A stretch of DNA of 64,000 nt from Synechococcus sp. BSA11S. Its GTDB lineage: Bacteria; Cyanobacteriota; Cyanobacteriia; PCC-6307; Cyanobiaceae. Shown here in pieces: positions 1 through 64,000 of this stretch; within the stretch, counting starts at the first letter, position 1, and every line of letters begins with the position of its first letter. The DNA lies in NCBI RefSeq assembly GCF_014224355.1, contig NZ_VNWP01000013.1, forward strand, positions 1-64,000, read 5' to 3'. The notes beneath the pieces were generated by a model, which was not told where the DNA came from, did not search any database, and saw only the letters and a list, made by a program, of their open reading frames with translations. The position numbers were made by a program, and so were the translations under genes.

Positions 1-57
1 AGCTTGAACCATTACCTATGTAGTTCTCAGGATTCACCTGAGAGCGATCAGAATCTT

Positions 58-175
58 TCCTGGTGTTCATGGCACTGTGGACCCACTCCGACCCATCTCG
101 AACTCGGATGTGAAACGCAGTAGCGGCGAAGATAGTTGGAGGGTAGCTTCCTGCAAAAATAGCTCAATGCCAGGA
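58..175 (+). rRNA. rrf: 5S ribosomal RNA
   Basis: The stretch has the length (118 nt) and the conserved core of bacterial 5S rRNA, including the CGAACTCGG and GTGAAAC segments of loops B and C. The ends pair as a closing helix, TCCTGG (58-63) with CCAGGA (170-175). Bases 1-57 are then the 23S-5S spacer, and a strong hairpin terminator follows, so this is the end of an rRNA operon whose 16S and 23S genes lie outside the window. Confidence 0.93.
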
Positions 176-194
176 TAAAAACATTTGATTGCTC

Positions 195-223
195 AAAAAA
201 GCCGCCCTAGGGCGGCTTTTTTT
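195..223 (+). terminator. Intrinsic terminator of the rRNA operon
   Basis: A perfect 7-bp stem GCCGCCC (201-207) / GGGCGGC (210-216) with a 2-nt loop is followed by seven T (217-223) and preceded by six A, so it could work in both directions. It sits 25 bp after the 5S gene and no gene ends nearby on the other strand. Confidence 0.9.
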
Positions 224-343
224 GTGTCTTGGATTCCGATGATGCCCCTGTGGAAGGGGCGGGTAGCAGCAAGAAACAGGAGGCTCGAATGGTTGTTTGC
301 GTCAGATCGTTTAGGCTGGCTGGATGACAGCTGCTGACACCTT

Positions 344-1378
344 GTGGATCCTTCGGAGTTCGATCAACAAGTTGATCGTGCCACGAAACGGTTGAGGCGA
401 TTCGTTCAGAGGCTCTGGTGGTCGTGCCGACTCTGGGATCATTTTGACTGTGTCGATCTGAGTGCGGCTTTTGCTTACCATACTCTTCAATCTTTCTTCC
501 CCATTCTGCTGATTATTCTTTCTTTGGCGAGTTGGATTCTTGGCCGTGATGATGGTTTGACAGGTCAGATTCTCGATCTAACTTCTCAAGTATTGCCTGG
601 CTCAGCTCAGAAGATTGTTCGAACCACGCTGGAGCAGCTCTACAGGCAGCGGGGCGGTGCTGGTGCTCTCGGTCTGGCCGTGTTGTTGATCACGGCGAGC
701 AATGCCTACCTGAGCCTGCAGCGTGGGACTGATCATCTATGGTCCATCCGCTTTAAGCGGCACCAGCAGGGCAAGGATGCAGTGGTGGAGAGGCCTCTGT
801 TTCAGAATGTGCTACAGGCGCTCAGGCGCTTTCTGATCTTGCGCCTCAAGGCCACGATGTTCCTGCTGGCAGTGGGCGCCCTCTTTGTGATAGATCAACT
901 CACGGTCAACCTGCGCTTCACAGGGTTTCAGACTTGGCGAGGATTGACAGCTGCGCCTGTTGACTGGGCTTCCCAGTACCTTTTCCCCGTCTCGCCGCTT
1001 GCTGATTTCTTTGTCTCATTGTTTGTGGCTTCCTTGGTCTCTCTTGGGCTGCTGCGCCTCTTGCCATCCTGGCGAATCAGCTGGCAGCTTCTGTTGCCCG
1101 GTTCCTTCCTGGTGGGAGCTGCTTACACTTTGCTGAACTTTGCTGTTGGCCGAAGCATTGTTTCGCTTGGGGCGAGATTTCAAGCCTATGGATTCATCGG
1201 TGGGGTGCTTGTCCTGACGCTTTGGGTCTGGTTGTTGGGATTGATCTATTATTTTGGGGTAGCTTACAGCGTTGTGTTGAGCACCCCTGGGGCCCCAACA
1301 GCCGAGTGGTTTGAACTTCGCTCCGGCCTCGAGCGGGATCAACCGAGCCGCCGTGATCTTCCCTCCGACGAACGCTGA
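344..1378 (+). CDS. YihY/BrkB family inner-membrane protein
   Basis: The 344-residue protein has about six hydrophobic segments and the YihY/BrkB pattern: an N-terminal cytoplasmic part with a DLSAAFAYHTLQSFFPILL-type first helix, a central region, and a C-terminal pair of helices with a G-FQAYGFIGGVLVLTLW-like stretch. The family was once called ribonuclease BN, but that activity belongs to another protein; its real role is unknown. The GTG at 344 starts the frame and no better start with a ribosome site is visible. It lies alone downstream of the rRNA terminator. The charged C-terminal tail is not conserved in type. Confidence 0.85.
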   Translation: MDPSEFDQQVDRATKRLRRFVQRLWWSCRLWDHFDCVDLSAAFAYHTLQSFFPILLIILSLASWILGRDDGLTGQILDLTSQVLPGSAQKIVRTTLEQLYRQRGGAGALGLAVLLITASNAYLSLQRGTDHLWSIRFKRHQQGKDAVVERPLFQNVLQALRRFLILRLKATMFLLAVGALFVIDQLTVNLRFTGFQTWRGLTAAPVDWASQYLFPVSPLADFFVSLFVASLVSLGLLRLLPSWRISWQLLLPGSFLVGAAYTLLNFAVGRSIVSLGARFQAYGFIGGVLVLTLWVWLLGLIYYFGVAYSVVLSTPGAPTAEWFELRSGLERDQPSRRDLPSDER

Positions 1379-1430
1379 TCCTCCTTCGGCTTCGGGGATC
1401 CGCACCGTCCTTCGGTAGGAAAATTGGCGG

Positions 1431-1703
1431 ATGTGCGCGACGATCAGTCAAGCTGAGCAGATGGATGTGGCCAAATCAAGCTTGACGCTGCGCCCCCTAC
1501 CAACAGCCGTGGTGCTGCTGTGTGCCGGCATTGGCGCCTGTGTACTGGGTGCCTTCTTCACCTTGACCCTGGTTCCTGTCCTGGTGATGGTGGGCTTCGT
1601 CGCCACCTTCCTTGTGGCGGCACTGGCATGTGCCTGGGCTGGGGTGGAGGCCCTCGCCGCTCTTGAGCGCTGGCTGGAGCGTGATTCCCGCTTCCAGCGC
1701 TGA
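1431..1703 (+). CDS. Small two-helix membrane protein, unknown function
   Basis: This 90-residue product has two long hydrophobic segments (about residues 24-47 and 50-72) and a charged C-terminal end. An AGGA sequence lies about 10 bases before the ATG at 1431; an in-frame ATG at 1461 is an alternative. Its stop shares one base with the start of the next gene (TGATG at 1701-1705), so the two are translationally coupled and probably act together in the membrane. I do not recognise a named family. Confidence 0.7.
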   Translation: MCATISQAEQMDVAKSSLTLRPLPTAVVLLCAGIGACVLGAFFTLTLVPVLVMVGFVATFLVAALACAWAGVEALAALERWLERDSRFQR

Positions 1704-2143
1704 TGTCCCGTCAGCTGCCTTGGTTCTGGATCCTGCTTGCTCTCCTGGTGCTGGCCGCTCCCACTCCCCTGGGGCGTCTCCTTCTCGATCTGCTCGGAGG
1801 CCTCACCCTGGCGGTTCTCCTGCTCCCTCTGCTTCTGGCTGGCGCAGGGGCTGTGGCCTTTCAGATCCTCAGGCGACGGGTTCGCACCTGCACCGTCTGC
1901 GGTCTGACCAGCCTGGCGACCAGCCAATGCCCGGGGTGTGGCGCTCCCCTGTCAGAGAACAACGGTGCTGAGTCAAATCCTTTTGTCCAGAATGATCCTT
2001 TGGTCGAGCGACCGCCTTCGGATCTTGCCAGCTTCTTGCGGCGGTCTGGCGGCGGCAGACAATCTGAACCACTCAGCAATGCCAATCTCGACGTCAGCGA
2101 TGTCACCATCGATGTTGAATCTCACGACGTCGATGCCCACTGA
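1703..2143 (+). CDS. Membrane-anchored zinc-ribbon protein, unknown function
   Basis: The 146-residue protein has one or two N-terminal hydrophobic helices (about residues 8-55), then a zinc-ribbon type CxxC-x10-CxxC motif (CTVC and CPGC, about residues 63-79), then a polar, probably disordered tail. The topology suggests a metal-binding knob just after a membrane anchor. It is coupled by a TGATG overlap to the upstream small membrane protein. No enzyme motif is visible and I cannot name the family. Confidence 0.75.
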   Translation: MSRQLPWFWILLALLVLAAPTPLGRLLLDLLGGLTLAVLLLPLLLAGAGAVAFQILRRRVRTCTVCGLTSLATSQCPGCGAPLSENNGAESNPFVQNDPLVERPPSDLASFLRRSGGGRQSEPLSNANLDVSDVTIDVESHDVDAH

Positions 2144-2272
2144 GTGCTGAGTTGAACTGCAATCAGTCCGCTTTTTGAGCTGGGTCAGCCTTTTTTTGCT
2201 AATCGGTCTTTTTGTGCTATTCGGTTAGGGGGGGTGAGCTTGTTCATCGACCTCAACCAATCACCTGATCGC

Positions 2273-2692
2273 TCAAGGCTGCGTGGATGCTCCACGGCTG
2301 ATCTCCAGCAGGCGGCGTTCCCTCAGAAACAGAAAGAATGGCGCAGCGAAGGCGAAGGCGATCGTCACGCTGCCAAGCAGCACGATCCAAAGTCCTCGCA
2401 TCTTCAGCCGGCGGGCCTCCACGATGATCCAGATCGTGATGGCCGATGCCCCGATCAGCAGATCCCTGGACAGAGAACGCGCTGCCGGATTGACGTTGGC
2501 CAATTCGATGAACTGCGTCAGATCGAACGCTTGGCCGTATTCACGGATGTAGTCGGCGTTGGCCAACCAGGGGAAAACAGCTCCGCCCACGGCCAGGGCC
2601 AGATAAAGCCACTGCAACCAGGGGGACGGCACCAGGGGAGTTGTGATCCCTGTGTTGCTTGTTTCGCCGGCTGGGTTGCTGGCAGGGGTCAT
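2273..2692 (-). CDS. DUF2834 family membrane protein
   Basis: The 139-residue product carries the DUF2834 signature: an IREYGQAFDLTQFIELA segment, then NPAARSLSRDLLIGA, and a WIIVEARRLKMR helix boundary, within about three membrane segments. The family is common in cyanobacteria and has no established function. Its start overlaps the end of xseB by 4 bp (ATGA type), so it is the last gene of an xseA-xseB-DUF2834 unit. Confidence 0.88.
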   Translation of the reverse strand: MTPASNPAGETSNTGITTPLVPSPWLQWLYLALAVGGAVFPWLANADYIREYGQAFDLTQFIELANVNPAARSLSRDLLIGASAITIWIIVEARRLKMRGLWIVLLGSVTIAFAFAAPFFLFLRERRLLEISRGASTQP

Positions 2693-2991
2693 GGTTGGGC
2701 CTCCAGGGCCTTGAGATCGAGTTCTTCCACCTGCTGCTGCACCTGAAGGAGCACCTGCTCGCAGCGATCGGCATAGGCCACCGCTCGCTTGTAAAGGCCT
2801 GCCATGGCTTCCACCTCCAGATCCTCCGACTGCAGCGCTGCCAGCGTGAGTTCAAGCGCTGTGCGGCTCTGGGCAAAACTCATCTGCCGGGTCTCTTCCA
2901 GCCAGGCTGCGTCGTCAGCTGTCGATCCGCCCGGTGCCGGGGCGACATCCTCGGAGGTCTGGGTGATGGGTTGACGCTTGCGGGTGCTCAT
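2689..2991 (-). CDS. xseB: Exodeoxyribonuclease VII small subunit
   Basis: This 100-residue product has the XseB core of two helices, with FAQSRTALELTLAALQSEDL, then LYKRAVAYADRCEQ and a C-terminal coiled-coil arm. XseB binds XseA to form exonuclease VII, which degrades single-stranded DNA from both ends. It overlaps xseA by 4 bp, the normal coupled order. The first 25 residues are polar and not part of the family core, so the true start could be slightly later. Confidence 0.92.
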   Translation of the reverse strand: MSTRKRQPITQTSEDVAPAPGGSTADDAAWLEETRQMSFAQSRTALELTLAALQSEDLEVEAMAGLYKRAVAYADRCEQVLLQVQQQVEELDLKALEAQP

Positions 2992-4190
2992 GGGGCTGGG
3001 GGCTCATGGCGGCGCTCGGTGACGCGGGCTGCGGCCGCTCCATCCAACCACTGCACCACCAGCATCTGGTCGACGTCCACCTGCTGGATCGAGCGCAGGA
3101 GTTCGCCGGATTCAGCACGCACCAGGCAAAACCCCCGCTTCAGCAGCTGCTTGGGAGAGAGGGCATCCAGCAGCTGACGCCGCTGCAGCAGCAGGGCCAG
3201 CTGCCGTTGCAACAGGGCATGGGGCTGGAGCTGCTGCAGGCGCTGGCCCAGCAGGGCCAACCGTTGCTGCTCCCGATCCAGCTTCCAGCGAAGGATCTGA
3301 TGCAGTTGCTGCTGGCGTTGCCGCAGCTCCTGGCGGAGTGTGCGCTGGTCAGGCAGCAGGGCCACGATGGCCGCAGTTGGTGTGGCCGCACGATAATCAG
3401 CCACGAGGTCAGCGATCGTGGTGTCGTCTTCGTGGCCGAGTCCGGTGACCACCGGTAGAGGCAGGGCCGCCAGGGTCAGGGCCAGCTCCTCACTGTCGAA
3501 CACAGCCAGATCCTCGCGGTTGCCGCCGCCTCGGGCCAGGACCACCGCTTCAATGCCAAGCCGTTCAGCCGCCTGCCCCACCGCGTTGAGAGCCGCGCAG
3601 ATGGTGTTCACAGCAGCGCCCTGGACAGGAATCGGAACCACAAGAATCTTGGTGGCGGGCCAGCGTTCAGCAGCCGTACGCAGCATGTCGGCCAGGGCGG
3701 AGCTGGGGCTGCTGGTGAGCAGCGCGATCACAGCTGGGCAATCCGGCAGGGGCTGTTTACGGGAGGGCTCGAACAGGCCCGTACCCTCGAGCTGCTCCCT
3801 GACTCGCTCGAACTGGCGCAGAACGCTGCTGAGGCTGGGGCGGATGTCGAGGGCCTGCACGCAGAGGCTGGCGCGTGCGCCCCAGAAGTTGAGCTTTCCG
3901 ACAACGATGACTCCGTCGCCATCGGCTGGAGTGAAGCTCAGGCGAGGCCGTTGCGAGGCCCACACCACGGCGGAAATCGAGGCAGCCTCATCGACAAGGG
4001 TCATCCAGAGGTGGCCTTTCTTGAGCTGTGGCCGCGCGACCGTGGCCTCCAGGAGAAAACGGGGGGCGAAGCCGCGCTCCAGCAATGTGCCTATCGAGCG
4101 ATTCAGGTCGCTGACGCTGTAGCGGGGGAGAGCCTGGCCGGTCCCGTCTGCCGCCGGATCGCTGATCCTGGTCGAATCCAAGCGCGTCAA
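2988..4190 (-). CDS. xseA: Exodeoxyribonuclease VII large subunit
   Basis: The 400-residue protein has an N-terminal OB fold (about residues 20-120, with FLLEATVARPQLKKGHLWMTL) and the exonuclease core with VLARGGGNREDLAVFDSE and VVTGLGHEDDTTIADLVAD, followed by a coiled-coil region that contacts XseB. It is the catalytic subunit of exonuclease VII. The start is a TTG at 4190 that overlaps the stop of a tiny upstream gene by two bases, which supports this start. xseB follows with a 4-bp overlap. Confidence 0.93.
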   Translation of the reverse strand: MTRLDSTRISDPAADGTGQALPRYSVSDLNRSIGTLLERGFAPRFLLEATVARPQLKKGHLWMTLVDEAASISAVVWASQRPRLSFTPADGDGVIVVGKLNFWGARASLCVQALDIRPSLSSVLRQFERVREQLEGTGLFEPSRKQPLPDCPAVIALLTSSPSSALADMLRTAAERWPATKILVVPIPVQGAAVNTICAALNAVGQAAERLGIEAVVLARGGGNREDLAVFDSEELALTLAALPLPVVTGLGHEDDTTIADLVADYRAATPTAAIVALLPDQRTLRQELRQRQQQLHQILRWKLDREQQRLALLGQRLQQLQPHALLQRQLALLLQRRQLLDALSPKQLLKRGFCLVRAESGELLRSIQQVDVDQMLVVQWLDGAAAARVTERRHEPPAP

Positions 4191-4363
4191 TGCTGTAGTC
4201 GCCCGTAGCAGTATCCCCAGTAGAGACTGATCGCGGAGGCCGCGAGAAAGAGGACTCGTCCGATCGGGTGGTCGAAGCGAGTCAGGCCCGCTGCGCAGAC
4301 CAACAGAGCTGTGCTCAGCAGACGGGATCCGTCACGCCGATTCTTGACGAAGAATGGAGCCAA
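4187..4363 (-). CDS. Small membrane protein coupled to xseA, unknown function
   Basis: A 58-codon frame from a TTG at 4363 ends in a TGA that overlaps the TTG start of xseA. The product begins with a basic segment, has a helix like LLSTALLVCAAGL, the sequence TRFDHPIGR, and a second helix ending in LYWGYCYGRLQH. Two-helix composition, clean end at the xseA start and a GGGGG about nine bases before the TTG argue for a real gene. The frame is open further upstream to 4405 but holds no ATG or GTG. No family is recognised. Confidence 0.6.
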   Translation of the reverse strand: MAPFFVKNRRDGSRLLSTALLVCAAGLTRFDHPIGRVLFLAASAISLYWGYCYGRLQH

Positions 4364-4426
4364 GGGCGCGAACCCCCAAAGACACCGACAAGTCTGGCTG
4401 ACTGCTCAGGCTGACTGTCCCCCTAT

Positions 4427-4465
4427 GAAAAACCCACCGCCTCCGGCTGAAGGAGACGATGGGTT
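4427..4465 (-). terminator. Terminator after the high-light-inducible gene
   Basis: Read on the minus strand, AACCCATC-TCTCC pairs with GGAGG-GGTGGGTT across 4430-4465, with a short loop, and is followed by a run of T. It lies 23 bp after the stop of the high-light-inducible gene and separates it from the xseA unit, which therefore needs its own promoter between about 4364 and 4426. Confidence 0.7.
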
Positions 4466-4487
4466 GCTGGAATGGAGCTCGGCTTGC

Positions 4488-4634
4488 TCAACCCAGACCG
4501 ATCTGGGAGAGGATGCCCTGCCCGGTGAGCAGTTCGGTGGCCAGACCGATGACGAAACCGAGCATGGCGAGGCGGCCGTTCCAGGTTTCTGCGAAGTTGA
4601 CGAAACCGAAGCGGGGTTGGGTGGCGTCAGACAT
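4488..4634 (-). CDS. hli: High-light-inducible protein (one-helix LHC-like)
   Basis: The 48-residue product has the chlorophyll-binding LHC motif FAETWNGRLAMLGFVIGL followed by ATELLTGQGI, the hallmark of cyanobacterial Hlip/Scp proteins. These bind chlorophyll and carotenoid in the thylakoid membrane and protect photosystem II assembly under excess light. The ATG at 4634 (MSDATQPRFGF) matches family length; in-frame ATGs at 4646 and 4655 would add four to seven residues, and an upstream open frame to 4784 is probably not translated. It is monocistronic with its own terminator. Confidence 0.93.
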   Translation of the reverse strand: MSDATQPRFGFVNFAETWNGRLAMLGFVIGLATELLTGQGILSQIGLG

Positions 4635-4780
4635 GGATGGATCCATTGGGCTCATGAACTGTAACGAATCTTGGAGCTGTCTTGACGAAGGGGTGCTGGG
4701 GATTGGCTTGTACGGATTGCCGACTGCGGCCCTGGCGTTCCAGTGGCGGGCGTTGACCAGCGGCTCCATCACAGGCTGAG

Positions 4781-7366
4781 TCACGGGCCTGTGGGCGGGT
4801 GCCTCAGGCTGCGCATCAGGGTGCGGTTGGTGGCGGCGGTGGCCACCGCCTGGGCTGGATCCTCGGGCCAGGGATGTTTCGGGTAGCGCCCACGCAGTTC
4901 CCGGCGCACCTGGGCATAGCTTCCCTGCCAGAACCCACCGAGGTCCTGAGTGATCTGCACCGGGCGGCCTGCAGGGGAGAGCAAGTGCAGGCTCACGGGC
5001 AGCTCGCCATCGATGACCCGGGGACCGTCGCTGATCCCGAACAGTTCCTGCAGCTTCACCGCCAGGACAGGCTCGCCACTGGCGTAGTCCACGCGGGCTG
5101 GGCGGCCGGTGGGAAGGGTGACATGCGTGGGAAGCAAGTGCTCCAGTTCCTGGCGACGCTCCCAGCTCAGGCCGCTCCAGAGCCCTTCCCTGAGGTCCAG
5201 CTGGCGGAGATCATCCAGGGAGCGCAGGCCCAGCAGCTGATCCCCCAGCCACACCTCCAGCTGCCGCTCCAGCGCTGCATCGCGGCGATCGGGCCAGGGC
5301 AGGCCCCGGCGGACGTGGATCAGGCTGAGACGATGCTGCAAGGCTCTGGTGTCGCGGCTCCAGGGAAGGACCCCCAGGCCCAGCGAGCGGATGCCTTCCA
5401 GCAGCGCCGCCTGCACGGCGTGCTCGGGTGGGCTGTCCCAGGGGCGGCGCTCCAGGACCAGAGCTCCCAGCCGCCGCTCGATCACCGCCCGCACCCGCCG
5501 CTCGGCAGGCTCCCAGCTCACCAGCGACCGCACCTCCCCCTGCTCTTCCTGAAGCACCTCCAGGCTCTGGCGCCCCAGTGGGATGGCCTGAAGGATGCGC
5601 ACATCGCTACCGCTGCTGTCCGCCGTGGCCACCGCCAGCACCGCTTGGCCGGCCAGGGGATCCTGCCGGGGCAGCTGGGCCCCGCGGCCACTGCGCATCA
5701 GATAGCGTCCATCTCCTTCCGGGCGTGCCAAGGCAACCCGCTCGGGATAGGCGCAGCTCAGCAGCCATGCTGCCGCCTCACGCTCCGTCAGCGACTGGTC
5801 TGCGGCCGCGGCTTCAATCCTGCGGGGAGCAGCTGAGTGGGGGTGGCCCCCGAGGTGCTGCCCAAGCTGCCTGCAGAGCTGTCTCATCGCTTCTCGCCTG
5901 GGGTCTCGTCTGGGTTGGCGCAACCAATCGAGGCGTGCCATCAGATCACTGCCCACCTCCTGGCCTGCCAGGGGATCCCGCTCGCTCAGGAGGGCCGCCA
6001 GCTCGCAGGCCAGCGAGGCCAAGCCAAGGCGCTGACCCTCCAGCAGCATGTGGGCCAGGCGGGGATGAACCCCCAGCCGGGCCATGGCCCGGCCATGGTT
6101 GGTAAGCACCCCCTTCCGGTCAACACCGCCCAGTTGCGTGAGCAGCTCCATCCCCTGGCGCAGGGCCGCCTGGGGGGGCGGATCCAGCCATGGCAACGCT
6201 TCACCGAGACCGGCCCCCCAGCGGGCGAGTTGCAGCACCAGGGGCAGGGGGTCGGCCTCCAGCAGCTCGGGAGGGTCATGGGCCGCACGACGATGCTGCT
6301 CCGCCTCCGACCAGAGCCGGACGCAGCAGCCGGGCCCCAGGCGACCAGCTCGGCCCTGGCGCTGCTCGGCACTGGCCCGGCTGGCGGGCAGCGTGACCAG
6401 GCTGTCCATGCCTGTGCGCGGATCGAAGCGGCTGCGCCGGCTCAGGCCGCTGTCGACCACCAGGCGAACCCCCTCGATCGTGAGGGAACTCTCAGCGATG
6501 GTGGTGGCCAGCACCACCTTGCCGTCTGGATGCCGCCCGGCCGCGATGGCGCGACCCTGAGCCGCCAGCGACAGGCCACCGTGCAAGGGATGGATTTCTG
6601 TGCAAGCTCCCCAGCCGGTGGCCTCGATCGCCCGCTGGACCTGCTGGATCTCCCGTTGGCCCGGCAGGAACACCAGGGCCGTTCCGGGCTCGGCTGGCTG
6701 CTGCAGCCAGTGGCTCTCCAGCGCTCGCACCACCTGGGAGCCGAGGTGTTCCCGCTCCCGTGGCGGTTGGTAGTGCAGGTCCACCGGATGGCTGCGTCCC
6801 TCGCTGCTGAGTACCACCGCCTCGGGCAGTTGCTGGCTCAGGGGCTGGAGGTTGAGGGTGGCTGACATCACCACCAGACGCAACCGCGGGTTGAGCAGAG
6901 GGCGGGCCTCCCGCAGCAGGGTCAGAGCCAGATCGGCTTCGGAGCCGCGCTCGTGGAATTCATCGAAGATCACCGCAGCCACCCCGGAGAGGCCGGGATC
7001 GTCCTGGAGGCGGCGCAGAAACAGGCCATCGGTGAGAACCTCCAGGCGGGTGGCCCGGGAGCAGCGCTGCTCAAACCTCACCCGGTAGCCGACCTGCGCG
7101 CCCACCGGTTCTCCAAGCGCTTCGGCCAGTCGTGTGGCGGCGGCTTTGGCGGCCAGCCGACGCGGCTCCAGCATCAGGATGGTTTCGGCGCCGCCTTCCT
7201 GGACGCCCAGGTGCTGCAGCAGGGCCAGAGGGACGCGTGTGGTTTTGCCGGCCCCGGGTGGGGCCTGAAGAAGAAGGGTGCCGCCTGGGGGCAGACGGAG
7301 CAGGATCTCCGGCAGGAGGGGATCGATCGGCAAGGCTTCCCCGAGGTGGCTGGAAGGGAAGCCCAT
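4781..7366 (-). CDS. hrpB: ATP-dependent helicase HrpB
   Basis: The 861-residue protein is a DExH helicase with Walker A APPGAGKTT (about residue 35), the box II DEFHERG, motif III MSATLN and motif VI QRQGRAGRLGPG, then helicase-associated domains and the HrpB C-terminal region ending in the KHPWPEDP stretch characteristic of HrpB. The family is RNA-helicase-like; its cellular substrate in bacteria is unclear. Length is normal for HrpB (about 800-850). The ATG at 7366 precedes the helicase core by only 30 residues. Confidence 0.95.
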   Translation of the reverse strand: MGFPSSHLGEALPIDPLLPEILLRLPPGGTLLLQAPPGAGKTTRVPLALLQHLGVQEGGAETILMLEPRRLAAKAAATRLAEALGEPVGAQVGYRVRFEQRCSRATRLEVLTDGLFLRRLQDDPGLSGVAAVIFDEFHERGSEADLALTLLREARPLLNPRLRLVVMSATLNLQPLSQQLPEAVVLSSEGRSHPVDLHYQPPREREHLGSQVVRALESHWLQQPAEPGTALVFLPGQREIQQVQRAIEATGWGACTEIHPLHGGLSLAAQGRAIAAGRHPDGKVVLATTIAESSLTIEGVRLVVDSGLSRRSRFDPRTGMDSLVTLPASRASAEQRQGRAGRLGPGCCVRLWSEAEQHRRAAHDPPELLEADPLPLVLQLARWGAGLGEALPWLDPPPQAALRQGMELLTQLGGVDRKGVLTNHGRAMARLGVHPRLAHMLLEGQRLGLASLACELAALLSERDPLAGQEVGSDLMARLDWLRQPRRDPRREAMRQLCRQLGQHLGGHPHSAAPRRIEAAAADQSLTEREAAAWLLSCAYPERVALARPEGDGRYLMRSGRGAQLPRQDPLAGQAVLAVATADSSGSDVRILQAIPLGRQSLEVLQEEQGEVRSLVSWEPAERRVRAVIERRLGALVLERRPWDSPPEHAVQAALLEGIRSLGLGVLPWSRDTRALQHRLSLIHVRRGLPWPDRRDAALERQLEVWLGDQLLGLRSLDDLRQLDLREGLWSGLSWERRQELEHLLPTHVTLPTGRPARVDYASGEPVLAVKLQELFGISDGPRVIDGELPVSLHLLSPAGRPVQITQDLGGFWQGSYAQVRRELRGRYPKHPWPEDPAQAVATAATNRTLMRSLRHPPTGP

Positions 7367-7427
7367 GGATGTCAGCGGGGGGTGTTGGGCCCCGCAGGCG
7401 AAAGCGGCTGCAGCGGCTGACGACCGC

Positions 7428-7532
7428 TCAACCCAGAAGCCGCAGGGCGAGAGCCAGCAGGGCGGTGCTGAGCAATCCCAGGGAAGCCAGCAAGCGCACG
7501 AGCGGCCCGACGGACAGGCCCAGAGATGACAT
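7428..7532 (-). CDS. Possible 34-residue membrane peptide
   Basis: The frame from the ATG at 7532 encodes a very hydrophobic peptide (MSSLGLSVGPLV then a leucine- and alanine-rich helix ending in LRLLG). It fills the space between the neighbouring unknown gene and hrpB and could be a small thylakoid or plasma membrane peptide. No ribosome-binding site is visible and another frame is open across the same bases, so this is weak. Confidence 0.3.
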   Translation of the reverse strand: MSSLGLSVGPLVRLLASLGLLSTALLALALRLLG

Positions 7533-7651
7533 GAAGAAAATCTGAAGAAGTGGATCCCACTGTTTTAACGCCCCCTGCAGGGGTGGACGGTGTTGATGGC
7601 CACGTTTCGTAGCCTCACGTTGGAATGACCACGGAGGCGAGGAACGATCGA

Positions 7652-8065
7652 TCAGCGCACGTGTCGCGCCCCGTCCACCGGGTGGTACGCCTCTCCGGTT
7701 GTCTCCTCGTAGACGATGGCCGGAAGACCCGTTTCGAACATGGTCTGCAGGGCTTCCTTGAGGTAGGGATTCCAGCCGCCGGTGCTCACCTTGCCGTGTC
7801 GCACGGTCCAGTCCCAGGTGCCCTGCAGATCTCGGGGGATGCGGCCTTCCCGATCGCGTCGGGCCACCAGATCCTGGGATTCCACGAGCCCCACGAGGAT
7901 GGGATCCTTTCCGTAAGCGGGAGTCAGGCTCAGCTCCAGACGTATGGGGTCGTCCTTGATCAGGTGGAGACGGAAGCGGGGTGGCAGCTTCAGGCCGCGA
8001 AGCACTGCAGCCACGATGCGTGTTTTCTGATCCAATTCTCGGCCTCCGCCAGAACTCGGGTTCAC
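7652..8065 (-). CDS. Conserved-looking cytosolic protein, unknown function
   Basis: The 137-residue soluble product contains LPPRFRLHLIKDDPIRLELSL and a C-terminal IVYEETTGEAYHPVDGARH stretch, with no signal peptide or membrane helix. Base composition by codon position is typical of the neighbourhood, so it is likely real. The GTG at 8065 is the longest start. I do not recognise the family. Confidence 0.7.
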   Translation of the reverse strand: MNPSSGGGRELDQKTRIVAAVLRGLKLPPRFRLHLIKDDPIRLELSLTPAYGKDPILVGLVESQDLVARRDREGRIPRDLQGTWDWTVRHGKVSTGGWNPYLKEALQTMFETGLPAIVYEETTGEAYHPVDGARHVR

Positions 8066-8117
8066 CCCCCCGGTTGTACCAGCCCGACCGGTCGCCCCAA
8101 GCCATGCAGGGTCGGGA

Positions 8118-8432
8118 TCAGTCTGATTCGGTTGGGAGCCTGGGGGGATCGTTGTCGCTTCCGAACCTCACGGTGAGCAGATCCTCAGAGGTGATCCGCC
8201 CATCCGCATCCAGCAGTTCCGGGTGGATCGTGAGCCGGCCGGTGCGATCAGCCTGAGGGCCGATGTCGTCGGGGGGGGGGGAGGCCCCAGGGTTGGACGC
8301 TGGGATTCGTGGATCGCTTGGGCGAGGAATGGCCGAGAAGCCCCGGGCCATCACCTTGAAGGCCTGCCAGATCAGCACCAGCATGCAGGCGCCGTAGAGG
8401 ATCGGAAAGATCTGAGAGATCAGCGGTGCCAT
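8118..8432 (-). CDS. DUF2973 family membrane protein
   Basis: The 104-residue protein has one N-terminal membrane helix (about residues 5-27) and a C-terminal cytoplasmic segment RLTIHPELLDADGRIT that matches the DUF2973 family of cyanobacteria. Function is unknown. The linker between helix and tail contains the codons for three prolines made by an 11-base C tract on the coding strand (G11 at 8271-8281 on the plus strand), and the conserved tail is in frame in the present sequence. A 33-residue peptide gene lies 42 bp upstream. Confidence 0.85.
   Translation of the reverse strand: MAPLISQIFPILYGACMLVLIWQAFKVMARGFSAIPRPSDPRIPASNPGASPPPDDIGPQADRTGRLTIHPELLDADGRITSEDLLTVRFGSDNDPPRLPTESD
8271..8281. 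repeat. 11-G homopolymer tract inside the DUF2973 gene
   Basis: Eleven consecutive G on the plus strand (C on the coding strand). Tracts of this length slip during replication and are also error-prone in sequencing. A one-base change would remove the conserved C-terminal tail of the protein. Confidence 0.9.
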
Positions 8433-8474
8433 TGGCGGCTCGGAGGTGCTGGGGAAACCCCGCTCACGCCCCCA

Positions 8475-8576
8475 TCATTGCCTGGATGTGGCTCCCTGGG
8501 CGACCTTCCAGGCCCAGAGACTGCTGCAGGCGGCGCCGAAGGCGAGAAAAACCAGCAGGACGGAACTTGTATCCAT
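8475..8576 (-). CDS. 33-residue single-helix peptide
   Basis: An ATG at 8576 opens a 33-codon frame: MDTSSVLLVFLAFGAACSS, then LWAWKVAQGATSRQ and TGA. The layout, a short acidic start, one 18-residue helix and a basic tail, is like small subunits of photosynthetic membrane complexes, but it does not match PetM, PetN, PsbX, PsbN or Psb30 as I know them. An A/T-rich stretch lies just before the start, and the DUF2973 gene follows 42 bp downstream on the same strand. Confidence 0.5.
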   Translation of the reverse strand: MDTSSVLLVFLAFGAACSSLWAWKVAQGATSRQ

Positions 8577-8729
8577 GAATTTTTACAAATCTTCGTTAAG
8601 TCTAGGGCCTAAGCCGCCGCCCTGGGTTACTCGTCCTCTGAGCACTTCGTCACACCTTGGCGGGTGACCGGCCTTCCGCCAGGCCCGCCACCGCCGTTAC
8701 GGTCCGATAAGCCCGTGTGATGCCCTGAC

Positions 8730-9869
8730 GTGACGACCATGACTTCCGTCTGGCGGCGGTCTCTGAACTCTGTTCTGCCCCTGAGCCTGCTGCTGACTGC
8801 CCCGCTGCTGCCGGTTACCCCTCTGCTCGCCCAGTCCCGCCCTTCGGCGGCTGGGGCGTCTCTCTCCCGCCAGTCGTTCGTGGCCGACGCGGTCCGCCGC
8901 TCCGGCCCGGCCGTGGTCACGATCGACACCGAGCGCACGGTGATTCGGCCCGGAAGCGGCGGACTACCCCCGGGAATGATGCTCGATCCCTTCTTCCGCC
9001 GCTTCTTTCCCCAGGCCCGGCCACCCAGTCAGCGCACGGAGCGGGGTCAGGGCAGCGGGGTGATCTTTCAATCGGATGGGTTGATCCTCACCAATGCCCA
9101 TGTGGTCGAGAAAACCGACCGTGTCTTTGTCGGTCTCAAGGACGGACGGCGCACCGAGGGCAAGGTGATCGGCCTCGACACCCTCACCGATCTGGCCCTG
9201 GTGAGGCTGGTGGAGCCGGGACCATGGCCGGTGGCCCCGCTGGGCGATTCCGATGCTGTCCAGGTGGGGGACTGGGCCATCGCGGTGGGTAACCCCTTCG
9301 GTCTCGACAACACGGTGACCATGGGCATCGTCAGCAATCTCAACCGCAACGTGGCCAAGCTCGGCATCACCGACAAGCGCCTGGATCTGATTCAGACCGA
9401 TGCCGCGATCAATCCCGGCAATTCCGGTGGCCCCCTCCTCAATGCCGATGGCGAAGTGGTTGGGATCAACACCCTGGTGCGCTCAGGTCCCGGAGCGGGC
9501 CTTGGGTTCGCCATCCCGATCAACAGGGCCAGGGACATCGCCAAGCAACTTCTGGCCACGGGACGGGTCAGTCACCCCATGATCGGCGTGGGGCTCGACA
9601 ACCTCCCGCCGGAGATGAAGCGCACGTTGCAGCAAGGAGCCCTTGTGCGGTCGGTGATGCCTGGTGGCCCCGCCTCCAGGGCGGGTCTGCGCACTGGCGA
9701 CGTGATCGTTGCAGCCTCAGGAAAGCCGGTGGCAGGTCCGACTCAGATGGTTCAGGCCGTTGAGGCCAATGGGGTGGGACGGCCGATGTCGATCAGGGTG
9801 TTGCGAGCGGGCACTCCGGTTCAACTCGAGGTGGTGCCCACGGGGATGCAGACCGGTCGTCTCCCCTGA
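8730..9869 (+). CDS. Deg/HtrA-family trypsin-like serine protease
   Basis: The 379-residue protein has an N-terminal signal sequence (about residues 10-35, [16 protein letters not shown]), a trypsin-like domain with catalytic His in LTNAHVVEK, Asp in TLTDLALV and Ser in [10 protein letters not shown], and one PDZ domain (about residues 280-370). It acts as a periplasmic or lumenal quality-control protease; cyanobacteria have three such proteins (HtrA, HhoA, HhoB) and I cannot assign which. GTG 8730 and ATG 8739 are both possible starts, neither with a clear ribosome site. Confidence 0.93.
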
Positions 9870-9951
9870 AGGTGATCGGAGCGGGGAGAGCAGGATCGGG
9901 GAGCTCCCGGACGACTGCTGCTCCCCTCAATCCTCCGGGCTGAACAGGGGG

Positions 9952-10224
9952 TCAGAGCACATCCATCGAGCCGTTGGTCTTTGGCGGGGTGGGGAGATCA
10001 CGGGATGAGCCTGCTCCGGATTTGCCCAGCCCCCCGAACTGGCTGGGGGTTCCCAGTTGCTGGCGCATGATCCATTCAGTGGCCGCTTTCTGGGTGTGCC
10101 AGGCCTGCAGCAGCTGCTTGGCCAGAGCACGCAATGATTGGGGATCCCCGGTGGAATCGATCATTCGGGTCATGCGCTCCAGCTCAAATTGCTGGCCGAG
10201 GCTGAGGGCGAGCGGTTCGGACAT
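9952..10224 (-). CDS. Small helical protein, unknown function
   Basis: The 90-residue product starts MSEPLALSLGQQFELERM and continues as two amphipathic helices rich in Gln, Ala and Leu (ALAKQLLQAWHTQKAA, then TEWIMRQQL), followed by a flexible tail. The frame is open further upstream to 10416, but that part is compositionally different and the start at 10224 (or ATG 10233) fits best. Its size and LxxEQ-like opening recall NblA superficially, but the NblA core is missing. Convergent with the protease gene. Confidence 0.65.
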   Translation of the reverse strand: MSEPLALSLGQQFELERMTRMIDSTGDPQSLRALAKQLLQAWHTQKAATEWIMRQQLGTPSQFGGLGKSGAGSSRDLPTPPKTNGSMDVL

Positions 10225-10363
10225 ACGAGGCATCGCGACGGGGCAGTGAAGCCGCGCCAATGCTACGAAGTGTTTCGAGTGCTCGCGTAGCGACCGGTAC
10301 AGAGTTACCGATTCTCTGTCAGGGTCTGCCCATCCTGCCGGGGCGGCTGGTGCCTGGAGAGGC

Positions 10364-10579
10364 TCAGTGGTGTTCCCGGAGTGTCTCCACGCAACGGGTG
10401 ATGCACTCGCCGTCATCGAGCGAGCAGGTGGTGATGCACTCGAAGTAGCTCTCCACCGAATCGCCTCCGTCGTCTGCGGCGAGGGTGGAGCCGTTGGCGA
10501 TCATGGCCACGCCTGTGGAGGTCGGGAACGATCCGGCTCCGCTGTGCTTGGAGGGGGGATGGCTGTAGGAATGGGTCAT
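10364..10579 (-). CDS. Small twin-CX3C protein, unknown function
   Basis: This 71-residue product ends in a compact segment with two CX3C motifs: ECITTC, then eight residues later ECITRC, followed by VETLREHH. The spacing CX3C-x(n)-CX3C is the arrangement used to staple a helical hairpin by disulfides or to bind metal. The first 35 residues are polar and low in complexity, so a shorter start is possible (ATG at about 10504). No signal peptide is evident. I do not know a named family. Confidence 0.7.
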   Translation of the reverse strand: MTHSYSHPPSKHSGAGSFPTSTGVAMIANGSTLAADDGGDSVESYFECITTCSLDDGECITRCVETLREHH

Positions 10580-10698
10580 GCGCCGGACCTGGTGAATGGG
10601 GATAAGGTCAGGATATGGAGATCATTCAGCAGGGTCCAGAAGAATGAGTCTTCTTGCCTACTGAAAGATGAAGTTGTCTGTGCTTAGTTGAGAAATTC

Positions 10699-10732
10699 CG
10701 CAGATCGGCTTCGCCAGGCCGGTCTGCGTTTT
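10699..10732 (-). terminator. Hairpin at the end of the ABC-F gene
   Basis: An 11-bp stem with one G-T pair (10699-10709 with 10718-10728) abuts the stop codon of the ABC-F gene. On the minus strand it is followed by a weak T-containing stretch (GAATTTCTC), enough for a possible terminator. On the plus strand it is followed by four T, so it could also end a plus-strand transcript. Confidence 0.5.
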
Positions 10733-12498
10733 CAGGCTTCGCCGTCGCCTCGGGCGCGGCGTGCCCGGCTCTTCTCTTTCTGCTTCCTCCGATTGGCCTC
10801 CTGGCGGGCCTTGGTGGCCTGCGAGTCCCGAGCCAGGCGTTCGGCTTCGGCCTCTTCTTCTTTCTTCTCCAGGTAATAGGCGTAGTCGCCCCTGTACAGC
10901 ACCAGTTCCCCGTCGCGCAACTCCACGATGCGGTTGGCCACCTGGGAGATGAAGAAGCGGTCGTGGGAGACGATCAGGGCGGCCCCTTCGTAGGCCTTCA
11001 GGGCCGATTCCAGCATCTGCTTGGCGGGGATGTCGAGGTGGTTGGTCGGTTCATCCAGCACCAGCAGGTTGCAGGGGGTCAGCAGCATCAGGGCCAGGGC
11101 CAACCGGGCTTTTTCGCCGCCGCTGAGCTGGCCCACCTCCTTGAACACGTCCTCGTTGCTGAAGCCGAAGTTGCCCAGGAGGGAGCGAACCTGAGTCTGG
11201 GTCCAGTCGGGGACGGCCTCGAAGAGGGTGTCGACCACGCTGCGATTCAGATCGAGGGCTTCGGCCTGGTTCTGCTCGAAATAGCCCGCCACCACGTTGT
11301 GTTCCCCCAGCCGCGCCCTGCCCCCGTCACTGGCTTCCAGCCCCATCACCAGGCGCAGCAAGGTGGATTTACCGGCCCCATTCGGACCGACGAAGGCCAG
11401 GCGATCACCCCGCTCCACCTCCAGTTCGGCGCCGAGAAAAAGGATCTTGTCGCCATAGCTGTGGGTGAGGTCCTCGATCACGGCCACCTGGCGTCCGGAG
11501 CGGGGAGCCGGCGGGAACTGGAAGCGGGGCCCGGAGATCCCCTCAAGCGGGGCCTCGATCCGCTCCACCTTCTCCAGCAGTTTCTCGCGGCTCTTGGCCT
11601 GGGTGCTGCGGGTGGCACTGGCCCGGAAGCGGTCGATGTAGGCCTGCTGGCTGGCCAGTTCCTTCTGCTGCCGTTCGAAGGCGGCCTGGCTGGCTTCCCG
11701 TTCCAGGGCCTTCTGCTCGAGATGCTGGCTGTAGTTGCCCAGGTAGGTGCGGGACACCCCCCGCTCCGTCTCGACGATCAGGTTGCAGACCCGATCGAGG
11801 AAAGCCCGGTCGTGGCTGACCACCACCAGCGGAACCTCCTGCTTGAGCAGGTACCCCTCAAGCCACTGGATCGTCTCCACGTCGAGATGGTTGGTGGGCT
11901 CATCCAGCAGAAGCAGATCCGGCTCCTGAAGAAGGATCTTGCCCAGGGCGATGCGCATCTGCCAGCCGCCTGAATAAGCCCCCACCGGCTCCTCGGCCCC
12001 CTCCGGGGTGAAGCCGAGGGTGGGAAGAAGTTTGTCGATGCGGGCGTCGAGCTCATACCCATGCAGGGCTTCGAAGCGGCTCTGCAGCCGGCCCAGTTCA
12101 TGGATCAGTTCATCGAGGTGTGCCGGATCGGTGGCCGCCTGATCACTGGCCATCTCCTCTTCCACCCGGTGCTGGCGGATCAGCACCTCGGCCGCTTCGC
12201 CGAAGGCCTGGAACAGCTCCTCGCGCACGCTGCGACTGAGATCGACCTCAAACTCCTGCCGCAGGTAGACGATGCGCGGATTCCCCTGGCGGACCACCTG
12301 GCCCGCACTGGGTTCCTCCAGGCCGGCGATCAGCCGCAGCTGGGTGGATTTCCCCGCGCCGTTGACCCCCACCAGACCGACCCGATCTCCCCCCTTCACC
12401 TCCCAGGTGACATCGCGCAGCACCTCGCCGGTGGGATAGATCTTCGAGACACGTTCCAGACGAAGCACGGGTTGGGCGGATCGGCAGTGAAACGTCAT
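10732..12498 (-). CDS. ABC-F family ATP-binding protein
   Basis: The product has two ABC cassettes in one chain and no membrane domain: Walker A GVNGAGKSTQ and signature GAYSGGWQMRIAL in the first, Walker A GPNGAGKSTLL and signature QLSGGEKARLAL in the second, each with an LLLDEPTNHLD or LVLDEPTNHLD Walker B. The linker is charged, and the C-terminus is a lysine/arginine-rich tail. ABC-F proteins act on ribosomes (translation factors of the EttA/Uup group). The ATG at 12498 has GGAG a few bases upstream; an upstream frame to 12567 is probably not used. Confidence 0.92.
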   Translation of the reverse strand: MTFHCRSAQPVLRLERVSKIYPTGEVLRDVTWEVKGGDRVGLVGVNGAGKSTQLRLIAGLEEPSAGQVVRQGNPRIVYLRQEFEVDLSRSVREELFQAFGEAAEVLIRQHRVEEEMASDQAATDPAHLDELIHELGRLQSRFEALHGYELDARIDKLLPTLGFTPEGAEEPVGAYSGGWQMRIALGKILLQEPDLLLLDEPTNHLDVETIQWLEGYLLKQEVPLVVVSHDRAFLDRVCNLIVETERGVSRTYLGNYSQHLEQKALEREASQAAFERQQKELASQQAYIDRFRASATRSTQAKSREKLLEKVERIEAPLEGISGPRFQFPPAPRSGRQVAVIEDLTHSYGDKILFLGAELEVERGDRLAFVGPNGAGKSTLLRLVMGLEASDGGRARLGEHNVVAGYFEQNQAEALDLNRSVVDTLFEAVPDWTQTQVRSLLGNFGFSNEDVFKEVGQLSGGEKARLALALMLLTPCNLLVLDEPTNHLDIPAKQMLESALKAYEGAALIVSHDRFFISQVANRIVELRDGELVLYRGDYAYYLEKKEEEAEAERLARDSQATKARQEANRRKQKEKSRARRARGDGEA

Positions 12499-12586
12499 CA
12501 TCTCCGCTCGGACCGGCCAATGGCCCGGAACCGGCCCTGATCGGCTGCGGGCCAGACTGACGGCCATCCCCCAGGGACCGCCTGCG

Positions 12587-12763
12587 ATGGTGAAACGTCT
12601 GGAGCAGCTGGCGGCGCTCGTGGTGGCCGCCGGACTGGCGATCGTGAGCTACTGGCTGTTCTTCAGCTGGGCCCAGGGGGGGCGTGAGCTGCGCCAGGCC
12701 CCCCGCCAGAGTCAGCCCGCTCCCGCTGAGCCGTCGCCCCCTGGGGGACGGAAACTGCTCTGA
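12587..12763 (+). CDS. Small single-helix membrane protein, unknown function
   Basis: An ATG at 12587 opens a 58-codon frame: a basic start MVKRLEQ, one membrane helix (AALVVAAGLAIVSYWLFF), then a Gln- and Pro-rich soluble tail ending in GGRKLL. It is divergent from the ABC-F gene with about 90 bp between starts. The helix-plus-tail design and codon composition favour a real gene, but no family is recognised. A 12-bp tandem repeat begins right after the stop. Confidence 0.65.
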   Translation: MVKRLEQLAALVVAAGLAIVSYWLFFSWAQGGRELRQAPRQSQPAPAEPSPPGGRKLL

Positions 12764-12765
12764 CA

Positions 12766-12807
12766 GAGGAGATGACGGAGGAGATGACGGAGGAGATGAC
12801 GGAGGAG
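12766..12807. repeat. Three tandem copies of a 12-bp unit
   Basis: The unit GAGGAGATGACG occurs three times without change (12766-12777, 12778-12789, 12790-12801) with a partial fourth copy. It lies between the stop of a small plus-strand gene and the stop of a convergent minus-strand gene, so it is intergenic and should vary in copy number between strains. Confidence 0.9.
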
Positions 12808-12826
12808 GGTGCCCGCTGGCCTGGGC

Positions 12827-13084
12827 TCAGAGCCCGCCACGGGCTTTGATCAGCCACTGCTTGCTGTCCGGATCGTCGAGGGAGGCCAGATGCTGCCGAA
12901 CTGAGGCTTCGGTGACGGGGAGATCAAGCTGGGTTCCCATGGCGATGATGCGCTCGAGCGTGCCTTTGGGATCCTGCAAGGCCTGGCGGAACAGCGCCTG
13001 GGTCAGGGCCTCATCCCCCCGGATCCGCTCGTAGAGCGCGGCGGTGTTGGCGGCGAGGGCGGGTTCAGGGGGATGCTCGGTCAT
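12827..13084 (-). CDS. Small Nif11-like helical protein, unknown function
   Basis: The 85-residue acidic product has helices around LYERIRGDEALTQALFRQAL and LERIIAMGTQLDLPVTEASV, loosely like the Nif11 fold, and ends in KQWLIKARGGL. It lacks a double-glycine leader cleavage context with a core peptide behind it, so it is not a precursor peptide on this evidence. ATG at 13084. Function unknown; it lies between a small membrane protein and a glycosyltransferase. Confidence 0.7.
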   Translation of the reverse strand: MTEHPPEPALAANTAALYERIRGDEALTQALFRQALQDPKGTLERIIAMGTQLDLPVTEASVRQHLASLDDPDSKQWLIKARGGL

Positions 13085-13195
13085 GGTCAGGGGCCTGCTC
13101 GCGTCCTGAGCGGTCTGAACGGCACCCTATGGCGGGCCTCCGCTGGGTGGCCAGCATTTGTTGGCTGTTGTTGGATCGAAGGCGGAAGCGCTCTC

Positions 13196-14578
13196 TCACC
13201 ACGACCGGCGTCGGGTCATGGTGCTGGTGTAGCCCCAGAGATGGCTGAGGGCGTTCAGGGGCAGATAGAAGAAGGGCCTGAGGATCAGCTCGATCAGTGC
13301 ACCCTGCACTGAAACCTCCCCACGGCCGAAGCCCAGCCGGTAGAGGCGCGTCGAGAGCCCCGTGAGCAGCAGCCCCACCAGCCCCGAGACCAGGGCCAGC
13401 AGGCCGAGGGCCTCGAATCCGGCGGGAGGGTCAGCCAGCAGCGCCAGACCGGCGAGAAACCAGGCGAGGGGGTAGAGGAAGTTGGCCACGCTGAAGGTGT
13501 TGTGGGCGAGGTACAGCAACCCCAGCCGTCCATAGCGGCGGTTTCCCACCATCGAGCGGTAGCGAATCAGGGTTTCAAGGAATCCACCGGCCCAGCGCCG
13601 CCGCTGGCGCAGGAACACCCCCACGCGGCCCGGGGCTTCGGTGCGCACCGCCAGGGCCGGCTGGACCCTGACCCTGCAGGGCTCTCCCTGGTCGCGGCGG
13701 TGGCGCTGCAGGCGGTACATGATTTCGTAGTCCTCGGCCCAGCTGGAGGGATCGAAACCACCGATCTCCACCAGAGTCGTGCGGCGGAAGGCTGAGCAGG
13801 CCCCGGAGATGATCAGGCTGGCCCCCAGCTGGCTCCAGGCAAGGCGCCAGAGGTGGTTGCGGGCGTATTCGTAGCGCTGGAAGCCGGCGAAGAGGCGGCC
13901 CTGTGGAGTGGCGGGGCAGCGTGGCAGCAGCGTGCCGCTCACCGCGTCCAGGTCGGGTTCCCGGGCGAAGCTGTTCCCCAGGGCCGCCAGGGCTCCGGGC
14001 AGCAGCTCAGTGTCGGCATCGAGGATCAGCACCACCTCGGCTGCGCTGAGGGCCACCCCCTGGTTGATCGAATCCCCTTTGCCGCGGTGCTCCTTGGCCA
14101 GCAGCCAGACACTGGGATGGCGCCGCGAACGGTGGAGTCGCCCCTCTCCCTCAAGGTCGAACCGTTGGGCGAGGCTCACCAGGGTGTCATCGGTGGAGCC
14201 GTCGTCGCAGACGATCACCTGCTGGGGCTGGGGAACCTGGTTCAGCACGCTCGCCAGGGTGGCGGGCAGGGAGGCGGCTTCGTTCCAGGCCGGGATGATC
14301 ACGGCGATCGCCGGAGCTGCGCGGGCAGGTGGCTCGGGCGCCACCTCCGGGATGGCTCTGTGCTGGAGCCAGGCCTGTCGGGCCAGCACAAGGATGAACA
14401 GCGCCTGGAGGGTGTCGTAGATCACCACGGCCAGCGACAGCACCAGGAAGGCCCCCAGCTGCCCCATCAGACCGGCCGCGAGCATGCCTGCCGGGATCAG
14501 CCAGGAGATGGAGAGCAGGGCGAGAAAGAGCACCGCCGGCCGGCCTGGGCGGGTGGCCCCTCGTTCTTGTCTTGGCAT
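13196..14578 (-). CDS. Membrane glycosyltransferase, family 2
   Basis: The 460-residue protein has two N-terminal helices, a GT-A domain with IVCDDGSTDDTL (nucleotide binding), the DADTELL metal-binding motif, an acceptor region with WAEDYE, and QRRRWAGG, the QxxRW motif of processive enzymes, then about four C-terminal helices. It should transfer sugars at the inner face of the membrane to a lipid or growing polysaccharide; substrate is not predictable from the sequence. It is a single-gene unit. Confidence 0.9.
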   Translation of the reverse strand: MPRQERGATRPGRPAVLFLALLSISWLIPAGMLAAGLMGQLGAFLVLSLAVVIYDTLQALFILVLARQAWLQHRAIPEVAPEPPARAAPAIAVIIPAWNEAASLPATLASVLNQVPQPQQVIVCDDGSTDDTLVSLAQRFDLEGEGRLHRSRRHPSVWLLAKEHRGKGDSINQGVALSAAEVVLILDADTELLPGALAALGNSFAREPDLDAVSGTLLPRCPATPQGRLFAGFQRYEYARNHLWRLAWSQLGASLIISGACSAFRRTTLVEIGGFDPSSWAEDYEIMYRLQRHRRDQGEPCRVRVQPALAVRTEAPGRVGVFLRQRRRWAGGFLETLIRYRSMVGNRRYGRLGLLYLAHNTFSVANFLYPLAWFLAGLALLADPPAGFEALGLLALVSGLVGLLLTGLSTRLYRLGFGRGEVSVQGALIELILRPFFYLPLNALSHLWGYTSTMTRRRSW

Positions 14579-14636
14579 GCTGCCGCTGAACGGGAGGCCT
14601 GGTGAGGCAAAGCCGGGATCAAGGCTAGAGGAGCCT

Positions 14637-14966
14637 TCAGGCGGCCTGGGGCGGCTCCACCGATTCTCCTGGTTCGCCGCCGCTGGGAGCTCTCTCCAGA
14701 CTGCGGGCCTCCAGGCAGAGCTGTTGGCGCAGCTGGGCGTAGTTGGCGGCCAGGGGCTGGCGGCCCTCCTGGAGGGCGGTGAACTCGGCGCGCTGCAGCA
14801 CGTGATGCAGGTGGGTGAGCAGGTAGGTGCTGATCACCGCGGAAACCTGCACCTCGCTGGAGCTGGCCCCTCGGGTCGGGGCCTGGCGTGGGGAGGTTTG
14901 ACGCTCCTTGGTGCGACGGGGCTTGGGAGGCTGTCCCGCCGCTGACGTGACCGCGCTGTTGGGCAT
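14637..14966 (-). CDS. Small cytosolic protein, unknown function
   Basis: The 109-residue product has a basic, proline-containing N-terminus and a helical core VSAVISTYLLTHLHHVLQRAEF followed by a glutamine-rich helix. The ATG at 14966 is preferred; the frame opens up to 15041 but that part overlaps the promoter region of the divergent gene. No domain is recognised. It shares a short divergent promoter region with the ribbon-helix-helix gene. Confidence 0.65.
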   Translation of the reverse strand: MPNSAVTSAAGQPPKPRRTKERQTSPRQAPTRGASSSEVQVSAVISTYLLTHLHHVLQRAEFTALQEGRQPLAANYAQLRQQLCLEARSLERAPSGGEPGESVEPPQAA

Positions 14967-15006
14967 GGCTCGTGCTCGGAGCGCTTTGATCTTAGTGCCG
15001 GATACT

Positions 15007-15037
15007 ATCCGATCGGATCTCTGTACACTGGTGTGTA
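15007..15037. promoter_or_regulatory. Two inverted repeats in a divergent promoter region
   Basis: A perfect 12-bp palindrome ATCCGATCGGAT (15007-15018) is followed by TACAC-N4-GTGTA (15024-15037), 21 bp before the GTG of a ribbon-helix-helix protein. Such proteins usually bind short palindromes and often their own promoter, so these are candidate operators. The TACACT at 15024-15029 could also be a -10 element. Confidence 0.45.
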
Positions 15038-15058
15038 ACACGTGGGATCCCTGCCGCT

Positions 15059-15388
15059 GTGGCCACTCGCCAGACCTCCACGAGCGGCCGCCCCAAGTCC
15101 CCCCGCATCCAGGTGGTTCTGCCTGAAGAGCTCTGCGACCGCCTGACTGCAGCGGCAGAAGCTGAGTCGCGAACGGTCAGCAACATGGCCAAAGTGCTGA
15201 TCCAGCGCGGGCTCGACAGCCTCGAGCAGGTGGTGGCGCCCCTCCCCCCTGTGATGGGCGAGCGCTCCAGCCCTGCCGGCAGGCCCACCGAGCGCTTCCG
15301 GCAGGAGCTGGAGCGCCGCGAGCGCAACCAGCCCCGCCGCTTGCGGGGGCTGCCGCGCCGGCTGCGCCTGCCACGGTCCAGCTCCTGA
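15059..15388 (+). CDS. Ribbon-helix-helix (CopG-like) DNA-binding protein
   Basis: The 109-residue basic product has an N-terminal ribbon-helix-helix core: the strand PRIQVVLPEEL, helix LCDRLTAAAEAES, turn RTVSN and helix MAKVLIQRGLDSLE. Such proteins dimerise and read DNA through the strand. The rest is a basic, Arg-rich tail. The start is a GTG at 15059. No toxin gene follows (the next gene is a convergent kinase), so a toxin-antitoxin role is not supported. The upstream palindromes suggest autoregulation. Confidence 0.8.
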   Translation: MATRQTSTSGRPKSPRIQVVLPEELCDRLTAAAEAESRTVSNMAKVLIQRGLDSLEQVVAPLPPVMGERSSPAGRPTERFRQELERRERNQPRRLRGLPRRLRLPRSSS

Positions 15389-15404
15389 GATCCCCTCTGA
15401 GCGA

Positions 15405-16574
15405 TCAGAGGGTGGGATCGGCCCGGACCCCCAGCACCGCCGCCCGTCGGGCGCCGGTGACCGAGGGCAGGGAGCCGGCATGACCGTGGCGGTGCCACCA
15501 GGCCAGCAGGGCGAAGCCCAGGGCCTCGCGGGCGGCTTCATCGAGGCCCAGGTCTGAAAGCGGGCGCAACCAGAGCCCCCGGCAGCGCCGCCTGAGCTGC
15601 TCGATCAGCATCCTGTTGCGGGCTCCTCCTCCAGCCACCACCAGCTCCAGTGGCCGCGGCCCATGGCGGAGATCCGCCGCCACCACCGCCGCGCTGAAGG
15701 CGGTGAGAGTGGCCAGGGCATCCTCGGGCTTCAGGGGAGCTCCAGCCTCTGCCGCCTGGTTCTCCAGTGCCAGCAGCCGCCGCTCCAGATCCGGCAGACC
15801 GAAATCCTCCCGACCGGTGGATTTCGGGGGCGGGAGCTGGAAGTAGGACTCCTGCAGCCAGGACTGGATCAGCTCCTCCTGCACGACACCGCGGCTGGCC
15901 CAGGCCCCGTTCTCGTCGTAGCTGAGAGTTCCCTGGCTGAAGCGACTCACCGCCAGATCGATCAGGGTGTTGGCGGGGCCGCAGTCCCAGCCGCGCACCG
16001 GCTGCTGGCGTTCCGGTCCCCCGGCAGGAGGCAGCAGCGTGAGGTTGGCGATGCCCCCGAGGTTGAGCACCGCCCGCCAACCCCCGATCGGAGGCAGCAG
16101 GGCCGCATCGGCCGCCGGCACCAGTGGGGCGCCATGGCCGCCCAGGGCCAGGTCGTGGGCACGCAGGTCGAACACCACCGGCCTCTCCAGCAGCTGGGCC
16201 AGCAGCGGACCCTGCAGCAGCTGCCAGCTGCTGCCGCGCCGATCCCCCGTCGGGGCCCGGTGCCAGATGGTCTGGCCATGGCAGCCCACCAGTTCGGCCC
16301 GGCCCTCCGGATCACAGCGGCGGGCACAGTCGGCCTGAGTTTCGCTCACGGCTTCGGCCAGATCCAGCAGGCTGGCTGCCGTCAGGGGCTGGCCCTGACC
16401 GGCCGCGATCAGCCGATCGCGCAGATCCCTGGGGTAAGGGCAGAAGCAGTGGTGAAGCAGGCGCCAGCGGGGACGCCTCAGGGGAGGCTGAAAACTGGCC
16501 AGCACCGCATCCACGCCATCGGCGCTGGTGCCGCTCATCAGACCCAGCACCAGGCTGGGCTGCCCTGGGGCCAT
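15405..16574 (-). CDS. anmK: Anhydro-N-acetylmuramic acid kinase
   Basis: The product opens with VLGLMSGTSADGVDAVLA, the ATP-binding signature of AnmK, and contains LNLGGIANLT, GWDCGPANTLID and VAGGGARNRML in the expected order; length (389) is normal for the family. AnmK phosphorylates and opens 1,6-anhydro-MurNAc in cell-wall recycling. The ATG at 16574 overlaps the stop of the upstream KtrA-like gene by one base, giving coupling; a GTG at 16577 is also possible. Confidence 0.95.
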   Translation of the reverse strand: MAPGQPSLVLGLMSGTSADGVDAVLASFQPPLRRPRWRLLHHCFCPYPRDLRDRLIAAGQGQPLTAASLLDLAEAVSETQADCARRCDPEGRAELVGCHGQTIWHRAPTGDRRGSSWQLLQGPLLAQLLERPVVFDLRAHDLALGGHGAPLVPAADAALLPPIGGWRAVLNLGGIANLTLLPPAGGPERQQPVRGWDCGPANTLIDLAVSRFSQGTLSYDENGAWASRGVVQEELIQSWLQESYFQLPPPKSTGREDFGLPDLERRLLALENQAAEAGAPLKPEDALATLTAFSAAVVAADLRHGPRPLELVVAGGGARNRMLIEQLRRRCRGLWLRPLSDLGLDEAAREALGFALLAWWHRHGHAGSLPSVTGARRAAVLGVRADPTL

Positions 16575-17278
16575 CACAGCTGCGGCAAGCCTTCGAGGGC
16601 CTGGACGGTTCCCATCACCACCAGCAGATCCCCTTCGCTGAGAACGTGGGAGGCCGGGGGGTTCACTGAAAGCCTGTTCTCCGGGCCCGCGGCCAGAACG
16701 CTCACCTCATAGTTCTTGCGCAGGTTCAGATCGCGCAGGGAACGGCCGATGAAAGCCTGGGGCACCTTGATCTCCTCGATGCTGTTGCGGTCGTCGAGTC
16801 TGAGCCGCTCCAGCAGGTTGGGCCTCACCAGTTGCCGGGCCAGCTGCTCCCCCTGCATGCGCGAGGGAAACACCACCTTGTCGGCCCCCACCCGGCGCAG
16901 CATCTTCTCGTGCAGGTCGTTGGTGGCTCGGGCGATCACCTGCGTCACCTTGCTGCCTTCGCTGTCCTTGACGATCAAGGTGGCCGTGATGCTGGCGGCG
17001 ATGGGTTCGCTGATGCCCACGACCACGGTGCTGAGATCAAGAACGCCCGCCTCCCTCAGGGCCTCCTCATCCGTGCAGTCGAGGGCGCGTGCCTCGATGG
17101 CCGGATCCACCTGACGCAGGGCGTCGATGGCTCGCTGTTCCTTGTCGATCGCCAGCACCTCGGCCCCGCAGCGCACCAGCTCCTTGCAGACGGCTGTGCC
17201 GAAACGACCGACCCCGATCACCGCGAAACTCCCCGGCGCGGCCGTTCCGGCTCCCTGCCAGCGCCACCAGTTGGTCAT
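16574..17278 (-). CDS. ktrA: KtrA/TrkA-like potassium uptake regulatory subunit
   Basis: The 234-residue protein has a Rossmann NAD/ATP-binding domain (VIGVGRFGTAVCKEL, then an acidic residue after the second strand in LAIDKEQ) and a C-terminal TrkA-C/RCK domain ending in EGDLLVVMGT. It should gate a KtrB-type membrane channel. No KtrB gene is adjacent: a peroxiredoxin lies directly upstream instead. It is coupled to anmK downstream. Confidence 0.88.
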   Translation of the reverse strand: MTNWWRWQGAGTAAPGSFAVIGVGRFGTAVCKELVRCGAEVLAIDKEQRAIDALRQVDPAIEARALDCTDEEALREAGVLDLSTVVVGISEPIAASITATLIVKDSEGSKVTQVIARATNDLHEKMLRRVGADKVVFPSRMQGEQLARQLVRPNLLERLRLDDRNSIEEIKVPQAFIGRSLRDLNLRKNYEVSVLAAGPENRLSVNPPASHVLSEGDLLVVMGTVQALEGLPQL

Positions 17279-17367
17279 CGAGTTTCATCAGCGTGCGGCG
17301 CCATTCTGTGACCAGCCCCCATCGGGCGCCGCCGGAAGGGCCGTGGCCCCTCCGGCGGGCTCGACAC

Positions 17368-18003
17368 TCACTTGTTGGGCTGAGGAGTCATGCGCAGGTA
17401 CGGCTTGATCTCGGTGACACCCTTGGGGAATTTGGTGCGCGCGTCCTCTGTGGCGATCGAAGGAACCACCACGCAGTCCTCACCGTCCTTCCAGTTCACC
17501 GGCGTGGCCACCTGGTGGTAGTCGGTGAGTTGCAGGGAGTCGATCACCCGCAGGATCTCTGTGAAGTTGCGGCCGGTGCTGGCCGGGTAGGTGATCTGCA
17601 GACGCAGCTTCTTGTTGGGATCGATGATGAAGACCGAGCGCACCGTCAGGTTGTTGAGGGCGTTCGGATGAATCATTCCGTAGAGGTCACTGACCGTCTT
17701 GTCGGAATCCGCCAGGATCGGGTAGTCGACGACGGTGCACTGGGTCTCGTTGATGTCGGAGATCCAGCCCTTGTGACTTTCGGCGGAATCCACGCTCAGG
17801 GCGATGGTCTTGACGTTGCGCTTCTCCCACTCGGGCCTCAGTCGGGCGACCTCGCCGAGTTCGGTGGTGCAAACCGGGGTGTAATCGGCAGGATGGGAGA
17901 AGAGGACGACCCAGCTGTCGCCGGCGAAGTCGTAGAGATTGATGGGTCCCAGCTGGGACTCCTGGGTGAAATCGGGAACGGTGTCACCGAGTTGAAGCGT
18001 CAT
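17368..18003 (-). CDS. 1-Cys peroxiredoxin (Prx6 type)
   Basis: The 211-residue protein has the peroxiredoxin fold with the peroxidatic cysteine in DYTPVCTTEL (about residue 45), the conserved Arg in VRSVFIIDP, and the long C-terminal extension (from DYHQVATPVNWKDGEDC) typical of the 1-Cys Prx6 group. It reduces peroxides and acts in the cytosol. The gene is separate from its neighbours by about 90-100 bp on both sides. Confidence 0.93.
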   Translation of the reverse strand: MTLQLGDTVPDFTQESQLGPINLYDFAGDSWVVLFSHPADYTPVCTTELGEVARLRPEWEKRNVKTIALSVDSAESHKGWISDINETQCTVVDYPILADSDKTVSDLYGMIHPNALNNLTVRSVFIIDPNKKLRLQITYPASTGRNFTEILRVIDSLQLTDYHQVATPVNWKDGEDCVVVPSIATEDARTKFPKGVTEIKPYLRMTPQPNK

Positions 18004-18106
18004 GGGGAAAACGTCTGGTGCGAGGGAGAGGTGTGGATCATGGTGTGAAAGGGCGCCGTTCCGCCGCCGTAACCATGACCGGAGTCCAGGTTAGGCACCC
18101 GCCTGC

Positions 18107-19918
18107 CTAGATTCCGAACTGGCCGCAGATCAGCCAGGGGACCAGCAGGGTCATGGTGAGGGTCAGGGGCATGCCGTAGCGGGCCACATCGAGGAAGCGA
18201 TAGCGACCTGGCCCGAAGACCATCAGGTTGGTCTGGTAGCCCACCGGGCTGAGGAAGCTCTGGCTGGCCCCGAACAGCACGGCGTAGATGAAACCCATCG
18301 GCTCCTGGCCCAGCCCCTGAGCCAGCTGGGCGGCGATCGGGATCAGCAGGACCACCGTGGCGGCATTGCTCATCACCTCGGTGAGCAGGCTGGTGAACAG
18401 GAACACCACGGCCAGCGCCCAGAACACGGGCCACCCTCTCAACAGCAGGAGCATCGCCTGGGCGATGGCCGCCGCCAGTCCGGTTTTCTCCATGGCCACG
18501 CTGAAACTGGCCAGGGAGCCCAGCAGCAGGATCACGTCCAGGCGGATCGAGCGCTGCAGATCCCCCGGCCTCAGGCAGCCGCTGGCCACCATCGCCACGG
18601 TCCCCAGCAGCACCGACGCCACCAGCGGCATCACTTGCAGGGTGGGGAGCAGGATGGCCAGCAAGGCGATCACCAGGGCGATCCCCTTGCGGCCGGCGTA
18701 GGGCAGGTCCTTCTCCAGCTGCTCCAGCACCACCAGGTCGTTGCTGGCCTGAAGGCCCCGGATCGCGTCACGGGGAGCCTGAAGCAGGAGCACGTCGCCA
18801 TCGCGCAAGACCACCCGACCCAGGCGTTCGCGCAGCACCGCGTTGCCTCGCCGCAGGGCGAGCACGGTGGCGTTGTAGCGCTGGCGGAAGCGCAGATCCC
18901 GCAGGGTTTCCCCGGGCAAGGTGGATCCCGAGGGCAGCAGCACCTCCACGGTGAGCTGGCTGGCAGGATCAACCGCCTCCAGGTCCCCGTCTTCGAGCTT
19001 CGCCGGCGCCAGGCTGACCGTGCGTTCCTGCTGCAGTCGCAGCAGATCTTCACGGCTGCAGCGGAGCAGCAAGCGGTCGCCTTCAGCCAGGGACAGGTCC
19101 GCCAGGGGCGGCAGGAATCGCTCCTTGCCGCGGTGCAGCTCCAGCACGTCGAGGTCGAACCGCCGTTGCAGGCGGCTGTCGTGCAGCGAGCGGCCCAGCA
19201 ACTCCGAGCGCCTGGGAATCAGCACCTCGGTGAGGTAACCGCTGCGGGCCATCCCTCCCATCAGGTCGTTGTCGTCGACCCCCCGGTTGGGGAGGAGGCG
19301 ATCAGCGAGGAGCACCATCATCGTTCCCCCCACCAGCCACACCCCCAGTCCGATGCCGGTGAAGCTGAACAGGTCGAACTCTCCGTAGCCGAGCTTGTTG
19401 CTGACCTCACTGGCCAGCAGGTTCACGGAGCTGCCCAGCAACGTGAGCGTGCCCCCCAGCACGGTGGCGAAGGAGAGCGGCAGCAGCACCTTCGAGGGAG
19501 CGATCCGGTGACGGTGGCACCAGCCCTCGATCACAGGCAGCAGGGTGGCCACGATCGGGGTGTTGGGGATGAAGCCCGAGACAGGGCCCACCACCGCCAC
19601 CATCAGGGTGATCATTCGCCCGGGGCTGCGCACCGCATTCGAGCCGATCAGGGCCCGCAGGCGATCCATGGCGCCGGAGCGGAACAGACCGGCGGAGAGG
19701 GCGAACAGGCCCATCAGGGTCACCAGGGCCGTGCTGCCGAAGCCCTGCACGGCTTCGGCGGGTTCGAGCACCCCGCTGGCCATCAGCAGGCCCGCCGCCA
19801 GCAGGCCGGTGAGCTCTGGGGCGAGCCAGCCGGTGATGAACAGCCCCACCGCCAGGGTCAGCACCAGCAGGGTGATCAGAGCCTGGGGCTGGAGGGCGAC
19901 CAGGAGCAGTGCCTCCAT
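18107..19918 (-). CDS. SLC13/DASS-type permease with two TrkA-C domains
   Basis: The 603-residue protein has about ten membrane helices split by a soluble centre with two TrkA-C (RCK_C) repeats (about residues 200-290 and 295-375). The first half contains GPVSGFIPNTPIVATLLPVI and the last part FLFTSLLTEVMSNAATVVLLIPIA, the paired Asn-Thr motifs of sodium-coupled anion carriers. Substrate (sulfate, dicarboxylate or bicarbonate) is not decided. The ATG at 19918 has AGGA 11 bases upstream and sits 11 bp after the hflX stop; the frame runs on upstream inside hflX but is not coding there. Confidence 0.9.
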   Translation of the reverse strand: MEALLLVALQPQALITLLVLTLAVGLFITGWLAPELTGLLAAGLLMASGVLEPAEAVQGFGSTALVTLMGLFALSAGLFRSGAMDRLRALIGSNAVRSPGRMITLMVAVVGPVSGFIPNTPIVATLLPVIEGWCHRHRIAPSKVLLPLSFATVLGGTLTLLGSSVNLLASEVSNKLGYGEFDLFSFTGIGLGVWLVGGTMMVLLADRLLPNRGVDDNDLMGGMARSGYLTEVLIPRRSELLGRSLHDSRLQRRFDLDVLELHRGKERFLPPLADLSLAEGDRLLLRCSREDLLRLQQERTVSLAPAKLEDGDLEAVDPASQLTVEVLLPSGSTLPGETLRDLRFRQRYNATVLALRRGNAVLRERLGRVVLRDGDVLLLQAPRDAIRGLQASNDLVVLEQLEKDLPYAGRKGIALVIALLAILLPTLQVMPLVASVLLGTVAMVASGCLRPGDLQRSIRLDVILLLGSLASFSVAMEKTGLAAAIAQAMLLLLRGWPVFWALAVVFLFTSLLTEVMSNAATVVLLIPIAAQLAQGLGQEPMGFIYAVLFGASQSFLSPVGYQTNLMVFGPGRYRFLDVARYGMPLTLTMTLLVPWLICGQFGI

Positions 19919-19929
19919 GGACGCATTTC

Positions 19930-21576
19930 CTATGTGGATTGCGGCCAATTTTGCAGGATCTCGCGCAGGTGCTGCAACCCGAGGCCCCCCGTTGCGGAAA
20001 CGAACACCGAATCCGCGTCCAGAGCCCGGGCCTCCTCCAGGGCGGAGGCGGGGCAGCGATCGATCTGGTTGGCCACCAGCCGCCTGGGCACGTGACTGCC
20101 GAGGGAATCGAGGATGGTGTGGACGGTCCTGAGCTGCGTGGCCCAGGCCGGGTCGGCCAGATCCACAACGATCAGCAGCCCGTCGGACTCGAGGGTTTCT
20201 TCCAGGGTGGAGCGGAAGGCTTCCACCAGCGGCGGCGGCAATTCCCTGATGAATCCCACCGTGTCGGTGAGCAGAAGGCGCTGCACCGTTCCGCCGGCAT
20301 CGGGCAGCTCCAGCCGGCGGGTGGTGGGATCCAGGGTGGCGAACAGCTTGTTCTCCGCCAGCACCTCCTCTCCGGCCAAGGGCCTGGTCAGGGCATTGAG
20401 CAGGGAGCTCTTGCCCGCATTGGTGTATCCCACCAGCGCCAGCCGTTTCAGGCCAGTCCGGCCTCCGCGCAAACGAGCCCGGTGCTCCCCCAGGCACTCC
20501 ACGTCGCGCTGCAATCGCTCGATCCGGCGGGCAATGGCGCGGCGGTCTTTCTCCAGCTGGGTTTCTCCCGGCCCCCGGGTGCCGATGCCGCCGCCCTGGC
20601 GGGAGAGACTCAGGCCGCGTCCGCTCAGCCGGGGCAGGCGATAGCGCAGCTGGGCCAGTTCCACCTGAAGGCGCCCGGCGCTGCTGGCGGCCCGCTGGGC
20701 AAAAATATCGAGGATCAGCTCGCTGCGATCACTCACCGGCAGGTCCAGCAGGCGCTCCAGGTTGCGCGCCTGCACCGGTGTCAGCTCCCGGTCGGTCACC
20801 ACCAGGCTGGCCTCGAGTCGCCTGGCCTCCAGGGCCGCTTCACGCAGCTTGCCTTCGCCCCAGAGCGTCTGGGGGGCAGCCTGCTGGCGCTTCTGGCGCA
20901 CCACCCCCACAGGAAGGCCACCTGCGCTCCGCACCAGCCCTTCCAGCTCGGCGATGTCACGCTGGCTGTCGCTCTCCTCGCCGCTCACCAGCGCCAGCAG
21001 CATCACCCGCTCCGGACCCTGACGGGTCTGGTTGCCTCCATCGGCCACCCCCAGGTCGCCGCAGTCGGCGGGGTTGATTCCGGGATCGCAGAGGTCGGCG
21101 AGCTCTCCCTCCATCCGGCAGTTCCATGGCTGCGCTTCGTCGCGGCTGAGCCCATAGACGGCGGCGGGCCAGCGCCCGCCGGAGCGGGCCCTGTCGCCGT
21201 AGCGGAGCCAGAACATCGGCTGGAGATCCATTCCCACCAGGGCCTCACTGCCCAGGGGCTCCAGCGACTGGCCCCGGCCGATGCAGCTGAGCAGGCGCAG
21301 ATCATGGCCCTGGCGCCGTTCGGAGCCAGGCAGACGTTCGATCAACCGACCCGATTGCTCCAGGGGACCCACCCACAGCAAGCGGCAGAGGCCCCGGCCA
21401 TCCACCACCAGGCTGAGGGGCAACGCCAGCTCCCGGGCCTCGGCCGCCAGCCGCTGCAGCCCCAGCAGGTCGGCTCCCCCTTGCTCAGGGTGGCGGCGAT
21501 GGGCGAGACGCTCCAGCCGCCGTTTCTGGGCAGGCCGAAGGCCTGAGACACGCCCGGCGAGGACCGTCTGTTTCAA
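19930..21576 (-). CDS. hflX: GTPase HflX
   Basis: The 548-residue protein has a cyanobacteria-type N-terminal extension, the HflX glycine-rich segment GIGTRGPGETQLEKDRR, and a GTPase domain with G1 GYTNAGKSSLLN, G3 DTVGFI and G4 NQID. HflX binds ribosomes, splits stalled 70S particles and has a role in stress. It overlaps the HAD gene upstream by 4 bp and is followed closely by the permease. Confidence 0.95.
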   Translation of the reverse strand: MKQTVLAGRVSGLRPAQKRRLERLAHRRHPEQGGADLLGLQRLAAEARELALPLSLVVDGRGLCRLLWVGPLEQSGRLIERLPGSERRQGHDLRLLSCIGRGQSLEPLGSEALVGMDLQPMFWLRYGDRARSGGRWPAAVYGLSRDEAQPWNCRMEGELADLCDPGINPADCGDLGVADGGNQTRQGPERVMLLALVSGEESDSQRDIAELEGLVRSAGGLPVGVVRQKRQQAAPQTLWGEGKLREAALEARRLEASLVVTDRELTPVQARNLERLLDLPVSDRSELILDIFAQRAASSAGRLQVELAQLRYRLPRLSGRGLSLSRQGGGIGTRGPGETQLEKDRRAIARRIERLQRDVECLGEHRARLRGGRTGLKRLALVGYTNAGKSSLLNALTRPLAGEEVLAENKLFATLDPTTRRLELPDAGGTVQRLLLTDTVGFIRELPPPLVEAFRSTLEETLESDGLLIVVDLADPAWATQLRTVHTILDSLGSHVPRRLVANQIDRCPASALEEARALDADSVFVSATGGLGLQHLREILQNWPQST

Positions 21577-22235
21577 GGGCGCCGGATCAGCAGGCAGACG
21601 ATGCCGGCCGCCCGGGCTCCGGCCACATCCTCGGGGCTGTCGCCCACATGCCAGGCCTGCCCGGCGCTGAGCCCCAGGCCGTCGAGCGCCAGTTCAAAGG
21701 GTCGCGGACTGGGTTTGGCGGCGCCTGCCGCGCTCGAGACCACCACCAGCTCCAGCAGTTCCGCCAGGCCGAGGGCCTGCAGCAGCCCATGCAGGCGCTG
21801 GTCGAAGTTGCTCACCACCGCCAGCCGCAGGCCGGCCCCGCGCCAGCGGTTCAGAGGCTCGATCACATCGGGGTAGACCTGCCAGAGATCAGCCTCGGCA
21901 AAGCGATCGAACAGCTCCCGGGCCAGCTGCGATGGCAGCTCCAGCTCGCTGTTCTCCTCGCTTGTGGAGCGAAAGGTGTCTTCGATCCGCTGCCCCCACC
22001 ACTGCCGCTCGGCCGCCAGCAGCTCCTGGCCCTCCAGGCCGGGGAAGGCCAGGGGCGGTGCCGCGCGCAAAACCCCTGGGAAGACCCGATCGATCGCCAC
22101 CGGCTCCACCATCAGGCCATGTTGGCTGGCCAGGGCCGCATAGGTGTGGCCCACCGACCGCCGCAGGCCGATCAGCGTTCCCACGGCATCCAGTAACAAT
22201 CCGGCCGGCGCACCCGTCGCCCCAGGCGGGATCAT
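21573..22235 (-). CDS. HAD superfamily hydrolase
   Basis: This 220-residue protein has HAD motif I LLLDAVGTLI, in which the second Asp is replaced by Val, motif II VVSNFD, motif III lysine in AAKPSPRPFE and motif IV HVGDSPEDVAGA. The DAVGT form of motif I is seen in HAD subgroup IA proteins such as HDHD3-like members. It is probably a small-molecule phosphatase; substrate unknown. It overlaps the dehydrogenase upstream and hflX downstream by 4 bp each. Confidence 0.88.
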   Translation of the reverse strand: MIPPGATGAPAGLLLDAVGTLIGLRRSVGHTYAALASQHGLMVEPVAIDRVFPGVLRAAPPLAFPGLEGQELLAAERQWWGQRIEDTFRSTSEENSELELPSQLARELFDRFAEADLWQVYPDVIEPLNRWRGAGLRLAVVSNFDQRLHGLLQALGLAELLELVVVSSAAGAAKPSPRPFELALDGLGLSAGQAWHVGDSPEDVAGARAAGIVCLLIRRP

Positions 22236-23449
22236 CGTGGCGATGGCAGCAGGGGCCGGCCAAGATCGCTCAACCAGCCTGCGGCCACCCTCAACTGATG
22301 CGGCAGGCCAGGCAGCCTGGAGAGGTAGGCCAGCTGGCGGATCCTGTAGGCCGCGGGCCCAGCCAGGGTCACCCCCAGGCCGGTGAGGCTGGCTTCGCCG
22401 ATGCCCAGGCTGATCATCTCGCCCAGATCCTTCCAGCGGAAGGGCTGCAGTGGCTCGCCCTCAAGCGAGCGCAGCAGGTTCTCCGCCAGGCAGTCGGCCT
22501 GCTGAAAGGCCACCTGGGCCGTGGCCGCCAGGGGCGCTCCATCGGCATCTGCGACGTCAGCCACATCACCCAGCGCGAACACACCGGGGTGGTCGCGCAA
22601 CTGCAGGGTCGGTTCACAGTGCAGGCGGCCCCGGGCGTCGAGGCTGGCGACGGGCTCGATCGGAGGGGGGGCCACCGTCACGCCTGCGGTCCAGATCACT
22701 CCATCCACCGGCAGTGACTCGTCGCTGCCGGCGGCGTTGTCTGCCGTCAGAGAGAGCAGGAGGCGGCCTGGCTCGAGGCCCAGCACCCTGGTCTGGGTGC
22801 GCAGGCGCACATCGCGACGCAGCAGGGCTGAGCGGGCCTGCTCGCGGTTGAACGCCCTGGCCTGGGGCAGCAGATCGGGCCCCTGCTCGATCAGCTCGAT
22901 CACGGTGCTGCCCCGGAGCAGGTCGGCCAGCTTGCAGGCCAGTTCGACACCGCTTGGTCCGGCTCCTACAAGCGCCAGCCGCTGCAGGGGCCTGGGGTGG
23001 CTGCGCAGATGCTGCACCAGCTCCTGCAACCGTTCCACGTCCGCCAGGCTGCGGAAGGGAATGGCCAGGTCCTCCACTCCCGGGATGCCGTAGCTGGTTC
23101 CGCGGCTGCCGGTGGCGATCACCAGCCGGGAATAGGGGAGCTGGCGGCCCTGCTCGGTGTGGACGCAGCCAGCGCTCGCATCGATCCGGCTGACCCGATC
23201 CTTCAGCCAGGCAATGCCACGGCTGGCCAGCAGGGTGTCGTAGCGGGGGGCCACTTCCCAGCTGCGCAATTCCTGCGAGAGCAGCTCGTAGAGGAGGGGG
23301 AGGAACAGGAACCGCTCCTGAGGTTCAACCAGCAGGATCGGTGGATGGTGGCGACGGGAGGCCAGGGCCAGGGCGGTGTAGAGGCCACCGAAGCCGCCGC
23401 CGGCGATCAGCACCGGCCGCATGGCATGGCGGCTGCTGGACTCCTCCAT
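22232..23449 (-). CDS. Type II NADH dehydrogenase-like FAD oxidoreductase
   Basis: The product has an N-terminal FAD-binding GGGFGGLYTALAL motif, the NAD-binding LVGAGPSGVELACKLAD, an FAD-contact VFALGDVADV and a C-terminal membrane-associating region, the layout of NDH-2 enzymes that pass electrons from NAD(P)H to quinone. The ATG at 23449 is preferred over a TTG at 23482. The gene heads the minus-strand series with the HAD gene, hflX and the permease, and is divergent from cysH. Confidence 0.9.
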   Translation of the reverse strand: MEESSSRHAMRPVLIAGGGFGGLYTALALASRRHHPPILLVEPQERFLFLPLLYELLSQELRSWEVAPRYDTLLASRGIAWLKDRVSRIDASAGCVHTEQGRQLPYSRLVIATGSRGTSYGIPGVEDLAIPFRSLADVERLQELVQHLRSHPRPLQRLALVGAGPSGVELACKLADLLRGSTVIELIEQGPDLLPQARAFNREQARSALLRRDVRLRTQTRVLGLEPGRLLLSLTADNAAGSDESLPVDGVIWTAGVTVAPPPIEPVASLDARGRLHCEPTLQLRDHPGVFALGDVADVADADGAPLAATAQVAFQQADCLAENLLRSLEGEPLQPFRWKDLGEMISLGIGEASLTGLGVTLAGPAAYRIRQLAYLSRLPGLPHQLRVAAGWLSDLGRPLLPSPR

Positions 23450-23515
23450 GGGCGAAAGGCCTTGCCCTCTGCTGTTGATCAAACCCTAACCAGGGGTGTT
23501 GCCCCAGAGGAGATG

Positions 23516-24274
23516 ATGGTCAGCATGACCAGCCTCACCATGACTCCGCTGCCGACGGATCGGCTGGGCCGGGCCGTCGATCCCGAACAGGCCCGCCGTG
23601 TGCTGGAGCCTCTGGATGCCCCTCGGCAGCTGGCCTGGGGGTATGAAACCTTCGGGGAGGGTTTTGCGCTCACCACCAGTTTCGGGATTCAGTCGGCGGT
23701 GCTGCTGCACATGGTCAGCCGACTGGATGAACGGATCCCCGTGATCTGGGTGGACACCGGTTATCTTCCCAGCGAGACTTACCACTACGCGGACAGGCTC
23801 TGCACGGCCCTGAATCTCAACTTGAAGGTGGCCCAGGCGGAGCTCTCCCCGGCCAGGATGGAAGCCCTCTACGGCCGCCTCTGGGAAACCGGTCGGGTGG
23901 ACGACCTGCAGACCTACCACCGCCTGCGCAAGGTGGAGCCCCTCGATCGCCTTTTCCGTGAGCTGGGGGTGCACTGCTGGGCCAGTGGAGTTCGCGGCAG
24001 CCAGACCGACCACCGCGGCGCCATGGCACCCCTGGATGCTGTGCGTGGTCGCTGGTCGCTCCGTCCCCTGCTCTCCTGGGGCCCGCGGGACGTGTTCTAT
24101 TACATGGACAACCACGCCTTGCCCCAGCATCCCCTGTTTGAACAGGGTTACTCCAGTGTGGGCGACTGGCATTCCAGCCGTCCCGACAGCGGTGATGGTC
24201 GGGCCAGTCGCTTCGGGGGGCTCAAGCAGGAGTGCGGCATCCACCTTCCCGGGGTGATGGGCGAGGGCATCTGA
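23516..24274 (+). CDS. cysH: Phosphoadenylyl-sulfate reductase
   Basis: The roughly 252-residue protein has the PAPS reductase core: FALTTSFGIQSAVLLHM (PP-loop), VIWVDTGYLPSETY, and near the end ECGIHLPG with the catalytic cysteine. It reduces activated sulfate to sulfite with thioredoxin. Only one of the four cysteines of APS-type reductases is at the C-terminus, fitting the PAPS type. A GAGGAG sequence at 23507-23512 precedes three nearby ATGs (23513, 23516, 23525), so the exact start is uncertain by a few codons. coaX follows after 3 bp. Confidence 0.94.
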   Translation: MVSMTSLTMTPLPTDRLGRAVDPEQARRVLEPLDAPRQLAWGYETFGEGFALTTSFGIQSAVLLHMVSRLDERIPVIWVDTGYLPSETYHYADRLCTALNLNLKVAQAELSPARMEALYGRLWETGRVDDLQTYHRLRKVEPLDRLFRELGVHCWASGVRGSQTDHRGAMAPLDAVRGRWSLRPLLSWGPRDVFYYMDNHALPQHPLFEQGYSSVGDWHSSRPDSGDGRASRFGGLKQECGIHLPGVMGEGI

Positions 24275-24277
24275 ACG

Positions 24278-25048
24278 GTGCCTGACGGCGACCTCTGGTT
24301 GCTGATCGGCAACAGCCGCTGGCACTGGGCCGAAGCCTCCGGCAGGGCTTCTGCTCGATCCGGGCCCCAGGGGTTGCGCTTCAGCCACAGCCTGCCTCCG
24401 GCTGATCCTGCGTCCCTGCCCTGGCAGCGGCTGCGTGCCTGGGCCGCTGTTGGCCCACTTCCCTTTCAGGGCAAGGGGGATTCCACGACTCCGGAGGGGT
24501 TGGAGTTGCGGCGCCTTCAGCCTGCGAGCGTTCCCCTGCATCGGTTGCCCCCATGGCTGGGGATCGATCGTGCACTGGTGGGCTGGCAGGCCTGGCGGAA
24601 CCAGGGTTGCCATGGGGGAGGAGCGGTGCTGGTGGCCGACGCGGGCACGGCCCTGAGCCTGACCCGGGTGGGGGCCAATGCCACATTTCAGGGGGGACGG
24701 TTGCAGCCCGGGCTGAGCACCCAGCTGAGCTCCCTTGGGCTGGCCACGGAGCTGCTGCCGCAGCTGGCGCCCTCGGACCCATGGTTCGATCGGCTTCACC
24801 AACCCGAAGGCCTCTGGCCAACCCAGACGGAGCCGGCCATGCGGATGGGGTGTCTGCTGGGCCTGGCCGCTGCCGTTGCGCAGGCCTGGCGTGAGCTGGA
24901 ACGGCTGGAGCCCACGGCACTCTGGCTCACCGGTGGTGATGCCCCTGGACTGGTCCCGCTGTTGCAGCAGGCGGACGTGCCTCTGCAGCTGGCCCCGAAC
25001 CTGGCGCTGGAAGCGCTGGTGGATCTCAGCTCAGGCCAAGATCAGTGA
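24278..25048 (+). CDS. coaX: Type III pantothenate kinase
   Basis: The 256-residue product has CoaX features: LLIGNSRWHWA at the start (the DxGNT-like motif, here with Ile-Gly-Asn), DAGTALSLT, and GGRLQPGLSTQLSSL, ending in TGGDAP. It phosphorylates pantothenate, the first step of CoA synthesis. The first motif lacks the usual Asp, replaced by Ile, as occurs in some picocyanobacterial copies to my knowledge. The start is GTG at 24278, 3 bp after cysH. Its 3' end overlaps the convergent bcp gene by 23 bp. Confidence 0.88.
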   Translation: MPDGDLWLLIGNSRWHWAEASGRASARSGPQGLRFSHSLPPADPASLPWQRLRAWAAVGPLPFQGKGDSTTPEGLELRRLQPASVPLHRLPPWLGIDRALVGWQAWRNQGCHGGGAVLVADAGTALSLTRVGANATFQGGRLQPGLSTQLSSLGLATELLPQLAPSDPWFDRLHQPEGLWPTQTEPAMRMGCLLGLAAAVAQAWRELERLEPTALWLTGGDAPGLVPLLQQADVPLQLAPNLALEALVDLSSGQDQ

Positions 25049-25493
25049 GGATCTGCTGGGCCATCTCCTCCGCCTTGACCTTCCAGTAGATGCGCTCCAG
25101 GTTGCCTTCGGGGTCCACAACGAAGGTGTGGCGCATCATTCCCATGTACTCCCGACCCATGAACTTCTTCATTCCGTAGCTCTCGTAGGCCGTGGCCACC
25201 TCGCAGGGCTCCGGATCGCTGAGCAGGGTGAAGGGCAGCTGATGCTTGTCGATGAATTTCGTGTGGCTGCCGGCTGGGTCCTTGCTGATGCCGAGCACCT
25301 TGATGCCGTGCTTCTCGAAGCTTGCCCACTGGTCACGGAATCCGCAGGCTTCCTTGGTGCAGCCAGGGGTGTCGTCCTTTGGGTAGAAATAGATGACCAC
25401 CCGCTGACCGCGCAGCTCCGCCAGGGCCACTGGACTGCCGTTCTGGTCGGGGAGGCTGAACGAAGGGGCCGGATCTCCGATCTGCAGCGACAT
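25026..25493 (-). CDS. bcp: Thioredoxin-dependent peroxiredoxin (Bcp/PrxQ)
   Basis: The 155-residue protein has the PrxQ active site YPKDDTPGCTKEACGFRD, with the peroxidatic Cys and the resolving Cys five residues later, and ends with the HTFVVDPEGNL strand. It reduces hydroperoxides with thioredoxin as donor. Length is standard. It converges with coaX and overlaps its end by 23 bp. Confidence 0.95.
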   Translation of the reverse strand: MSLQIGDPAPSFSLPDQNGSPVALAELRGQRVVIYFYPKDDTPGCTKEACGFRDQWASFEKHGIKVLGISKDPAGSHTKFIDKHQLPFTLLSDPEPCEVATAYESYGMKKFMGREYMGMMRHTFVVDPEGNLERIYWKVKAEEMAQQILTDLGLS

Positions 25494-25557
25494 GGTTCAA
25501 CGCTCGCCAGGCTTGATCCTAGGTCGCCGGTAGGGTCGGTTGATCTCCCCAAGCCCG

Positions 25558-26064
25558 ATGGCCCTCGCTCTTCGCCTCGGTCTCTCCACCCTGTTGGCCC
25601 TGATCGGTGTCGCGGGTCTGGTCCAGTTGACCCTGCAGCCTCCTCTGGCGAGCCGCACAGGGACATCGGCAGCCGTGGTGCTGGCCGATCTCGAGGCCCA
25701 GGAGGCCCTGCTGGACCAGCGGCAGCAGGCGGCCCTGCTGCTCAACCGTTTCGTTGGGGCCCAGATCACCCGTTATTTCTGGGGTGGTTTCAGTTCCTAC
25801 CTCGATGTACTCGGGATCGAGGTCCCCCAGGACATGAAGACCCAGCTGGAGGTTGATGACCAGAGTGCCCAGCTCACCGTCACCCCCCGCACCGGGGAAG
25901 AAACCTATGTGGCCCGGGTGGAGGCCATCGAGAGCGTCCCCCGCGGTGTGGTCTGCCGTGGAGAGGGCGACCCGGGAGCGTTTCCCTTCCAGGCCGACCG
26001 CCTCGGTTGTCCCCTGGGATGGCGTTCGCTGGGGAGCCTGCGGCGTCTTCGACCCACACCCTGA
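25558..26064 (+). CDS. Membrane-anchored exported protein, unknown function
   Basis: The 168-residue product begins with one hydrophobic segment (ALRLGLSTLLALIGVAGLVQL) followed by an extracytoplasmic domain with a heptad-like helix (DLEAQEALLDQRQQAALLLN) and a beta-rich part containing two Cys (VCRGEG and RLGCPLG) that could form a disulfide. The organisation recalls minor pilins but the pilin cleavage motif is not present. ATG at 25558; a TTG at 25540 is also in frame. Confidence 0.75.
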   Translation: MALALRLGLSTLLALIGVAGLVQLTLQPPLASRTGTSAAVVLADLEAQEALLDQRQQAALLLNRFVGAQITRYFWGGFSSYLDVLGIEVPQDMKTQLEVDDQSAQLTVTPRTGEETYVARVEAIESVPRGVVCRGEGDPGAFPFQADRLGCPLGWRSLGSLRRLRPTP

Positions 26065-26156
26065 GTCGGAACCGTGGTGTGGTCCAGCCGCAGCTCTGTC
26101 TGCGTTCCCTCAGGAAGTTGTTGGCAAGTGCAACTCACTTGGTTAGGTTGAAAGAG

Positions 26157-26846
26157 ATGTTCCTTCGCCATCCCGTGCTGAAGCGTCTTGCCGCTGGTCT
26201 CCTTGCTGGAGCCGCTTTCACTGCCACAGCCATGCCCGCCTCGGCCGCTGTGGACAACAACCTCCCCGTTCGTTGGAACACCGGCGGTGCCGTGTGGTCC
26301 ACCGATCTGGATGCTTTCAAAACCTTCATCGAAGACGGTGACGTGACCGACCGTGGTCTTGCCGGCGGGATCTCCCGCTCCGGCTGGACCGCCGACGAGC
26401 TGCGTACCGGTCTGGCCAAGAGCTACAGCGTCGATGTGGTGGGTGTGTCCCGCTTCCTCTACTCCGACGCCGGCGTCAAGTTCCTCAAGAACCAGACCCG
26501 CAGCTACTTCCCCTATTGGTCGATGTCCACCTACGCGGTGCAGGGCCTGCGGGGCGCGATCATCGCTGACGCCGCCGATGGTTCCATCTCCTCGGCCGGC
26601 ATCATGGCCGCCCTTCCCACCGACTTCCGCCTGGCTGACACCTGCGGCACCTACGACGGCAAGCAGAACATCTGCGCCGAAGGCAAGTGCCAGGGTGAAG
26701 CCCAGTGCACCTCCCTGCTCTCCTGGTACGTCTTCCTGCCGGCCTGCATCCAGGCCAATCAGATGACCGATCCTGTGGCCCAGGTGCGCACGGCCCCTGC
26801 TCCTGCTCCTGTGTTCGAGTCCGAGCCCATCCGCGGCCTCTGGTGA
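26157..26846 (+). CDS. Secreted DUF1400 family protein
   Basis: The 229-residue protein has a signal peptide ending in TAMPASAA (about residue 30), then the DUF1400 pattern: a strand with VWSTDLDAFKTFIEDGDV, SVDVVGVSRFLYSDAGVKFL and YAVQGLRGAIIADAADGSIS. In other cyanobacteria DUF1400 precedes an alpha/beta hydrolase; here only the DUF1400 part is present, followed by a Cys-rich segment (CGTYDGKQNICAEGKCQG) and a Pro-Ala tail. The ATG at 26157 follows an AAGAG. A clean terminator follows. Confidence 0.82.
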   Translation: MFLRHPVLKRLAAGLLAGAAFTATAMPASAAVDNNLPVRWNTGGAVWSTDLDAFKTFIEDGDVTDRGLAGGISRSGWTADELRTGLAKSYSVDVVGVSRFLYSDAGVKFLKNQTRSYFPYWSMSTYAVQGLRGAIIADAADGSISSAGIMAALPTDFRLADTCGTYDGKQNICAEGKCQGEAQCTSLLSWYVFLPACIQANQMTDPVAQVRTAPAPAPVFESEPIRGLW

Positions 26847-26890
26847 TTCTCACCTCCTGGCTCCGGCCAGGTGCCCCGATCGTTTTCCTC

Positions 26891-26915
26891 ACCCCGGCAT
26901 TGCCGGGGTTTTTTT
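26891..26915 (+). terminator. Terminator after the DUF1400 gene
   Basis: The stem CCCCGGC (26892-26898) / GCCGGGG (26902-26908) has a 3-nt loop and is followed by seven T. Its T-run overlaps the end of the convergent rarA fusion gene. Confidence 0.9.
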
Positions 26916-29205
26916 ATGGCTGGTCACGGTTCGCCTCCCCTGCCTGCGGCGACGGCGACGGCGACTGTGCCGGGCGGCGGGCGATGAGGCGATTGTGGCG
27001 CAGCCGCTGGGGCAGACGTGCTCCGATTCGATCGCGAAATCCTGCTTCCAGCCGATTGACTTCCCCAGCGCTCATCGCAGCCTCCAGCCGACGACGGTAG
27101 GGCGCCTCCGGGCCGAACCAGCGCTGAAGGGCGGTTTCGCTCAGCTCCAGGGTCAGGAACTCCTGCCAGCTTTCCAGCTCCACCGCCCATCCCAGCTCCT
27201 CCAGCGCTGCGGAGAGTTCAGTGGCGCCGGGATGAGGCGCCAGCCAGCCCTCTTCCTGGAGGGTGAGGCGCCGCAACAGGTTCGTCAGTGATGGGTCCTT
27301 GGAGACGTTGGAAGGGTCCCCAGGCTTCTCCAGCAGCTCAGTGAGCGCACCGGCGGGCCCCAGCAGGGGCTCACTCAGCAGCAGGCGCCATTGCGCCCTG
27401 GGGCTGCACAGCTGATTGAGCTGCTGCAACCACTGGAGCCAGAGCGCTGGCGCCAGCCCCTGGAACGGCGAGCGGGCCACCAGCCACTCGAACCGTTCCC
27501 CTGGCTCGATCGCGGCGGCCAGCTTCCGGGGGCTGGTGGGCTCCAGCAGGAGCAGCCGCGGGCTGCGCAGGCTGTCGAGCAGCTGGCTCTGGGCCTGCAG
27601 CCGCTCCAGATCCGCCGCCGCATTCACGCCGATCAGCACGCCCCCCTCGGGACTGGCCTCCAGGGGATCCAGCGCCCAGAGCAGGGAGCGGGCTGCGACG
27701 ATCAAAGTCCGGTCCTGACGTTGCCAGCGGGCTCCGTCCCAGAAGCGCTGGCGGAGCTGGTCAAGCCGCTCACCCTCAGCTCCGGCCTGGCGCTGCAGCC
27801 AGCGCTCCAGTCCAGCGTCGTCCGGCCCGCTGCTGAGCAGAAGGCCCGAGTCGGCGGAGCTCTCAGCCGCGGCCGAGAGCTGGGCGGCACGTCGCCGCTG
27901 CAGCCGCTCCTGGAGTGTCCCCTCCCAGCCGAGGCGTCCCGGCAACCAGAACACCTCGCCCTGAAGGGCTGCGGGCAGGTAGGTCTGGGCCACCCAGTGC
28001 TCGGCGTAGGCGTGGGGATACCGGTAGCCGACCCCATCACCGAAGGCAGCCCCATCCCGGTTGGCGTCCCGCAGGTGGGAGGGCACGTCCTGGCGGTTGG
28101 TGGCTCGCACGCTCTTGAGGGCGTCAAAGAACCCCAGCACGCTGTTGCTCTTCTCGGCTCCGGCCAGGTAGAGCGCAGCCTGAGCCAGGGGATAGAGCCC
28201 CTCCGGCAATCCCACCCGCTCGAAGGCCGCCGCACAGGCCTCCACCACCACGACCGCCTGTGGGTCCGCCAGGCCGATGTCTTCCCCGGCGGAAATCAGC
28301 ATGCGCCGGAAGATGAAGCGGGGATTCTCCCCGGCTTCCACCATGCGCGCCAGCCAGAACAGGGCAGCATCCGGGTCGGACCCTCGCAGCGACTTGATGA
28401 AGGCGCTGATCGTGTCGAAGTGGGCATCCCCCTGCTTGTCGTAGAGCACGGCCCTTTGCTGGATCGACTGCTCGGCGATCTCCAGGTCGATCCGGATCAC
28501 CCCGGTGTCATCGGCGGGGCTGCTCTCCACCGCCAGCTCCAGGGCGTTGAGCAGGCTGCGGGCGTCACCCCCGGCCACATCGAGGAGGTGATCGGCCGCC
28601 TCGGAGCTCAGCTCCACCGCCAGGCCCCCATAGCCCCGCTCCTCGTCGGCCAGGGCTCGCTTCAGCAGGACTCTCAGGTCGCGGGGCTCGAGCGGCTGGA
28701 GACGGAACAGCCTGGAGCGGCTCACCAGGGCCTTGTTGACCTCGAAGTAGGGGTTTTCGGTGGTGGCGCCGATCAGGGTCACGGTGCCGTTTTCCACCCA
28801 GGGGAGCAGGGCGTCCTGCTGGGCCACGTTGAAGCGATGCACCTCATCGATGAACAGCAGGGTGCGCAGGCCGTGCCGCTCCAGCCGCTGGCGTGCGGCC
28901 TCCACCTCGACGCGCAGGTCCTTGACCCCCGCAAGCACGGCGTTCAGGCTGGTGAAATGGGCCCGGGTGGTGCTGGCGATGATTCGCGCCAGGGTGGTCT
29001 TTCCCACCCCCGGCGGCCCATGCAGGATCAGGTTGCCCACCCGATCGGCCTGGATCGCCCGCCGCAGCAGCCGCCCTGGGCCGAGGATCTCCTGCTGCCC
29101 CACGAACTCTTCCAGGTTGCGGGGGCGCAGGCGGTCCGCCAGGGGGGCCAGGGCCTGGCGGGTGATGTCCCCCTGATGGCTGAACAGGTCGCTCAAGGGC
29201 TGCAT
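26914..29205 (-). CDS. rarA: RarA/MgsA AAA ATPase fused to a C-terminal domain
   Basis: The 763-residue protein has a RarA half (residues 1 to about 420): Walker A HGPPGVGKTTLA, Walker B LLFIDEVHRFN, sensor 1 IGATTENPYFEVN, and the C-terminal lid with YRYPHAYAEHWVAQTYLP. RarA acts at stalled replication forks. From about residue 440 to 740 there is a second region with a leucine-rich, partly Rossmann-like pattern (RTLIVAARSLLWAL, then GVNAAADLERL), a layout compatible with the methyltransferase-like fusion known from cyanobacterial RarA proteins; no clear SAM motif is visible. Confidence 0.9.
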   Translation of the reverse strand: MQPLSDLFSHQGDITRQALAPLADRLRPRNLEEFVGQQEILGPGRLLRRAIQADRVGNLILHGPPGVGKTTLARIIASTTRAHFTSLNAVLAGVKDLRVEVEAARQRLERHGLRTLLFIDEVHRFNVAQQDALLPWVENGTVTLIGATTENPYFEVNKALVSRSRLFRLQPLEPRDLRVLLKRALADEERGYGGLAVELSSEAADHLLDVAGGDARSLLNALELAVESSPADDTGVIRIDLEIAEQSIQQRAVLYDKQGDAHFDTISAFIKSLRGSDPDAALFWLARMVEAGENPRFIFRRMLISAGEDIGLADPQAVVVVEACAAAFERVGLPEGLYPLAQAALYLAGAEKSNSVLGFFDALKSVRATNRQDVPSHLRDANRDGAAFGDGVGYRYPHAYAEHWVAQTYLPAALQGEVFWLPGRLGWEGTLQERLQRRRAAQLSAAAESSADSGLLLSSGPDDAGLERWLQRQAGAEGERLDQLRQRFWDGARWQRQDRTLIVAARSLLWALDPLEASPEGGVLIGVNAAADLERLQAQSQLLDSLRSPRLLLLEPTSPRKLAAAIEPGERFEWLVARSPFQGLAPALWLQWLQQLNQLCSPRAQWRLLLSEPLLGPAGALTELLEKPGDPSNVSKDPSLTNLLRRLTLQEEGWLAPHPGATELSAALEELGWAVELESWQEFLTLELSETALQRWFGPEAPYRRRLEAAMSAGEVNRLEAGFRDRIGARLPQRLRHNRLIARRPAQSPSPSPQAGEANRDQP

Positions 29206-29294
29206 GGCGATGAGAGGACAATCCTGGGATCAACCCCCGGGGTGTGCAGTCGGCGTCATCGGGCTGCAGAATCGGGCAACTCTTGTCACCTTGC

Positions 29295-30386
29295 GTGAAG
29301 CGTTCCTGTCTGGTGATTCCGGCCGCTCTCGGTCTGCTGGCGGCTGGTCTCAGCGGCTGTGGGGATCCACCCAAGCCACCCCCCCGTCAGGTTCAGGTCA
29401 AGACGGAGCCGGTGACCCAGGCCCGTTTCAGCGACGACGTGGACACGATCAGCACGCTTGAAGCCCTCAGTGTGGTGGAGCTGGCGGCCCAGGCCGGCGG
29501 ACGCATCGAGCGCCTGCTGGTGCGACAGGGCGATGTGGTGCGTCAGGGGCAGCTGCTGATGGTGCTCGATCAGGTGCAGGTGCGTGCTGATGTGGCCAGT
29601 CTGCGCGCTCAGCTCGAGAGGGATGAACTGAACTACAAGCGCTTCGAGTTCCTGGTGCGCCAGGGAGCGGCCAGTGCCCTGCAGCGCGACCAGTTCCGCG
29701 CCCAGTTCGTGCAGTCGAGGGAGGCCTTGCGGGCCCGCGAGGCCGATCTGGCCTTCAGGGATCTGCGCTCCCCCAGCGATGGGGTGATCAGCGATCTGCA
29801 GGTGAAGGTGGGTGATGTGATCAGTGCCGGCGATCCCTTCACCAAGGTGGTGCGCAATGACCGCCTCATGGCCCGCATCGACGTGCCCGGTGTGCTCACC
29901 GCCCGGGTCAGGCCCGGACTACCGGTGATTCTGCAGGAGCCGCAGTCCCCGAAGGTGCTGGCCCGTGGGGTGGTCAGTTCCGTTGATCCGGCCGTGAACG
30001 CCGGCGACCAGGCCCTGCTGGTGAAGGCTGAATTCGCCAATCCCACCGGCGCCTTGCGCACCGGTCTGCGACTGCGCACCAGGGTCCAGCTCGCTGCGGC
30101 CGATCTGCCCTCGGTTCCCTTCGCGGCTGTCACCCAGACGGCAGGCCAGAGCTTCGTGTTCGCCCTCGGCAGCCTCCAGGATCTGGAGAAGAACCCCGGA
30201 AAGGCCTCTCTGGACCAGTTGCGAGAGTTGCCCCCGGGCAGCAGATTCGCCCTGCAGCGCCCGGTGCAGCTCGGACCGCTGCAGAACAATCGTTATCCGG
30301 TCCTGCGCGGTGTGACACCCGGTGAACGGGTGATCACCACGAATCTGCTCACCCTGCGTCACGGCACACCCGTGACGGCACAGTAG
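29295..30386 (+). CDS. RND efflux periplasmic adaptor (membrane fusion protein)
   Basis: The roughly 363-residue product has a lipoprotein signal with lipobox LSGC (about residue 20), a lipoyl-like half motif (IERLLVRQGDVVRQGQLLMVLD), a coiled-coil hairpin, the second lipoyl half (DLRSPSDGVISDLQVKVGD) and a beta-barrel domain. It links the inner-membrane pump to an outer-membrane channel. GTG 29295 is preferred over GTG 29244 because it places the signal peptide at the N-terminus. The pump gene follows 13 bp later. Confidence 0.92.
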   Translation: MKRSCLVIPAALGLLAAGLSGCGDPPKPPPRQVQVKTEPVTQARFSDDVDTISTLEALSVVELAAQAGGRIERLLVRQGDVVRQGQLLMVLDQVQVRADVASLRAQLERDELNYKRFEFLVRQGAASALQRDQFRAQFVQSREALRAREADLAFRDLRSPSDGVISDLQVKVGDVISAGDPFTKVVRNDRLMARIDVPGVLTARVRPGLPVILQEPQSPKVLARGVVSSVDPAVNAGDQALLVKAEFANPTGALRTGLRLRTRVQLAAADLPSVPFAAVTQTAGQSFVFALGSLQDLEKNPGKASLDQLRELPPGSRFALQRPVQLGPLQNNRYPVLRGVTPGERVITTNLLTLRHGTPVTAQ

Positions 30387-30399
30387 GAGCAGAAGCCAG

Positions 30400-33300
30400 A
30401 TGTCCGCTTCAGACAATTTCATCACCCGGCCGGTTCTCACCGTCGTCTGCAGTCTTCTGATTGTGATCGGAGGTCTGATCGCGATTCCACTGCTACCCGT
30501 GGAGAACCTGCCCGACATCGCACCGCCCACTGTGACGGTGAATGCCACCTATAACGGCGCCGACGCGATCTCCGTTGAGGAAGGTGTCACCAATGTGCTG
30601 GAGCAACAGATCAACGGGGTGGAGAACATGGACTTCATCACCTCCTCCAGCGCCGCTTCTGGGACCAGTGCCATCACCGTGTCGTTTGCGAGCGGAACTG
30701 ACGGTGACATCAATCAAGTCAATGTTCAGAACCGGGTGGCCCTGGCCCAGCCCCAGCTTCCCGAAGAGGTCAGGCAGTCTGGTGTTGTAGTTAACAAGGC
30801 TTCAAACTCGATTCTTCTTGTTTATAACTTTGGAAGTGACGATGCGAAAAATCCTTATAGCACGGAGTTCATCAGCGGCCTGCTTGACCAGAGACTCACC
30901 GATCGGATCAAGCGTGTCAAAGGGGTGGGCAATGTCGCTTTCGCCGGCAACCGTAAGCTGGCCTTTCGGCTCTGGCTCGATCCTGATCGTCTCGCCGCCA
31001 ACAAGCTCAGTTCCGCTGATGTCGTCGATGCCCTGCGCAGCCAGAGCCGGCTGGTGCCTGCGGGTCAGGTGGGGGGGGAGCCGGCTCCGGAAGGGCAGGA
31101 GTTCACTTTCACGGTGCAGCTGCAGGGGCGGCTGCGCAGCGCCGAGGAGTTTTCCAATCTGATTCTGCGAAGTACCGGAGAAGGTGGTCTGGTACGGCTG
31201 CGGGATGTGGGTCGTGTGGATCTAGGGGCTGAAACCTACGATGCCAACGCCACCGATCTGGAAGCGGTCCCCTCCGTGGGTCTGCTCGTCTACCAGTTGA
31301 GTGGCAGCAATGCTCTTGAGGTGTCTCAGGGGGTCAAGGATGTGCTGGATGATTTCAGCCGCGAGATTCCGCCTGGAATCAAGATTGAGAAGATCTACGA
31401 CACCACCGACTTCATCAATGCCTCGATCAAGGGGGTCACCAATTCCCTGCGCGATGCTGTGGTGCTCGTTGTTCTGATCCTTTTTCTGTTCCTGCAGAAC
31501 TGGAAGGCCACCCTCGTGCCTGGGATTGCCATCCCTGTGGCACTGGTGGGCACCTTCCTGTTCGTGAAGGTGGCCGGCTTTTCACTCAACCAGCTCACCC
31601 TCTTCGGCCTGGTGCTGGCCACAGGCCTTGTGGTGGATGATGCGATCACAGTGATTGAGGACACCTCTACCAAGAAGGGCCAGGGGATGACGGCTGTTCA
31701 GGCAGCGATGAGCACGATGAATGAACTCTTCGGTGCTGTGATTGCCACCTCGCTAGTACTGTTCGCTGTTTTCCTCCCTGTTCTTTTCTTCCCAGGGGCT
31801 ACTGGAACAATCTACAAGCAGTTTGCCGCCACGATCATCTTTTCGGTGGCGATCTCTACCTTCAATGCCCTGACGTTCTCGCCGATGCTCTCGGCCCTGC
31901 TGCTCGCCCGCGATGGAACCCCCCCTGGGCGGCGCACCTACGCCATCGCAGGAACCTCCATTGGCTTCGTCTATGGGCTGTTGGTGAGTGGCGAAGGAGC
32001 CCTGCAGGTGTTGGGGGCCGTGGTTGTGGGCCTTTTGCTGGGCTACCTGCTGGGGCTGATCACCCAACTGCCCCTGCGGCTTCCTTTCACCATCGGGGCG
32101 GCGATCATCGGTCTGGTGCTGGGTGGTGTGACCCAGCCGTTCTCCGTTCTGATCTTTGCGCTGATCGGACTTGCGCTTGGTTTCTTCCTTGAGCCGATCT
32201 TCACGCGTTTCAACAAGCTCTACGCTGCCGGCGAAGGAGGTTATAAGAAGGGTTTGGGCTGGGTGCTCAGCCATCGCGTCCTGATCATGGGGTTCCTGGT
32301 GGGTGGGATCGCCCTCACGGGCGTGGCCTTCACTTCGATCCCCTCTGGTTTTGTGCCGATCGAGGATCAGGGGTATGCGATCGGCTTTGTGCAGGCCCCC
32401 GACGGCGCCTCGGAGCAGAATACCCGGGTCATCAACAAGCAGGTTGCCGAGATCTTGCGCACTGAGAAGGACATCAGTACGGCGGTGATCATCAGTGGCT
32501 TCAGCCTGGATGGCAATGCTCCCAACAAGGGACTGTTTTTCTTCGGCACCCGGAACTGGTCTGATCGTCCTGATTCCGATCAATTCGTGGACGCCATCGT
32601 GGAACGGCTGAACCGCAAGATGGCGGCGATTGATGGGGGCAGGATCTTCGTGGTCGAACCACCAGCCATACCAGGCTACGGAACCTCTGGTGGCTTCGAG
32701 TTTCAAATGTTGGATCAGAGCAGCGGAGCCTTAAGCCTTCCAGAATTCTTTGCGAATGCCAACCAGCTGATCGCCAAAGCAATGCCCACTGGGATTTTTA
32801 GCAGGGTGTTCACGCAGTTCACGCCAGAGTCCCCCCAGCTCAAGGTGAGTGTGAATCGAGATCAGCTGGCGGCCTTGAACGTGGATTACGGTCAAGCGAT
32901 GCAAGCTTTCACCTTTTACTTTGGCGGAGCTTATATTAACGACACGTTCCAGGAGGGCAAGATCCGCCGCGTCTATGTGCAATCGGATGCTCCATTCCGG
33001 GCTACACCGCAGCAACTCAAATCGCTGTTCGTGAACAACCGCATCGGCGAGCCTGTCCCGCTTGCAGAGGTGTTCACGGTGGAGCCTGCCACCGGTCCGT
33101 CGGTGATCCCCCATTTCAACCTGTACCGTTCAATCAAGGTTGAAGGCTCACCAGCTCCTGGTCGCAGCTCCGGTCAGGCCATCAAAGGTATGACCGATGC
33201 CTTTGACCAGCTGGGGACCAATGGTCTCAGTTTCGACTGGACAGGACTTTCAAGAGAGGAGGTCAAGGCCGGCGCCCTTGCCATCGTGATCTTCGGATTC

Positions 33301-33813
33301 GGCATACTGGTTGTGTATCTCGTGCTTGCCGCGCAATATGAAAGTTACAGTGATCCACTGATCATCCTGATGACAGTGCCCACCGCGATGCTGGGAGCCC
33401 TCGCTTTCCTGGCCGCAAGGGGTGAAGTGCTCAACATCTACGCCCAGGTGGGCTTGGTGATGCTGATCGGCCTGGCGGCCAAGAATGGAATCCTGATCGT
33501 TGATCTGGCTAACCAGCGCATGGCCGACGGGGCCACAGCTTATGAGGCAGCGAAAGAGGCTGCTGAATCCCGCCTTCGGCCGATCCTGATGACGGCCATT
33601 TCCTCCTTGTTCGGTTTCCTGCCCCTGGTGCTGGCCAGTGGTGCTGGTGCCCGCAGCCAGGCCTCCCTCGGCACGGTGGTGTTCGGTGGCCTGATGGTGG
33701 CCACCGTGCTCTCGCTGTTCGTTGTACCAGTCTTCTATGTCGTGATGAAGGGGCTGGTTGTCTCCGGTGACGACAAGACACCTCCCCCAGCTGTTCCATC
33801 GCCGTTGTCCTGA
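30400..33813 (+). CDS. RND multidrug efflux inner-membrane pump, with extra insert
   Basis: The 1137-residue protein is an HAE1/AcrB-type RND transporter. The proton-relay acidic pair is in TGLVVDDAI (about residue 411) and the lysine in GLAAKNGILIVD (about residue 1026). It is about 90 residues longer than AcrB because of a hydrophobic insert (about residues 505-600) between the sixth helix and the FNKLYAAGEGGY segment, with three or four helix-like stretches. An AGGAG lies about nine bases before the ATG. No outer-membrane channel gene is adjacent. Confidence 0.93.
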   Translation: MSASDNFITRPVLTVVCSLLIVIGGLIAIPLLPVENLPDIAPPTVTVNATYNGADAISVEEGVTNVLEQQINGVENMDFITSSSAASGTSAITVSFASGTDGDINQVNVQNRVALAQPQLPEEVRQSGVVVNKASNSILLVYNFGSDDAKNPYSTEFISGLLDQRLTDRIKRVKGVGNVAFAGNRKLAFRLWLDPDRLAANKLSSADVVDALRSQSRLVPAGQVGGEPAPEGQEFTFTVQLQGRLRSAEEFSNLILRSTGEGGLVRLRDVGRVDLGAETYDANATDLEAVPSVGLLVYQLSGSNALEVSQGVKDVLDDFSREIPPGIKIEKIYDTTDFINASIKGVTNSLRDAVVLVVLILFLFLQNWKATLVPGIAIPVALVGTFLFVKVAGFSLNQLTLFGLVLATGLVVDDAITVIEDTSTKKGQGMTAVQAAMSTMNELFGAVIATSLVLFAVFLPVLFFPGATGTIYKQFAATIIFSVAISTFNALTFSPMLSALLLARDGTPPGRRTYAIAGTSIGFVYGLLVSGEGALQVLGAVVVGLLLGYLLGLITQLPLRLPFTIGAAIIGLVLGGVTQPFSVLIFALIGLALGFFLEPIFTRFNKLYAAGEGGYKKGLGWVLSHRVLIMGFLVGGIALTGVAFTSIPSGFVPIEDQGYAIGFVQAPDGASEQNTRVINKQVAEILRTEKDISTAVIISGFSLDGNAPNKGLFFFGTRNWSDRPDSDQFVDAIVERLNRKMAAIDGGRIFVVEPPAIPGYGTSGGFEFQMLDQSSGALSLPEFFANANQLIAKAMPTGIFSRVFTQFTPESPQLKVSVNRDQLAALNVDYGQAMQAFTFYFGGAYINDTFQEGKIRRVYVQSDAPFRATPQQLKSLFVNNRIGEPVPLAEVFTVEPATGPSVIPHFNLYRSIKVEGSPAPGRSSGQAIKGMTDAFDQLGTNGLSFDWTGLSREEVKAGALAIVIFGFGILVVYLVLAAQYESYSDPLIILMTVPTAMLGALAFLAARGEVLNIYAQVGLVMLIGLAAKNGILIVDLANQRMADGATAYEAAKEAAESRLRPILMTAISSLFGFLPLVLASGAGARSQASLGTVVFGGLMVATVLSLFVVPVFYVVMKGLVVSGDDKTPPPAVPSPLS

Positions 33814-34100
33814 TGTCCAGTTCGCCGGAGCCGCTCAAAGGACGCCGCATCGTTCTGGTTGGCCTGGGGGGTGGTTTGTTCGGCTTGGCTGTGAGCTTTT
33901 TTCTGCAGGCGATCGTGGCCAACACGCCTGTCACGGTGAGCTCTTACGCCATGTTCTGGTTTCGGCTGCTGCTGGGCGCCTTCGGCACCCTGGCGGGAAT
34001 GGCGATCGAAACCGTGCGTCAGCTGCAGGTCACCAATCCGGATCCGGCGTACCGCCAACCCGTCTTGCGAGGGGGAGGGCGCTCCAAAGGGCGTCCCTGA
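33813..34100 (+). CDS. Small membrane protein coupled to the RND pump
   Basis: The 95-residue product has two hydrophobic helices (GGGLFGLAVSFFLQAIVA and MFWFRLLLGAFGTLAGMAI) and a basic tail. Its ATG at 33813 shares a base with the pump stop (TGATG), so translation is coupled and it may be an accessory subunit, as AcrZ is for AcrB; it is not similar to AcrZ. No family is recognised. Confidence 0.75.
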   Translation: MSSSPEPLKGRRIVLVGLGGGLFGLAVSFFLQAIVANTPVTVSSYAMFWFRLLLGAFGTLAGMAIETVRQLQVTNPDPAYRQPVLRGGGRSKGRP

Positions 34101-34135
34101 CCGCCTGTGGAGGTGAGGGCCTACGGATCCAGGGT

Positions 34136-35920
<1,785 letters not shown>

Positions 35921-35932
35921 TCAACAGGGTCA

Positions 35933-36307
35933 ATGGCCATCCCTTCAGCCAAGCCGAGACGGGTTCACGGGCTGATCCTGCCGCTTGTGGCCCTGGCCTT
36001 CGCCCCTGCCCAGGCCAGGGTGATGGGGGCGGCACCCGCATCGCCCATGCCCCAGGCCATCAGCGTGACCCGGAAGGCGGCCACGGCCGTTCTGGCGAAG
36101 TCGGGCACCCCGAGCTGCCTCACCGGCAAGCTCACCAATGCCCTGCTCGGCCTCTCCTCCAGCTGTGAGGCCCAGGGTGATCGCTCCCCCCTCTGTCAGC
36201 TGGCCGATCAGGCGGTGGTCACCACTGGCTGGTCGATGGATTTCATGGAGCGCACTGCCAAGGAGCTGCTGAAGCTTTCGGAAACCCCCGTGGCCTCAGC
36301 CCCCTGA
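35933..36307 (+). CDS. Small secreted protein, unknown function
   Basis: The 124-residue product has a signal peptide (basic PRRVHG, then LILPLVALAFAPAQA) and a mature part of about 95 residues with three Cys (SCLTG, SCEAQ, LCQLA) and an amphipathic helix near the end. AGGG lies just before the ATG. It converges with another small secreted Cys-containing protein. No family recognised. Confidence 0.72.
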   Translation: MAIPSAKPRRVHGLILPLVALAFAPAQARVMGAAPASPMPQAISVTRKAATAVLAKSGTPSCLTGKLTNALLGLSSSCEAQGDRSPLCQLADQAVVTTGWSMDFMERTAKELLKLSETPVASAP

Positions 36308-36345
36308 GCTGATCTGGGCCACCGCCTTGGCTGTGGTTTCGCCGC

Positions 36346-36825
36346 TCAGCGACCGCTCGATCCGAAGCCGAAGCCCGAACCGGATGGTCGCCCACCTCCG
36401 GATCCTCCCCCGGGCCCACCGGCTGAGGATCCAGGCCCGGCGGGGCCGTCCTTGGCCACGGGCCTGCTCACCTTCCGGCAGCTGCTGACCACCCGATCAG
36501 CGGCGGTGTCGACCCCATCGCGCCGGCTCAGGCTGTTGTCCGGCCCGGACACGGCGATCTGGACCACGCCCCAGAGGGCGTCCTTGCAGAAGCCCGAGAG
36601 CATGGGGTGATCCATCAGGTGATCCGCCAGATTGCGGGCCCGCTCGCAGGTGGGGGCGGTGTTCTCCCGGCCGCAGTCGAGGGTGGCCAATTGCACCTGG
36701 CGCAGCGTTTCGTTGCTCGGATAGAGGGCGAAGCTGTCGTCGGCCCGGGCTGGGCTCCAGCCCGGCCCGGGGGCAGCAAACAGAGCGGCACTCAGCAGCG
36801 TGACGGCAAGGCGTGATCGGGCCAT
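36346..36825 (-). CDS. Small secreted protein with Gly/Ser-rich tail, unknown function
   Basis: The roughly 159-residue product has a signal peptide (MARSRLAVTLLSAALFAAPG), a domain with four Cys (LDCGREN, PTCERA, GFCKDA, SSCRKV) and a Gly/Ser/Pro-rich C-terminal tail of about 40 residues. The phrase ETLRQVQLATLDCGRENTA suggests a compact disulfide-bonded domain. A longer frame starts at 36855; the ATG at 36825 places the signal peptide at the start. Confidence 0.75.
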   Translation of the reverse strand: MARSRLAVTLLSAALFAAPGPGWSPARADDSFALYPSNETLRQVQLATLDCGRENTAPTCERARNLADHLMDHPMLSGFCKDALWGVVQIAVSGPDNSLSRRDGVDTAADRVVSSCRKVSRPVAKDGPAGPGSSAGGPGGGSGGGRPSGSGFGFGSSGR

Positions 36826-36864
36826 CGAAGCGCTGCGCACAACAGCCTCCATCATGCCGACGCT

Positions 36865-38079
36865 TCAGACCGTCAGCCGAACCTGGGCCAGGCCCTGCCG
36901 CAGGGGAATCTGCCGCTGCCTCCAGGAACTCCCGATCCGCTCCCCCAGCCATGGAGCCAGCTGCACGAGGATGCTGCGCAGCAGGGGGGATCGACGCAGC
37001 AGCTGGGCCTGGCGTGCCTCCTGCTGCTGCAGCTCCTGGGCACGCCGGATCTCCGGGAATCGCTCAGCCTGGATGCGCTCCAGGCTGAGGTCGAGCGCCG
37101 CGAGATCACCGCGGATCAGCGGGGCCAGCAGGTGATTGGTGGCCACGAGCGCATCGCGCAGGGCCATGTTGATTCCCTGCGCCCGGATCGGGCTCATCGG
37201 GTGGGCGGCGTCGCCGAGCAACAGCAGACCCGGGCGCTGCCAGCGGGGGCAGCAGCCCACCTGGACCGAGAGTTTCAGCGGGGCGCTGATGGCCGGAGCC
37301 ACCCGGCGCAGGTGATCGGCCAGCCAGCCGGGCGCCATGGCCGCGAAGGCCTCGCCCCAGTCCTGAGGACTGCGCTCGATTCGCTCACCAGGGCTGAGCA
37401 CCCATCCCAGCTGGAGCTCACCCGGCAGGGCGCCATGGAAGACACTGCAGGCGCTGCCGTCCTCTCCCAGCAGCATGGTGAAGACGTTGTCGGCTTCAAA
37501 GCGGGGGTGGCTGGGAAGGCGGAACCAGAGCAGGTCGATCGGGCTGCTCTGGCTCTGCAGCTCCAGCCCCGCCCGCTGCCGCACCAGGGAGGAGCGGCCG
37601 TCGGCACCAACCACCAGGGAGGCTTCAAGCCGGCTGCCATCGCTGAGCACGACTCCGGTGATGCGCTCCCGGTCATGCATCAGGTCCACCACCGCGAGCC
37701 CCGGCTTCCACTGGAAGCCGGGGCTCGCCTGGCTGGCCCGCTCCACCAGGGCATCCAGCAGTGCTGGCTGGGAGACGAGTGTGCAGGGAGGTCCGTCCCC
37801 CAGGGGTTCCTCCACCCGGAACAGCTGTCGGCCATGCAGCTGGAACGACCAGCCGCTCAAGGACCGGTGGGGCAGGCGGGTCAGCAGGGGGCCGCAGCCC
37901 ATGGCCTCCAGGGCGGCCAGGCCAGAGGGCATCAGCCCCTCACCGCGAAACCGGCGCTGAGCATCCCGCGCCGCTTCCACCAGGGTCACCGGGACCCCCC
38001 GCTCAGCCAGCAGCATGGCCAGGGAGGCCCCGGCGGGGCCGGCACCGACGATCACCACGGCCGGGGCGGCTGGCGTCAT
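36865..38079 (-). CDS. FAD-dependent monooxygenase (UbiH/PHBH-like)
   Basis: The 404-residue protein has the FAD motif VVIVGAGPAGASLAMLLAERG, the middle DG motif in LVVGADGRSSLVRQRAG and the second FAD motif LLLGDAAHPMSPIRAQGINMAL. The group hydroxylates aromatic or prenylated ring compounds, or is a geranylgeranyl reductase relative; substrate is not decided. Its ATG at 38079 overlaps the phospholipase D gene end by 4 bp, so both are co-translated. Confidence 0.88.
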   Translation of the reverse strand: MTPAAPAVVIVGAGPAGASLAMLLAERGVPVTLVEAARDAQRRFRGEGLMPSGLAALEAMGCGPLLTRLPHRSLSGWSFQLHGRQLFRVEEPLGDGPPCTLVSQPALLDALVERASQASPGFQWKPGLAVVDLMHDRERITGVVLSDGSRLEASLVVGADGRSSLVRQRAGLELQSQSSPIDLLWFRLPSHPRFEADNVFTMLLGEDGSACSVFHGALPGELQLGWVLSPGERIERSPQDWGEAFAAMAPGWLADHLRRVAPAISAPLKLSVQVGCCPRWQRPGLLLLGDAAHPMSPIRAQGINMALRDALVATNHLLAPLIRGDLAALDLSLERIQAERFPEIRRAQELQQQEARQAQLLRRSPLLRSILVQLAPWLGERIGSSWRQRQIPLRQGLAQVRLTV

Positions 38080-39542
38080 GGCTGCTGGTTTGCGCTGGCC
38101 TGAGCCCGCGGCGTGCCTCGGCCGCAGGTTCGGTGGATGCGCTCCAGCTTCCGCTGCAGGCGGGCCGTGATTCCCAGTTCCGCTCCTTGCCACATCCGAT
38201 CCTGCTCCCGGGTGAAGTGCCCCGCCAGTTGGGATGACTCCACGATCAGCAGCGTTTCGTCATTGCCGTGGGCGGCGGAGGGGCTCCAGTTGAACGAGCC
38301 TGTGATTACCGTTCGCCCGTCGATCACGGCGAACTTGTGATGCAGCTTGTCGCCCCGTGCCAGGCGGGGTGTTCCCACCCCTTGGATCGGTTGCCTCCAG
38401 GGGTTGTTGTCCTGCTCCAGCTTGCAGAAGCGATCCGGCATCGAAAGCCCCAGCAGATCCAGAACTTCTGAAAAGCTACGGCTGGCGAAGCCTGGATCGG
38501 CCAGCACCCGCATCGCCACCCCCCGCTGCTGCAGCTCGGCCAGGCGGTTGGCCAGTTCCTGGGCCGAGAACACGAACAGGCTCAGATCGAGCCGTCTCCG
38601 GGCCGCCGCCAGGCGCTGATCGAGCAGGTCCAGGCCCTGGTTGGGATCCTTGCGGCGGTGAGGAGCGAACAGCACCTCGACCCGGGTGGGGCCCACCATC
38701 ACGGCCTGCACACCCCCCTGCTCCTTGGTGATGCCGAAGCGGCTGTCGGCCAGGCCGCCGGGCCCATCCCCCCACATCCGGCTGAATTCCTGGCTGAAGA
38801 GTGCGGCCAGCTCCTTGCTCTCGAAGCGCAGCAGATGGTTGACGTTGCCACGGGTGCGGGGAGCGCCAGGATCCCCGTGGATTCCCGAAGCGGTGAAGTT
38901 GGCGGAGCCGGTGAGCACCCAGCGCTGGTCCACCACCATGAATTTGTGGTGCATCAGGCCGCTGCCGGCGCTGCCATCGGCGGTGTCATCGATGATCGGA
39001 ACGCGGCCCTGCCGCAGGATGCGGAGGGCGTCGCCCCGATCGCGCTCACTGATGCTGAGACGACCGTCGCGGTCGGAATCAGCGAGTGCCAGCAACTGGC
39101 GGTAACGCCCGAGCTGGTGGGAGCTCAGGCCGGTGGGCACCTGGTCGCTGAAGGGAGTGCTGTAGGTGTTCTCCAGAACCACCTGGACCCGCACCCCTTG
39201 GCGTTGCCGTCGCACCAGAGCTTCGGCCACCCTTGGCAGGGAGAGTTCCTGAACGGCCACCTGGATGTCGCTCTCAGCCCGCTCGATCGTCTCGAGCAAG
39301 AGCTGCTCCAGGTCGTCGCCGTTGCGGCGTTCGCCGCTGATCGGACTGATGTAGTGGCGGTCGGCGCGATGGTTGAAGGCCACCTCCACCCCAGCCGGCA
39401 TGGGCAGATCCGCCGGAGCTGACCCCAGGATTCGGGCAGGGGCGGAACAGGCGCTCAGAGCGAGGCCGATCACTCCGGCCAGCAGAGCTGGCCAAGCGCT
39501 CACGCCATGGAGGGATCTGGAGGATGGCGGGGGACCCATCAA
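38076..39542 (-). CDS. Phospholipase D-like lipoprotein with EF-hand loop
   Basis: The 488-residue protein has a lipoprotein signal with lipobox LSAC (about residue 31), two HKD motifs, HHKFMVVD (about residue 196) and HHKFAVID (about residue 399), each followed by the GSANF/GSFNW turn, so it can form a full PLD active site. Between the N-terminal strands and the first HKD lies DSDRDGRLSISE (residues 155-166), a canonical 12-residue EF-hand loop. It should be a cell-envelope phosphodiesterase or transphosphatidylase, possibly regulated by calcium. Confidence 0.88.
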   Translation of the reverse strand: MMGPPPSSRSLHGVSAWPALLAGVIGLALSACSAPARILGSAPADLPMPAGVEVAFNHRADRHYISPISGERRNGDDLEQLLLETIERAESDIQVAVQELSLPRVAEALVRRQRQGVRVQVVLENTYSTPFSDQVPTGLSSHQLGRYRQLLALADSDRDGRLSISERDRGDALRILRQGRVPIIDDTADGSAGSGLMHHKFMVVDQRWVLTGSANFTASGIHGDPGAPRTRGNVNHLLRFESKELAALFSQEFSRMWGDGPGGLADSRFGITKEQGGVQAVMVGPTRVEVLFAPHRRKDPNQGLDLLDQRLAAARRRLDLSLFVFSAQELANRLAELQQRGVAMRVLADPGFASRSFSEVLDLLGLSMPDRFCKLEQDNNPWRQPIQGVGTPRLARGDKLHHKFAVIDGRTVITGSFNWSPSAAHGNDETLLIVESSQLAGHFTREQDRMWQGAELGITARLQRKLERIHRTCGRGTPRAQASANQQP

Positions 39543-39631
39543 CTGAGGCGCTGCTGCTCCCCAAGAATTCCCAGCCGCTCAGCTCTTGAATCCCTCAGGA
39601 CCCAGGCCACAGGAGCTGAGCCGGGTCGCTC

Positions 39632-39805
39632 TCAGTGGTGGCCAGGCATCTGGGCGGTCCGCAGCATCAGTACAAACCAGAGGGTGCTCACCAGCACCGC
39701 CATCCCCACGGCGGTGCCGATGCCCACTTTGACCATCAGCACGGGGACCAGGAAGGGCAGGGCGAGGCTGCCGGCCAGAGGGGTGAAGGCGACGAGGGTT
39801 CGCAT
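39632..39805 (-). CDS. Small two-helix membrane protein, unknown function
   Basis: The 57-residue product has two hydrophobic helices (LVAFTPLAGSLALPFLVPVL and AVGMAVLVSTLWFVLML) and a short tail RTAQMPGHH. The ATG at 39805 shares one base with the stop of the DUF4912 gene, so translation is coupled; the GTG at 39814 would overlap by ten. No family is recognised. Confidence 0.7.
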   Translation of the reverse strand: MRTLVAFTPLAGSLALPFLVPVLMVKVGIGTAVGMAVLVSTLWFVLMLRTAQMPGHH

Positions 39806-40941
39806 CAGAACCACTCGGCCACGGCCTGGCTGGAGGGATTGCTGTTGTCTTCAGGGGTGGTGCGCTCGAAGCTCAGGGTGATGTTGCGCTTCTGCTCACC
39901 ATCGGCTGCCACCGCCTGGATGGGATAAAGCTGCTTGCCATCGCGGAAGGGCACCTGCACCCGGAAGGTGCCATCGGAGGAGAGGGGAACTTCCTCATCG
40001 CCGATCGTGAGCTTGGCGGCCGGATCAGTGGCGCCGTAGACAATCAGCTCAGCATCGGCCACGAGCCAGAAGGAGCGCTGACGGGGCGCGACGCCACCGA
40101 TGCCCGATTCGTTGCGGCCGCTGGCCCAGAGGCCGACACCTGAATCATGCAGACCTCGCAGGCCGGCACTGGTCGAGGAGTCCTCGAGTTCGTGAAAAGC
40201 CTCGGAACCCCGTCCGAAATGCTTCCAGCGCACCGTGGCGGTCTGGTAGAGGCGCTCGTGCAGGCCGCTGTCGGCCACGGCTGCTTGGGGGCTGCCTGGG
40301 GGATTGCTGGCCAGAGCGGTGTCGCTGGGGGCCGCTTCAAGCGAGAAAGGGACGAACTGATCGAGAATCTGCTCGCTTGGATGGAGAGCCGGCACCCGCG
40401 CCACGGAGGAGAAGCCCAGGGACAGCCAGCCGCCACCGTGCTTCCTGTAGCCCAGTTCCACGCGGTAATCACGATCGCTCAGGGGTACCGGCAAGTACCA
40501 CTCGGTGGCATGGCTGTCGACGGGGACTTCCTGGAGGGTGTGGGGGTGAGAGTCGCCCTGGGGCAGCCCGGTCACATCGGCGACCCGCAGGCAGAGCTGG
40601 CCGGCGCCGGCCTCCTGGGCCTTGCTGCGCTCAGCCTCAGCGATCTCCCAGAACACATAGGCCCACTGGGGATCGCGAGGAAGGAACACGACCCTGGTCT
40701 CAGCGTCGGGGCGGGGAGCTGGCGTGAAGCCTGCCTCCATGGCCGAGAGGCTCTCAGAGGCCTGAGCCGTTGCCTTTGAGGGCTTGAGGGCGGAGGGATC
40801 CCCTTCGCCGTGAACGCTGCTGATCTCGTTGAGAAGCTCGTCCTTCGACTTGCGGCTGTACAGACTCACGCCGAGGTCACTGGCGATCTGGCGCAACTGA
40901 CGCAGGGTCATGCGGGCCAAGGACGAGAGAGCCTGAGTCAC
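39805..40941 (-). CDS. DUF4912 family protein with Rho-N-like start
   Basis: The 378-residue protein begins with a SAP/Rho N-terminal-like helix pair (MTLRQLRQIASDLGVSLYSR, then KDELLNEI), followed by a low-complexity linker and a DUF4912 region with PRDPQWAYVFWEIAEAE, YRVELGYRK and a second repeat near the end (ELIVYGATDPAAKLTIGDEE). It is probably a soluble regulator or scaffold; function is unknown. It is coupled to a tiny membrane protein gene downstream. Confidence 0.85.
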   Translation of the reverse strand: MTQALSSLARMTLRQLRQIASDLGVSLYSRKSKDELLNEISSVHGEGDPSALKPSKATAQASESLSAMEAGFTPAPRPDAETRVVFLPRDPQWAYVFWEIAEAERSKAQEAGAGQLCLRVADVTGLPQGDSHPHTLQEVPVDSHATEWYLPVPLSDRDYRVELGYRKHGGGWLSLGFSSVARVPALHPSEQILDQFVPFSLEAAPSDTALASNPPGSPQAAVADSGLHERLYQTATVRWKHFGRGSEAFHELEDSSTSAGLRGLHDSGVGLWASGRNESGIGGVAPRQRSFWLVADAELIVYGATDPAAKLTIGDEEVPLSSDGTFRVQVPFRDGKQLYPIQAVAADGEQKRNITLSFERTTPEDNSNPSSQAVAEWF

Positions 40942-41050
40942 CGTTTCTCCGGATTTCGTTTGGGATCAGTTTGGGGTCAAATGCCCCGATCTCGCTGACC
41001 CTGCCTCCCTTCGTCAGCAACACCTGACTGGCAGTTTGCTGGCTGCCCAT

Positions 41051-41077
41051 CAAAAAACGGCGGTGTGAGCCGCCGTT
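41051..41077 (-). terminator. Terminator after cpcG
   Basis: On the minus strand an 8-bp perfect stem (AACGGCGG at 41070-41077 with CCGCCGTT at 41056-41063) with a 6-nt loop is followed by a run of T. It lies 37 bp after the cpcG stop. Confidence 0.88.
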
Positions 41078-41113
41078 CTGCAGGGGTATCGGAGGGTCGA
41101 TGGAGCGGTTGGC

Positions 41114-41875
41114 TCAGCGGCCGACGCTGCGGTAGGGGACCTTGGAGAGGTAATCCATGCCGGTGCTGCCTGACGGTGCGACTCCGGTGCGCATGGCAGG
41201 CAGAGAGCGCACCCAGGGAAGGTAGTCCTCGGGGAAGCCACCGCGACGCTGACGTGCTCTCGTGGGCAGAGACTTGACGGTACCGGTGTAAACAATCTGG
41301 GGGAATCCCAGGATGCTTCGGTAGTAGGCCTCGTAGCGCGGCGAGGTGATGTTGAAGGGAGTTTCGCCCACTTCACGGGATCCCACCACCCGGTTACGGT
41401 GGTACGGCACGGTGTCGTAGCCAAAGTTCTCGAGATACTCGTCGCTGTCGAGGATCTGATCAACGGCGCCGGCCACGCCCTTGGTCATGATCACCGCAGC
41501 CCAGGCGATCTCCTCGGCTTTTCCGTACACCTGGCGGCCCAGCAGTTTCTCCACAAGGTGGCGGACCACCCGGTAGTTGCTGTTCAGATTGTAGAAACTG
41601 CGGGTGAAAGTATCCGAGAGGCACAGGGCCCGGATGAAATCACGCACGCTGATCTGGCCATTGCGCAGCTGCGACTCCAGATTCTTGTCGCGGTCGACCT
41701 TGAAGGCGTGAAAGAAGATCTGACGGTAGGCCGACTCAATCACCGTATTAAGGGCGTTGGAGTCCAAGGCCTTGTCAAGGGTGCCGCCTTTCGGATCCTC
41801 GTCGGAGCCCACGCGAAACGCCTTGACTCGAGAGTTCTGGCTGGTGGGTGCGTACTTCAGAAGCGGGATCGCCAC
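41114..41875 (-). CDS. cpcG: Phycobilisome rod-core linker polypeptide CpcG
   Basis: The 253-residue protein starts MAIPLLKYAPTSQNSRV, the conserved CpcG opening, and carries a Pfam PBS linker domain (about residues 35-165, with VIESAYRQIFFHAFKVDRD and NGQISVRDFIRALCLSDTF). It joins phycocyanin rods to the allophycocyanin core. The start is GTG at 41875. It is the last gene of a bilin lyase-cpcG pair 116 bp apart and has a strong terminator. Its C-terminal tail is basic, with no membrane helix, so it is CpcG1-type rather than CpcL. Confidence 0.95.
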   Translation of the reverse strand: MAIPLLKYAPTSQNSRVKAFRVGSDEDPKGGTLDKALDSNALNTVIESAYRQIFFHAFKVDRDKNLESQLRNGQISVRDFIRALCLSDTFTRSFYNLNSNYRVVRHLVEKLLGRQVYGKAEEIAWAAVIMTKGVAGAVDQILDSDEYLENFGYDTVPYHRNRVVGSREVGETPFNITSPRYEAYYRSILGFPQIVYTGTVKSLPTRARQRRGGFPEDYLPWVRSLPAMRTGVAPSGSTGMDYLSKVPYRSVGR

Positions 41876-41991
41876 GCGAACATCGTCATCCGTCGCTGTG
41901 GATCGTAGAAGTCAGCCCCGATCGAACCCCGCCAGGGGCGGCAGGGCTCACAGTCCGTAACGTTTGCGGCCACCGGCGCCGGCGTGGCGCT

Positions 41992-42591
41992 CTACCAGCC
42001 GAAGGCGGAGACCAGGGGGCCGCGGCTGGCCTCAGCACGGCCATCTCCGGTTGTGCTGACCTCCAGGCAGCGGCTCTCCATGCAGAAGGAGGCCGTGTTG
42101 GAGATCCCCTCCACCGTGCTGGTGCGCAGGCGCAGATTTGGGTTGATAAACCAGAAGCGCTCCAGGCTGCTCATCGTTTCGTAACCCGTGGTGAGGAGCA
42201 GGCCATCCCGGTCATCCATACGGAAGTGGCCCGCCACCGGAGCCGTCTCCGCGTAGCCGCGGTCGCGCAACAGCAATCCCACGCGCCCTGAGGTGTCGGT
42301 GGGGATCAGGCCGAACACCGACTCTCCCTGGTGCCCTTCACCGGCCTTGTCCCAGGCCATCGAACCGCTCCAGCGCACCTGGCAGCCCCCCACCAGGCCC
42401 GCGGCGTCCTGGCCGTGCAGTTCGGCGATCGCCTTGAGGCGCGGGTCGCTGGCCTCCACCTCCGTGACCTCGATCAGAGACCCGCCGGCCTCGGCGCGCC
42501 TGTGCAGCAGGTGGTGGCTGGTGCGCTGGGAGCGCCAGCGTCCGCAGCTGAGCCGGAAGAAACTGAGGGCATCTGAGATCGGAACGCTCAC
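41992..42591 (-). CDS. Phycobiliprotein bilin lyase, CpcS/CpeS type
   Basis: The 199-residue product has the CpcS/CpeS lipocalin-like pattern: FFRLSCGRWRSQRTSHHLLHRRAE at the start (the FF-S-G-W-SQRT-HH motif), a central barrel, and ERFWFINPNLRLRTSTVEG with FCMESR near the end. These lyases attach phycocyanobilin or phycoerythrobilin to cysteines of phycobiliproteins. Which site it serves cannot be read from sequence alone. It lies upstream of cpcG on the same strand. Confidence 0.9.
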   Translation of the reverse strand: MSVPISDALSFFRLSCGRWRSQRTSHHLLHRRAEAGGSLIEVTEVEASDPRLKAIAELHGQDAAGLVGGCQVRWSGSMAWDKAGEGHQGESVFGLIPTDTSGRVGLLLRDRGYAETAPVAGHFRMDDRDGLLLTTGYETMSSLERFWFINPNLRLRTSTVEGISNTASFCMESRCLEVSTTGDGRAEASRGPLVSAFGW

Positions 42592-42646
42592 GGGGGCAGC
42601 ACGGCTGTAGCGATGATCGCAACTCCCTCACCCCAGCCGTTGCCCG

Positions 42647-43546
42647 GTGGCCACAACTGGAGTCGTGGCGGCCCTGGCCGCAGCCCTCTGCTGGGCGCTC
42701 TCCAGCAGCCTCTGGCGGCGGTTGCCCACCTCCTTGAGCGCCGCCCAGCTCAACCTGGTCAAGAACCTGCTCGCGGTGGGTCTGCAGTTGCCGGTTCTGC
42801 TTCTGGGGGGCTGGCTGGTCTCCCCCCTGGCGCTGATGCTGCTTCTTGCCAGCGGCGTGGTCGGCATCGCCCTGGGGGACAGCCTCTACTTTGCGGCCCT
42901 GCGCCGGCTGGGGACGCGCCGCACCCTCACCCTCGAGGCGGGTGGTCCGGCGCTGTCGCTGCTGGGCGGAGCCCTGTTTCTGGCCGAGTGGCCCCGCTGG
43001 CCCCAGGGGCTTGGGGTGGCCCTGATCTGCCTCTCGGTGGCGCTGGTGGCCCGTCAGCCGTCCCCGGCAGGGGGATCGGCCGGGCTGCCCCTGCCCCGGG
43101 AGGGCCAGCGCCTTGGGCTGATGCTGGCCCTGGCCGCGTTGGTCTGCGGCAGTGCCGGTGCTCTGCTCTCGCGAGCGGCTCTGCGGGACTCGGCGTTGCC
43201 ACCGCTGCAGTCGGCCACCCTGCGCCTGGCGGCCGCGGCTGTCGTGATGCTGCCTTTGCTGTGGCGGCTGCCTCCCCCTGGCCTGCGTCCGCGCCCCCTG
43301 CGGCGGCGCTGGCCCCTGGTGCTGCTGGCCACCCTGCTGGGTACGAGCGGCGGCATCGTGCTGCAGCAGACCGCCCTGCAGCACCTTCCTGCCGGACTGG
43401 CCGTGGCCCTGCTGGCCACCGCCCCGGTGCTGGCCCTGCCGCTGGCGGGGCTGGAGGGGGACCGGCCGGGCTTCGGCGGGGTGGTGGCGGCGCTGCTGGC
43501 CCTGGCTGGGGGCAGCCTGGGGGGGGGGCTTGGCTGGAGAGGCTGA
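42647..43546 (+). CDS. EamA/DMT superfamily transporter
   Basis: The 299-residue protein has ten hydrophobic helices in two EamA repeats (LAAALCWALSSSLWRRL opening, GVVGIALGDSLYFAALRRLG, second repeat from LAALVCGSAGALLSRAAL). It is a metabolite exporter of unknown substrate. The start is GTG at 42647. The last 20 codons contain a ten-G tract, and the 3' part overlaps a long antisense frame of the convergent gene. Confidence 0.85.
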   Translation: MATTGVVAALAAALCWALSSSLWRRLPTSLSAAQLNLVKNLLAVGLQLPVLLLGGWLVSPLALMLLLASGVVGIALGDSLYFAALRRLGTRRTLTLEAGGPALSLLGGALFLAEWPRWPQGLGVALICLSVALVARQPSPAGGSAGLPLPREGQRLGLMLALAALVCGSAGALLSRAALRDSALPPLQSATLRLAAAAVVMLPLLWRLPPPGLRPRPLRRRWPLVLLATLLGTSGGIVLQQTALQHLPAGLAVALLATAPVLALPLAGLEGDRPGFGGVVAALLALAGGSLGGGLGWRG

Positions 43547-43901
43547 GCCGGGCCCTGGCCTCCGCCTCGGCCCAGGCGATCAGGGCATGGATCTCGAGGG
43601 CGAGAAGCTCGCAGCCCCGCTGGGCCGCCAGCTCCTGCAACTGGCCGGCCCCACGTTCCAGCTGGGTGAGGAACACCTGCTGAAATTCCGGATCGGGTGC
43701 CAGGGAACTGTGCCGGGCGCTCCAGGCGGCCAGAGCTGAGCTGGACGGCAGGGGCCCCGTGCGGCTGCCGGCCACCTGCTGGAGGGTGCGCAGGCAGTGG
43801 GCTAGCAGGCGCAGGTGGTGGCGTTCCAGGCTGGGGAGAAGGGTGGCTTCGAGGGCGGCCAGGTCGCTGGCATCCAGCGGACCGGTCTCGGCCTCAGCCA
43901 T
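42927..43901 (-). CDS. Helical protein with long antisense C-terminal extension
   Basis: The first 115 codons (43901 to about 43557) look like a real helical protein: SDLAALEATLLPSLERHHLR, LLAHCLRTLQQVAGS and ALEIHALIAWAEAEARARL. After that the frame continues 209 codons through a C10 tract and antisense to the EamA gene, giving a Pro/Ala/Gly-rich sequence with no domain. The N-terminus overlaps the end of sufR by 8 bp. I believe the N-terminal part; the true end is uncertain because all three antisense frames are open there. Confidence 0.45.
   Translation of the reverse strand: MAEAETGPLDASDLAALEATLLPSLERHHLRLLAHCLRTLQQVAGSRTGPLPSSSALAAWSARHSSLAPDPEFQQVFLTQLERGAGQLQELAAQRGCELLALEIHALIAWAEAEARARLSLSSQAPPPGCPQPGPAAPPPPRRSPAGPPPAPPAAGPAPGRWPAGPRPVRQEGAAGRSAAARCRRSYPAGWPAAPGASAAAGGADAGQGEAAATAKAASRQPRPPGAGWPTAAVATPSPAEPLARAEHRHCRRPTRPGPASAQGAGPPGAGAARPIPLPGTADGPPAPPRGRSGPPQAPGASGATRPETGLRPAATAPDHPPRG
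43519..43528. repeat. 10-G homopolymer tract shared by two convergent frames
   Basis: Ten consecutive G on the plus strand lie 18 bp before the stop of the EamA gene and just after the plausible end of the convergent helical protein. A length change would alter both C-termini at once. Confidence 0.85.
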
Positions 43902-44562
43902 CGTGGGAGCTCAGGGGAGCACCCTCCAGGCGAGGGGTGATGCGGAATCCGCAGGAGTGGCCGGCTTCGAGCCGCCAGTGCACCCGCTCGACGCTGCAGT
44001 CGGGGAAGGTGTGGCGCATCTGTTGGAGCTCCTGGTCACAGAGCACTGGGAACTGTTCGGCCAAGCGGGAGACGGAACAGTGAAATTCGCTCATGCACCA
44101 GGAGAGCCCATCGGACTCCGGGTGACAGTCGCTGACGTAGCCCTCGCGGCAGCGGAGCTTCACCAACCGCTCCAAGCGCTCCAGCAGGGAGCCGCTGCCG
44201 ATCTGACGCCGGTAATCGTGGGCTTTGGCGATGGCCTGCTGGCGCAGGAGGGTCTGAACGGTGTCGGCCGGGAGGCTGTCGGCCATGGAGGTGAGCAGTC
44301 CGAGGGCGAAATGCTCGCTGCCGTTGGGAAACTGGTCGTGCCCTTCGGCCGTCAGGTGCCAGTGGTTGCTGGGTCGGCCTGGCCCTTCGCTGCTGGGACT
44401 GCTGGCCACAAGGCCATCATCTTCAAGGCTGCGAAGGTGGCGGCGCATGATCTGGACGGACACACCGAGCAGCTCAGCCAGCTGAGCGGCTGTGGCCTCG
44501 CCCTGGCGCAGAAGAAGGGCGAGTGCTGCTTCTCGGGTTGGGGCCTGGGTGGAAGCGCTCAT
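43894..44562 (-). CDS. sufR: Iron-sulfur cluster biogenesis repressor SufR
   Basis: The 222-residue protein has a DeoR-type winged helix at the start (AALALLLRQGEATAAQLAELL, VSVQIMRRHLRSLEDDGLV) and a cysteine-rich C-terminal half (LRCREGYVSDC, SWCMSEFHC, PVLCDQE, FPDCSVE) suited to bind an iron-sulfur cluster, as in cyanobacterial SufR. It represses the sufBCDS operon when clusters are sufficient. It is divergent from ftrC-suf, and the shared 303-bp region holds a fitting inverted repeat. ATG 44562; an open frame to 44604 is less likely. Confidence 0.93.
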   Translation of the reverse strand: MSASTQAPTREAALALLLRQGEATAAQLAELLGVSVQIMRRHLRSLEDDGLVASSPSSEGPGRPSNHWHLTAEGHDQFPNGSEHFALGLLTSMADSLPADTVQTLLRQQAIAKAHDYRRQIGSGSLLERLERLVKLRCREGYVSDCHPESDGLSWCMSEFHCSVSRLAEQFPVLCDQELQQMRHTFPDCSVERVHWRLEAGHSCGFRITPRLEGAPLSSHDG

Positions 44563-44695
44563 CGGACACTCAGCCCGGTTCGTCCGGTCGCGAACCTTCT
44601 CCACACCTTGCCACGCTCCTCCGGGTGTTGGGGTTGAGGCCGTTCACAATGGCCTCAGACCCATCCCCAGCTCCGTTGTCCTAGGGTTGTCGGTA

Positions 44696-44715
44696 ACGAA
44701 ACCATTGAGTTTCGT
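44696..44715. promoter_or_regulatory. Candidate SufR operator
   Basis: A perfect inverted repeat ACGAAAC-N6-GTTTCGT lies in the 303-bp divergent region between sufR and ftrC-sufB. Its core AAC-N6-GTT has the same geometry as the CAAC-N6-GTTG sites described for SufR in Synechocystis. It is 134 bp from the sufR start and 151 bp from the ftrC start. The rest of the region shows no other clear repeat. Confidence 0.6.
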
Positions 44716-44865
44716 AATTCAGTGGCACGGCCTGTTCGGTCATTGATCTCCACCCGGCACCCCGTCAGCGCCCCGCCGCTCTTCCGCCGCTGGGTTCCGT
44801 CGGCTCCTTGCCGCCGCCCGCGGGACACGTCCACGCCTCGGTGACTCCCTCGTTTTTCTGAATTC

Positions 44866-45237
44866 ATGTCCGACGCCCCCTCCGCCACGGCCGCCCCCAG
44901 CAGTGAAAGCCTGGAGTTGATCCGGCGTTTCGCCGAGGCCTACGCCAAGCGGACCGACACCTATTTCTGCAGCGATCCCGGGGTGACTGCGGTGGTGCTC
45001 GAAGGCCTGGCCCGCCACAAGGAGCAACTGGGCGCGGCCCTCTGTCCCTGCCGCCACTACGAAGACAAGCAGGCCGAAGCGGAGCAGGCGTTCTGGAACT
45101 GCCCCTGCGTGCCCATGCGGGAGCGAAAGGAGTGCCACTGCATGCTGTTCCTCACCGAAGACAATCCCTTCCGTGGAGAGGGACAGACAATCGGCCTCGA
45201 TGAGATCAAGGCCCACACTGCACCTCCTGCCGCCTGA
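44866..45237 (+). CDS. ftrC: Ferredoxin-thioredoxin reductase catalytic chain
   Basis: The 123-residue product carries the seven conserved cysteines of FTR in [26 protein letters not shown] and ECHCMLFL, which hold the 4Fe-4S cluster and active disulfide. It takes electrons from photosystem I-reduced ferredoxin to reduce thioredoxin, with a small variable chain encoded elsewhere. It is the first gene of the suf operon, 5 bp before sufB, and so probably under SufR control. Confidence 0.95.
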
Positions 45238-45242
45238 CCACC

Positions 45243-46685
45243 ATGAGCAGCTCCACCAGCGTCGATGATCTGGTCAGTCAGCCATACAAATATGGTTTCG
45301 TCACTGATATCGAAACCGACAAGATCGACAAGGGTCTGAGTGAAGATGTCGTCCGGCTGATTTCCTCGAAGAACCACGAGCCTCAGTTTCTGCTTGATTT
45401 TCGCCTTCGGGCTTATGAGCAGTGGCTGCGCATGGAGGAGCCTGATTGGGCGTCCATCGGATACCCGGCCATCGACTATCAGGACATCATCTACTACGCC
45501 GCTCCCCGTCAGCAGGAGAAGAAGGCCAGCCTGGATGAGGTGGATCCGAAGTTGCTGGAAACCTTCGACAAACTCGGCATCCCCCTCAGCGAGCAGAAGC
45601 GGCTCAGCAATGTTGCTGTTGATGCAGTCTTCGACAGCGTCTCGATTGCCACCACCTACCGCGAGAAGCTCGCCGAGCACGGTGTGATCTTCTGCTCGAT
45701 CAGCGAGGCCGTCAAGGATCATCCCGAGTTGATCGAGCGCTATCTCGGCACTGTCGTTCCCTGCAACGACAACTTCTTCGCGGCGCTCAATTCCGCTGTC
45801 TTCAGTGACGGCTCCTTCGTGTTCATCCCAAAGGGCGTGGAATGCCCGATGGAGCTCTCCACTTATTTTCGCATCAATTCCGGCGATACGGGCCAGTTCG
45901 AGCGCACCTTGATCGTGGCTGAAGAAGGTGCTTCGGTCAGTTACCTGGAGGGTTGCACCGCCCCGATGTTCGACACCAACCAGCTGCATGCTGCTGTGGT
46001 GGAGCTGGTGGCTCTCGATGATGCCACCATCAAATACTCCACTGTCCAGAACTGGTATGCGGGCGATGAGAACGGTGTGGGCGGCATCTACAACTTCGTG
46101 ACCAAGCGTGGCCAGTGCCGGGGCGACCGCAGCCACATCAGCTGGACCCAGGTGGAAACCGGTTCAGCGATCACCTGGAAGTATCCCAGTTGCGTGCTTC
46201 AGGGGGCTCATTCGGTCGGTGAGTTCTACTCCGTGGCGCTCACCAACAACTGTCAGCAGGCCGATACGGGCACCAAGATGGTGCACGTGGGTCCAAACAC
46301 CCGATCCACGATCGTGAGCAAGGGCATCAGCGCCGGCCGTTCCTCCAACAGTTACAGGGGGCTGGTTCAGATCGGCCCCAAGGCCCAGGGAGCTCGCAAT
46401 TACAGCCAGTGCGATTCGATGCTGATCGGCGATCAGGCGGGTGCCAACACCTATCCGTACATCCGCTCTCAGCAACCTGAGGCCAATGTGGAGCATGAGG
46501 CCAGCACCTGCCGCATCTCCGCGGATCAGCTCTTCTACCTGCAGAGCCGAGGCATCGGCTTTGAGGAGGCGGTGTCCATGATGGTGAGCGGTTTCTGCCG
46601 GGATGTGTTCAATCAGCTGCCGATGGAATTCGCTGCTGAGGCCGACAAGCTCCTGGCCCTGAAGCTGGAGGGCTCGGTGGGCTGA
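45243..46685 (+). CDS. sufB: Fe-S cluster assembly scaffold SufB
   Basis: The 480-residue protein shows the SufB pattern: [12 protein letters not shown] opening, the beta-helix core, [21 protein letters not shown] and the final [19 protein letters not shown] segment with the conserved cysteine. It forms the SufBC2D complex on which clusters are built. Length is standard. It is 5 bp behind ftrC. Confidence 0.97.
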
Positions 46686-46766
46686 AGCAGTCCCGGCCAT
46701 CGGCCAAAGGTTTTGTCCCCCTGGAGCTTGGCTCCTTTCTTTGTTCTTTCCCTTGTTCCGTCAGCT

Positions 46767-47555
46767 GTGATTCGCCCCGACGCCGATACCCTCCTCGAGA
46801 TCGTTGACCTTCAGGCCCGCGTGGAGGACAAGCCGATCCTCAAGGGTGTGAACCTCACGATCAAGGCTGGAGAGATCCACGCCGTGATGGGCCGCAACGG
46901 CAGCGGCAAGAGCACCCTCTCCAAGGTGCTGGCGGGCCATCCCGCTTACACCGTCACCGGCGGCAGCGTGCGTTACCGCGGCGCTGACCTGCTTGATCTC
47001 GAACCGGAGCAGCGGGCTCGGCTGGGACTGTTCCTTGGGTTCCAGTATCCCGTGGAGATCCCCGGGGTGAGCAACCTCGAGTTTCTTCGGGTGTCCACCA
47101 ATGCCCGTCGCCTCGAGAAAGGAGAGGAGGAGCTCGACACCTTCGCCTTCGAAGACCTGGTGCGTGAGCGTCTGGAGGTGGTGCAGATGGATCCGGCCTT
47201 CCTGGATCGCAGCGTGAATGAGGGCTTCTCCGGCGGCGAGAAGAAGCGCAACGAGATTCTGCAGATGGCCCTGCTGGATCCCGTGGTGGCGATCCTCGAT
47301 GAAACCGATTCCGGCCTCGACATCGACGCCCTGCGCATTGTGGCCGGTGGTGTGAATCATCTCGCCAGCCCCGAGAACGCCACCCTCCTGATCACTCACT
47401 ACCAGCGCCTTCTGGATGTGATCACTCCTGACTATGTGCATGTCATGGCCGGCGGCCGCATCCTGCGAACCGGCGGCAAGGAGCTGGCGCTGGAGCTTGA
47501 AGATCGCGGCTACGACTGGGTGGACCAGGAGCTGGCCGTGCTGGAGGTGGCCTGA
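46767..47555 (+). CDS. sufC: Fe-S cluster assembly ATPase SufC
   Basis: The 262-residue ABC-type ATPase has Walker [15 protein letters not shown], signature [13 protein letters not shown], Walker [16 protein letters not shown] and the SufC hallmark [13 protein letters not shown]. The GTG at 46767 ([12 protein letters not shown]) gives family length; the open frame upstream to 46713 is not typical. It ends in a TGATG overlap with sufD. Confidence 0.96.
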
Positions 47556-48814
47556 TGGTGGCTTCGATCCCCAGCACTGGTGCCGTGGCCGCCACCACGT
47601 GGGTGACCTCCTTTCTCCAGCAGCTTCCCGCTCCGTCTGGTGAGATGGAAGCTGTTCAGTGGCGTGGCCGTGAGGCCCTCTCCCGCCAGCCGTTGCCCTC
47701 GCGCCGCCAGGAAGACTGGCGTTTCACCGACCTGGCGCCGCTCACGGCCCTTGCCCCGGCCTTCGAGCAGACCACCAGCCCTCTTCCCTCGTCATGGCCT
47801 GAGCCGGCAGCCGATGTGCTGCGTCTTCGGCTCGATGCCCCCGGGGATCCTCTGACCGGCCAGAGCCTGCCCGCCGGTCTCTCGCTTCTGAGCAGTGAGG
47901 AGGTGCAGCAGGCTCTGGGCCACACCCTGGCCACCTGCAATTGCGAGCAACACTGGCCGGTGGAGCTCAACCAGGCCACGGCCACCCGGGTGCTGGCCCT
48001 GCGGGTGAGTGGTGCGGTGGCCACCACCCTCGAGCTGGTGAGCGAAGCCACCGGCGATGGCGTGCTGCGCCCCGTGAGAGTGCTGCTGCTGCTGGAGGAG
48101 AAAGCCAGCCTCGATGTGCTGCAGGTGCAGCTCGGTGCCGGTGCCAGCCTCTCGAGCCTGGTTCTCGAAGCCCATCTGGGCCGCGAATCACAGCTGCGCC
48201 ACGGTCTGCTGGCCCTGGGTGAGGGCCCGGCCTGCCTGCTGGCTCATCTGGCGGTGGAGCAGGAGCCCCGCAGCCGGCTGGAGTCGGTTTGGGCCAGCCA
48301 CGGCTGGGCGCTCTCCCGCTTCGAGCCGCGGGTGGTGCAGGTGGATGGCGAGGCCACCACCAACCTCAAGGCCCTGCAACTGGCCGATGGCCAGCAACTG
48401 GTGGACACCCACAGCCGTGTGGAATTCCGCGGGCCGGAGGGGCAGCTGGATCAGCTGCACAAGGCGATCGCCGACGACCGAGGCCGCAGCGTGTTCAACG
48501 GGGCCGTGAAGGTGCCACGGGCCGCCCAGCGCACCAAGGCCGCCCAGCTCAGCCGCAACCTGCTGCTCTCCAGCCAGGCCCGCATCGACACCAAGCCGGA
48601 GCTCGAAATCGTGGCCGACGACGTGCGCTGCGCCCATGGCGCCACGGTGAGCCGGCTCCAGACCGATGAACTCTTCTACCTGCAGAGCCGGGGGCTCTCG
48701 GCTGCCGTGGCCGCCGGGCTGCTCAAGCGTGGCTTCTGCGAGGAAGTGCTGCGCACGCTGCCTGGTGCGGCCGTCGCCTGGAGCCCGTTGCAGCGTCTGC
48801 TGGGGGAGGGCTGA
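47555..48814 (+). CDS. sufD: Fe-S cluster assembly protein SufD
   Basis: The 419-residue protein has the SufD/SufB-type beta-helix with RRQEDWRFTDL near the start and TNLKALQLADGQQLVDTHSRVE, then [23 protein letters not shown] and FCEEVLRTLPG at the end. It is the SufB paralogue in the SufBCD complex. It is coupled to sufC and followed by sufS after 5 bp. Confidence 0.95.
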   Translation: MVASIPSTGAVAATTWVTSFLQQLPAPSGEMEAVQWRGREALSRQPLPSRRQEDWRFTDLAPLTALAPAFEQTTSPLPSSWPEPAADVLRLRLDAPGDPLTGQSLPAGLSLLSSEEVQQALGHTLATCNCEQHWPVELNQATATRVLALRVSGAVATTLELVSEATGDGVLRPVRVLLLLEEKASLDVLQVQLGAGASLSSLVLEAHLGRESQLRHGLLALGEGPACLLAHLAVEQEPRSRLESVWASHGWALSRFEPRVVQVDGEATTNLKALQLADGQQLVDTHSRVEFRGPEGQLDQLHKAIADDRGRSVFNGAVKVPRAAQRTKAAQLSRNLLLSSQARIDTKPELEIVADDVRCAHGATVSRLQTDELFYLQSRGLSAAVAAGLLKRGFCEEVLRTLPGAAVAWSPLQRLLGEG

Positions 48815-48819
48815 TCACA

Positions 48820-50151
48820 ATGCCGTACATCGCCTCCGCCCCTCTCTCCAAGCCCGCCGACCTGATCAAGGCCGCTGACCATTCCTCAGTTTCTGCCCAG
48901 GCCGGCCCTGATGATCTGGCGGCCCTCACCCGTGCTGATTTTCCGCTGCTGGCGGATCAGGCCTGCCTGGGGCAGCCCCTGATCTATCTCGATCACGCCG
49001 CCACCAGCCAGAAACCCCGGGCGGTGCTCGATGCCCTGCAGCGCTACTACACCCACGACAACGCCAACGTGCACCGGGGGGCCCACCAGCTCAGCGCCCG
49101 GGCCACCGATGCCTTCGAAGGCGCCCGCGACAAGACCGCCCGCTTCGTTGGCGCCGCCACTCCACGGGAGATCGTGTTCACCCGCAATGCCAGCGAGGCG
49201 ATCAACCTGGTGGCCCGCAGCTGGGGTGATGCCTTTCTGCGACCTGGCGATGAGATCCTGCTCACGGTGATGGAGCACCACAGCAACCTGGTGCCCTGGC
49301 AGCAGCTGGCTGAGCGCATGGGTGTCCGGTTGCGCCATGCCGGCCTCACCGCCAGCGGTGAACTGGATCTTGATGATCTGCGCAGTCAGATCAGCGAGCG
49401 CACCCGGCTGGTGAGCGTGGTGCAGATCAGCAACACCCTGGGCTGCCACAACCCGATCAGCGCGATTGCCGAGCTCACCCACGCCGCCGGCGCCCTTTTG
49501 CTGGTGGATGCCTGCCAGAGCCTGCCGCACCTGCCGGTGAACGTTCAGAACCTCAGGGCTGATTTCCTGGTGGGCTCCTCCCACAAGCTCTGTGGCCCCA
49601 CGGGCATGGGCTTTCTCTGGGCGCGGGAGGCGCTGCTCGAGGCGATGCCGCCGTTCCTGGGCGGTGGCGAAATGATCCAGGATGTGTACCTCGACCACAG
49701 CACCTGGGCGGAGCTGCCCCACAAGTTCGAAGCGGGAACCCCGGCCATCGGCGAGGCCGTGGGCATGGGTGCGGCGCTCGACTATCTGAGTGCACTTGGT
49801 CTTGATCGCATCCACGCCTGGGAACAGCGGCTCACCGCCCATCTGTTCCAGCGCCTGCAGGCAATCGAAGGGCTCAGAGTGCTTGGCCCCACCCCCCAGC
49901 AACAGCCCGACCGTGGTGCCCTGGCCGCCTTCGTGGTGGAAGGTCTCCATGCCAACGATCTCGCCGCCTTGCTGGATGCCAGCGGCATCTGCATCCGCAG
50001 TGGCCATCACTGCACCCAGCCCCTCCATCGCCACTACGGAATCAGCGGTTCGGCGCGCGCCAGCCTCAGCTTCACCACAACACTCGCAGAGATCGACCGC
50101 TTCGCCGAGGAGCTGGAGAGCAGCGTGGCCTTCCTGCGCGAGCACAGCTGA
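48820..50151 (+). CDS. sufS: Cysteine desulfurase SufS
   Basis: The 443-residue PLP enzyme has YLDHAATSQKPRAVLDAL, the HHSNLVPWQ motif, the PLP lysine in VGSSHKLCGPTGMGF and the persulfide cysteine in IRSGHHCTQPLH, typical of group II (SufS) desulfurases. It mobilises sulfur from cysteine for cluster assembly. A 30-residue N-terminal extension precedes the core. No sufE gene is in the window. Confidence 0.95.
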   Translation: MPYIASAPLSKPADLIKAADHSSVSAQAGPDDLAALTRADFPLLADQACLGQPLIYLDHAATSQKPRAVLDALQRYYTHDNANVHRGAHQLSARATDAFEGARDKTARFVGAATPREIVFTRNASEAINLVARSWGDAFLRPGDEILLTVMEHHSNLVPWQQLAERMGVRLRHAGLTASGELDLDDLRSQISERTRLVSVVQISNTLGCHNPISAIAELTHAAGALLLVDACQSLPHLPVNVQNLRADFLVGSSHKLCGPTGMGFLWAREALLEAMPPFLGGGEMIQDVYLDHSTWAELPHKFEAGTPAIGEAVGMGAALDYLSALGLDRIHAWEQRLTAHLFQRLQAIEGLRVLGPTPQQQPDRGALAAFVVEGLHANDLAALLDASGICIRSGHHCTQPLHRHYGISGSARASLSFTTTLAEIDRFAEELESSVAFLREHS

Positions 50152-50166
50152 GCGGCAGGCCCTTTG

Positions 50167-50562
50167 ATGCTGGAGCTCGTGGCGGCGCTGCTGATCGATC
50201 TCTCCGAGCAGAAGCTCTATGCCTACGACGACCAGCAACGGTTGCTCTACGCCGCCCTGGTCTCCACGGGCAGCCCTGTGACACCAACCCCCACCGGGCG
50301 GTTTCAGATCGGCAGCAAGTACAGCGAAACGCCGCTGGTGGGTCCCGACTACCGCATCCCCGCCGTGCCGAACGTGATGTGCCTCAGTGGCGGCGGCCTG
50401 GTTCCGGATCGCCTCTGCCTGCATCCGGCCCCCTGGCAGGAGAGGGCCGGTCAGTGCTTCGGTGTGGCCCGCAGCCACGGCTGCATCCGCACCACGAGCG
50501 CCACGGCCCGCTGGCTGTTTTCGCGCACGGCTGTGGGCACGCCGGTCGAGATTCGCCCCTGA
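50167..50562 (+). CDS. Short L,D-transpeptidase (YkuD domain)
   Basis: The 131-residue product is almost only a YkuD domain: LLIDLSEQKLYAYDDQQ at the start, STGSPVTPTPTGRFQI and the catalytic SHGCIRTTSATA motif with His and Cys. L,D-transpeptidases cross-link peptidoglycan or attach envelope proteins in the periplasm. No signal peptide or membrane anchor is visible, which is odd for this activity. It is 15 bp behind sufS and likely co-transcribed. A TTG at 50164 is an alternative start. Confidence 0.85.
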   Translation: MLELVAALLIDLSEQKLYAYDDQQRLLYAALVSTGSPVTPTPTGRFQIGSKYSETPLVGPDYRIPAVPNVMCLSGGGLVPDRLCLHPAPWQERAGQCFGVARSHGCIRTTSATARWLFSRTAVGTPVEIRP

Positions 50563-50710
50563 GGGCCAACGCACCGAGTTTGCGGAATGTTGGCATCAAG
50601 CTTGAGACCCTCAGCCTCTCGATGGAGACTGGTTCAATGGAGTGCCGCTTGGATTTTGTGCTCAGCATGATCATTGTCTCGGCAGTCTTTGGTCACTGAA
50701 ATTAAGGCGC

Positions 50711-51037
50711 ATGGGTTTTCATCCAACAGTGATGCTCCTGATTGGAGGAGTCATTCTCACTCTCGGTGATCTCGCCATCAAGACCTGGATTATCAAGGAG
50801 AATCGACCGGCTTTCTGGCTGGGCATGATGATCTATGCGGTGGGCATGGCCATCCTCGCCCATACCTTTCGCTATAGGAATATCGCTACGGCATCAATCA
50901 TCTGTGTGGTTTTTAACGTGATCACACTGATTCTGGCGACAAGACTGATCTACGGCGAGAATATCAGCAAGCAGCAGTATGTGGGAATGGCGGTGGGAGT
51001 GTTGGCGATCATCATCCTGGAATCTGATCAGGCCTGA
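50711..51037 (+). CDS. SMR/DMT-like four-helix membrane protein
   Basis: The 108-residue product has four hydrophobic helices and a Glu in RLIYGENISKQQYVGMAV, the segment resembling the G-E-xSxxQ-xG pattern before the last helix of small DMT transporters. It could act as a dimeric carrier or be half of a pair. It lacks the helix-1 Glu of EmrE. The A/T content is higher than in neighbours and the 148 bp upstream hold no gene, signs of transfer. The ATG at 50711 is preferred; a frame is open from 50642. Confidence 0.72.
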   Translation: MGFHPTVMLLIGGVILTLGDLAIKTWIIKENRPAFWLGMMIYAVGMAILAHTFRYRNIATASIICVVFNVITLILATRLIYGENISKQQYVGMAVGVLAIIILESDQA

Positions 51038-51043
51038 GTTGAT

Positions 51044-51757
51044 TCAGCGGGGTGTGAGCCTGGCGAGGGCTTCGGCCCGGTGCTGTCCACGCCAGAGCCA
51101 CTGCCAGTCCCAGCCGCAGGCCTCTGCCGTGCGCTGGATGGCTGCCGCATCGGCGGGGTGATCGAAGCTGCTGAGGTGATCGATCACCTGCTGACTTTCC
51201 TCGGCGGAGAGGGCCTGCCAGCCCCGGCGGATGCGTTGCACATAGCGCTGCAGATAGCTGTCGCGACTTTCGCCGGATTCCCGGAACACATCGGCCCAGA
51301 GCAGCATCCCGCCGGGGGCCAGCTGAGAGTGCGCCCCCGAGAGAAACTGGCCTTTCTGCTCGTCGCTGAGGTGATGCACAGCAAAGGAGCTGTGGAGGAG
51401 ATCCACCGGGCCGCTCCCGTTGGCGCCTGGATCGAGCGCCCAGGAGAGCAGGTCCTGCGCGCGCCAGCTGCAGGGGTAGGGCACGTCCTTCAACTGGGCA
51501 GCGGCGCGGGGCAGCACGGGCGCGCAACAATCAAGCCCCAGGTAGGAGCCCAGGGGTAAGCGGCGCAGCAGAGAGGCCAGCAGGGCGAGATCGCCACAGC
51601 CGAGATCGACCATGCGTGGTGGTGGCTGACCTTCCGGTCGCTCAGCCAGCCAGCCCTCGATGGCCGTCGAGGTTGCCGCTGAGAGCGCCTGGTGCTCCAT
51701 CAGATCGGCATCCACCACCCGGCGGTAGGTGCTCCATTGGTGTTCGAAGAGGTCCAT
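51044..51757 (-). CDS. Class I SAM-dependent methyltransferase
   Basis: The 237-residue protein has the SAM motif I VDLGCGDLALLASLL (about residue 50), an acidic residue after the next strand in YLGLDCCAP, a motif IV-like DLLHSSFAVHHLSDEQK and GGMLLWADVFRE. The HHL stretch and lack of a substrate domain put it among small-molecule methyltransferases of unknown target. It converges on the SMR-like gene with 6 bp between. The 279-bp region upstream (51758-52036) holds no convincing gene. Confidence 0.85.
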   Translation of the reverse strand: MDLFEHQWSTYRRVVDADLMEHQALSAATSTAIEGWLAERPEGQPPPRMVDLGCGDLALLASLLRRLPLGSYLGLDCCAPVLPRAAAQLKDVPYPCSWRAQDLLSWALDPGANGSGPVDLLHSSFAVHHLSDEQKGQFLSGAHSQLAPGGMLLWADVFRESGESRDSYLQRYVQRIRRGWQALSAEESQQVIDHLSSFDHPADAAAIQRTAEACGWDWQWLWRGQHRAEALARLTPR

Positions 51758-52036
51758 GCCGGACTCAGGCCTCAGGGGCGGTCTGCCGCCGATCCTGCGG
51801 TGAGCGTAGGCCGCTTGGCTGGGGAACCCCAGGCTGGCTGGCCGTGTCCCCAGATGAGCTCTAGGCCCATTGGGGAACGTTCATCGTTGCTCCACTGACA
51901 ATTGGAGGATATCTCGATCAATTTCGCGTCGCTTGTATGTTTCAAGGGAAGGATGGTCCTATCGTCCCTGAGCATCTGCGCGCGGTTGATCTTGAACGGC
52001 TGCTGAGAGCACATTGGGTTACGGGTAGCCATCGCC

Positions 52037-52874
52037 ATGACAAAACCAACACCAATTCCAACGCCAACTTTTCGCGACTTTGAGTATGCCGGTTGGAGCA
52101 ACCAAAGCATCTGCGAAACATACGATCACCACTTCGGGGCCGTTGCGCGGCAATCGATCGAAGCGTTGCTGGATGCTGCCGCTGTAAGCAAAGGCACTCG
52201 GATTCTGGACGTCTGCACCGGTGCCGGTTATGGCGCCGGGTTGGCTGCAGAACGTGGAGTGTTAGCCACCGGCATTGATTTTCCGCAGCTCAAGTTGAAT
52301 TGGCGCGAGCGCATTATCCAGCGGCGACTTTCCAGGAAGGAGATGGAACGTCTCTCCCTTTTTCGGGCGAAACTTTCGACAGCGTGATCAACAGCATTGG
52401 GATGCCTCACTTCGCCGATCCCGATGCGGCGATCGGCGAAGCATGTCGGGTTTTGGGAAAAGGAGGAAAGTTCGCTTTCACTGTCTATGACGCCCCCGAG
52501 CGGTCCGTGGGCTTCGGAGCGGTGTATCAGGCGGTGAAGGAACATGGAACAATGAACGTCGGGCTCCCGCAAGGTCCTAATTTTTTTTTCTTTCCAGTGA
52601 TCCCGTCGAGTCCACCAATAGACTCGCTGCCGCTGGATTCGGGTCCATCAAGATCATTGTCCAACCCCAGGTATGGCGGCTTACCTCTCCTGACGAGGCG
52701 TTTGAGGCCGTTCTGCAAGGGGCGGTGCCTGCGGCAGCGACGCTGAAAGCACAGGCGTCTGAACTACTGCCCAGGATACGCCCGACGATTTTCGAAAGAC
52801 TGGGCGAGTACAAGCGGGAAAGCCTCTGCGAAGTGCCCACGCCCGTGGTGCTCGCCTCCGCCACAAGGCCATGA
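52037..52874 (+). pseudogene. SAM methyltransferase broken by two -1 frameshifts
   Basis: Three frames together encode one class I methyltransferase. Frame 1 from ATG 52037 gives RILDVCTGAGYGAG and LATGIDF; after the T-run at 52279-52282 the homology continues in a second frame as ELARAHYPAATFQEGDG and INSIGMPHFADPD; after the T-rich tract near 52578-52590 it continues in a third frame as SSDPVESTNRLAAAGFG, ending at TGA 52872-52874. Each break is repaired by adding one T in a T-run. Either a decaying gene or two homopolymer sequencing errors. Confidence 0.85.
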
Positions 52875-53005
52875 TGCATGTAGGAATCCGGGGCCGCATG
52901 ACCCTCCTTTGTCGCCGACGCGCCCGAGCCCATGGCTGATGGCGATGCGGCTAGCTGTTTCTGGCAGACTTGGATCTCATTGGATCGGACAGGTGGGTGC
53001 CAAGC

Positions 53006-54019
53006 ATGAATGAGCAGTTGAATCCAGATAAAATCCTCCAGACTGGCCTCGCGTTCTGGGCATCAAAAACGTTGTTGAGCGCCGTTGAAATCGGTCTGTT
53101 CAGCGAACTCTCCCGCGGCCCAGAGAGCCTCGAAAGACTGGCCGGCCGCCTTGGCCTGCATCCACGTTCGGCCCGGGACTTCCTCGATGCCCTGGTGGCG
53201 TTGGGCTTCTTGACCCGCACAGACGACGGGTACTCCAACACCCCTGAAACGGACCTCTTCCTCGACCGAAACAAGCTCTCGTATCTGGGTGGAATCCTCG
53301 AGATGGCCAACCACCGCCTCTATCCGTTCTGGAGCAATCTCACGGAAGCGCTTCGAACCGGGCAACCGCAGAATGAAGCCAAGTCTGGCGGTCCCGGACT
53401 CTTCGAAATCCTGTATGCAGATCCGTCGCGTCTCAAAGAATTCCTCGCCGCCATGTCAGGGATCAGCCACGGCGCGAACATGAAGATCGCAAGGACTTTT
53501 CCCTGGAAGAATTACCATACATTCGTTGATGTGGGCACTGCGCAGGGTGATCTTGCGGCGCAGATCGTGCTGGCGAACCCTCATCTTCGGGGAGAGGGCT
53601 TCGACCTGCCCGAAGTGGCGCCGATCTTCGAGGAGTACATCGAGGTACTCGGGGTCAAAGACCGCCTGACTTTCGTGCCGGGCAGCTTCTTCACCCACGA
53701 CATTCCTCCGGCTGAGGTGATCCTGATGGGACACATCCTTCATGACTGGGATCTGCCAACCAAGAAGATGCTGATCAGAAAAGCCTTCGACGCCCTGCCC
53801 ACTGGTGGTTCCCTTGTTGTGTATGAGGCAATTATTGATGATGACCGCTCGAAAAACGCATTTGGCTTGATGATGAGTCTGAACATGCTGATCGAGACGT
53901 CAGGTGGCTTCGACTACACAGGTGCTGACTGCATTGAATGGATGCGCGACGCTGGGTTCTCTTCAACCTGGGTCGAGCCACTGGTCGGTCCTGACTCGAT
54001 GGTGGTTGGCATCAAGTAG
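53006..54019 (+). CDS. O-methyltransferase with N-terminal dimerisation domain
   Basis: The 337-residue protein has a winged-helix dimerisation domain ([56 protein letters not shown]) and a SAM domain with [15 protein letters not shown], then [19 protein letters not shown] and [11 protein letters not shown], the COMT/hydroxyneurosporene-type methyltransferase layout. It should methylate a hydroxyl of a small aromatic or polyketide-like compound. ATG 53006; the open frame to 52970 is less likely. Together with the broken methyltransferase it looks like part of an acquired patch. Confidence 0.88.
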
Positions 54020-54052
54020 CCAAGCGTTGATCCTTGCCCTGGAGTCACTGCC

Positions 54053-56041
54053 ATGACCTCACTGCTGCTCGACATTGTTGTGATCTTCACGATGTCGGCC
54101 ATGGCGGCGGTGCTCTGCCACCGCTTCAGCATCCCCAGTTCGATCGGTCTGCTGCTCGCTGGCGTTCTGGCCGGGCCTGACCTCTTTCGGCTGGTGCAGA
54201 ACGTGCACGAGATCGAGCTGCTGGCCGAGATCGGTGTGGTGCTGCTGCTGTTCGTGATCGGACTGGAGATCTCCCTGGCGGATGTGGCGCGCTTGCGTCG
54301 TCACTTTCTGATCGGCGGCTCGCTGCAGTTCTTCGGCACCGCCGCCCTGGTGGGGGCGATCTGTTGGGGGCTGGGTCTGTCGACGGGGCAGGGGGTGTAC
54401 GTGGGCTTCGTGGTGGCCCTCTCCAGCACCGCCATCGTGCTGCGCATGCTGCAGGAGCGCGCCGAACTGGAAACACCCCATGGGCGCACCACTCTGGCGA
54501 TCCTCATTTATCAGGACGTGGGGGTGGTCCCGGTGATGCTGATGGCCCCCTTGCTGGCAGGGGTCGGGGCGAGTTCGGGGGTCGGCGCGATCGCGGCGCT
54601 GCTGGGACGGATTGCTCTGGTGGCGCTGGTCGCGTGGCTGGCCTGGCGCTGGATCGTGCCCTGGTTGCTGGAGCGCATCACCCGCACCCGGAGTTCCGAG
54701 GCCTTTCTTCTCGGTGTGTTCAGCCTTTGCGTGGGCATCGCGGTGATGACCCAGTCGCTGGGGCTGTCGTTGGCGCTGGGCGCTTTCCTGGCGGGTTTCA
54801 TCCTCTCGGAATCGGAGTATTCCCACCAGGCGGTGGCGGTGATGCTGCCCTTCCGTGATGTCTTGATGAGTCTGTTCTTCGTGTCGATCGGCATGCTGCT
54901 CGACATCCAGTTCATGCTGGCCCACCCGCTGGCGTTGCTGCTGCTCACCCTGGCGGTGGTGGTGATCAAACCCCTGGTGGCGGCCTGGTCGGCCCTGGTG
55001 GTGGGCCTGCCCCTGCGTGGCTCGGTGCTCACCGGCCTGGCACTCGCTCAGGTGGGTGAATTCTCCCTCGTGGCCACCAAGGCGGGCGTCAGCACCGGTC
55101 TGCTTGGACCCGACATCTTCCAGACCGTGCTCGATGTGGCGGTGCTGAGCATGATGCTCACCCCGGCGCTGGTGGCCAGCGGTCCACGGCTCGCCGCCTG
55201 GCTGGCCACCACGCCCCTGCGGCGACTCGAGCGCCGCAGCCTTGCCCCCGGCACCTCAGGCACCTCCACAGCCCTCAACGGCCACATCCTGATTGTGGGC
55301 TTCGGGGTCACAGGCTCCAACCTGGCCCGTACGGCCCGCCGCTGCAACATCCCCTATGCGGTGCTGGATGTGAATGCCGCGATCGTGCGTGATGCCTTCC
55401 ATGCCGGCGAGCCGATTCACTACGGCGATGCCAGCCAGGAGCCGATCCTTTCCCTGGTGAACGCGGATCAGGCCCGCGCCATTGTGGTGGTGATCGATGA
55501 TCCGGCCGGTGCGCGGCGCATCGTGGAACTGGCGCGCCGCTTTGCCCCCGACGCCTACATCCTCGTGCGCAGCCGCTACCTGCGTGAGGTGGAAACCCTG
55601 CTGGCTCTTGGGGCCGATGAGGTGATCGCCGATGAACTGGAGGTGTCGATCGAGGTGTTCTCCAGGGTGCTGTCGCGCATGCTCGTGCCCCGCGAGGAGA
55701 TCCAGCGCCTGATCGGTGACGTCCGAGGCGACTGGCGCCAGAGGGCCCGGGGCCTCCCCCCGGAGCCCACCGCCGTAAGTGACCTGCGCGTGGCGGTGCC
55801 CCACCTCACCACCCACTCCCTGCGCCTGGCAGAACGCTCCCCACTGGTGGGTCACACCATCGCCAGCTGCGGGCTGCGCGCCGACCACAACGTCACGATC
55901 CTGGCGATCACCCGCGCCGGGGAGCCCCTGGCTCACCCCCACGGACACACGCCTCTGCTGGCGGGCGACCTGCTCTTCGTGATCGGTCCCGACCACTGGA
56001 ATCCGGCCACCGTCCTTGATCCAGGTCGTTTGTCAACATGA
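54053..56041 (+). CDS. CPA2 cation:proton antiporter with TrkA domains (Kef-like)
   Basis: The 662-residue protein has about twelve membrane helices with the CPA2 features GLLLAGVLAGPDLF, LLLFVIGLEISL and ILIYQDVGVVPVML, then a TrkA-N Rossmann domain (ILIVGFGVTGSNLARTARR) and a TrkA-C domain near the end. It should exchange K+ or Na+ for protons with nucleotide-gated control. ATG 54053; the next gene starts 28 bp after its stop. Confidence 0.92.
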   Translation: MTSLLLDIVVIFTMSAMAAVLCHRFSIPSSIGLLLAGVLAGPDLFRLVQNVHEIELLAEIGVVLLLFVIGLEISLADVARLRRHFLIGGSLQFFGTAALVGAICWGLGLSTGQGVYVGFVVALSSTAIVLRMLQERAELETPHGRTTLAILIYQDVGVVPVMLMAPLLAGVGASSGVGAIAALLGRIALVALVAWLAWRWIVPWLLERITRTRSSEAFLLGVFSLCVGIAVMTQSLGLSLALGAFLAGFILSESEYSHQAVAVMLPFRDVLMSLFFVSIGMLLDIQFMLAHPLALLLLTLAVVVIKPLVAAWSALVVGLPLRGSVLTGLALAQVGEFSLVATKAGVSTGLLGPDIFQTVLDVAVLSMMLTPALVASGPRLAAWLATTPLRRLERRSLAPGTSGTSTALNGHILIVGFGVTGSNLARTARRCNIPYAVLDVNAAIVRDAFHAGEPIHYGDASQEPILSLVNADQARAIVVVIDDPAGARRIVELARRFAPDAYILVRSRYLREVETLLALGADEVIADELEVSIEVFSRVLSRMLVPREEIQRLIGDVRGDWRQRARGLPPEPTAVSDLRVAVPHLTTHSLRLAERSPLVGHTIASCGLRADHNVTILAITRAGEPLAHPHGHTPLLAGDLLFVIGPDHWNPATVLDPGRLST

Positions 56042-56069
56042 CGTCGCTTCCGATTGCCTCCTGCAGCCG

Positions 56070-57260
56070 ATGAACATCGATGGCAAGGCCTGGCGCACGA
56101 TCTGGCTGGAGGAGGGCGGACGCTCGGTGGGGGTGATCGATCAGACCCTGCTGCCCCACCGTTTGAGCACCCGCTCCCTCGCCACCCTGGATGAGGCCGC
56201 GGAGGCCATCGCCACGATGGTGGTGCGCGGGGCGCCACTGATCGGTGTCACCGGGGCCTATGGCCTGATGCTGGCCCTGCAGGCGGATCCAGGTGATGCC
56301 TCGCTCGCAGCGGCCTTTGAGCAGCTCAACGCCACCCGCCCCACCGCCATCAACCTGCGCTGGGCCCTCGAGCGGGTGCGCGATCGGGTGGCGGCGCTGC
56401 CGCTGGCCGAGCGGGCGGAGGCGGCTGCGGCGGAGGCTGCGGCCATCGCTGAAGACGACGTGGCGATGTGCGCGGCGATCGGCGACCACGGCCTGACGCT
56501 GTTCCAGCAGCTGGCGGCTGCGCGGCCCAGCGTGCGCCAGGGGCAGCCCCTGAACGTGCTCACCCACTGCAACGCCGGCTGGCTGGCCACCGTCGACTGG
56601 GGCACTGCCCTGGCACCGATCTACAAGGCCCACCGCGCCGGCCTGCCCATTCACGTCTGGGTGGATGAAACCCGCCCGCGCAACCAGGGCGCCAGCCTCA
56701 CCGCGTTCGAGCTGGGTCGTGAGGGGGTGCCCCACACCGTGATCGTCGACAACGCCGGCGGGCACCTGATGCAGCACGGCCTGGTGGATGCCGTGATCGT
56801 GGGCACCGACCGCACCACCCGCTCGGGGGATGTGTGCAACAAAATCGGCACCTACCTCAAGGCTCTCGCCGCCCACGACAACGGCGTGCCCTTCTATGTG
56901 GCCCTGCCCGCCTCCACCATCGACTGGAGCCTCGGCGATGGGCTGGCGGAGATCCCGATCGAGGCCCGCAGCGCCACTGAGGTGACCCACATCCAGGGGC
57001 TGGTTGCAGCGGGTTCGGCTTCCGGAGAGATCGCCACGGTGCAGCTCCCGCCGGAGGGGAGTGCCGGCTTCAACCCCGCCTTTGACGTCACCCCGGCGCG
57101 GCTGGTGAGCGCTCTGATCACCGAGCGGGGTGTGGCCCCCGCCACCGAGGCAGGCCTGCAGCGCCTCTACGGGCGAGTGGCGAATGGCTCAGAGCCAGCG
57201 CCGGCGGCGGAAGTAGATCGCCAGCCCCACCCCGATCAGGCCCATCAAGGACAGGGTTGA
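56070..57260 (+). CDS. mtnA: S-methyl-5-thioribose-1-phosphate isomerase
   Basis: The roughly 396-residue protein has the MtnA signature: VVRGAPLIGVTGAYG, LTHCNAGWLATVDWGTAL with the catalytic Cys, VDETRPRNQGASLTAFELG, and VIVGTDRTTRSGDVCNKIGTY with the catalytic Asp. It converts 5-methylthioribose 1-phosphate (and 5-deoxyribose 1-phosphate) to the ribulose form. The last 24 codons overlap the convergent corA gene by 72 bp and look like a non-family tail. An aldolase fusion gene lies one gene downstream. An earlier open frame from 56016 overlaps the antiporter. Confidence 0.95.
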   Translation: MNIDGKAWRTIWLEEGGRSVGVIDQTLLPHRLSTRSLATLDEAAEAIATMVVRGAPLIGVTGAYGLMLALQADPGDASLAAAFEQLNATRPTAINLRWALERVRDRVAALPLAERAEAAAAEAAAIAEDDVAMCAAIGDHGLTLFQQLAAARPSVRQGQPLNVLTHCNAGWLATVDWGTALAPIYKAHRAGLPIHVWVDETRPRNQGASLTAFELGREGVPHTVIVDNAGGHLMQHGLVDAVIVGTDRTTRSGDVCNKIGTYLKALAAHDNGVPFYVALPASTIDWSLGDGLAEIPIEARSATEVTHIQGLVAAGSASGEIATVQLPPEGSAGFNPAFDVTPARLVSALITERGVAPATEAGLQRLYGRVANGSEPAPAAEVDRQPHPDQAHQGQG

Positions 57261-58175
57261 CTGATAGCCGAGCCGCCAGCGCAACCCTGGCATGTTCTCG
57301 AAGTTCATGCCATACACCCCGGCGATGAATGTGAGGGGGATGAAGATCGAGGACATGATCGTGAGGGTTTTCATCACCTCATTCATGCGGTTGCTCAGGC
57401 TGGAGAGGTAGGTGTCGTGGAAACCTTCCAGGAGGTCCCGGTAGGTTTCCACCATGTCGATCACCTGGATGCAGTGGTCGTAGAGGTCGCGCCAGTACAC
57501 CCTGGTGCCGGCGGTGAGCACCCTCGACTCCCCCTTCTCGATGGCGCTGATCACTTCGCGACAGGGCCAGGCCGCCTTGCGCATGCCGAGTACGTCGCGC
57601 TTGAGATAATGAATCTCCTGGATGTTGCCCTGGCTCGGATCCTCGAGGATCTTGTCGTCGATGGCTTCGATGTGATCACCGATCTGCTCGATCGCCAGGC
57701 AGTAGTGGTCCACCACCGTGGCCACCAGGGCGTAGGCCAGGTAGTCGGTCGTCAGCTGCCGGATCCGCCCCTTCCCCGCCCTCAGACGCTGACGCAGGGA
57801 GTTGAACGCATCTCCTTCTCCTTCCAGGAAGGAGAGCACCACATGCTCGCCCACGATCAGGCTCAGCTGCTCGATGGTGATCGACTGGCTCCCGCCGTCG
57901 AACTCCATCATCTTCATCGCGATCAGCAGGTAGTGGGGAAACTCCTCAACCTTGGGGCGCTGGTTGGTGTTCACCAGGTCCTCCAGCGTCATCGGGTGCA
58001 GGCCCAAGTGCCTGCCGAGGGTTTCGATCAGCGCCACGTCATGGATCCCGTTGACGTTGATCCAGGTCACGCTGGTGTCGGAGAGGGCCTGATCGAAGCA
58101 CTGGCTCACCTCCACGTCCTGGGCTTCGCTCAGGCGATCGGCGTTGTAATCCAGGATGTCGACCCGGGCGCGCAC
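57189..58175 (-). CDS. corA: CorA-type magnesium/cobalt transporter
   Basis: The 328-residue protein has a large cytoplasmic N-terminal domain, two C-terminal helices and the selectivity motif YGMNFENMPG between them, the hallmark of CorA. The start is GTG at 58175. It overlaps the end of mtnA by 72 bp in convergent orientation. No magnesium riboswitch is seen upstream. Confidence 0.94.
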   Translation of the reverse strand: MRARVDILDYNADRLSEAQDVEVSQCFDQALSDTSVTWINVNGIHDVALIETLGRHLGLHPMTLEDLVNTNQRPKVEEFPHYLLIAMKMMEFDGGSQSITIEQLSLIVGEHVVLSFLEGEGDAFNSLRQRLRAGKGRIRQLTTDYLAYALVATVVDHYCLAIEQIGDHIEAIDDKILEDPSQGNIQEIHYLKRDVLGMRKAAWPCREVISAIEKGESRVLTAGTRVYWRDLYDHCIQVIDMVETYRDLLEGFHDTYLSSLSNRMNEVMKTLTIMSSIFIPLTFIAGVYGMNFENMPGLRWRLGYQSTLSLMGLIGVGLAIYFRRRRWL

Positions 58176-58293
58176 GCACTTGCGCTCGCCCCCGCCCAGC
58201 GCCCGTGCCTGGCGGCGGCGGCTGGTGCCGGTTCAGTGGCCTTGATGCTGGCACGGTTCCGACCGGATCACCCTTCCCTAGCCTCCTGGCCAC

Positions 58294-60393
58294 GTGACGC
58301 CCAACCGCCGGATGCCGAGTCAGAACCGCTGGTCGCAGGCCGAGGCCGAGGCCGCCGTGGCCCGCTATGGCGCCGAGGGGGTCAGCGAGGACCTGGCCCT
58401 GCGCACCTACAGCGCCCGTCTGCTCGGTGCCGATCCCGATCTGGTGCTGCACGGGGGTGGCAACACGTCGGTCAAAACCACGGTCACGGGGCTGCTGGGG
58501 GAGACCATCCCCGTGCTCTGCGTCAAAGGCAGCGGCTGGGATCTGGCCACGATCGAGCCCCCTGGCCACCCGGCCGTGCGCCTCGAACCCCTGCAGGCCC
58601 TGCGGGTTCTCGAGCGCCTCAGCGATGAAGACATGGTGGCGGCCCAGCGCCGCAACCTGATCGATCCCACTGCCCCCAACCCTTCGGTGGAGGCCCTCCT
58701 CCATGCCTTCCTGCCCCACAAATTCGTCGATCACACCCACTCGATCGCCCTGCTGGCCCTGGCCGACCAGCCCGGCGCCGAAGCGCTCTGCCGTGAGGTC
58801 TATGGCGATCGTGTCGCCCTCGTTCCCTATGTGATGCCCGGCTTCGCCCTGGCCAAGGCTGCGGCTGAGGCCTATGAGGCGGCCGAGCAGCGGGCCAGGG
58901 CCGCTGGGGTGGAGCTCGAAGGCATGGTGCTGCTGCAGCACGGGCTGTTCTCTTTCGGTGCCACGGCTGAGCAGAGCTACGGGCGGATGCTGGCGCTGGT
59001 GGGGCAGGCCGAGGCGCGTCTGACCCGGGTGAGCGGCCAGCCCCTGCCGCAGCCCATGCCGGAGCCCCCCATCCCCGCGGCGGCAGTGCTGCCGGTGCTG
59101 CGCGGGTTGCTCAGCCGGGCCGCCGAGGCCGAGGCGGCCCCTGCCCGCTGGCTTCTCGATCTCCGGGATTCAGCTCCCGCCCTGGCGGTGGTCAATGATC
59201 AGCGCCTGCTCGACTGGGCCAGCCGCGGTGTGGCCACCCCCGACCACGTGATCCGCACCAAGGCCCAGCCCCTGGTGCTGCCCCCCGCCTGCGGCGATCT
59301 GGCCCCCTGGACGGAGGCAGCGGCCGCGGCGCTGGCGGCCTTCGTCGACGACTACAAGGCCTACGTGGCCCGTCAGAACGGACGGGTCGGTGGCGGGCGC
59401 ACGCCGCTGGATCCCCTGCCGCGGGTGCTGGCGCTGCCCGGTCCGGGGCTGGTGGGCCTGGGCCGCTCCGCTCAGGACGCCGCCGTCACCGCCGACATCG
59501 CCGAGGCCTGGGCCCGCACCCTGCTGGCGGCGGAAGCCCTCGGCCGCTTCCAGCCGGTGGGGGAGGACGACACCTTCGACATGGAGTACTGGAGCCTGGA
59601 GCAGGCCAAGCTCGGCAAGGCCAAGGAGCTTCCCCTGGCCCGCCGGGTGGTGCTGGTGACCGGCGGCGCCGGCGCCATCGGTGCCGCCACCGCCCGCGCC
59701 TTCGCCCGGCGCGGCGCCGATGTGGCTGTGCTTGATCGGCAGGAGGAGGAGGTCCTGGCCGTGGCGGCCAGCTGCGGCCGGTGCGCCCTGGGCCTGGCCT
59801 GCGACCTCACCGACCCCCAGGCGGTGCGCCAGGCGCTGGCGGCCGTGGCCGCCCGCTTCGGTGGGCTCGACATCGTGGTCAGCAATGCCGGCGCCGCCTG
59901 GAGCGGTGCCATCGCCGAGCTCAGCGACGCCGACCTGCGCGCCAGCTTCGAACTCAACCTCTTCGCCCACCAGAGCGTCGCCCAGGCAGCGATGGCCATC
60001 TTCCGAGCCCAGGGCATGGGCGGCCAGTTGCTCTTCAACGTGAGCAAGCAGGCGCTCAATCCCGGCCCCGGCTTCGGTGCCTACGGCATCGCCAAGGCGG
60101 CCCTTCTGGCCCTGATGCGCCAGTACGCCCTGGAGGGCGGCGGTGAAGGGGTGCGCGCCAACGCCATCAATGCCGATCGCATCCGCTCGGGCCTGCTCGA
60201 CGCCGGCATGATCCGGGAGCGCTCGGCCGCCCGGGGCGTGAGCGAGGCCACCTACATGGCCGGCAACCTGCTGGGGGAGGAAGTGCGGGCCACCGACGTG
60301 GCCGAGGCCTTCGTGGCCCTGGCCCTGCTGGAGCGCACCACCGGCGCGGTGCTGACCGTGGATGGGGGCAACGTGGCGGCCATGGTGCGCTGA
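58294..60393 (+). CDS. Bifunctional class II aldolase / short-chain dehydrogenase
   Basis: The 699-residue fusion has an N-terminal AraD/FucA-type class II aldolase (LHGGGNTSVKTT near residue 52, KFVDHTHSIALLAL near 145, LLQHGLFSFG near 213, giving metal-binding histidines) and a C-terminal short-chain dehydrogenase (VLVTGGAGAIGAATARAFA near 455, NVSKQALN, and YGIAKAALLAL with the catalytic Tyr and Lys). The architecture is that of RhaEW, which splits rhamnulose 1-phosphate and oxidises lactaldehyde. Proximity to mtnA suggests another substrate. GTG 58294 or ATG 58312. Confidence 0.92.
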   Translation: MTPNRRMPSQNRWSQAEAEAAVARYGAEGVSEDLALRTYSARLLGADPDLVLHGGGNTSVKTTVTGLLGETIPVLCVKGSGWDLATIEPPGHPAVRLEPLQALRVLERLSDEDMVAAQRRNLIDPTAPNPSVEALLHAFLPHKFVDHTHSIALLALADQPGAEALCREVYGDRVALVPYVMPGFALAKAAAEAYEAAEQRARAAGVELEGMVLLQHGLFSFGATAEQSYGRMLALVGQAEARLTRVSGQPLPQPMPEPPIPAAAVLPVLRGLLSRAAEAEAAPARWLLDLRDSAPALAVVNDQRLLDWASRGVATPDHVIRTKAQPLVLPPACGDLAPWTEAAAAALAAFVDDYKAYVARQNGRVGGGRTPLDPLPRVLALPGPGLVGLGRSAQDAAVTADIAEAWARTLLAAEALGRFQPVGEDDTFDMEYWSLEQAKLGKAKELPLARRVVLVTGGAGAIGAATARAFARRGADVAVLDRQEEEVLAVAASCGRCALGLACDLTDPQAVRQALAAVAARFGGLDIVVSNAGAAWSGAIAELSDADLRASFELNLFAHQSVAQAAMAIFRAQGMGGQLLFNVSKQALNPGPGFGAYGIAKAALLALMRQYALEGGGEGVRANAINADRIRSGLLDAGMIRERSAARGVSEATYMAGNLLGEEVRATDVAEAFVALALLERTTGAVLTVDGGNVAAMVR

Positions 60394-60398
60394 AGGCC

Positions 60399-61826
60399 TC
60401 AGGCGGCTTCGCGAGCCCCCGCCATCAGGGCCAGGCCCAGGCCTCCCCACAGCAGCACCAGCGTCAGGCAGAGCCCGGTCCAGGCCGGCAGGCCCCAGCT
60501 GCTCACCGCCAGCGGCGCCACCACGGTGATCACCCCGCCGGCCAGGACCGGTTGCAGCAGCAGTTGCTTGATCGAGAACGGCTGCAGAGCCTCGCTGCGA
60601 TCGAGGGGGTCGGCCATGCGCAGCAGCAGCAACCCGCTGGCCGCCACCCCCGTGGCCTGGCCGAACTCGATGATCGCCCGCTCGAACCAGGCTGAGGGAA
60701 GGATGCGCGGCGCCAGCAGCAACAGCACCCCAAGGTTCCAGGCCAGACCGGCCATGGCCAGGGCCGTGAGTGACATCCAGTCGTGGGCCAGGAGGGTGAG
60801 ATCGAGGCAGGCCGTGGCCGCCGTGATCAGCAGATCGGCCGACACCGTGCCCAGGCGGTTCTGCACCCGGGTCGAGACCCAGTGGTCCTTGCCGAGCCTC
60901 TCCAGCAGCCAGCGCACCAGCAGCGATCCCACCAGGGCCAGGGGGAACACCGGGAACACATCGATCACCATCGCCAGCCCACCGCCCACGTGCCCGGCCA
61001 CCAGATGCAGGCCCGCCAGGGCCACCACACCGATCGCCACCGCCAGCCCCGTCAGGGCCAGGTTCAGGGCCAGGGCCGAGACCCTCAGCTCCGGCGGAGG
61101 CGGCAGCGGGAGCAGGGCCTGGGCGGCGAATGCCTGCTCAGGTTCGGGCGTGGGCCCGGGCTCCGGCTCAGGGGGGTTCTCCACCCCCGAGGCAACCGTG
61201 GAGCCCCCCAGCAGCCAGCCCCGGTTGCGGGCCAGGAGCACCACCAGGCCCCCCACCACCGTGGAGGTGAGCAGCCCCACGGTGGCCATGGCCAGACCCA
61301 GGGCCTGGCCGCCATCAAAGCCCAGGCTGGCGTAACTGCTGCCCATGGCGGCGGCGGAGCCGTGACCCCCTTCGTAGGCCACCTCGATCAGGCAGGCCAT
61401 CAGCGGATGGACTCCCAGCAACGGCTGCAGCACCACCAGCACCACCAGCCCTCCCACCATGTACTGGCCGAAGGCGAGGGTGAGGGCCAGCAGGACCTGG
61501 GCCGAAAGCGGCCGCCAGAGGCCGGCCAGTCGTGGCAGCGGCTTGGCCAGCAACAGGGTGGCGAACACCAGCGTCAGCAGCACCATCGGCAGCTGGTTCC
61601 AGATGTCGATCACGGGTTGGCTGAGCAGGGGCACCAGCCCCGCCGGCGCCACCAGCAGGCCCAACACCCCGGCCAGCAACGCCTCAGGGATGCCCCAGTG
61701 GCGCAGGCCCAGCACATCACCGAGGCTGCGGCCCACCACCAGCACCAGGCCGAGGGCCACCAGAGCCACCGCCGGGGTCTCTACGGCCTCCACCAGAATC
61801 CTGACGCTGCCTGGAATGATGGGCAT
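60399..61826 (-). CDS. gltS: GltS-type sodium:glutamate symporter
   Basis: The 475-residue membrane protein has ten or more helices in two inverted halves, with YEGGHGSAAAMG in the first and FGQATGVAASGLLLLRMADP in the second, the paired re-entrant motifs of GltS. It imports glutamate with sodium. Between the halves is a Pro/Glu-rich loop (PPEPEPGPTPEPEQ, about residues 215-245). Its ATG at 61826 shares one base with the stop of the S9 peptidase, so the pair is translationally coupled. Confidence 0.92.
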   Translation of the reverse strand: MPIIPGSVRILVEAVETPAVALVALGLVLVVGRSLGDVLGLRHWGIPEALLAGVLGLLVAPAGLVPLLSQPVIDIWNQLPMVLLTLVFATLLLAKPLPRLAGLWRPLSAQVLLALTLAFGQYMVGGLVVLVVLQPLLGVHPLMACLIEVAYEGGHGSAAAMGSSYASLGFDGGQALGLAMATVGLLTSTVVGGLVVLLARNRGWLLGGSTVASGVENPPEPEPGPTPEPEQAFAAQALLPLPPPPELRVSALALNLALTGLAVAIGVVALAGLHLVAGHVGGGLAMVIDVFPVFPLALVGSLLVRWLLERLGKDHWVSTRVQNRLGTVSADLLITAATACLDLTLLAHDWMSLTALAMAGLAWNLGVLLLLAPRILPSAWFERAIIEFGQATGVAASGLLLLRMADPLDRSEALQPFSIKQLLLQPVLAGGVITVVAPLAVSSWGLPAWTGLCLTLVLLWGGLGLALMAGAREAA

Positions 61827-63796
61827 CAGAGGGCGAGGTGCTTCCTGAAGAAGGCTTCAGTGGCCTCCAGCACCTCAATCTGCACGGAACCGCTGCGGAA
61901 TCCGTGACCTTCAGCGGCAAATCGATGCAGCTCCACCGGAACCCGGTTGGTGGCGAGTGCCGCCACGATCCCCTCGGTCTGCTCCGGTGGCACCACCTTG
62001 TCCTGGAGACCCTGGAAGAAGATCACGGGGCAGCGGATCCGATCGGCATGGCGCAGGGGGGATCGGGCTTCGTAGGTGGCCCGATCGGCCGGCCACGGGC
62101 CCACCAGGCCATCGAGGTAGCGAGCTTCGAAACGGTGACTGCTGCTGGCCAGGCCTGAGAGGTCGGCCACGGCGTAGCGGCAGGCACCCGCACGGAACCC
62201 GTCGCTGAAGCAGAGGGCCGCCAGCACGGTGAAACCACCGGCGCTGCCCCCCTCGATCGCGATCCGCTCTGCGCTGGCCAGTCCCGCAGCCACCAGGGCG
62301 CGGGCCGCGGCGGCGCAGTCGGCCACATCCACCACACCCCAGAGCCCGTCGAGCCGTTCCCGGTAGGCCCGCCCGAAGCCGGTGGAGCCGCCGTAGTTCA
62401 CATCCACCACGCCCCAGCCGCGGCTGGTCCAGTACTGGTTCACCGGGTTGAGGCCGGTGCGCGCCATGCCGGTGGGCCCGCTGTGACCCTTCACCAGCAG
62501 AGGTGCGGTGGGGTGAGTGCCCCCGCTGGGGGGGTGATACCAGGCGTGGGTGGGCCGGCCACCGTGCCCCTCGAACCAGAGCGCCTCTGCCGGCGTCGCC
62601 CAGGCCGCCGGCTGGGCCCGAGGGAGCGCTCCCGCCAGGTCTGCCGCCGTCTGGTGCCGCCAGCGGCCACTGGCCAGCTCGAGGGTCAGCAGACCCGCGT
62701 CCGTGGTGCCGTTGCCGGCCACGGCCACCAGCCGGCCGTCTTCGGCCCTGAGCCCCTCGAGATCATCGAAGGGGCAGGAGATCGGCTCCCAGCGCGCGGG
62801 GCCCACCCCCGCACCACCGCCCGGATCTTCTGCAGGATTGAGCACCACGCGGCCCAGCTGCCAGCTGCCCTGCACGCAGGCGGCCGCCACCAGCTGGCGG
62901 CCATCCCAGGCGGTGGTGCGCATCCCGTACACCCACTGCGGCATGGCGAACTCCGCGTCCATCGGCAGCAACCGCTGCCAGGGTTCCTGGCCACTGGCCT
63001 CCAGCAGCTCCAGATTCCACCAGCCATGGCGATCGTTGGCCACCACCAGATCTCCGTTCGGCAGCCACAGGGGCTGGAAGATCGAGCACGCCACCGGCTG
63101 CCCGGGTGCCCCTGAGCCGGCGATCAGCCGTGCCGGGCCGAGGTCTCCTCCGGGCTCCACGTCGGCCAGCCACAGCTGGCTGCGGTCCCAGGGCATGTGC
63201 GGCTGCTGCCACTCCACCCAGGCCAGCCGGCCCCCGTCGGGGCTGAGCACGGCATACCCGCAGAAGTCGAGGGCCTGTCGCAGCAGCCGCGGTTCCCCCC
63301 CTGCCAGGGCGACGGTGACCAGCCGATCAGTTCCATCGCTCTCCATCACGCCGATCCAGCGCTGGTGCCTCTCGTCGATCAGGCCATCGGCGAAGGCCCG
63401 GTCGCCCGGCTCGGTGAGCCGCACGGGTTCGGAAGCCCGTGGGCCGGTCTCCAGCCGCCAGAGGCAGCGGTCGCGGTCGTTCACCACCACAAGCACCGGC
63501 TCGTCCGCATTGGCCTCCCCAGCCCCGGAACCGATCGCCACCACGCCGCCGCCGTACTCATGCACGCGGCTGCGCAGGTTCCAGGTGCCGGGGGTGAGCT
63601 CGATCGACTCAGCCTCGGGCGATGGTTTCAGCATCAAGGTGGTACGCCCCTGCTCGGCGGGGCGTTGCTCCAGCCAGAACAGATGCCCTCGGTGCAGCTG
63701 GGGTTCCTTGATCCGGGGCTTGCGTCCCACCACCTCCGAGGCCGCCAGTGGCTGGCTCGGCCGGGCGCCTGACCCCTGCACCAACCCGTGCCCCAC
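61826..63796 (-). CDS. S9 family (prolyl oligopeptidase-type) serine peptidase
   Basis: The 656-residue protein has a beta-propeller N-terminal half and an alpha/beta-hydrolase C-terminal half with the nucleophile in IEGGSAGGFTVLAAL, the Asp in LQDKVVPPEQTEGIV and the His in AAEGHGFRSG. It cleaves short peptides and has no signal sequence, so it is probably cytosolic. The GTG at 63796 is the longest start; the divergent def gene begins 41 bp upstream. gltS follows with a TGATG overlap. Confidence 0.9.
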   Translation of the reverse strand: MGHGLVQGSGARPSQPLAASEVVGRKPRIKEPQLHRGHLFWLEQRPAEQGRTTLMLKPSPEAESIELTPGTWNLRSRVHEYGGGVVAIGSGAGEANADEPVLVVVNDRDRCLWRLETGPRASEPVRLTEPGDRAFADGLIDERHQRWIGVMESDGTDRLVTVALAGGEPRLLRQALDFCGYAVLSPDGGRLAWVEWQQPHMPWDRSQLWLADVEPGGDLGPARLIAGSGAPGQPVACSIFQPLWLPNGDLVVANDRHGWWNLELLEASGQEPWQRLLPMDAEFAMPQWVYGMRTTAWDGRQLVAAACVQGSWQLGRVVLNPAEDPGGGAGVGPARWEPISCPFDDLEGLRAEDGRLVAVAGNGTTDAGLLTLELASGRWRHQTAADLAGALPRAQPAAWATPAEALWFEGHGGRPTHAWYHPPSGGTHPTAPLLVKGHSGPTGMARTGLNPVNQYWTSRGWGVVDVNYGGSTGFGRAYRERLDGLWGVVDVADCAAAARALVAAGLASAERIAIEGGSAGGFTVLAALCFSDGFRAGACRYAVADLSGLASSSHRFEARYLDGLVGPWPADRATYEARSPLRHADRIRCPVIFFQGLQDKVVPPEQTEGIVAALATNRVPVELHRFAAEGHGFRSGSVQIEVLEATEAFFRKHLAL

Positions 63797-63836
63797 CGGC
63801 GACTCCTACAATGACCCCATCGTTTCAGGTGACGCT

Positions 63837-64000
63837 TTGGCCAGCAGCTTCGCCAAGATGGCCCGCCAGGCGGAGCAGACCACCCGGGCTGTCCAGGTCC
63901 CGAAGGAGGTGCTCGAGGCACCCCCACTGACGATCCACACCCTCGGTGATCAGGTGTTGCGGCAGCCCGCCAAACGCATCAGCAAAGTGGATGAATCGGT
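63837..64000 (+). CDS. def: Peptide deformylase, N-terminal part (runs off the window)
   Basis: The 54 visible codons from a TTG at 63837 give MASSFAKMARQAEQTT, then VPKEVLEAPPLTIHTLGDQV, LRQPAKRISKVDES, the N-terminal stretch of cyanobacterial PDF (HxLGDxVLRQPA). The catalytic GIGLAAPQVG and HEHDH motifs would lie outside the window. The upstream ATG and GTG are out of frame, which supports TTG. It removes the formyl group from nascent proteins. Confidence 0.85.
   Translation, partial: MASSFAKMARQAEQTTRAVQVPKEVLEAPPLTIHTLGDQVLRQPAKRISKVDES

Follow-up and report, generated by a model that had tools for sequence, protein, structure and literature searches.

Picocyanobacteria appear to have enlarged the membrane domain of an AcrB-type efflux pump by a module of four helices, arranged as two tandem hairpins and placed where the two halves of six helices each join, immediately ahead of the surface helix along the trimer rim. 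We give this explanation as a whole, together with the roles proposed below for the module and for a small protein encoded beside the pump, a probability of about 0.5. The pump studied here is encoded in a window of 64,000 nucleotides from Synechococcus sp. BSA11S, which is the whole stretch of DNA that was analysed. The analysis confirms a lineage-specific enlargement of a known transporter; an apparently migrated lysine in sister pumps is its most surprising by-product.

The pump and its locus

RND pumps of the AcrB type are textbook machines of 12 transmembrane (TM) helices. The features of the locus considered here are the following, with coordinates in the window.

26914-29205, minus strand: AAA-family ATPase, flanking gene
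29244-30386, plus strand: periplasmic adaptor (membrane fusion protein), upstream of the pump; TIGR01730 178.7 bits against a cut-off of 94.9
30400-33813, plus strand: HAE-1 (AcrB-type) RND permease, 1137 aa; PF00873 at E 3.5e-297, TIGR00915
31636-31641, plus strand: D413-D414, proton-relay aspartates (AcrB D407/D408), from the alignment to AcrB
31759-31761, plus strand: L454 (AcrB L449, TM5), leucine here and lysine in 49 orthologues, from the alignment to AcrB
31921-32187, plus strand: insert proper, residues ~508-596, two predicted glycine-rich helical hairpins between TM6 and the surface helix (alpha6-7), from alignments and AlphaFold models
31930-32064, plus strand: predicted hairpin 1, helices 511-530 and 534-555, from AlphaFold models
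32077-32184, plus strand: predicted hairpin 2, helices 560-575 and 580-595, from AlphaFold models and hhalign likeness to hairpin 1
32188-32271, plus strand: surface helix Ialpha (alpha6-7), residues 597-624, with Tyr615 (AcrB Y527), from the model and the AcrB alignment
33481-33483, plus strand: K1028 (AcrB K940, TM10), lysine here and glycine in the same 49 orthologues, from the alignment to AcrB
33813-34100, plus strand: 95-aa two-helix membrane protein of the E..RQL family; its start codon overlaps the pump stop
34136-35836, minus strand: phosphoglucomutase, flanking gene

Judged by its sequence, the pump belongs to a tripartite HAE-1 efflux system, of which it forms the inner-membrane permease: it scores 1045.6 bits against the HAE-1 profile TIGR00915, above the curated cut-off of 940.35, and the adaptor gene that HAE-1 membership calls for (TIGR01730 match) adjoins the permease. 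The full pump model has an AcrB-like fold (Foldseek E 4.3e-89, TM-score 0.86; best VIA Z 57.7, rmsd 2.5 over 1013 residues), and the PDB matches listed for the pump are of the AcrB/MexB/AdeB type, at 32-38% identity. AcrB, which is 37% identical to the pump over aligned residues, and MexB resemble it in fold, in the neighbouring adaptor gene and in the D-D-K-R-T proton relay, all residues of which are present (D413 and D414 in TM4, K1028 in TM10, and R1058 and T1065 in TM11, aligned with AcrB D407, D408, K940, R971 and T978). Since these core antiport residues are intact, transport by the window pump should work as in AcrB. Unlike the pump, AcrB and MexB have neither the four extra helices between TM6 and the surface helix nor a two-helix small protein encoded alongside. 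The cyanobacterial HAE-1 pumps of loci L116, L119 and L123 are 46-51% identical to the window pump and have a small E..RQL protein downstream, but carry a loop of about 15 residues where the window pump has the module.

The pump is proposed to be a tripartite exporter of hydrophobic compounds. Relatives in a broad sense are known from cyanobacteria. An RND-type system of Synechococcus elongatus exports free fatty acids, as stated in an excerpt of a paper that cites Kato 2015 (PMC4841976), and the excerpted text of another report presents an RND clade that is mainly cyanobacterial and in which only one pump has been described functionally (PMC10872679). The gene sync_2766 of Synechococcus CC9311, induced by ethidium bromide and mitomycin C, was considered as a counterpart and could not be linked to the window pump; its first residues, taken from a printed primer, differ from those of the window pump (PMC3744912).

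The insert between TM6 and the surface helix

The earlier note, made on this DNA from its letters, had claimed an extra hydrophobic module inside the RND pump, and the claim is confirmed: about 85 extra residues lie between TM6 and the surface helix, four helices are modelled in them, and they are lineage-specific. The PF00873 profile covers the pump in two separate parts, residues 5-508 and from about 600 onward, and leaves about 90 residues between them unmatched; each of the other two RND genes found in this genome is matched in a single stretch. In two alignments of the pump with PDB sequences, the query skips from residue 506 straight to 597 in one and from 510 straight to 600 in the other, and in alignment E. 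coli K-12 AcrB has only a short loop at the insert site. Residues 505-604 of the window pump make up 100 residues; across 72 aligned pumps this segment measures 100-102 residues in 32, 52-57 in 18 and 11-17 in 22, the range for no-insert pumps overall being 11-23.

A full-length AlphaFold model, made from an alignment of 49 pumps (mean pLDDT 81.4, pTM 0.75), has helices at residues 511-530, 534-555, 560-575 and 580-595, followed by the surface helix at 597-624 and TM7 at 626-646. Modelled alone from 52 sequences, the insert reaches a mean pLDDT of 91.1 and a pTM of 0.78, with helices at the same places, and its last helix continues into the surface helix. Mean hydropathy is 0.92, 1.96, 1.59 and 1.59 for insert helices 1 to 4, 1.37 for TM6 and 1.93 for TM7. 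These values suggest that the insert helices likely sit in or on the membrane; the low hydropathy of helix 1 and the shortness of helix 3 (about 16 residues) and helix 4 (about 16 too in the full model) make re-entrant or surface hairpins possible.

The insert-alone model has no match among PDB or viral models at E <0.001 (best VIA Z 5.3), which does not show that its fold is new. No known family matches the window's insert below E 0.16. Among 52 relatives, the search for a known domain gave scattered weak matches only, of which TauE reached 2.7e-4 (3 members); bPH_10 was likewise rejected as the insert's domain, with matches that were weak, at best 3.7e-4, in 13 members up to E 1. In the open-access literature searched, we found no experiment on a pump with this insert and recognised no description of extra helices at the site between TM6 and the surface helix.

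That the insert results from a sequencing, assembly or gene-fusion artefact is so improbable that it can be set aside, since the same insert stands in complete-genome records (Synechococcus WH7803 and SynAce01) and in many independent isolates. Chance is likewise excluded, because the insert is conserved across a picocyanobacterial family.

Distribution and history of the hairpins

The insert query matches 73 of 201 genomes of the family, seven of them in the single-hairpin form only. The insert profile finds 28 of 386 genomes of the phylum, all in the window's own picocyanobacterial family; three further matches, weak (E 0.003-0.007) and lying in open frames of 286-796 codons that look unrelated, are taken as chance. 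A set of 84,980 GTDB species yielded 152 related stretches, and among the best 80 of these 152 there are 78 cyanobacterial titles, mostly of Synechococcus and Cyanobium, and two other MAG titles. Typical picocyanobacterial pumps occur in MAGs labelled Phycisphaerae and Bifidobacterium breve (L214 and L261), probably on mis-binned contigs. Spread of the insert on plasmids was considered, and no plasmid match was found. The double-hairpin insert is thus far found only in the picocyanobacterial family. It is not a soluble or disordered feature of all cyanobacterial HAE-1 pumps: pumps with no insert exist, the profile is confined to one family, and the insert is predicted to be helical.

The two hairpins resemble each other. 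Comparison of hairpin 1 with hairpin 2 by hhalign gives E 2.5e-4, 8.5e-4 or 1.7e-3, depending on borders, and each is the other's best non-overlapping region of the pump, for hairpin 2 by a small margin (14.6 vs 14.2). A tree of 71 rows, built without the insert by a quick search with no bootstrap and with L121 excluded, contains a clade A of 32 double-hairpin and 8 single-hairpin pumps, a paralogous clade B of 10 single-hairpin pumps, and 19 cyanobacterial pumps with no insert; duplicates L004 and L065 had been dropped from the alignment. Each of the three groups has an SH-aLRT of 100, and their branching order is not fixed by the tree. Because the single-hairpin members of clade A sit at two separate points within it, a hairpin seems to have been lost there on two occasions, if two hairpins are ancestral in that clade; in the MAFFT alignment, the hairpin remaining in these pumps consists of the first and the last helix. 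The single hairpins of clades A and B are related (E 1.5e-6 in an insert-only comparison). From these comparisons we infer an order in which one hairpin came first, was doubled in clade A, and was followed by losses later.

Clade-A and clade-B pumps share one cluster in six loci (L095-L100), the order in L095 being pump A, small gene, adaptor-like open reading frame (by eye) and pump B. In L101 a clade-B pump (1424-4678) has a 4-base overlap with a downstream open reading frame of 311 aa that resembles, by eye, an alpha/beta hydrolase.

The module is a predicted helical element of kept length, present in one cyanobacterial family and less conserved than the core helices. In the 91 double-hairpin pumps of at least 1120 residues, the mean frequency of the commonest residue is 0.64 in the insert, 0.62 in the surface helix, 0.73 in TM7, 0.84-0.95 in the other core helices and 0.74-0.81 in the periplasmic parts, and mean pair identity (400 random pairs) is 0.52 for the insert, 0.84 for core helices and 0.70 for the periplasm. 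Such conservation, the tolerated loss of one hairpin, apparently in two places, and the variability of the linker and surface helix beside the insert also fit a dispensable decoration, in which a permissive joint accommodates hairpins that have no function and drift. We regard neutral decoration as unlikely, however, because the insert is 100-102 residues long in 126 of 126 double-hairpin sequences (100 in 104, 101 in 5 and 102 in 17), keeps conserved glycines, a tyrosine, a proline and a PLRLP turn, and has been retained across the family. In the explanation that we prefer, the module would pack peripherally near TM6, TM7 and the surface helix, where it may tune how the two halves move against each other or the surface that faces the membrane. 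The number of added helices seems always to be even (0, 2 or 4), which would let the second half keep its topology.

The small protein encoded with the pump

A small two-helix protein coupled directly downstream, also noted before, is indeed present. It is a 95-aa open reading frame with hydrophobic segments at residues 13-31 and 47-65 and a conserved E..RQL end, and its ATG shares a single base with the pump gene, the final one of the stop codon (TGATG). With small-gene starts assigned mechanically as the most upstream possible near the stop, the start lies 1 base (60 pairs) or 4 bases (25 pairs) inside the pump gene, so that 85 of 99 clade-A pairs overlap.

The pump set was reduced from 231 to 210 distinct members by identical last 700 residues, and counts therefore refer to distinct sequences, not independent species. 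A small gene lies directly downstream of 91 of the 94 judged double-hairpin pumps (absent from 3) and of all 8 single-hairpin clade-A pumps, and downstream of 1 of 10 judged clade-B pumps and 6 of 61 judged no-insert pumps; pumps that end at the border of their stretch were left unjudged (32 of 126 double-hairpin, 2 of 12 clade-B and 3 of 64 no-insert). Some no-insert pumps had been fetched because of the small protein (20 loci, with L165, L183 and L184 already known pairs); when loci fetched in this way are excluded, the no-insert count is 3 of 57, with L119 and L123 represented by their copies L184 and L165. False small open reading frames of L072 and L002 were dropped.

The small protein matches 75 of the 201 family genomes. 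Every one of the 73 genomes that the insert query matches is among these 75, and the 128 family genomes that it does not match yield just two small-protein matches, both weak (E 0.0014 and 0.0085). Across the cyanobacteria, relatives of the small protein occur in 62 of 386 phylum genomes at E <=0.01, the weaker ones being doubtful. Of 20 loci read for the small protein, 8 (L165, L170, L171, L172, L176, L180, L183 and L184) have an RND gene within about 5 kb, and in 6 of these it is upstream on the same strand. Twelve loci of other cyanobacteria (L166-L169, L173-L175, L177-L179, L181 and L182) hold relatives with no RND gene (phmmer E 1e-20) within about 5 kb. The small protein accompanies the pump, is spread more widely than the insert and is not bound to it.

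Assignment of the small protein to a known family was tried and rejected, both for CrcB (E 0.0012, 19.1 bits vs a cut-off of 126) and for other families, to which relatives gave scattered, weak matches (best 9.6e-4, 2 of 19). AcrZ, a single transmembrane helix, is like the 95-aa protein by analogy, as a small membrane protein that accompanies an RND permease. MexG of MexGHI-OpmD is an extra small membrane protein encoded with an RND pump, as is the 95-aa protein, but it is larger and belongs to the DoxX family. The 95-aa protein differs from AcrZ in having a gene that overlaps the pump gene and was rejected as an AcrZ-family member, having 95 aa and two hydrophobic segments vs 49 aa and one helix; among Pfam families it has no AcrZ match at E 1. 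AcrZ is described in an excerpt as a 49-aa modulator of AcrB (PMC7267776), and by analogy the small protein is most likely a dedicated partner that would modulate its pump as AcrZ does AcrB, independent of the insert.

Insert and small protein compared

The earlier note had joined both elements in a modified membrane domain with an accessory subunit. Its lineage-specific module and its small protein encoded with the pump have held; a functional tie between the two has not. If the insert were a docking platform, its four helices and the two-helix subunit would form one bundle, an idea suggested by their full co-occurrence (73 of 73 insert-bearing family genomes also match the small protein), by the overlap of the two genes and by the glycine-rich hairpins of both. 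Yet the small gene is missing beside double-hairpin pumps L113, L114 and L263 and beside 9 of the 10 judged single-hairpin pumps of clade B, it is present beside no-insert pumps L116, L119/L184, L123/L165, L170, L171 and L180, and loss of one hairpin left it in place (8 of 8). Partial distance co-variation of the insert with the small protein, with the core taken out, comes to 0.15, the second-highest value among 21 segments, the top value of 0.20 belonging to a periplasmic segment; the small protein thus co-varies with the insert about as strongly as with other parts of the pump. This comparison used 78 of 88 pairs, the small proteins of the other 10 having no anchor motif. As the two elements separate both ways and have no specific co-variation, the docking-site idea is not supported, and we consider it improbable.

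A common origin would be explained if the hairpin were a captured copy of the small protein, the subunit gene having been duplicated into the pump joint and then doubled. A broad small-family profile does match the insert at E 4.6e-5 to 4.3e-3 (12 comparisons), about as well as hairpin 1 matches hairpin 2; in none of six tests did any of 60 block-permuted inserts score as high as the real one, and when 136 pump windows were compared with the small protein, the 11 top-scoring ones all overlapped the insert. Narrower profiles, however, give only E 0.02 to 0.88, an HMMER search with the broad profile picks up none of the pump frames at E <0.01, and the aligned stretches are mostly 12-18 columns (one helix), with two of 36-38, and are sometimes out of register. 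For hairpin 1 a reversed insert comes close to the real score (23.7 vs 24.6; for the whole insert 23.4 vs 30.4), a permuted insert in one test reached 24.6 vs 25.1 for the real one, and glycine spacing alone may explain the likeness. Among 231 pump frames, none contains a small-family match at E <0.01 that would mark a natural fusion of pump and small protein. Homology between insert and small protein is only suggestive, and capture is in our view a doubtful origin for the hairpin; an AcrZ-like partner that acts independently of the insert is still the reading we prefer.

A possible relay lysine in TM5

The window pump has the canonical pair L454 in TM5 and K1028 in TM10. At the same two positions, 76 of the 126 double-hairpin pumps have L/K and 49 have K/G, one being truncated; all 20 single-hairpin pumps have L/K, and the no-insert pumps have L/K in 59, M/K in 3, I/R in 1 and Q/K in 1. 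A TM5 lysine is present in 49 of 49 TM10-glycine pumps, in 0 of 159 pumps that keep the TM10 lysine and in 0 of all 161 others of the 210. AcrB and MexB keep the TM10 lysine, whereas these 49 orthologues of the pump have one in TM5 instead. The K/G state is found in Synechococcus, for example in L224 (WH7803) and L212 (RCC307), and not in Prochlorococcus MIT 0701 or the Cyanobium rows; going by strain names and recall, we take the K/G clade to be mostly marine. On a second tree (99 rows, quick search, no bootstrap) the K/G state, held by 44 rows, needs two changes and may yet have a single origin, so that the perfect pairing rests on one or two events.

In AcrB, according to the excerpted text of one study, L449 lines an inhibitor pocket with D407, D408 and K940, and the pocket area is normally filled by K940 in the unliganded L protomer (PMC8749003). 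AcrB K940A is reported, in part of another, to be inactive in proton translocation and efflux (PMC4359379). The RND membrane domain is divided into a first half (TM1-6) and a second half (TM7-12), and the relay sits where TM4 meets TM10; the available section of the same source adds that the basic TM10 residue is not absolutely essential across the RND family (PMC5719797). Since the TM5 position lines the same pocket as K940, the lysine would have been moved, not lost: on the sequence comparison, the relay lysine seems to have moved from TM10 to TM5 and to lie now in the first half with the aspartates. The TM5 lysine is presumably functional. We recognised no description of it in the open-access literature searched.

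Implications for RND pumps

These pumps may form a remodelled AcrB-type class that combines a four-helix module at the joint, a dedicated two-helix subunit and, in a marine branch, a coupling lysine moved from TM10 to TM5, giving an Asp-Asp-Lys cluster in one half; we put this forward tentatively, at somewhat less than even odds. A pump family with 0, 1 and 2 hairpins in living relatives, together with a partner protein, is a natural series on the role of the joint and the surface helix. If the proposal is true, the K/G pumps would couple ions without a TM4-TM10 bridge between the halves, which would directly test the AcrB model. The moved lysine thereby bears on RND energetics, namely on whether the lysine has to connect the halves or whether a place next to the aspartates is enough.
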